DNA of 21,163 bases from IMG/VR virus record IMGVR_UViG_3300032607_000797, positions 1-21,163 of that record; one strand, 5' to 3'. The translations under genes were made by a program, and so were the position numbers. The notes beneath the pieces were generated by a model. That model was not told where the DNA came from. It saw only the letters and a list, made by a program, of their open reading frames with translations, and made no database searches. Positions within the stretch are counted from its first letter, which is position 1, and every line of letters starts with the position of its first letter. Positions 1-21,163 of the stretch are shown piece after piece. The stretch is from a virus.

Positions 1-149
1 CGTTGCCAGTTACTTCAGTGCCTGCGCTGGAATCTGTGGGTGTTGCGCTAAGCAAGCCTACATACAAGGACGAAGAAGGCACAAAAGACTGCCCTCGGAA
101 CAGGAAGTCAATCAGTTTGTTCTCCAGATAATCGGTCATTGCAGCCATA
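1..149 (-). CDS. Distal phage tail protein, N-terminus only (cut by window edge)
   Basis: The first 49 codons are in the window and read MAAMTDYLENKLIDFLFRGQ, followed by a segment with SLYVGLLSATPTD. A 'YLENKxxDxxxRGQ...LYVGL' start is familiar from short tail or tail-fibre-associated proteins encoded downstream of the tape measure in siphoviruses of beta- and gammaproteobacteria. The ATG at 149 is preceded by AAGGAAA at good spacing, which supports the start. It is the most downstream gene of the late tail operon seen here, 28 bases after the preceding gene. The family assignment rests on recall of the N-terminal pattern only. The remainder of the protein lies beyond the left edge, so its length and C-terminal domains are unknown. 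Confidence 0.7.
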
Positions 150-177
150 GTGTTTCCTTAGTTTGCGGGGTTAAGAT

Positions 178-714
178 TTATGCCTGGTTGACGCCCATCG
201 CCGAGTACGATGTGCCGTCGAACCAGAAATTGATGATTGACTTCTTACCTGCTGCGCCCTGCCACACGGCGCCAAACCAAGTCAGCGAGTCGGGCCAGGT
301 GACGGTCTTTGGTGCAGACGTGCCGTCGGAGTCGATGAACAGTTGCATGTGGCACGGGCCGGGCGGGTTCACGAAGGTGTAAGTGATCGGGCCGGTGGGC
401 TGGGGTTGGCGCTGGTTTTGCGCTGACGACCAGTTCAGCGTGATCGCGCCTGAAGTCGCAGCTCCCGCGAGCTGGGATTTGAACGTGGCGGTTTTCATGC
501 CGCTAAGAGCTTTGTCGTTAAGTTCAAGCGCCGGGCCAACTAACACCTCCACTGGCACCGACCCCACCTCCACCACCGACTCGACCCCATCCGTGGACTT
601 TTTAAGGAACAGCTTGCCGTCTGTGGTATTGACCGCCAGCTCACCCAGCGCGAGCTGCGCGGCCGTTGGCACTTTTCCAGCAGTGGCCGATTGGCGTACC
701 TTGGCCGTGCTCAT
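178..714 (-). CDS. Tail fibre-like structural protein
   Basis: A 178-residue protein that starts with a segment of the type 'RQSATAGKVPTAAQLALGEL', continuing AVNTTDGKLFLKK at about residues 7-40. This N-terminal module recurs in tail-fibre and adhesin-like phage proteins. The remainder is rich in T, S, G and W with beta-strand-like alternation (for example GPITYTFVNPPGPCHMQLFIDSDG), consistent with an extended fibre or receptor-facing protein. The start ATG overlaps the preceding stop as TGATG, so translation is probably coupled. Its place after the tape measure and another distal tail gene agrees with a tip or fibre role. I cannot tell whether it binds a receptor itself or carries another fibre. 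Confidence 0.65.
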   Translation of the reverse strand: MSTAKVRQSATAGKVPTAAQLALGELAVNTTDGKLFLKKSTDGVESVVEVGSVPVEVLVGPALELNDKALSGMKTATFKSQLAGAATSGAITLNWSSAQNQRQPQPTGPITYTFVNPPGPCHMQLFIDSDGTSAPKTVTWPDSLTWFGAVWQGAAGKKSIINFWFDGTSYSAMGVNQA

Positions 715-1634
715 CAGACAAGGCCCTCGATTTCAAGGCTGCAGTACGACTGCGTGGCGTAGGCCACCTCGATCTGGAAGCTCTGGTAGTAGCCGAACGT
801 GCTCAGGACAGAGAAAATGCCAGTCGGGTCGGACGACGCGTCCACCGTCAGCCAGATGCAGGGCGTCGCGCGCATGGCGGCAAGTTGCTTATAGACGGCG
901 GCTAGCTGGGAGTTGTTGAACAGCGCCCGCACGCTCAGGCGCTTGCTGAATGCGCGCTTGCTGAAGGTGGTCAGGCCATACGCATCGGTGACTTTTTTGC
1001 TGTAGTCGGTGATGCCCAGGCTCGCTCCGTACTCGACGGGTCCCAAGTCCACCAGGTTGCCCCGCACCACGGTCACGATACTGGCGCTGCCGGTGACAGA
1101 CACCGAGAGGGTGCCCGTGCGACTGTAAGGCAGGTCGGTCAGAATCACGTCGTTTTCCGCGTAGCGATTGAGCGTCTGCGTGTACGTGTAAATTACCAAT
1201 CCCCCCTCATGCTCGGGCGCTGTCACCTTGACCGTCAGCAGGGTTCCACTCACACCCATCAAGGCCAGTGACTCGGTGTTTTCCACCTTCTCCATGGCAA
1301 AGGTGATGCCCGTGCTGCGCGTTGTCTTGGTTCCCGTCAGGGAGTCAAACATCGCCCACCGGTTGGTCGGCCCGGCGTCGATCCAATGCAGCGCGGCACC
1401 CAACCCTGTCATGGTGTCACCGTCAACCGGGTGGGTTCCTTTGATCGGCCCCTGAATGCACTTGTAGTAGCGCGAGTCGGTGGCAAAGTTCATGTAGTCG
1501 ACCGCCGGGTCAAGCCTGACCAGCGCGCCCAAGGCGTAGGTGGTCAGGGGGCTGTAGACAGTGCCCTTGTCCACCAGGTTGGAGGAGATCAGCTCGCCGA
1601 CGCTGTAAATTTCAATGGGAACAATAAGTTTCAT
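714..1634 (-). CDS. Distal tail / tail-tip structural protein
   Basis: A 306-residue protein directly downstream of the tape measure, with an 8-base gap. The ATG at 1634 is preceded by AGAAGG, a good ribosome-binding site. The sequence has stretches seen in siphovirus distal tail proteins, such as NRWAMFDSLTGTKTTRS at about residues 91-107 and a beta-rich body. No catalytic motif or membrane segment is visible. Position and beta-rich character suggest a tail-tip or baseplate component, perhaps with a carbohydrate-binding fold, but the exact role is inferred. It is translationally coupled to the fibre-like gene that follows it. Confidence 0.65.
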   Translation of the reverse strand: MKLIVPIEIYSVGELISSNLVDKGTVYSPLTTYALGALVRLDPAVDYMNFATDSRYYKCIQGPIKGTHPVDGDTMTGLGAALHWIDAGPTNRWAMFDSLTGTKTTRSTGITFAMEKVENTESLALMGVSGTLLTVKVTAPEHEGGLVIYTYTQTLNRYAENDVILTDLPYSRTGTLSVSVTGSASIVTVVRGNLVDLGPVEYGASLGITDYSKKVTDAYGLTTFSKRAFSKRLSVRALFNNSQLAAVYKQLAAMRATPCIWLTVDASSDPTGIFSVLSTFGYYQSFQIEVAYATQSYCSLEIEGLV

Positions 1635-1642
1635 GGGCCTTC

Positions 1643-4600
1643 TCAGTACGTCAAAACCGCGTCATCCGCAGAAGCAGGCAGGCCGTCGTGGTCCCACTTG
1701 TCTTGCAGGCGGGCAACCTTGCCGGTGTTCGCGGCAATGGCTTGGAGCTCGGCGCGCATGTTTGCGTTGTCGCGCCGCAGGGCGCGCAGTTCGGCCACCA
1801 CCTCGGCGTTACCCGCCTGCTGGCCACCGCCGGCCAGCATGTTGCGGGTCTGGCTGGCCGTGTAGACCTGACCGGGCTGGTCGAAGTTGATCAGCTCGGG
1901 GCCTTCTTCGCCCACCAGCGCCATCCCGCCCTGATATGCACCGCCTGACGCAAAAGCCGGGATGGGGTTGCCTGTGATGGCGGCAATCACCGCGCTCAAA
2001 CCGGCGGCCGTCTTTTCGCTGCCCGCCTTCACCGCTTCGCTGATGATCAACTCGGCTGACTTGCTCGACGCATCGAGCGCGGCCAACGTGGTGTCGATCG
2101 AGCCCAGCAGGCTCAGGCTGTCGGCGGCATAGTCCTTGGGGGCGGTCTTTTCCAGCAGCGTCGCGACGGTTTCAGCCTGCGCCAGGTAGGCAGCGATCAG
2201 GCCGGAGTTGCCGGTTTCTTTAAGTTTTTCAATCAGCGGATTGAGCAAGCCGCTCAGCTTGTCGCCTTGACCGGCCAGCGCCGTGCCGTCGAGCTGCACC
2301 GACATGGCGGTGCTGAAGGCAGTGGAGAACTTGCCCTGCAGCTCGGCGAGTTGCTCAGCCGGCGTTTTCTGGCTGTACTTGTAGTCCGCGACCGTGCCGC
2401 GCAGGCCGGCGGCGCTGTTGGCCATCAGGTCAGAAAGCGCCTTTTGTGCTTCGTAATACTTGACGGTTTCTTCGCGCAGCCGGCCCAGCTTGCCCACGGC
2501 CTTGCTGGCGTCAATGGCAAAGCCTTGCATGGCGCTGGCATAACTTGCCGCTTCGGCCTTAAATTTGTTCTCCGCTGCTTTGACGCCAGCCAATGCGGCA
2601 GCAACGCCCTGCTCGGTGCCGGCAATTAGAAGCGCGCTGGCGGCCTGGGCGGTGTCCACGGCTGTCTTTTGGGCGACCAACACAGCATTGCCGCCCTTTA
2701 GTACGTCGGCAATTTCGCCAAAAGCGTCTTTAAATCTTTGCGAGTCAGACAAGAAGTGCCGGTATGCTCTCCCCGTGCTGGTCTGGTCTGTCGTGGTGCC
2801 ATCAAAGGCATTAAGCTGGTTGGTCGACGCGTTGTAGCCATAGGCGTTGCCCACGCCCACCTCGTATCCAGCCGCACCGTTTTGGAATTGGCTTGCCAGC
2901 GCCTGGTATTTGGCAATGCTGCCATCCAAAGCCGACTGCGCGCCGGATACAGCGGCCTTGCCAATGGTTGCAGCGTCTGTGCTGGCGGCAGTGGCAGCGG
3001 CATAAATGCGGTCTTTGCCAATCAAGTCAGCTGAAGCAGCCAACACAGCAGCATTGCCCGGCAAGGTCACGGCTTGCGCTGCAATGCCTCGAGAAATGGC
3101 CTCTCGGCTCATAACCGTGGGATTGATGATCTGCAGCGCCGCTTCGCGCACCGCGAGGCGCTCAGCGGTGATGTCGCCGATCACGCCCTGAATCCGCTCG
3201 GCTAGGTTTTTAAAAACCAAGCCGATGGTGCTTACAAAAGTGGCGGTATCGACCCCGGCCAGTGCCCCGGCCAGGCCGGCAAAGTTGATCTTTGCGGCGT
3301 CGGCATTGTCTTTGAGGGTGACGATCTGATCGGTCAGCAGCGCGGCAGACGATTGCGCGGCCGTCTGCTGCTCGCTCAGGCTAGCGGTGGCAGTCGCAAA
3401 GGTGATGACGCCGGACGCCGAGTCGCCGAGCACTTTATTGATCTGCTGAAACGCCGTGACCAGGGGCGCGTTGTCAAGACTGTCCAGGTATTGGTTCACC
3501 TCCTCCATCGACGTTCCTACGGGAAGCGCGTCAATCAGCGTGAGCGATCTGGTGACGTTATCCACATTAAGCTGCGCCGCTTCAAGTGCCGGTGTAAGCT
3601 GACCGTTGCCGGTGAATGCTTTTAGCAGCGTGTCTGCCGTGTCCTGCGCCAGCTTGGCCAGTCCCTGGGTGGTTTGGGCAAACTGCGGCGCCAGCTTGAG
3701 CAGGGCAGCGTAGGCGGTGCGGCCGGCATCGGTGTTCAAGTCCAGCGCGCTGACCATGGCGCGCAGCTCGTCATTGTTGGTCGGCAGCGCCATGCCTAAA
3801 GCGCGAAACGACCGGGTTAGGTTCGACTGGCTTTTGGCCAGGCGCTCGCCCTCGCTGTAGAAAGTGTCAAAGTACGCGGCCGTTACCTGGGCAAAGGTGT
3901 CAGCCGTGCCAAAGGCGTCAATCAGGCGGCTGGCCGCGTCCGCACCGGCCACGCTGGTGGCCAGCAGCGCATGGTCCAGCGTGTCCAGCACCGCATTGAC
4001 CGAGACAAGGCTGGTGGCCAGCCGGGCCAGCGCTGCGCTGGCGGTCTCGCCGTCTTTGGCCAGGCTGGCCAGGCCGAAGCGCTCGGCCATCGCATCGCCA
4101 AAGCCGGACAAGGCCGAGTCAATGGCTTTTTTCTGGCCCGCTCCGTCCAAACCGGCCAGGCTGAGGTTGATTGACTGGGTAAAGCCCGCGACCGTGCTGG
4201 CACTCAGGCCAATGGCCTCGGCATACGCTTTGGTGCTGCTGCCAATGGCCACCACCGAATAGTCGAGGTACTTTTGCAGGTCCGAGTTGACGGCGCTGTA
4301 GTCGGTACCGGTTTTGTCGGAGCGAAACCAGCCGCCTTTTTTGCGCCATGAGGCAAAGTTCTGCACATCAGCGCCGTCTGTGCCGAGCGTGCCGACCAGG
4401 CCTTCATCCGTCATCTTTTTCGCACCCATGCCGAATGCCCGGTTGACCGTGCCGCCAATGACGCCGCCGATCACCGCGCCGAGCGGCCCGCCCACAGCCA
4501 GGCCAATGGCCGCGCCAATGGCCGAGGTGGTGGTGCCGTTCATGCCAAGCACGATTTTGTCGCCCGCAATGGTCCGGCCCAGCATCACGCCGGCCACCAC

Positions 4601-6577
4601 GCCGCCGGCTGAAGCGGCAAAGCTGCCCGCCGCAGAGGCCATGGACGAGGCGCTTTCGGTCATGACGTTCATGGTGGGCGCCAGGCCGCCTTCAATGGCC
4701 GGCCCCATGGCCTCAACGGTGGTGGACAGGCCCATGGACTGCCCGGCGCTGCTGACGGCAAAGCTGGAGAACTGGCTGCTCACGCTTGCGCCGAGCTTGG
4801 CAAAGCCGCCGGTAATGGCGTCATAGACGCCTTTGCCCGCGCTGAGCATGTCACCCGCGCCGCCGCCAGCGCTGCCGGTTTGGGCACTGGCCGCGCCGGG
4901 CAGACCCAGCGCGCTGCCGACCGCGCCACTGACCGCCGTGCTGACCGGGTTAATGACCATTTTGAGGACGGTGGTCTTGAACAGGTTTTTGATGCCGCTC
5001 CACAGGGTCGAGAAAAAGCCTTTGCCCGACTCAAAGGCGCGGAACAGCGAGTCGGTCAGGCCGCGGCCAATGTCGTCGCTGGTCTTTTCCCATTCGCTGG
5101 CAGCGGCTTTGGCCTCTTCGACTGCCACCGACTTGCCCGCGCCTTCGCGTGTCAAGGTGGCCAGCTTTCGCTTTTCCTCGGCCTGCAGCTTGAGCATTTC
5201 GTAGTTGACGGTGTCCTGGTACTGCACCAGCCGGTCAATTGCCAGGCCGTCAAGCTTGGTAGCCTGCAGCTCGAGCTCAGCGGCATCCAGTTCGGCAATG
5301 GCCAGCGCGCCCAAGCCCAGGCGGGCATTGCGGCCTTCCAGTGCGCTGGTGTCGGCCTGGAGCTTGTCCAGACCGTCAGCCACGCTTTTGTTGTAGTCAA
5401 GCCGGGCCTTGTCAGCGTCTTCAAAGGCTTTTTGGGCCAGCGCTGCGGCCTTGGCCTCGGCATCGTTCGCGGCTTTCATTGCCGGCTGCTTGGCGAGCAG
5501 CTCGGCCTGCGCCTTGGTCAGGCCTTCAAGCGAAAGCTTACCGGCCTTGTAGATCGTGTTCAGCCGGGTCCAGTCTTCGGCAAAAGAGCCGCTCAGCCCG
5601 GCCAGTTCGGCCAGCAGCTTGGCCTGCTCGGACAACTCCTTGTTCTGGTCGGCCAGCGCTTTTTTGCGCTTGAGAAGTTCTTCGGCAATCTCGGCGGCGG
5701 TTTTGACATTGCCGACGCTGGGCTTGGCGGGTTCTGCAACAGGACTTCCCCATGTGCCTGTGGCACCACCGTTCCAGGTTCCTGTTGCGCCACCTGTGTT
5801 GCCGGCCAGCATTTTCTTTTGTTCACCGACATTGCTCCAGTACTGCTCGGAAGCAATCTCAAAAAACCCTTTGCGAGCTTCGCGCCCTTCTTTGAATTTT
5901 TTGATGACCTCATTGATCGACGTGACCAGCGGCCCCACGAGCGCCCGGGATGCGTCACTGACGTTCTTTCCCATGTTCGCCAGTTCTTTATTGAACTTTT
6001 CGGCCTCGTCCGCTTGCTCGGTGGTGACGGTGGCAACCAGCTTGCCTTTTTCGGCCAGGTCTTTGAGGAAAGCAGCCATATCCTTGGTGCTCTTGCCGAA
6101 CAACTCCTGCATCAGGCGCGCCTTGTTGCCGTCGTCGGCAAACCCCGCCATGGCCGTGGCGGTCTTGAGCAGCGCGTCGGCCGGGTCCATGGCCTTGAGT
6201 TCCTTGACGTTGAGGTTCAGGGCCTTGAGCGCCAGCTCGGCGTCGGAGCCGGGCTTGGCGTTGTTGAGCACGCCGTTGAACTTGAGCATGGACGTGCTGA
6301 CGGTCTCAAAGCTGCCTCCGGTGCGCCGGGCAATGTCTTCCAGTGCGCTGATGTTCTCGATGGTCGAGCCGGTGGCGTCCTTGAGATCGTTGAGCGCATC
6401 GACGCCATCGACTGTGGCCTTGACCCAGGCGACCAGCCCGGCAACCGACACGACGGCGCCGAGCGCGCCCATGACGGCCGTCGCCTGCGTGTGCAGGCCC
6501 TGCAGGTTGCCCTTGACCGACTCGAAGGCGGCGCGGGTGTTGTCCACTGCGCCCAGCGTGATTCTTGCGTCTGCCAT
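1643..6577 (-). CDS. Tail tape measure protein
   Basis: The longest gene in the window (1644 residues). It sets tail length and is threaded through the tail tube, probably helping DNA entry. Evidence is its size, its place just after the G/G-T chaperone pair, long alpha-helical and coiled-coil-like stretches rich in A, K, E and L, and the typical tape-measure start in which a conserved segment (KDATGSTIENISALEDIARR, about residues 70-90) follows a hydrophobic N-terminal stretch. A glycine-rich hydrophobic segment (AIGLAVGGPLGAVIGGVIGG, around residue 690) could be membrane-active during DNA ejection. The C-terminus carries FASGGAYQGG followed by LVGEEGPELI, a hallmark of tape-measure C-termini. 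At about 1.5 angstrom per residue a tail near 250 nm is predicted. A short tandem peptide repeat, GGATGTW twice, lies near residue 265. Confidence 0.95.
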   Translation of the reverse strand: MADARITLGAVDNTRAAFESVKGNLQGLHTQATAVMGALGAVVSVAGLVAWVKATVDGVDALNDLKDATGSTIENISALEDIARRTGGSFETVSTSMLKFNGVLNNAKPGSDAELALKALNLNVKELKAMDPADALLKTATAMAGFADDGNKARLMQELFGKSTKDMAAFLKDLAEKGKLVATVTTEQADEAEKFNKELANMGKNVSDASRALVGPLVTSINEVIKKFKEGREARKGFFEIASEQYWSNVGEQKKMLAGNTGGATGTWNGGATGTWGSPVAEPAKPSVGNVKTAAEIAEELLKRKKALADQNKELSEQAKLLAELAGLSGSFAEDWTRLNTIYKAGKLSLEGLTKAQAELLAKQPAMKAANDAEAKAAALAQKAFEDADKARLDYNKSVADGLDKLQADTSALEGRNARLGLGALAIAELDAAELELQATKLDGLAIDRLVQYQDTVNYEMLKLQAEEKRKLATLTREGAGKSVAVEEAKAAASEWEKTSDDIGRGLTDSLFRAFESGKGFFSTLWSGIKNLFKTTVLKMVINPVSTAVSGAVGSALGLPGAASAQTGSAGGGAGDMLSAGKGVYDAITGGFAKLGASVSSQFSSFAVSSAGQSMGLSTTVEAMGPAIEGGLAPTMNVMTESASSMASAAGSFAASAGGVVAGVMLGRTIAGDKIVLGMNGTTTSAIGAAIGLAVGGPLGAVIGGVIGGTVNRAFGMGAKKMTDEGLVGTLGTDGADVQNFASWRKKGGWFRSDKTGTDYSAVNSDLQKYLDYSVVAIGSSTKAYAEAIGLSASTVAGFTQSINLSLAGLDGAGQKKAIDSALSGFGDAMAERFGLASLAKDGETASAALARLATSLVSVNAVLDTLDHALLATSVAGADAASRLIDAFGTADTFAQVTAAYFDTFYSEGERLAKSQSNLTRSFRALGMALPTNNDELRAMVSALDLNTDAGRTAYAALLKLAPQFAQTTQGLAKLAQDTADTLLKAFTGNGQLTPALEAAQLNVDNVTRSLTLIDALPVGTSMEEVNQYLDSLDNAPLVTAFQQINKVLGDSASGVITFATATASLSEQQTAAQSSAALLTDQIVTLKDNADAAKINFAGLAGALAGVDTATFVSTIGLVFKNLAERIQGVIGDITAERLAVREAALQIINPTVMSREAISRGIAAQAVTLPGNAAVLAASADLIGKDRIYAAATAASTDAATIGKAAVSGAQSALDGSIAKYQALASQFQNGAAGYEVGVGNAYGYNASTNQLNAFDGTTTDQTSTGRAYRHFLSDSQRFKDAFGEIADVLKGGNAVLVAQKTAVDTAQAASALLIAGTEQGVAAALAGVKAAENKFKAEAASYASAMQGFAIDASKAVGKLGRLREETVKYYEAQKALSDLMANSAAGLRGTVADYKYSQKTPAEQLAELQGKFSTAFSTAMSVQLDGTALAGQGDKLSGLLNPLIEKLKETGNSGLIAAYLAQAETVATLLEKTAPKDYAADSLSLLGSIDTTLAALDASSKSAELIISEAVKAGSEKTAAGLSAVIAAITGNPIPAFASGGAYQGGMALVGEEGPELINFDQPGQVYTASQTRNMLAGGGQQAGNAEVVAELRALRRDNANMRAELQAIAANTGKVARLQDKWDHDGLPASADDAVLTY

Positions 6578-6589
6578 ACCCGTGCGCCC

Positions 6590-7006
6590 CTAGTTCGTTG
6601 TTGCTTGCTGCTCTGCCCACGCCTTCAGCGCCGCCGACTCCATGACCTGCAATTCGGCAAAGCGCTGGCGGCGCTGGCGCGGGCGGATGTGCGCCATGCC
6701 CATCACCACCTGCACGCCGGCGTAGTCCAGCCCTTCGCGCCCGGCCATGCTGCTGCGCCACTGGGTGCCGCAGCGCTGGAACAGCTGCCAGGCCGGCAGG
6801 TTGTCCGGCCACAGGTAAAAAATTTCCTCCTCTGCCACCACCGGCGCGTCAGCCACCAGACCGAACGCCGCCAGGGCGGTATCCACGATGGCCACGGCCT
6901 GAGCCTGATCCGCTTCGCCTGCAAAGTCGCCGCGCGCCCACAGGCGCGCAGCCTCTGCTAGTTTTTTTCCTTCACCAGCACCTGGCCGACGTAGGCCTGG
7001 AAGCAA
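6590..7006 (-). CDS. DUF1799 tail assembly chaperone domain (gpT-like part of G-T fusion)
   Basis: A 138-codon frame that overlaps the 3' end of the G-like gene in the -1 frame. Residues 65-105 (IFYLWPDNLPAWQLFQRCGT, then WRSSMAGREGLDYAGVQVVM) match the DUF1799 pattern, a small phage family found between the tail tube and tape measure genes. There is an ATG at 7006, but its first 15 codons lie inside the G-like gene and no good ribosome-binding site precedes it. The likely product is therefore a frameshift fusion with the upstream gene, switching at 6961 and about 236 residues long, by analogy to lambda gpG-T. The chaperone pair coats the tape measure before tube polymerisation. The tape measure starts 12 bases downstream. 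Confidence 0.85.
   Translation of the reverse strand: MLPGLRRPGAGEGKKLAEAARLWARGDFAGEADQAQAVAIVDTALAAFGLVADAPVVAEEEIFYLWPDNLPAWQLFQRCGTQWRSSMAGREGLDYAGVQVVMGMAHIRPRQRRQRFAELQVMESAALKAWAEQQATTN
6929..6967 (-). other. Programmed -1 ribosomal frameshift signal
   Basis: On the minus strand the heptamer A AAA AAC (6967-6961) lies in the zero frame of the G-like gene, directly before its TAG stop. After an 8-base spacer (6960-6953) comes a hairpin: arms 6952-6943 and 6938-6929 pair over 10 bp with one G-U pair, nearly all G-C, closed by a UGUG loop. Slippage of both tRNAs by one base leads to CTA at 6961 and on into the DUF1799 frame. Heptamer, spacer length and stem all match what is known for efficient -1 frameshifting, and the location is where siphoviruses use it. 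Confidence 0.85.
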
Positions 7007-7299
7007 AAATTGGCCATGCCGGTGATGTTGAGCAGCGCATCCAGCGCTTCGGCGCAGAACTCGGCCGGCTGGTCATCCTCGGTCAGCACCAGGCGCTGAC
7101 CTTTCCAGCCACGGGTGATGCGCCGGATGAACTCGGCCGTGTTTTCGCTCTTGTCGCCAATGACCTCGTCAAGCGCGGTCTGGTCCAGGCGGTCTTGCAC
7201 CATCTCAAAGGTGAAGGGCTTGGACACGCCCGATTCGTCCTTGTAAAAACCCTTGACGCGGGTGTGGATGGTGTTGGAAATGACGACTTTGTATTTCAT
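6958..7299 (-). CDS. Tail assembly chaperone (gpG-like)
   Basis: A 113-residue protein between the tail tube and tape measure genes, the position of lambda gpG. It starts MKYKVVISNTIHTRVKGFYK and contains a conserved-looking helical C-terminal half (RITRGWKGQRLVLTEDDQPA, AEALDALLNITG). It should act as the short, abundant form of the tail assembly chaperone. The gene ends in GAA AAA AAC TAG, a canonical slippery heptamer immediately before the stop, and the following DUF1799 frame is in -1. This is the textbook arrangement for making a long G-T form at low frequency. The upstream gap to the tail tube gene is 36 bases and the ribosome-binding site is weak. Confidence 0.85.
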   Translation of the reverse strand: MKYKVVISNTIHTRVKGFYKDESGVSKPFTFEMVQDRLDQTALDEVIGDKSENTAEFIRRITRGWKGQRLVLTEDDQPAEFCAEALDALLNITGMANFCFQAYVGQVLVKEKN

Positions 7300-7335
7300 G
7301 GTGCTCGATTAAAGAGGTTTGGCGATGTAGGCGAC

Positions 7336-8310
7336 TTAGAAGCTGGTAACAATGCGGATTTCGTCATCGCCGCTGACTGGCACGGCGCGCAGATCAAAGC
7401 CGACCAGGCGCTTGCCATTGGCATCGCCTTTGGACGGGTTGATGCGCTGCACCGAGGGCATGAAGAACATGACTTTCTGACTGGCCACGGTGCCATGCTG
7501 CAGGCCGACAGAGGTCAGCGTATTGGCTTCGACGGCAGCATAGGCGGCAGCTTCTTCAGCAGCCGACAAGTCAAACATGACCTTGGCGGTCACGCTTCGC
7601 TGGGTCATGTCAACGGTTTCGCCGCCCAGCAGCGCATTGAAGTCAACTTTGTTGCCCATGTCGATCTCGATCCCCTGGCTGGCGAAGGGTGATCCGGCCG
7701 TGATGGCTGGCGCAACCCCGACTGCGTGCGTGCCGCCCAGGATGAGGTCGCCCGTATTGGCATCCATGATGATCTGTGGCGCGCGAAAGGCTGTGAGCGT
7801 GACCGCCGGGTTGCCGACGACCGTTGGCGTGCTGTACAGGCCGGTGAAGCTAAAGGACATGACCGGGCGCTGGCCAACGCCGAGCTTGAACACCACATTG
7901 CCACGGCAACCGGTGGCTTTATGCAACAAGCCGTCGTCGTGCCAGTAGATGGTGGCCGACTTGAAGCCGGTTGACACCGGGGTGTAGTCGGCGCGAAAGG
8001 TGGCAGTCAGGGTTTCGGCAAAGCCGCACGCGGTCAAGGCCGGACCCCAGGCGGGTGCCACGGCCACAGTGCCGGCGCCACTCAGCTCCAGGTCAAAGCC
8101 GCACGTCACATAGCGCGTGCCTGCGAGTTGCTCGGAGCCGCCCAGAAACGGCCGGATGTTGTCGCGGTCGACATTGCTGGCACTGAACGGGTTGATAGAC
8201 AAGTTGGACACCAGCAGCGCATTGGCCGCGCCGGTGGGAACTGGATCAAGGCCGTAGGTCACTTCCTGCTTGAGCAGGATGGCGGTGTTGCGGATAAGGC
8301 GGTTCGGCAT
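7336..8310 (-). CDS. Major tail tube protein (gpV-like)
   Basis: A 324-residue protein at the tail-tube position, upstream of the assembly chaperones and downstream of the tail terminator. The start MPNRLIRNTAILLKQEVTYG is typical of one branch of siphovirus tail tube proteins, where a conserved 'R...ILLK.E.TYG.DP.PTGA.NA' opening is seen. The rest is a beta-rich body with an Ig-like or tube fold implied. The ATG at 8310 has GGAG at suitable distance, inside the end of the preceding small gene. It should polymerise into hexameric rings around the tape measure. No signal peptide or membrane segment is visible. The assignment combines sequence pattern and gene order. Confidence 0.85.
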   Translation of the reverse strand: MPNRLIRNTAILLKQEVTYGLDPVPTGAANALLVSNLSINPFSASNVDRDNIRPFLGGSEQLAGTRYVTCGFDLELSGAGTVAVAPAWGPALTACGFAETLTATFRADYTPVSTGFKSATIYWHDDGLLHKATGCRGNVVFKLGVGQRPVMSFSFTGLYSTPTVVGNPAVTLTAFRAPQIIMDANTGDLILGGTHAVGVAPAITAGSPFASQGIEIDMGNKVDFNALLGGETVDMTQRSVTAKVMFDLSAAEEAAAYAAVEANTLTSVGLQHGTVASQKVMFFMPSVQRINPSKGDANGKRLVGFDLRAVPVSGDDEIRIVTSF

Positions 8311-8313
8311 GGG

Positions 8314-8490
8314 TTACTCCTGGTTGCCGGGGGCGGCGGGGTGGTCTGGGTTGAGGGTCAGCGCGCCCGTGACCGGGTCGCGCAAGTAGTTGCCGCCGGC
8401 GCGTGGCTCTTGCAGCACGGCGGGCAACTGATAAATATCGGGCGCAGGGCTGACCAAGTCAATTTCTGGCAGCGGTGAATCGTTGGGCAT
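8314..8490 (-). CDS. Small phage protein of unknown function (58 residues)
   Basis: A short gene between the tail terminator and tail tube genes: ATG at 8490, TAA at 8316-8314, 3 bases after the preceding stop and 3 bases before the next start. The product begins MPNDSPLPEIDLVSPAPDIY and contains AGGNYLRDPVTGALTLNP, a proline-rich, probably poorly structured peptide. A similar 'GGxYxRDPxTGxLT' motif is familiar from small proteins at the same site in other lambda-like phages of beta- and gammaproteobacteria, so I take it as a real, conserved gene. Its function is not known to me; an accessory role in tail assembly is only suggested by location. Confidence 0.65.
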   Translation of the reverse strand: MPNDSPLPEIDLVSPAPDIYQLPAVLQEPRAGGNYLRDPVTGALTLNPDHPAAPGNQE

Positions 8491-8493
8491 CAG

Positions 8494-8937
8494 TTAGCTC
8501 CAGGCATTGAGGGAGGACACGGGCGTGCGGTGCTGCACGCTCAGGCGGATGGAGACGCATTCGGCAGAAGTTTCGGCTTCGACCGTCTGCCAGTCGAGCG
8601 ACGGGCTCACGCTCAGCGCCGTCACGCCCAGCGCAGATGCGTCGAGAACGGCCAAGCGCGCCCAGACCTCGACCAGCAGCGCATCGGCAGCTTGGTTGTC
8701 GGGGTCATAGGCGTCGCCGCGCGAATAGCACTCGACCACAAAAGGGGTGTCCCAGTCGTGGGCGCCGAGCACGTTTTCCTGCGCAGTGGACTGCTCCCAG
8801 CGCACGACAATGGCGGTGCTGACACCGACCGGCAGCGGACGCAAGCGTTTGACAAACACCCGACCACCGGCCAACGCGGGCGCAACCACCAACGCGGCCA
8901 CGATCTGCTCAGCAATAGCGTGAAATGCGCTCTTCAT
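8494..8937 (-). CDS. Tail terminator / minor tail protein U-like
   Basis: A 147-residue protein following the head-tail connector gene with a 4-base ATGA overlap. It has the layout of gpU-type tail terminators: an N-terminal helix (MKSAFHAIAEQIVAALV), strands ending in VVRWEQSTAQENVLGAHDWD, and a C-terminal strand SIRLSVQHRT. In lambda, gpU forms a ring that caps the completed tail tube and joins it to the head. Gene order (FII-like, then this, then tail tube) fits exactly. No unusual feature is visible. The family call is from pattern and position, without a profile search. Confidence 0.75.
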   Translation of the reverse strand: MKSAFHAIAEQIVAALVVAPALAGGRVFVKRLRPLPVGVSTAIVVRWEQSTAQENVLGAHDWDTPFVVECYSRGDAYDPDNQAADALLVEVWARLAVLDASALGVTALSVSPSLDWQTVEAETSAECVSIRLSVQHRTPVSSLNAWS

Positions 8938-9278
8938 GCGACGCGCTCCAGCAGCAGCAGGCTCACGCCGGCGCCGTCAGGCTCATGCGCCACGGCTTTG
9001 TAAGTGCCGCCGGCGATCTGCAGCTGCAGGTCGGCCAGGTCAAACGGCTCGGCATAGTGGCGAAACCAGTCTATGACGACTGGTGGGATCTGAGCCGTGG
9101 GCAGCGTCAGCGTGGGCTGTGTAGATGCCATTCCGGCACCTCCCACGTCGGCCAGCGCATAGGCGTTGTCGAAGATGCCGCGCACCACCACCCCGGCGAG
9201 CGTCGTCTCGACGTTGGCCAGGCGTGAAAAGACTGCCTTGGTCAGGCGTTCTTCCAGAGCGGCGAAGGGCACGGACAT
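8934..9278 (-). CDS. Head-tail connector protein (gpFII-like)
   Basis: A 114-residue protein starting MSVPFAALEERLTKAVFSRL and containing GTYKAVAHEPDGAGVSLLLL near its end. That end pattern (a 'Y.V...EPDG.G...L.L' strand) is typical of lambda gpFII-type head-tail attachment proteins. The FII ring closes the filled head and provides the surface to which tails bind. It lies between the DUF2190 protein (13-base gap) and the tail terminator (4-base overlap), which is the lambda order. The cytoplasmic assembly role is inferred from the family. Confidence 0.8.
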   Translation of the reverse strand: MSVPFAALEERLTKAVFSRLANVETTLAGVVVRGIFDNAYALADVGGAGMASTQPTLTLPTAQIPPVVIDWFRHYAEPFDLADLQLQIAGGTYKAVAHEPDGAGVSLLLLERVA

Positions 9279-9291
9279 GCTGTGAAACGGT

Positions 9292-9627
9292 TTAGACCGA
9301 TACGCCGTTCAAGCGGACGGTGGCTGTAGTTTCCGCTGCCAGCTTGGCGACGACCAGCACGCCGACCAGCGAGTTGGAGCCAACGGTGGTGGTCAGGCGC
9401 TTGTTGGTGTTATCCCAGTACACCTTGGTGCCGACGCCGCCGGTGTCGGTGGACAGGCAGGTCAAAGCGACCACGCCGTCGTCGACATAAGCCTCGACCG
9501 GTGCGCCGCTAGCGGCTGCATTGGTGGCCACGCCAAAGATGGAGCCGACCAGCAGGCCGTCGCCGCTGACCAGTGCGTAAGGGGCGATCAGCGACAGGAT
9601 GCTGCCGGCTTGTAGGAAATTCTTCAT
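9292..9627 (-). CDS. DUF2190 capsid-associated protein
   Basis: A 111-residue protein beginning MKNFLQAGSILSLIAPYALV, with SGDGLLVGSIFGVA and a C-terminal ATVRLNG ending. This is the DUF2190 pattern ('G..L.l.AP..v.sGd.v.vG.lfGVA...A..G..V...'). These small proteins sit beside the major capsid gene in many siphoviruses and are thought to be decoration or cement-type proteins, the place of lambda gpD. The ATG at 9627 is preceded by GGAG. It is separated from the capsid gene by 73 bases that contain a strong hairpin. The decoration role is a family-level inference. Confidence 0.85.
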   Translation of the reverse strand: MKNFLQAGSILSLIAPYALVSGDGLLVGSIFGVATNAAASGAPVEAYVDDGVVALTCLSTDTGGVGTKVYWDNTNKRLTTTVGSNSLVGVLVVAKLAAETTATVRLNGVSV

Positions 9628-9664
9628 GAGCTACTCCAGGATTCAAAAGGTTGGGTGCGGGCAG

Positions 9665-9683
9665 CCGGGGGCATGGCTCCCGG
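9665..9683 (-). other. Strong hairpin after the capsid gene
   Basis: Between the end of the protease-capsid gene (9701) and the next start (9627) lies a short dyad: CCGGGGGC, a 3-base loop ATG, then GCTCCCGG, an 8-bp stem with one G-T pair on the strand shown. No run of T follows on the minus strand, so it is not a standard intrinsic terminator. It may stabilise the 3' end of the abundant capsid message or partly attenuate transcription; that is inference. Confidence 0.4.
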
Positions 9684-9700
9684 CGCTTGGCGTGTGGCGA

Positions 9701-11068
9701 TCAGGCGCCGGCGGCTTTGTAGACACCGCGGTAGTCGATGGCCTTGGCGGCGAAATCGAGGCGGCACTTGTAGCTGATGCCATCGGTCTCAAAGCCGACA
9801 TCGCTCTCGATCATTGGCCCCTCGGCGCCGTCGAGGTAGCAATACTCGACGGTGTCAACCTGCGAGTTCGACGCGGCCAGGTACCAGGCGGTGGCGCTGT
9901 TGGCGTCCAGGATTGGCTCGACCACGGCTTCGAGCGCGGTGCGGCCGCCGACGCGGAATTCGTTCACGTCGCTCTGCTTGGCCGGCACGTAGTTGCTGCT
10001 GGTCAACTGGTAGGCGGTCTGCTCCAGGCTGGCGGGCACGATCAGGTAGTTGGGCGCGAGGCTTAGCTCTTCGCCGGCCAGGCCTTTTTGCAGGCGCATG
10101 GCGGTGCGCGCCGTTGTCAGTGCGGACATTTGCAATGCACTGCCGGCGCCGGCGCCCAGGTTGGCATGCGTGCCATGGAACAGCGCGACGCCATCGGCCA
10201 GCGCGGCGTTCGCCGTGAGCTGGGCATAGACGGTGCGGTTTTCCAGGCGGCGGGCGGCAAAGCCAAAGGCTGACACCAGACGCTCGAAGGCGCGCAGGTC
10301 GTCATTGATGATGGCTTGGCGCGTCAGCGAGACGATGCGGCCGTAAGTGAGGACGGCATACGATTCGCCGCCGTCGGTCATCTTGCCGTACTTGAACTCG
10401 CCGTGCTCATTGGTCTGCAGCAGATCGGGCGCACCGGAGAGCTGGGCCACCGACAGGTTCTTGAAGTCGGGCGCGTTCGGCGCGCGGCGCGCCCACAGCG
10501 CGTAGGTGCCGGGGTTTTCGTCGTAGGCGTTGCGCAGGCGCTTGTTGGCCACGTTGGCAAACAGGCTGGAAAAGTCTGATGTGCCGTGCATGCCGCCTGC
10601 GCGGAAATGCAAGATGGAGCCAGCCAGTTGCATGCGGTCCTGGCCGCGCGTCTGCACGCCGTGCGCTTCGAGGAAGTCGCGGCCGATTTCTAGCAGGCTC
10701 ATGCCCCGGTACTGGCGGCCGTTGTCGTCGAGCTTGGTGCCCGGCGCGACGCGGTGCAGGATAGCCTGCTCGATGCCGGCCATGCGCACCTGCATGCCGT
10801 CTTGCACGGTCTGGATGCCGGTGACGTTGCGGTGTCCGCCCGAGTTGGCGTCACGCACAGCCAGTTCGGCCAGCACGGCGGCGCGCGCCTGGTCGAGCGT
10901 CTGGCCGCTGCGGATCATGCCGGAGGCCAGCGTGGGCGTGCCGTGGCGAACGCACAGGTCGGTGATGTCGGCTGCGCGGGCAGCGTGGTCAATGACGGCT
11001 GGTGCGGTGGTGGCTGGAACGGTGGCGGGCGTCACTGGTGCGCCGCCGGCTTCGATAACTGGATCCAT
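9701..11068 (-). CDS. Possible internal-start scaffold-capsid product
   Basis: Inside the fusion gene, Met211 (ATG at 11068) is preceded by CAGGAG with a 6-base spacer, a better ribosome-binding site than that of the full-length gene. Starting here gives a 455-residue product with the A/P/T-rich scaffold-like segment (MDPVIEAGGAPVTPATV) and the whole capsid domain but no protease. This would let the phage make capsid protein in excess over protease, as lambda does with C and Nu3 by a nested start. It is an inference from the ribosome-binding site and domain boundary. Confidence refers to internal initiation being used. Confidence 0.5.
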   Translation of the reverse strand: MDPVIEAGGAPVTPATVPATTAPAVIDHAARAADITDLCVRHGTPTLASGMIRSGQTLDQARAAVLAELAVRDANSGGHRNVTGIQTVQDGMQVRMAGIEQAILHRVAPGTKLDDNGRQYRGMSLLEIGRDFLEAHGVQTRGQDRMQLAGSILHFRAGGMHGTSDFSSLFANVANKRLRNAYDENPGTYALWARRAPNAPDFKNLSVAQLSGAPDLLQTNEHGEFKYGKMTDGGESYAVLTYGRIVSLTRQAIINDDLRAFERLVSAFGFAARRLENRTVYAQLTANAALADGVALFHGTHANLGAGAGSALQMSALTTARTAMRLQKGLAGEELSLAPNYLIVPASLEQTAYQLTSSNYVPAKQSDVNEFRVGGRTALEAVVEPILDANSATAWYLAASNSQVDTVEYCYLDGAEGPMIESDVGFETDGISYKCRLDFAAKAIDYRGVYKAAGA

Positions 11069-11698
11069 GAAAGACTCCTGGGGGGTGTGGGCGGCTGCCC
11101 GATGTACTGCAGCGCCTGGCGCTGCAGCGGTGATTGAGAATTCGCACGCGCTGCCGCGTGTGGTGTCGCTGCGGGTGCCGCTCAGGGCATCGGCCGGGAT
11201 GGGGACGAACGACAATTCGGCCGGCTCCCAGTCCACCGCGCGGTAAAGGGGAACGGTGCCGCCGTCGGTGCGGTTGGCGGCACTGATGATTTCGTATTTG
11301 CGGACGTTGTAGCCGCAGCTGATGTTCTTAATGATTCCCGACTCGATGTCGCGCACCAGGCCGGCGACCTCCTCGCGCTCAGACAGGCGCAACACGGCGC
11401 GGCCCTCGCCACTGGCCACCCAAGCGCGATCGACCACGCCGATAACATCATCCAGGGTGTAGCTGCTGTGCGTGTTGAGAACCGGCGCGCTGCCATTGTT
11501 CAGGCGGGTCATGTCGATGGCCGATTCATCGACCACCAGCTCCTCGTCGTAGGCCTGGCCGCTCCACCAGTCCATGCGGCGCACCCGGGCGCCGGTGGTC
11601 CAGACGACTTCAACGGTGCGCTCGGCGGCGTTGTACGTCGATGGCGCGACCGATGCAGCGCGCAACTGCGTGGGAAGAAAGCGGTTTTTCTCTGTCAT
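9701..11698 (-). CDS. Prohead protease - major capsid protein fusion
   Basis: A single 665-residue frame joins two late head functions. Residues 1-190 are an HK97-type prohead protease: LNTHSS with His77, KNISCGYNV with Ser127, and DWEPAELSFVPIPAD at 156-170 give the catalytic His and Ser and the conserved strand after them. Residues about 211-310 are low in complexity, rich in A, P and T, and likely scaffold or delta-domain. The C-terminal 350 residues form an HK97-fold capsid protein (for example residues around ALWARRAPNAPDFKNLSVAQ and NEFRVGGRTALEAVVEPILD). Natural fusions of this type are known in other phages. Self-cleavage would release mature capsid protein. An internal ATG at 11068 has its own good ribosome-binding site. 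The start at 11698 has only a weak AGGCGG. Confidence 0.9.
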   Translation of the reverse strand: MTEKNRFLPTQLRAASVAPSTYNAAERTVEVVWTTGARVRRMDWWSGQAYDEELVVDESAIDMTRLNNGSAPVLNTHSSYTLDDVIGVVDRAWVASGEGRAVLRLSEREEVAGLVRDIESGIIKNISCGYNVRKYEIISAANRTDGGTVPLYRAVDWEPAELSFVPIPADALSGTRSDTTRGSACEFSITAAAPGAAVHRAAAHTPQESFMDPVIEAGGAPVTPATVPATTAPAVIDHAARAADITDLCVRHGTPTLASGMIRSGQTLDQARAAVLAELAVRDANSGGHRNVTGIQTVQDGMQVRMAGIEQAILHRVAPGTKLDDNGRQYRGMSLLEIGRDFLEAHGVQTRGQDRMQLAGSILHFRAGGMHGTSDFSSLFANVANKRLRNAYDENPGTYALWARRAPNAPDFKNLSVAQLSGAPDLLQTNEHGEFKYGKMTDGGESYAVLTYGRIVSLTRQAIINDDLRAFERLVSAFGFAARRLENRTVYAQLTANAALADGVALFHGTHANLGAGAGSALQMSALTTARTAMRLQKGLAGEELSLAPNYLIVPASLEQTAYQLTSSNYVPAKQSDVNEFRVGGRTALEAVVEPILDANSATAWYLAASNSQVDTVEYCYLDGAEGPMIESDVGFETDGISYKCRLDFAAKAIDYRGVYKAAGA

Positions 11699-11722
11699 GC
11701 CGCCTATGGTCGGGCGGCGGTT

Positions 11723-11747
11723 GTCTCATTTCCCGGAAAAATGAGAC
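11723..11747. promoter_or_regulatory. Nested palindrome upstream of the capsid gene (copy 1)
   Basis: Outer arms GTCTCA and TGAGAC are separated by 13 bases that contain a second palindrome, TTTCCCGGAAA. Here the outer stem extends to 9 bp. An 18-base block of this site (TGTCTCATTTCCCGGAAA, 11722-11739) is repeated exactly at 14197-14214 with identical arm spacing. It ends 25 bases before the protease-capsid start. A symmetric operator or activator site, perhaps for the Mor-like protein encoded nearby, is the simplest reading; an RNA hairpin is the alternative. Confidence 0.5.
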
Positions 11748-11751
11748 GATT
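11737..11751 (+). repeat. Direct repeat flanking hicAB (left copy)
   Basis: AAAAATGAGACGATT occurs here and again at 12443-12457, with hicAB between the two. Extending three bases gives 17 of 18 matches. This copy forms the right half of the nested palindrome, while the other copy lacks the left half. The pattern suggests duplication of part of the palindrome when hicAB entered the operon. Confidence 0.6.
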
Positions 11752-11802
11752 TATCAAAGACGACAAAATGATTGGCACAACACCCCGTTTAACCTCACTG
11801 GG

Positions 11803-11836
11803 TATATTTTTGTGTAGTTGTGTGCATAATTAACCC
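11803..11836 (+). promoter_or_regulatory. Probable hicAB promoter/operator region
   Basis: The 138 bases between the capsid and hicA starts become A+T-rich near hicA. Two -10-like hexamers are visible on the plus strand, TATATT (11803-11808) and CATAAT (11825-11830), each one base from consensus, but neither has a good -35 partner. If CATAAT is used, transcription would start about at the hicA ATG. HicB proteins with a ribbon-helix-helix domain usually repress this kind of promoter. The exact promoter is uncertain. Confidence 0.35.
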
Positions 11837-12016
11837 ATGAAAAGCGCCGAAATCATCAAGCAACTCAAGGCTGACGGGTGGTATCTGGTGCATGTGGTGG
11901 GGTCGCATCACCAGTTCAAGCATGCCGTCAAGCCCGGCAAGGTGACGGTGCCGCACCCCAAAAAAGACCTGCTGCTGCCCACGGTGCGCAGTATCTTTAA
12001 GCAAGCGGGCCTGTGA
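11837..12016 (+). CDS. hicA: HicA toxin (mRNA interferase)
   Basis: A 59-residue plus-strand gene, complete and intact. It shows the HicA pattern: MKSAEIIKQLKADGWYLVHV, then GSHHQFKH with the catalytic His24, then a strand VTVPHPKKDL and the helix VRSIFKQAGL. HicA toxins have a double-stranded-RNA-binding-like fold and cleave mRNA independently of the ribosome; the HicB partner blocks them. The gene lies inside the phage head operon but on the opposite strand, 138 bases from the capsid start, with its own upstream A+T-rich region. No ribosome-binding site precedes the ATG, so translation could be leaderless. The likely role is a 'moron' that favours prophage maintenance or blocks other phages. 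Confidence 0.92.
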   Translation: MKSAEIIKQLKADGWYLVHVVGSHHQFKHAVKPGKVTVPHPKKDLLLPTVRSIFKQAGL

Positions 12017-12037
12017 GGCCTTTTGTCAGGAGTTGAT

Positions 12038-12427
12038 ATGTTGTATCCGGTCTATGTGCACATGGGTGATGAGCAGCACGCCCATAGCGTGACGTTTCCC
12101 GACTTTGCGGGCTGCTTTGCGGCGGCTGATGAATGGGCCGACCTGCCCGGCGCGATTCAGGAAGCAGTGCAGGCGCATTTTTACGGTGAGCCCGAAACTG
12201 TGCCGCCGCCCAGCGCGCTGGAGGTGCTGGCGGCGGACCCCAACTACAGCGGCGGCGTCTGGTTGCTCGCCGACGTGGATGTGAGCCGCATTGACACCCG
12301 GCCGGTGCGCCTCAACGTCAGCCTGCCCAGCAACCTGGTGCAGCAGATTGACGCCTGGGCCAGCGCGCACCACATGACGCGCTCAGGCTTTTTGGCCAAG
12401 GCTGCGCAGGAGGCGATGCGGGCCTAG
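12038..12427 (+). CDS. hicB: HicB antitoxin
   Basis: A 129-residue partner of hicA, 21 bases downstream, with CAGGAG 5 bases before its ATG. Residues 1-50 (YPVYVHMGDEQHAHSVTFPD, FAGCFAAADEW) form the partial RNase H-like HicB domain that occludes the toxin. Residues 88-127 (RPVRLNVSLPSNLVQQIDAW, MTRSGFLAKAAQEAM) form a ribbon-helix-helix DNA-binding domain, so the protein should also repress its own operon. Both domains look whole. The gene ends 30 bases from the convergent portal stop, within a short linker that carries the second copy of the flanking direct repeat. Starting at the in-frame codon five residues earlier is less likely because of the ribosome-binding site. Confidence 0.92.
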   Translation: MLYPVYVHMGDEQHAHSVTFPDFAGCFAAADEWADLPGAIQEAVQAHFYGEPETVPPPSALEVLAADPNYSGGVWLLADVDVSRIDTRPVRLNVSLPSNLVQQIDAWASAHHMTRSGFLAKAAQEAMRA

Positions 12428-12442
12428 ACTGATGAGCCCGTC

Positions 12443-12457
12443 AAAAATGAGACGATT
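12443..12457 (+). repeat. Direct repeat flanking hicAB (right copy)
   Basis: AAAAATGAGACGATT, identical to 11737-11751. It touches the stop codon of the portal gene (TGA at 12459-12457 on the minus strand). In the left copy one base differs just outside the repeat, which would still give a stop codon (TAA) in the corresponding place. Only the half-site TGAGAC is present here; the opposite arm of the palindrome is missing. Confidence 0.6.
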
Positions 12458-13923
12458 CATTCAGGCCTGGCTGGAACAGGGTTGACTGGTGGTGCCTGGC
12501 CAGTCTGCAACTGCAGCAGCAGCTCCAGTGTGCCGTCCTTGCGCAGGCGATCAAAGTCGCTCTTGAGTTCGGCAAATACCAGCTCGGGCTTGTAGCCGCG
12601 CCGGCGCAGCTTTTCACTGATGGTCGACAGGCCGCCGGAGATTTCGGCCAGGTCGGCTTTGACATCCTGCTCGGGGTTGACGTAGTCCCATTTCGGAGTG
12701 GACCAGTCGAGCGTGTAGTCGGCGCTGCGCAGCTTGCCCGACAGCACGGCGGCGTCGATGAAGGCGCGCCAGATCGGGTCGAGCATCTTGGGGATCAAGG
12801 TGAGCCACTGGGTCTGCTCGGCAGCGCGCCGAAATTCGAGCAAGGCCACGCGGGCGCTGGAAAAGTTGACCTCGCGAACGTCGCCGGTCAGCATTTCGTA
12901 GGTCACGCCCATGCCGGCGGCAATCAGGTGCAGCTGGTATTTGACGTAATCGACGTAGCCGGGCGCGGCCTTGGGCTCGACCACGGTGAGGTTCACGCCG
13001 GCGGGGACCTGGGTGATGCCGCCGCTGGCCAGCGTGCCCAGCTCGCCGGTGGCGCGCACGGCGCCCTCGCTTTCGCTTTCGGTCATGCTCATGCTGGCGA
13101 CATCGCCGCTGGCGAGCACCGACAGGCGCGTCTCCAAGTTCTTGCGCTGCAGTTCGGCGTCTTCGTACAGCTGCAGGTCGCGCACCCGAGCAATGATGGG
13201 CGCCAGGCGGGTGAAGCCGCGCCCCTGCCCCGGCCGATTTGGGTTGTACAGGTGGATCATGCTGGCGGCGGGTACCGGGTAGCTGCTGGCGCGAACCCGG
13301 TTGTAAGCGTTGATTTCGCCGGGGTGCTGGTCGTAGAGCCAGTAGGCGGCCACACGCCCAAGCGGGTCGTATTCGATGCCGTTGGTGATGCAGTTGGGGC
13401 CGTTGGTGCCGTGCTTGCTGCTGTCGAGCCAGTCGATCTCCAGCAGCTGCAGCTGCAGCGGCACGGGCAGGCCGTCCTCGGTGCGGCGGTTGCGCAGGCG
13501 GATCAGCACTTCGCCGTCTTGCTCCATGGCGCGGTAGGCGGCAGCCTGCAGGCCGTACAGGTCGAGCCGGCCGTCGGCGTCGGCGACGCGGCACCAGTCG
13601 TTCCAGAGCTGGTCGATAGCGTCGGCATTGCCGGCCAGGCTGCGCGGCGAGATGCCGGTGCCGATGATGTTGGACACCAGCGACTCCAGGCCCCGGCTGA
13701 TGTAGGGCGAGTTCTGCACGAGAGCGCGGGCGCGCATGCGCAAGGTGGCAGCGTCGGCGCGGTGGTCGGTGTTGGCGCTGGCGCCCGGGCGGCGCGGCCG
13801 CCAGCCGTCGCGTGGGCTGGCGCCTTCATAAGCGCGCTCCAGCAAGGCGCGCGAGCGCAGGCGGCGCAGGCCAGTGTCGGGGGCAACGATGCCGATCAGG
13901 CGGTCAAGCAGGTTTGCGGCCAT
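12457..13923 (-). CDS. Portal protein (lambda gpB family)
   Basis: A 488-residue protein of the lambda portal family. The dodecameric portal is the vertex through which DNA is packaged and ejected. Diagnostic stretches include RMRARALVQNSPYISRGLES at about 62-81, IIGTGISP, GEVLIRLRNRR near 137, LEIDWLD near 161, GIEYDPLGRVAAYWLYDQHP near 182, and QLHLIAAGMGVTYEMLTGD near 333-351, the conserved helix with the 'GMxYExLTGD' motif. Length fits the family (about 480-530). It follows the gpW-like gene with no gap (TAA directly before ATG). The C-terminus is proline-rich. Its stop lies at the edge of the repeat that borders hicAB. Confidence 0.95.
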   Translation of the reverse strand: MAANLLDRLIGIVAPDTGLRRLRSRALLERAYEGASPRDGWRPRRPGASANTDHRADAATLRMRARALVQNSPYISRGLESLVSNIIGTGISPRSLAGNADAIDQLWNDWCRVADADGRLDLYGLQAAAYRAMEQDGEVLIRLRNRRTEDGLPVPLQLQLLEIDWLDSSKHGTNGPNCITNGIEYDPLGRVAAYWLYDQHPGEINAYNRVRASSYPVPAASMIHLYNPNRPGQGRGFTRLAPIIARVRDLQLYEDAELQRKNLETRLSVLASGDVASMSMTESESEGAVRATGELGTLASGGITQVPAGVNLTVVEPKAAPGYVDYVKYQLHLIAAGMGVTYEMLTGDVREVNFSSARVALLEFRRAAEQTQWLTLIPKMLDPIWRAFIDAAVLSGKLRSADYTLDWSTPKWDYVNPEQDVKADLAEISGGLSTISEKLRRRGYKPELVFAELKSDFDRLRKDGTLELLLQLQTGQAPPVNPVPARPE

Positions 13924-14145
13924 TTAGTCGCCCCGGTGGGTGGAGAAATTGACGCGAAAGCTGCCGCGCCGGGTGGTGCCGGCGGCGACACTGGCGGCTG
14001 CTAGGTCGTTGGCGATGAGGTTGCGCGCCTTGACCAGGTCGTCAATGCTGCGGTAAACCACCTTTCGGCCATTGACCTCGACGGACAGTTCGCCGGTGCC
14101 GACGGCGGCGTTGATGTTGTCCAGGTCGGTTTGTGTGAATGCCAT
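13924..14145 (-). CDS. gpW-like head-tail joining protein
   Basis: A 73-residue protein between the terminase block and the portal, where lambda encodes gpW. MAFTQTDLDNINAAVGTGEL with a following EVNGRKVVYRSIDDLVKARN is the recognisable gpW pattern: a helix, a two-stranded hairpin and a second helix. gpW plugs the portal after packaging and prepares the head for FII. The positively charged C-terminus (RRGSFRVNFSTHR) also fits. The 55 bases upstream contain an 8-bp inverted repeat and, further up, the second nested palindrome. Confidence 0.85.
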   Translation of the reverse strand: MAFTQTDLDNINAAVGTGELSVEVNGRKVVYRSIDDLVKARNLIANDLAAASVAAGTTRRGSFRVNFSTHRGD

Positions 14146-14157
14146 GGGTGTGGGTGG

Positions 14158-14183
14158 TTTAGTCGGGCTGTAAAGCGACTAAA
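14158..14183. promoter_or_regulatory. Inverted repeat upstream of gpW-like gene
   Basis: TTTAGTCG (14158-14165) and CGACTAAA (14176-14183) form a perfect 8-bp dyad with a 10-base centre, ending 13 bases before the gpW-like start. No T run follows on either strand, so it is not an obvious intrinsic terminator. It may be an operator or an RNA hairpin at the head-gene boundary. Confidence 0.35.
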
Positions 14184-14197
14184 TTAACCGCCGGGCT

Positions 14198-14222
14198 GTC
14201 TCATTTCCCGGAAACTTGAGAC
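14198..14222. promoter_or_regulatory. Nested palindrome at the mor/gpW boundary (copy 2)
   Basis: This has the same layout as 11723-11747: arms GTCTCA and TGAGAC 13 bases apart around TTTCCCGGAAA. The stop codon of the Mor-like gene (14203-14201) lies inside the left arm, so the last residues of that protein are encoded by the palindrome. It sits 53 bases upstream of the gpW-like start. Two such sites in one operon, next to a gene for a helix-turn-helix regulator, suggest a binding site for that regulator. Confidence 0.5.
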
Positions 14223-14566
14223 TGTTTTTCAATCGCCGCCGGTGTTCGGCCGGGCTGCTTGATATGGCGATACACCGTGGCGCGGCTGACATTGAGCCGA
14301 CGCGCCACCTCGCTGGCGTTGCGCCCATTGAACAGCGACAGCACATCGTGCGCCGAGACTTTGCGCCCCGAGATGTAGCACTCCTCGCCTCGAAACTCTG
14401 CGCGTACTGCTGATTTCAGCTGGCTGACCGGGTCGCCTTCCTTGCCTTGTATGCCGCGCATGGCGGCGGCCATGGCGGGATCGGACAGGATGTAGTCAAA
14501 GATACGGTCCACCAGGTCGGGCTCGGTCTGGAACAGTTGCTGCAGTTTGGGTGTGGTTTGGGGCAT
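14201..14566 (-). CDS. Mor-like helix-turn-helix transcription activator
   Basis: A 121-residue protein starting MPQTTPKLQQLFQTEPDLVD. Its C-terminal part, VLSLFNGRNASEVARRLNVS followed by RATVYRHIKQ (about 75-104), matches the DNA-binding end of the Mor/C family of phage Mu activators ('..FNG.N..ELARKY..S...IYRI..'). The middle (VRAEFRGEECYISG) matches the strand that joins dimerisation and DNA-binding domains. Mor and C bind dyad sites beside weak promoters and recruit RNA polymerase. The start at 14566 is 7 bases after the terminase stop; longer in-frame starts lie inside terL and are unlikely. Position between terminase and gpW is unusual for a regulator and suggests control of head genes. 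Targets are inferred. Confidence 0.75.
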   Translation of the reverse strand: MPQTTPKLQQLFQTEPDLVDRIFDYILSDPAMAAAMRGIQGKEGDPVSQLKSAVRAEFRGEECYISGRKVSAHDVLSLFNGRNASEVARRLNVSRATVYRHIKQPGRTPAAIEKQSQVSGK

Positions 14567-14573
14567 GCTTGGG

Positions 14574-16610
14574 TTACCAGTCGCGGGCAAAGGGACGCGC
14601 GACGTGGGCAGGACGCGCGACGAATACAGGCTGGTCTTGTTTGACTTGTTCGCTACTTTTTTGATAGCTGTCTGCGCCCGCTGGCTGTACGCTAGGCGCT
14701 GTTTTAGTAAATAAATCGGGCTCGCGCGGCGCAAACTTCGCTTCACGCCGGGCCCAGCCCGGCTCGCGGTAGGTCTGGATGCCCAGGTGGCAGGCGGCGG
14801 CATAGGCGTACACCATGCAGTCGCCGCCCTCTTCGCGCTTGCCGTGCGGTGTGATCCAGCGCATGCTGGCCTTGCCCTGCACGGTGACGGGCATCAGGCG
14901 CGCGGCGGTCATCTGCTCGAATTCGTCGGTGCCGATGAGGCTCTTGGACGTGTGCACATAGCCCGGGCCCACCTGCGTGACGCGCATGCGTCCGTACAGC
15001 AGGTGCTTGGCAGTGTCGGTGCCAATGGGCCAGAGCTTTAGGCTGCGCGCCTGCGTCTTGCCGCGCCAGGTCACGTCGATCAGGCTGGGCTTGCCCAGCA
15101 CCGCTTTGCCGTAGGTGCTGGCACCCTTGAACGCTAGCACCTGGGCATGGGCATGGGCGCGGCAGTAGCCGTACACCGCGTGGGTGTTGTGACCGCCGGT
15201 GTCGATGCCGGTGGCCTCGATGACCATCTGCGCGCCACTGCTGTGCACGATGGGCGTGCTGCGGATTTCAGTGAGGCGCGTCCATGGGCTGCCCTCGGTG
15301 TTTTCTTCAAGGTTCGGGTCGCCGTAGATGATGTGGCGCGCCACCAGCCAGCTTTCTTCGCCCCGGCCATAGGCCCAGACCCGGGCTTCCAGCCGGTCGG
15401 GCTGGGTGTCAACGCCCATGGCCAGCATCAGGCCACCGCGCGGCACGGTGCCCAGCTCGTAATCTTCGGCGCGTGCGGCCAGGGCGCGGCTGTCGCCGCC
15501 GCTGCCAGTTTCTTCCCAGGTCTCAGCCAGGCTGGAATTCAAGAATTTTTTAAGCGGTGAGCTGTCGCCGGCCTGCCGGGCTTGCTGGGCCTGCTCCCAT
15601 TCCTCGACCAGACTTGGCCAGCCCTTCCAGCCAAGCGGTGAATACAGCTTGTTGAGCCAAAAACCAGCGCGCTTGCCCAGCCCGGCGCCGGGCGCATCGG
15701 GAATCCAGATGCCGTTGGCCAGCATGCCTTCTTTTTTATGCTCTTCAATGGCAGCGCCGCAGTGCCGGCAGATGTAAACCGCCGTCTCGGGCCGGGCCAG
15801 GCCGCTTTCGGTCTTGAGCCACTTCAGGCCCCAGTCGGTCTTGGCGCCCCAGAGCAAAATCTGCGCTTCGCCGCAGTGGGGGCACGGAACATGGTATTTG
15901 CGCTGGTCGCTGGCCAGGTATTCGCGCTCGATAATGCTGGTGCCCTTGATGTTGCAGGTGCTGGCAATGATCAGCTTGCGCCGGCTGAAGTTGCTCATGC
16001 GCTCTTCCAGCAGACCGAGCGGCGGGCCTTCGTTGTCGACGTCGGCCGGCCACTTGTCCACCTCGTCGGCCACGGCAAAGCCCAGCGGCTTGGACGCCAG
16101 GCTGCTGGCCGAATTGGCCCCACCGAAAAACACGGTGAAGCCACCCTGAATGGAGCGGCTGCGCCAGCTGGTGGACTCGTCGCGGCTCTTGCGCACAGCC
16201 ACCTTGCCGTGCATGGCAGGCGTTTGCATGATGGTGGGCAGGAAACGCTGGGCGCTGTGGTCCTGCGCGTCCTGCAGCGTGGGCTGCACCATCATCATGT
16301 CCTGCGGGTCGGTGTGGATCCGCTGCATGACCGAGTTGTAAAGCACTTCAGACTTGCCCAGCTGCGTGGCAAACCACAGCACCACGCGCTCATAGGGCGT
16401 GTGGCTGCTGGCGCACTGCATGGGCTCGACCAGGTAGGGCGTGCGTTCGTTGCGCCACAGGCCACGCTCGGGCCCCTTTGCAATATGGCGGTACTGGGCT
16501 GCCCACTGCGCGGTGTCGATGCGCGGCGGCGGCGCCAAAAAGCGCGCCAGCATCTGCTCCACCAGTGCGGCAGCCCGGGCCTCATCGTCGGGCAGGTCGC
16601 GCGCGCTCAT
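14574..16610 (-). CDS. terL: Terminase large subunit (GpA family)
   Basis: A 678-residue packaging motor and nuclease of the lambda gpA type. It shows RNERTPYLVEPM near 53-64, a Walker A-like loop ATQLGKSE at 81-88, Walker B GFAVADEVD at 177-185, a coupling region KLIIASTC near 212-219, and two cysteine pairs, CPHC (243-246) and CRHC (281-284), that probably bind zinc. The nuclease domain starts at LMLAMGVDTQPDRLEARVWA with Asp401. The protein translocates DNA into proheads and cuts concatemers. It overlaps the small subunit gene by 4 bases (ATGA). The last 40 residues are low in complexity and unusual, perhaps the portal-binding tail. gpA relatives usually cut at cos sites. Confidence 0.96.
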   Translation of the reverse strand: MSARDLPDDEARAAALVEQMLARFLAPPPRIDTAQWAAQYRHIAKGPERGLWRNERTPYLVEPMQCASSHTPYERVVLWFATQLGKSEVLYNSVMQRIHTDPQDMMMVQPTLQDAQDHSAQRFLPTIMQTPAMHGKVAVRKSRDESTSWRSRSIQGGFTVFFGGANSASSLASKPLGFAVADEVDKWPADVDNEGPPLGLLEERMSNFSRRKLIIASTCNIKGTSIIEREYLASDQRKYHVPCPHCGEAQILLWGAKTDWGLKWLKTESGLARPETAVYICRHCGAAIEEHKKEGMLANGIWIPDAPGAGLGKRAGFWLNKLYSPLGWKGWPSLVEEWEQAQQARQAGDSSPLKKFLNSSLAETWEETGSGGDSRALAARAEDYELGTVPRGGLMLAMGVDTQPDRLEARVWAYGRGEESWLVARHIIYGDPNLEENTEGSPWTRLTEIRSTPIVHSSGAQMVIEATGIDTGGHNTHAVYGYCRAHAHAQVLAFKGASTYGKAVLGKPSLIDVTWRGKTQARSLKLWPIGTDTAKHLLYGRMRVTQVGPGYVHTSKSLIGTDEFEQMTAARLMPVTVQGKASMRWITPHGKREEGGDCMVYAYAAACHLGIQTYREPGWARREAKFAPREPDLFTKTAPSVQPAGADSYQKSSEQVKQDQPVFVARPAHVARPFARDW

Positions 16611-17185
16611 TCGAGTTCGCTTTCGGTCTCGCCAATGCGGGCGGGCGCGCCGGCCAGCGTCATCAGCGCCTGGTGGATTTCGGCATGCAGCGTGTTTTGC
16701 ACATTGGCAGGGTCGGCATCGGCGGCCAGCAGCGGGGCCAGCCGGGCCGGGATCTGCAGCAGCGCATCGCGCGTGGTCGCGAACACGGCCGCGAGCGTTG
16801 CCTTGACCGCGCTGGTGCGAATCAGGTCCTTGCGCAGCTCGCCTTCGCGCATCTCGGAAATGTTGGCCTCGGAAATCTCGCGCCGGGTCCGTGCCTCGTC
16901 GCGCGCGCTGTCGGCATCGTCGCCCAGGTCCGGGTGGTCCATGGGCACCGCCTGGGCGCGCGCCATGTCGGCACCGGGCAAGGTGAAAGGCCGGGCGGTG
17001 GCAGGCTCGGGCTTGCGCGCTGCAATGTTTTGCCGCGCCACACGCCAGGCCTGGGCAGATTCGACCGAATCGACCGGCATGCCCTGCCCTTTAAGCTTGG
17101 TAATGGAGGCCGGCGACAGGTCCAAAGCCCGGCCAATGGCGGCTTGCGAAGGTCCATTTACCATGCTGTATTCACCCTTCACCAT
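16607..17185 (-). CDS. terS: Terminase small subunit (Nu1-like)
   Basis: A 192-residue protein directly upstream of terL. An N-terminal winged-helix-like segment (GPSQAAIGRALDLSPASITK, then LKGQGMPVDS, residues 11-40) should bind packaging-site DNA. The middle (about 85-125) is strongly charged and helical (SARDEARTRREISEANISEM), likely the assembly domain, and the C-terminus would hold the large subunit. Two starts are possible: ATG at 17185 (MVKGEYS) or ATG at 17164 (MVNGPS). The second has GAAGGG upstream and begins right before the DNA-binding domain, so it may be the true one. The first lies inside four tandem 7-bp repeats. Confidence 0.88.
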   Translation of the reverse strand: MVKGEYSMVNGPSQAAIGRALDLSPASITKLKGQGMPVDSVESAQAWRVARQNIAARKPEPATARPFTLPGADMARAQAVPMDHPDLGDDADSARDEARTRREISEANISEMREGELRKDLIRTSAVKATLAAVFATTRDALLQIPARLAPLLAADADPANVQNTLHAEIHQALMTLAGAPARIGETESELE

Positions 17186-17198
17186 GCACCGTTCACCA
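17171..17198. repeat. Four tandem 7-bp repeats at the terS start
   Basis: On the plus strand the units are TTCACCC, TTCACCA, TGCACCG and TTCACCA, in perfect 7-base register. They overlap the first possible terS start (17185) and lie just upstream of the second (17164). Such short phased repeats could be binding sites for the small terminase, as in cosB or pac regions, or could vary in copy number and shift the reading frame from the first start. Confidence 0.6.
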
Positions 17199-17287
17199 TT
17201 TCCAACCCCAATAAACTAGCCCGATTCCGCGCTCTTTTAGTACCCGTACTGGAAGGCCTGCGGAAGGACCCAAATGCCCCACCCCCC
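17199..17287. other. Non-coding gap between HNH gene and terS, candidate packaging region
   Basis: This gap holds no gene. It contains a 12-base near-palindrome AGTACCCGTACT (17239-17250), then GGAAGG twice within 17 bases (17251-17267), and a C-rich block ending near 17287. The location next to a GpA-type terminase and an HNH endonuclease is where a cos site would be expected, but no cleavage site can be identified by eye. Confidence 0.3.
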
Positions 17288-17785
17288 TCACAGCGTGCAA
17301 CCCTCGTGACCATCGCGCTTTGCAGACAAGTAAGCAGCGTGAGCCGCCTCAGCAGTCTCGAATGTGCCGAGCCTTACCTGCTTTCCGCCAATGCGGATGC
17401 GAGCCTGATACTTTCCGTAATGCATGGACACACCGAGCAGCTTGGTACCGCTACTTTTGTGAGCTTGTCGTTGGTTTTGCTGGTTTGCAATCCGCGTCAC
17501 ATCACGCAGATTGGCAAAGCGATCATTTTTGGTATTGCCGTCTTTATGGTCGACCACACCCACTGGCCATTCGCCATGCACCCAAAGCCACGCCAGACGA
17601 TTCGCCCTGTGCTTTTGCCCATTGATCTGAATTTTCAGGTAGCCGTTTTTATTGAAGGCTCCAGCAACTTGGCCGATGCGTACAGGCCCGATGTCAACCA
17701 GCCAGGTAAAGACTCCTTGTGCTGGCTCATAGTGCAACAGAGTCCTGAGAACAACAGCAGTAAGAGTGGTTTGCAATAAAGTCAT
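17288..17785 (-). CDS. HNH endonuclease with AP2 DNA-binding domain
   Basis: A 165-residue two-domain nuclease. Residues about 45-100 hold an HNH_3-type site (RANRLAWLWVHGEWP, then VDHKDGNTKNDRFANLRDV, with His80, Asn84 and Asn92). Residues 113-155 (GTKLLGVSMHYGKYQARIRI, then GTFETAEAAHAAYLSAKRD) form an AP2-like DNA-binding domain. This combination is typical of free-standing homing-type endonucleases; some HNH proteins beside terminases are also needed for cos cleavage. Sampled stretches of the gene are near 50% G+C, clearly below neighbouring genes, which points to recent acquisition. It starts 2 bases after the Z-like stop with AAAAGG as ribosome-binding site. Confidence 0.88.
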   Translation of the reverse strand: MTLLQTTLTAVVLRTLLHYEPAQGVFTWLVDIGPVRIGQVAGAFNKNGYLKIQINGQKHRANRLAWLWVHGEWPVGVVDHKDGNTKNDRFANLRDVTRIANQQNQRQAHKSSGTKLLGVSMHYGKYQARIRIGGKQVRLGTFETAEAAHAAYLSAKRDGHEGCTL

Positions 17786-17787
17786 GA

Positions 17788-18393
17788 TTACCTTTTAGCG
17801 TTGAACCGGTCAGTAAAGAACTTCGCCTCATTGACAAACAGTTCGGGAAACTTCGTCTCGATCATGGCCAGCACCTTGGTGTTGATGCGCTTGGTGTTGA
17901 ACATCCCAGCCACATCAATCGTCTGCAGCGCCTTGATGGGCAGCCGCGCCTTGCCGGTACGAACAAACACCGTGCGCCCCTTATTGCCGATAAACGCTGA
18001 TTTCAAGCCCTTCTTGCCGCCAGCCTTCTTGATCTGCACGAACAGCTGGTTCAGCGTGCCTGCCTTGCCACGCTTGCGCGCAGTCGCCATCGACACCGAG
18101 CGCTCCATGAAGTTAATCAGGTTCAGGCTGCGACCGCGCTTGCTTGGCGACTGCAGGCTGGCCTCAAGGTGCACGCGCCCACCGCCAGCCCGCGCCTTGG
18201 TGATCTGCAGCGACTCGCCCACCTTGCTGGCGCTCATGTTGAATTCGGCTCGTATCTCGCGACTCATGGCCGTCTTAGCCTGCGCCACGGTCTTGTTCAA
18301 TGCGCTGGCCAGTGCCTTGTTGGCAACGTCCTTGTTCATCGACTCAAGCAGGCGTTGCACATCGGGAAAATTGGTTTTGATGCTGATCTGCAT
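17788..18393 (-). CDS. Minor tail protein Z-like (displaced)
   Basis: A 201-residue, very basic protein that resembles the lambda gpZ family: an N-terminal helix with ALASALNKTVAQAKTAMSRE, a middle with GNKGRTVFVRTGKARLPIKA, and an ending in which ETKFPELFVNEAKFFTDRF is helical. gpZ helps connect tails to heads correctly in lambda. The gene here is upstream of the terminase genes, whereas in lambda it lies between FII and U; that place is empty in this genome because FII and U-like genes overlap. The ATG at 18393 has GGAAGG upstream. The family call is by pattern and worth confirming with a profile. Confidence 0.75.
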   Translation of the reverse strand: MQISIKTNFPDVQRLLESMNKDVANKALASALNKTVAQAKTAMSREIRAEFNMSASKVGESLQITKARAGGGRVHLEASLQSPSKRGRSLNLINFMERSVSMATARKRGKAGTLNQLFVQIKKAGGKKGLKSAFIGNKGRTVFVRTGKARLPIKALQTIDVAGMFNTKRINTKVLAMIETKFPELFVNEAKFFTDRFNAKR

Positions 18394-18410
18394 GGTTCAA
18401 GCCTTCCAGT

Positions 18411-18668
18411 TCAAGGGTTCATGTGTGACGCAGATGCAGACGCCAAGCGCTGAGCGGCTGCATCCGCATCCATCGCTTTCAGCGCCGCCAAAACAGCCGT
18501 CTTGCTTGGGTTTTCGGGCCGCAGGGCAATCGCGTACAGCATTGCCTCCTGATACGCTTTGACCGGCCGCGCCGACCGCACCAGCCGGGCACAGCAACGG
18601 GCGCACCGTGTGTTGTATCCACCCCAATGCGGCATGGATTGAGCTTTGAGGCAGTTGGTGCATGTCAA
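18411..18668 (-). CDS. Small zinc-ribbon protein, TTG start
   Basis: An 85-residue protein with four cysteine positions fitting a zinc ribbon: CTNC at residues 3-6 and CARC at about 22-25 (plus one more Cys). After that comes a helical region (KAYQEAMLYAIALRPENPSK) and an Ala-rich tail. The frame begins with TTG at 18668, overlapping the preceding stop as TTGA; there is no ATG before the first cysteine pair. An ATG at 18663 belongs to another frame that lacks the cysteine pattern's spacing. Small zinc-ribbon proteins are common between replication and packaging genes of such phages. Function unknown; DNA or RNA binding is plausible. Confidence 0.6.
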   Translation of the reverse strand: MTCTNCLKAQSMPHWGGYNTRCARCCARLVRSARPVKAYQEAMLYAIALRPENPSKTAVLAALKAMDADAAAQRLASASASHMNP

Positions 18669-19549
18669 GCCACCAGACCCATGGCCAGGCGCTGGGCCCG
18701 GCGTTCAAGCAGTTCGGGCGGCGTGCCGCTGCGAGGTGCTGCCGCCTCAGCCTTGAGCCGGAGCAGTTCAGCGTCAGCATTCGGGCTGCTCGCCACCGTC
18801 ACCCGGCCGACATCCGCCTTGCCGAGTCGGGCAGCAGGCGCAGCCATTGGCGCATCAGCCATAGCAGCAGCTGCCGCCATCTGGTTTTTCACGATGCCCA
18901 AGGCATAGGCAAAGCCCTTGCCAACCTTCACCGCAGCCGGCGCCACCGCAGCGAACATGCCCGGCGTCGCCCCTTCGCCCACCAGCACGGCAAGCCTGGC
19001 ATCCGATGGGTTCGTGTCCCCGATCCCGGCATCCCGCATTGCATTGCAAACCAACACACACACCGAGCCGTCAGGCTCACCAGGTGGTTGGTCGACCCCT
19101 GCTGTGTGTGTTTGGTTATTGGTTACTGGCTTATGGTTAGTGGCTAGGGTTACGTCTGGGTTAATTTCAGAAACCATCTGGGTTATTTCTGGGTTTCCAT
19201 AGTCGGCATATTCAGGAACCATCGCGGTTACTTTTTTAGGTCGGCCACCACGCTTTCCAACTTCCCTATTGGTTTCTGCTTTTTGCTGCATGGAGCTGAT
19301 TTCAAAGTCGCACCGGGTTTGCTTATAGAACCCAGCCTCAATCGTGAAGAACTCGCCAACCACCACGGCCAGCGCTTCCTTTTCATCTTTCGAGCGCGCA
19401 CTGATCAGCCGTGCTGCCTGGTCAACTGGAATGGCCGACTCCCGCGTGTAGTACACGTCCAGCAGGCGCATGTAGACGCCATGCTCGAGCAGGCTCAGAT
19501 GGCTGGCATCCTTCATGTAATCGCCGATGTGCCGCTTGTAGTAGTTCAT
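18665..19549 (-). CDS. DUF1376 (YdaU-like) replication-region protein
   Basis: A 294-residue protein. Its N-terminus MNYYKRHIGDYMKDASHLSL, then LEHGVYMRLLDVYY, is the DUF1376 signature, found in phage and prophage proteins at the lambda O position and thought to bind DNA for replication initiation. Residues 95-108 (REVGKRGGRPKK) are basic. Residues 110-150 form an N/T/P-rich linker, and the C-terminus (CVLVCNAMRDAGI to KGFAYALGIVKNQM) has the usual second helical domain. ATG at 19549 is chosen because the family begins with MNYY; the 10-codon extension is not conserved in type. The linker DNA is A+T-rich and repeated, see separate entry. It overlaps the zinc-ribbon gene by 4 bases. Confidence 0.85.
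   Translation of the reverse strand: MNYYKRHIGDYMKDASHLSLLEHGVYMRLLDVYYTRESAIPVDQAARLISARSKDEKEALAVVVGEFFTIEAGFYKQTRCDFEISSMQQKAETNREVGKRGGRPKKVTAMVPEYADYGNPEITQMVSEINPDVTLATNHKPVTNNQTHTAGVDQPPGEPDGSVCVLVCNAMRDAGIGDTNPSDARLAVLVGEGATPGMFAAVAPAAVKVGKGFAYALGIVKNQMAAAAAMADAPMAAPAARLGKADVGRVTVASSPNADAELLRLKAEAAAPRSGTPPELLERRAQRLAMGLVA
19111..19230. repeat. Phased GGGTT repeats in an A+T-rich stretch, candidate phage origin
   Basis: Inside the DUF1376 gene, the 90 bases from 19111 to 19200 are about 41% G+C, far below the surroundings. The plus strand shows GGTTA at 19114, 19121, 19135, 19148, 19159, 19181 and 19226. GGGTT occurs at 19147, 19158, 19180 and 19191, so spacings are 11, 22 and 11 bases, and TCTGGGTT at 19155, 19177 and 19188. 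Helically phased repeats within an initiator-type gene recall lambda, where the origin lies inside gene O. The call as an origin is inference. Confidence 0.5.
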
Positions 19550-19664
19550 TTTTTGTTTGTCACCAGAAACACACCGCAAAAGAACACAGTGGCAGGCAGG
19601 CGGTGAGACTGCTTTTCAAGCGGGAGAGCAAATCCGTTTCTAGCCATGTGAAAAACCATAGATA
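19550..19664. other. Intergenic gap between DUF1376 gene and the upstream HTH-like gene
   Basis: There is no gene here. The minus strand has GGTGA 10 bases before the DUF1376 ATG as a weak ribosome-binding site. A sequence TGAGACTGCTTTTCAA (19604-19619) matches 15 of 16 bases at 14217-14232, which includes one arm of nested palindrome copy 2. No clear promoter or terminator was found. Confidence 0.4.
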
Positions 19665-20024
19665 TCAGTAGCAGTCAGCCGCAACGGCAGGCACTGCAGG
19701 CAAGACAGAGCGCGCACCGGGCGTGTAATAAGCGAACGACGAAGGCGAAGCCTGCTGATCCATGCCAGCCGGCAGCACCTCCCAGGCCGACTTGCGCTTC
19801 ACCGAGCGGCGCAACAGCAGGCCATCGAGCGCCAGGTGCGTCAGCTCACGCGACAGGGTCGACTTCTCAATCGCCGCGTCCGGCCTTTGCGCCCGCAGCG
19901 CATGCACCAGTTCAGCCAGCGTCATATCCATGCGGCCACGGCGCTGGGCCAGGTTCACGATATCCAGTACGTCTTGCGCCAGGCGCGAGAGCTTGCGCGA
20001 CTTCTCCGCATTCAGGTCACTCAT
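19665..20024 (-). CDS. Small helix-turn-helix-like protein of unknown function
   Basis: A 119-residue protein starting MSDLNAEKSRKLSRLAQDVL. The segment MDMTLAELVHALRAQRPDAA followed by STLSRELTHLALDGLLLRRS (about 33-73) and a strand KSAWEVLPAG looks like a winged helix: three helices and a wing. That suggests DNA binding, possibly as a regulator or replication accessory in the early region. ATG at 20024 has GAAGGA at suitable distance; a much longer in-frame extension upstream has unlikely composition. It lies divergent to the plus-strand gene at 20315. I do not recognise the family. Confidence 0.65.
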   Translation of the reverse strand: MSDLNAEKSRKLSRLAQDVLDIVNLAQRRGRMDMTLAELVHALRAQRPDAAIEKSTLSRELTHLALDGLLLRRSVKRKSAWEVLPAGMDQQASPSSFAYYTPGARSVLPAVPAVAADCY

Positions 20025-20316
20025 GGCAAATTCCTTCAGCAGTGATAAAAGAACCCGCACCACCCCGACGAACGAAACGCAGCGCACCGGCCCGTGCGCT
20101 GTGATCCATGTGTGAGGTAAGGAGCCACCCCGGCCGTACGGCGGAAGTTGCGGTAGTGCAAGCCAAAACAGAAGATGACGCCGCCAAGGCATCACGAAAA
20201 CCGGGCGCCATGCCGACCGCCACGGCCAGCAGCGCCGACTCGTCAAGCTGGGCAGTGGCGGCCGGGGTTGCTTTACATTGGGAGTTCCACAACAACCCAC
20301 GAAAGGCCCCGGCCAT
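20017..20316 (-). CDS. Possible small overlapping protein (uncertain)
   Basis: A 99-codon minus-strand frame fills the otherwise empty 290 bases between two divergent genes. Its ATG shares the CATG of the plus-strand start at 20315, and its TGA lies just inside the next minus-strand gene (8-base overlap). The middle, AQLDESALLAVAVGMAPGFR, then DALAASSSVLAC, has coding-like G/C at third positions and resembles helical small phage proteins. No good ribosome-binding site was seen and the C-terminal half is composed less convincingly. Treat it as a candidate only; the region may instead be a divergent promoter. Confidence 0.3.
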   Translation of the reverse strand: MAGAFRGLLWNSQCKATPAATAQLDESALLAVAVGMAPGFRDALAASSSVLACTTATSAVRPGWLLTSHMDHSARAGALRFVRRGGAGSFITAEGICHE

Positions 20317-20683
20317 GAAACTCAGCGCAGACGCCAGCAGCGTGCATCTGGACATCCATGAAGACTTAGATGCAACACAGCTCGATGCATTGCTGCGCAA
20401 GCTGGCATTGATGCGGGCCGACATGACGCCTTCAGTCCCGCTCAGCCGAGAAGAACTGGCCGAGACAAACGGCGACGTCCTGATAGAAGACAAGCCAGGC
20501 CTAAACATTGCCGCACGCCAAGATGGCGGATTCAGAATCTGGATGCGGCACCGGGGCTACGGCTGGCTGGCCTACCAGATCGACAACCTCACGGCAGTTG
20601 GGATCAATAGTTACCTGACCACCCGAGTTCGACCAGAAATCAATCTCGTCCGCGATAACGACAGCAGCAGGCACAGACATTAA
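20315..20683 (+). CDS. Phage hypothetical protein on the plus strand
   Basis: A 122-residue protein beginning MKLSADASSVHLDIHEDLDA. It has a helix TQLDALLRKLALMRADMTPS and then GFRIWMRHRGYGWLAYQIDN, a strand pattern ('RIWLRHRGxGWLAF') that I associate with short conserved proteins of unknown function in betaproteobacterial phages. AAAGG lies upstream of the ATG at some distance. It is the only plus-strand gene besides hicAB and is convergent with the next minus-strand gene; the last 183 bases of the two genes overlap. An in-frame extension upstream to 20108 is less likely because the start at 20315 matches the expected N-terminus. Function unknown. Confidence 0.65.
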   Translation: MKLSADASSVHLDIHEDLDATQLDALLRKLALMRADMTPSVPLSREELAETNGDVLIEDKPGLNIAARQDGGFRIWMRHRGYGWLAYQIDNLTAVGINSYLTTRVRPEINLVRDNDSSRHRH

Positions 20684-20920
20684 CGGCTCGCCTGCAGACG
20701 ACTTAGCGTCATCAGCCGCCAGTTCGTTGCGCAGTTCAGCCAGCAACGCCGGGATTTGCGCCAGAACCGAGCCCTGCTTGTCGGCATAAGACGCATTGAA
20801 ACCACCCCGGCGAAAGGCCTGCAGGTGTAGCGTGCCGTCAGGCTGAATGGCAATCACGATGTGCGCACAACCTGCAAGTCGCCGGGCTTTTTGGTGTTGG
20901 GGGTCAATTTGAACCAGCAT
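20501..20920 (-). CDS. Hypothetical phage protein, 3' end overlaps the plus-strand gene
   Basis: A 139-residue protein starting MLVQIDPQHQKARRLAGCAH, with a beta segment IVIAIQPDGTLHLQAFRRGG and a helix SVLAQIPALLAELRNELAAD. The ATG at 20920 overlaps the preceding stop as TGATG; a GTG codon directly before it could also serve. The first 80 residues look like an ordinary early phage protein. The last 60 are encoded opposite the plus-strand gene and are more irregular (NSGGQVTIDPNCREVVDLVG), so the C-terminus may be overprinted. Function unknown. Confidence 0.6.
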   Translation of the reverse strand: MLVQIDPQHQKARRLAGCAHIVIAIQPDGTLHLQAFRRGGFNASYADKQGSVLAQIPALLAELRNELAADDAKSSAGEPLMSVPAAVVIADEIDFWSNSGGQVTIDPNCREVVDLVGQPAVAPVPHPDSESAILACGNV

Positions 20921-21117
20921 CACGCCACCCGCCTGGCCAGCACAACGGCCTCGAGCTCGGCCAACAGCTGGCAGGCAGCAGGTGGCATGGGCTGGCGAAC
21001 AACCGCCATCGCAGTGGCGTACTGCTGGGCAAAAGTGGCAATGGGCAAACGGTTCACACAGAACAAGTCCGGGTGAAAGGCTGCCATCGTTTCGGGGGTG
21101 AGATTAATCAACGCCAT
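20920..21117 (-). CDS. Small hypothetical protein (65 residues)
   Basis: A small gene in a tightly packed early operon: its start overlaps the preceding stop (TGATG at 21119-21115), and its own stop overlaps the next start in the same way. The protein begins MALINLTPETMAAFHPDLFC and has two helical parts, IATFAQQYATAMAVV and CQLLAELEAVVLARRV. No motif is recognised. Both junctions share the hexamer GTGATG, so GTG one codon earlier is an alternative start in each case. The coupled arrangement supports it as a real gene. Confidence 0.55.
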   Translation of the reverse strand: MALINLTPETMAAFHPDLFCVNRLPIATFAQQYATAMAVVRQPMPPAACQLLAELEAVVLARRVA

Positions 21118-21163
21118 CACGCGCCCTGCCCTGCAATGGCGATATCGACCAAAGCCCGGTCAA
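21117..21163 (-). CDS. 3' end of an upstream gene (partial)
   Basis: The last 14 codons of a minus-strand frame, reading DRALVDIAIAGQGA then TGA, run in from the right edge. The stop overlaps the start of the next gene (TGATG), the same junction type as the following pair, which is why I take this frame as the real one. Nothing can be said about the product. Confidence 0.4.
   Translation of the reverse strand, partial: DRALVDIAIAGQGA

Follow-up and report, generated by a model that had tools for sequence, protein, structure and literature searches.

The repeats located in the middle of the DUF1376 gene of a viral DNA stretch of 21,163 nucleotides (the window) are likely to represent a phage replication origin that lies within the linker of its own initiator gene, as in lambda O. 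Origin activity is inferred here, and the same is true for binding, melting and replication by the DUF1376 origin, since no experiment was performed. What the present analyses show is a two-part repeat anatomy, conservation of the repeats at the DNA level, their place between two domains, their covariation with the DUF1376 domain, and adjoining replication genes in relatives. A first-pass annotation, which was made from sequence alone, had proposed a lambda-type intragenic origin at this site. This proposal is well supported on anatomy, DNA conservation and context.

The window protein meets the requirement for membership in the DUF1376 family (84.4 bits against a gathering score of 30.1), and PF07120 was the sole Pfam family found, no match to PF04492 (Phage_rep_O) being detected in this protein. 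The PHROG matches of the gene carry the name 'primosomal protein'. AlphaFold2 modelled most of the DUF1376 domain with pLDDT values of 91-98. A search by sequence for a solved structure of DUF1376 found none, and a Foldseek comparison of the domain with the PDB returned only weak matches (best E 0.17), many of which are winged-helix proteins. Across aa 111-160 the pLDDT block means were 46-57, so that the linker is predicted to be disordered between two confident domains. The earlier claim that the repeats coincide with a linker between two domains therefore held. The C-terminal domain is shared with the PHROG_1408-type initiator L006 and is exchangeable among relatives. Past the DUF1376 gene (window 17288-18668) lie a short ORF, the gene for a minor tail protein Z and an ORF of 165 aa, ahead of the terminase.

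Features of the DUF1376 gene and its linker repeats in the window
Feature	Position	Strand	Evidence or detail
DUF1376 gene (294 aa), candidate initiator of replication	18665..19549	(-)	Pfam PF07120, E=7e-24
DUF1376 domain, aa 2-84, predicted winged-helix-like	19298..19546	(-)	Pfam; AlphaFold2
Predicted disordered inter-domain linker, aa ~111-155, houses most repeats	19085..19219	(-)	AlphaFold2
C-terminal helical domain, aa 161-232, confident in AlphaFold2	18854..19069	(-)	
Helically phased segment of putative iterons	19148..19229	(-)	AACC at gene nt 321, 355, 366, 388, 399; steps 34, 11, 22, 11
Dyad copy 1, AACCGCGATGGTT within TTCAGGAACCATCGCGGTTACTT on +	19211..19233	(-)	Repeat family D2; 83% identity with copy 2
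Dyad copy 2, AACCCAGATGGTT within TTCAGAAACCATCTGGGTTATTT on +	19166..19188	(-)	Repeat family D2
Heptad array, 5 tandem units	19111..19145	(-)	Sense strand AGCCACT AACCATA AGCCAGT AACCAAT AACCAAA

The first-pass annotation had counted seven GGTTA and four GGGTT copies, the latter spaced by 11, 22 and 11 bases, and these counts and positions proved to be exact. On the plus strand GGTTA starts at 19114, 19121, 19135, 19148, 19159, 19181 and 19226, so that 7 of its 12 occurrences on this strand over 21 kb fall here, in the densest 120-bp stretch for the motif, and GGGTT starts at 19147, 19158, 19180 and 19191. The sharp A+T-rich dip that had been described is real (GC 0.43 at 19100-19219), but it is equalled at 17740-17859 and is thus not unique. 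The treatment of GGTTA and GGGTT as a single set needs correction, because the GGGTT set makes up the phased element, while the GGTTA copies at 19114, 19121 and 19135 are part of the heptads. Read on the coding strand, the window linker consists of two elements, the phased AACC half-sites coming first and the 7-bp array lying downstream. Two of the five half-sites (19226-19229, 19192-19195, 19181-19184, 19159-19162 and 19148-19151) sit in AACC-N5-GGTT dyads inside a 23-bp repeat that occurs twice, 45 bp apart. AAACCCARRTGGTT dyads, nearly identical to window copy 2, are present in three relatives (L009, L049 and L193). The CCA triplets of the heptads, at 19141, 19134, 19127, 19120 and 19113, are in register and pass through all three codon phases. 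Compared to whole-gene synonymous shuffles of the window gene, p-values of 0.016 for the 5-unit CCA heptad run, 0.001 for AACCC pairs phased at 11 bp and 0.0014 for exact 6-mers at 11/22/33 bp were obtained, and permutation of the linker codons gave a p-value of 0.0002 for each of the CCA heptads, AACCC pairs and exact 6-mers. A 15-nt inverted repeat (19048-19062 / 19103-19117, 87% complementary, 40 nt apart) was also observed beside the heptad array.

The heptad array is a recurrent property of DUF1376 genes. Most of the genes that were retrieved by protein-level searches bear (RACCANN)n past the domain on the sense strand. A scan at the DNA level only, without any protein criterion, for (RACCANN)4 across 2.9 million viral contigs of IMG/VR returned at least 80 loci. 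In 70 of these 80 the array was located inside a DUF1376 gene on the sense strand, and two further loci resemble truncated copies. An independent third set comprised 79 genes picked by the DUF1376 N-terminus only. Here, arrays with a score of at least 6 were detected in 52 genes, at a median distance of 94.5 nt past the domain. No array of equal score was found on the antisense strand in these 79 genes, nor were arrays with a score of at least 6 found elsewhere in the loci of this set, save for loci with a second DUF1376 reading frame. Two such reading frames occur in each of L251, L253 and L257, with the heptad array in the second only. Among 106 non-redundant linkers, runs of at least three CCA triplets spaced at 7 bp were present in 80. 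A spacing of 6 bp gave such runs in 8 linkers, 11 bp likewise in 8 and 12 bp in 6, and each of the remaining spacings examined, among them 4, 5, 8, 9 and 10 bp, in 0-1. Under a looser count, antisense in-gene CCA runs of at least three were seen in 7 of the 106 genes, and short runs alone are therefore weak evidence. About a quarter of the linkers lack a 7-bp array, as does ydaU. In some DUF1376 linkers (L249, L263, L206, L229 and L027, encoding PTPTPT, TNTNTN or HNHNH) 6-bp CCA arrays replace the 7-bp ones.

Several lines of evidence show that selection on the linker acts on the DNA, and that the repeats are a conserved DNA signal in DUF1376 genes. In arrays that were defined by their peptide (N[HQYK][KEQ]P.T), Asn was encoded by AAC in 58/58 cases, Pro by CCA in 57/58 and Thr by ACC in 55/58, whereas the same genes outside the arrays use AAC at ~59%, CCA at 28% and ACC at 34%. 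The Asn that follows the peptide-defined array is encoded by AAT in 18/19 cases. Across the family the arrays occur in all codon phases, and their free n1n2 positions differ between units, TA and TG being missing in the codon phase where a stop would result. Moreover, the genes L187-L193 have the peptide SQTPDSR in place of NHKPLT, yet CCA is kept every 7 bp, and linkers with the peptide PSPISH likewise retain this spacing. The first-pass annotation had predicted that the repeats would be conserved as DNA even where linker residues vary. This prediction was met by the near-fixed codons, the occurrence in all codon phases, the L187-L193 genes and the 11-bp phasing in 106 linkers. The refuting case that it had named, a gene that keeps the linker peptide but loses the DNA repeat and its phasing, was not found among the relatives compared.

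The phased element is likewise found across the family. Within the stretch that separates the domain from the array in the 106 non-redundant linkers, exact 6-mers recurred 285 times at 11 bp versus 20.8 times in synonymous shuffles (z=38.9), 227 versus 19 times at 22 bp and 77 versus 6.6 times at 23 bp, and further peaks were seen at 32-35 bp and 43-45 bp. The sequences of these repeats are clade-specific and include AACCCAG/AAACCCA, GCAATGC with GAACGC, ATGCCACGG, CGTGCAC and others. Genes with similar DUF1376 domains tended to share phased repeats (partial r 0.32, Mantel p-value = 0.001), whereas similarity of the C-terminal domain showed no such correlation (partial r 0.00). Consistently, mean repeat sharing was 0.27 for pairs that are alike in the N-domain and not in the C-domain, versus 0.09, the background value, for pairs alike only in the C-domain. 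This covariation with the N-terminal and not the C-terminal domain lends indirect support to the earlier suggestion that the repeats are iterons for the DUF1376 protein, in the absence of binding data. The GGTTA copies that are heptads are probably not the same binding site. We lean towards the inference that the DUF1376 domain is the reader of the phased repeats, which fits the covariation, but domain and repeats are neighbours in the gene, so that linkage may contribute in part.

Of the 58 genes located directly after DUF1376 on viral contigs, 10 match a P-like helicase loader, at most 8 a DnaB-like helicase, at most 8 a primase/helicase and at least 4 a DnaC-like loader. Annotated phages agree with this picture, a gene for a helicase, loader or primase often coming next. 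The DUF1376 gene of Pseudomonas phage MR13 (L061) is annotated as 'putative antirepressor' and its next gene as 'putative globin'; in psageK9, by contrast, the gene in that position carries the annotation DNA helicase loader. A cumulative GC-skew analysis, which had been suggested at first pass as a check, gave a mixed outcome. In AbTJ the minimum at 10.1 kb agrees with an origin in the linker at 8.8 kb, whereas in P19250A there was no such agreement, and GC skew is thus not decisive on the origin.

Based on these data, a mechanism can be proposed. The N-terminal winged-helix-like DUF1376 domain would bind one face of the helix at the phased AACCC/AACC-N5-GGTT repeats, thereby forming a nucleoprotein complex. 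This complex may then open the adjacent heptad array or keep it single-stranded, the array serving as a strand-specific element for unwinding and/or helicase loading. The helicase would be brought in by the C-terminal domain or by the product of the next gene (a P-like or DnaC-like loader, DnaB or a primase-helicase). That the heptads act in strand opening or helicase loading is an inference which we regard as about as likely as not. Against the origin reading as such stand the absence of any experiment, the lack of a helicase or loader gene beside the window gene (none was found among the genes scanned), the mixed GC skew, and the quarter or so of linkers without heptads.

Other explanations were considered. 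The repeats could merely follow from selection for a peptide linker that is flexible and rich in N/T/P/Q, the DNA having no role of its own. In favor of this are the location in a disordered linker and the fact that amino-acid repeats force some DNA repetition. However, neither 7 nor 11 bp is a whole number of codons, the array codons are nearly fixed even though the rest of these genes does employ synonymous codons, linkers with SQTPDSR or PSPISH keep the 7-bp CCA, and the repeats exceed synonymous shuffles. Peptide-driven repeats were rejected on the basis of the codon tests and the synonymous shuffles; this explanation is very unlikely, and as a full explanation it is refuted by the codon data. 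Replication slippage, which would make the heptads neutral microsatellites, could be invoked for the 11 of 70 arrays with identical units, and several of the few hits outside DUF1376 genes are perfect repeats. Nonetheless, 59 of the 70 arrays vary at n1n2 while CCA and its flank remain fixed, and location and strand are constant, which leaves slippage with very little credibility.

An unlikely, though less remote, possibility is that the repeats are a control site, either an operator through which the DUF1376 protein autoregulates, or a C-rich, G-poor stretch of transcript acting as a Rho (rut) or other RNA-level site. Phased dyads would suit any DNA-binding protein, and the AACCANN sense RNA is indeed C-rich and G-poor. 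On the other hand, an operator in the middle of a gene would be unusual and the neighbours are helicase and loader genes, while an RNA site leaves unexplained both the upstream 11-bp phasing and the purine-rich arrays of PHROG_1408 phages described below. An origin within the initiator gene thus remains the preferred reading.

In the open-licence literature that we searched, no description of the two-part linker DNA feature in DUF1376 genes was found, no DUF1376 paper was about an origin as judged by title or abstract, and nothing was found on phage origins with 7-bp or heptamer repeats; earlier accounts may have been missed. The present reading proposes a function, that of replication initiator, for the hitherto unexplained DUF1376 family. 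In addition, the DNA signature could serve to locate the origins of many uncultured phages by sequence alone, and it represents a protein-coding stretch whose codons are dictated by a DNA signal. It also raises the question of what reads a strand-specific 7-bp repeat that adjoins phased iterons in two initiator families unrelated to each other.

The second of these families is formed by the PHROG_1408 'replication initiation protein' of other phages, in which helically phased linker repeats are also followed by a 7-bp array. These linkers (L302-L381, e.g. L316, L320 and L328) contain 10-bp-phased TCGCGAATCC repeats and then GGATCAA/GGACCAA arrays, with z-values of 47 and 46 at periods 10 and 20, and of 55 and 30 at array periods 7 and 14. 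They differ from the DUF1376 linkers in that the phase is 10 bp instead of 11 bp and the array is purine-rich, and no homology between the PHROG_1408 N-terminal domain and DUF1376 was detectable (hhalign probability 0.1%). Some PHROG_1408 members have 5-bp GGAAG-type arrays instead of 7-bp arrays. A bolder reading would be that tailed phages share a so far undescribed two-part origin plan whatever the initiator family, in which initiator sites helically phased at 10-11 bp precede a strand-specific 7-bp array within the linker of the initiator gene; this array would be a general element for single-strand opening or helicase loading, read by a factor common to unrelated initiators. Its generality rests on PHROG_1408 only, and we are slightly inclined to doubt it.

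The ydaU gene of the E. coli Rac prophage is a DUF1376 gene followed by a gene for an ATP-binding protein, and its linker contains ATGTTCAAAC-like phased repeats at 33, 33 and 12 bp. An origin termed oriJ, which is active but normally repressed, has been described in the Rac prophage (PMC3945230). The ydaU linker differs in having another repeat sequence and no CCA heptads, and the site of oriJ relative to ydaU was not established here.

The closest comparison is with the origin in gene O of lambda and Stx phages, where the iterons lie mid-gene at a place matching that of the window repeats (the four iterons annotated in lambda O fall at nt 349-433), a strand-asymmetric tract follows downstream and the loader gene P is next. 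In gene O of lambda and Stx phages, additional iterons lengthen the protein by residues (PMC7466680). As in lambda, the repeats are placed between the two domains of the initiator gene, although this rests on repeat anatomy only, without binding data. Lambda has 18-bp iterons spaced at 20-24 bp and then an A-rich tract, whereas the DUF1376 genes show 11-bp phasing of short half-sites and dyads, with CCA heptads after them. A 7-bp CCA array was absent from lambda O when this gene was checked by eye. The lambda-type origin is further defined by an adjacent A+T-rich unwinding tract, and the heptad arrays are not strongly A+T-rich, their GC averaging 0.44 versus 0.53 for the gene and being lower than that of the gene in 70/80. 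The window gene does not have at least four 18-bp iterons at 20-24 bp spacing, and its product is not a Phage_rep_O (PF04492) initiator. Since the inferred working is lambda-like but the iteron length, spacing and initiator family differ from those that define the lambda origin, we class the putative DUF1376 origin as a variant of the lambda-type origin.
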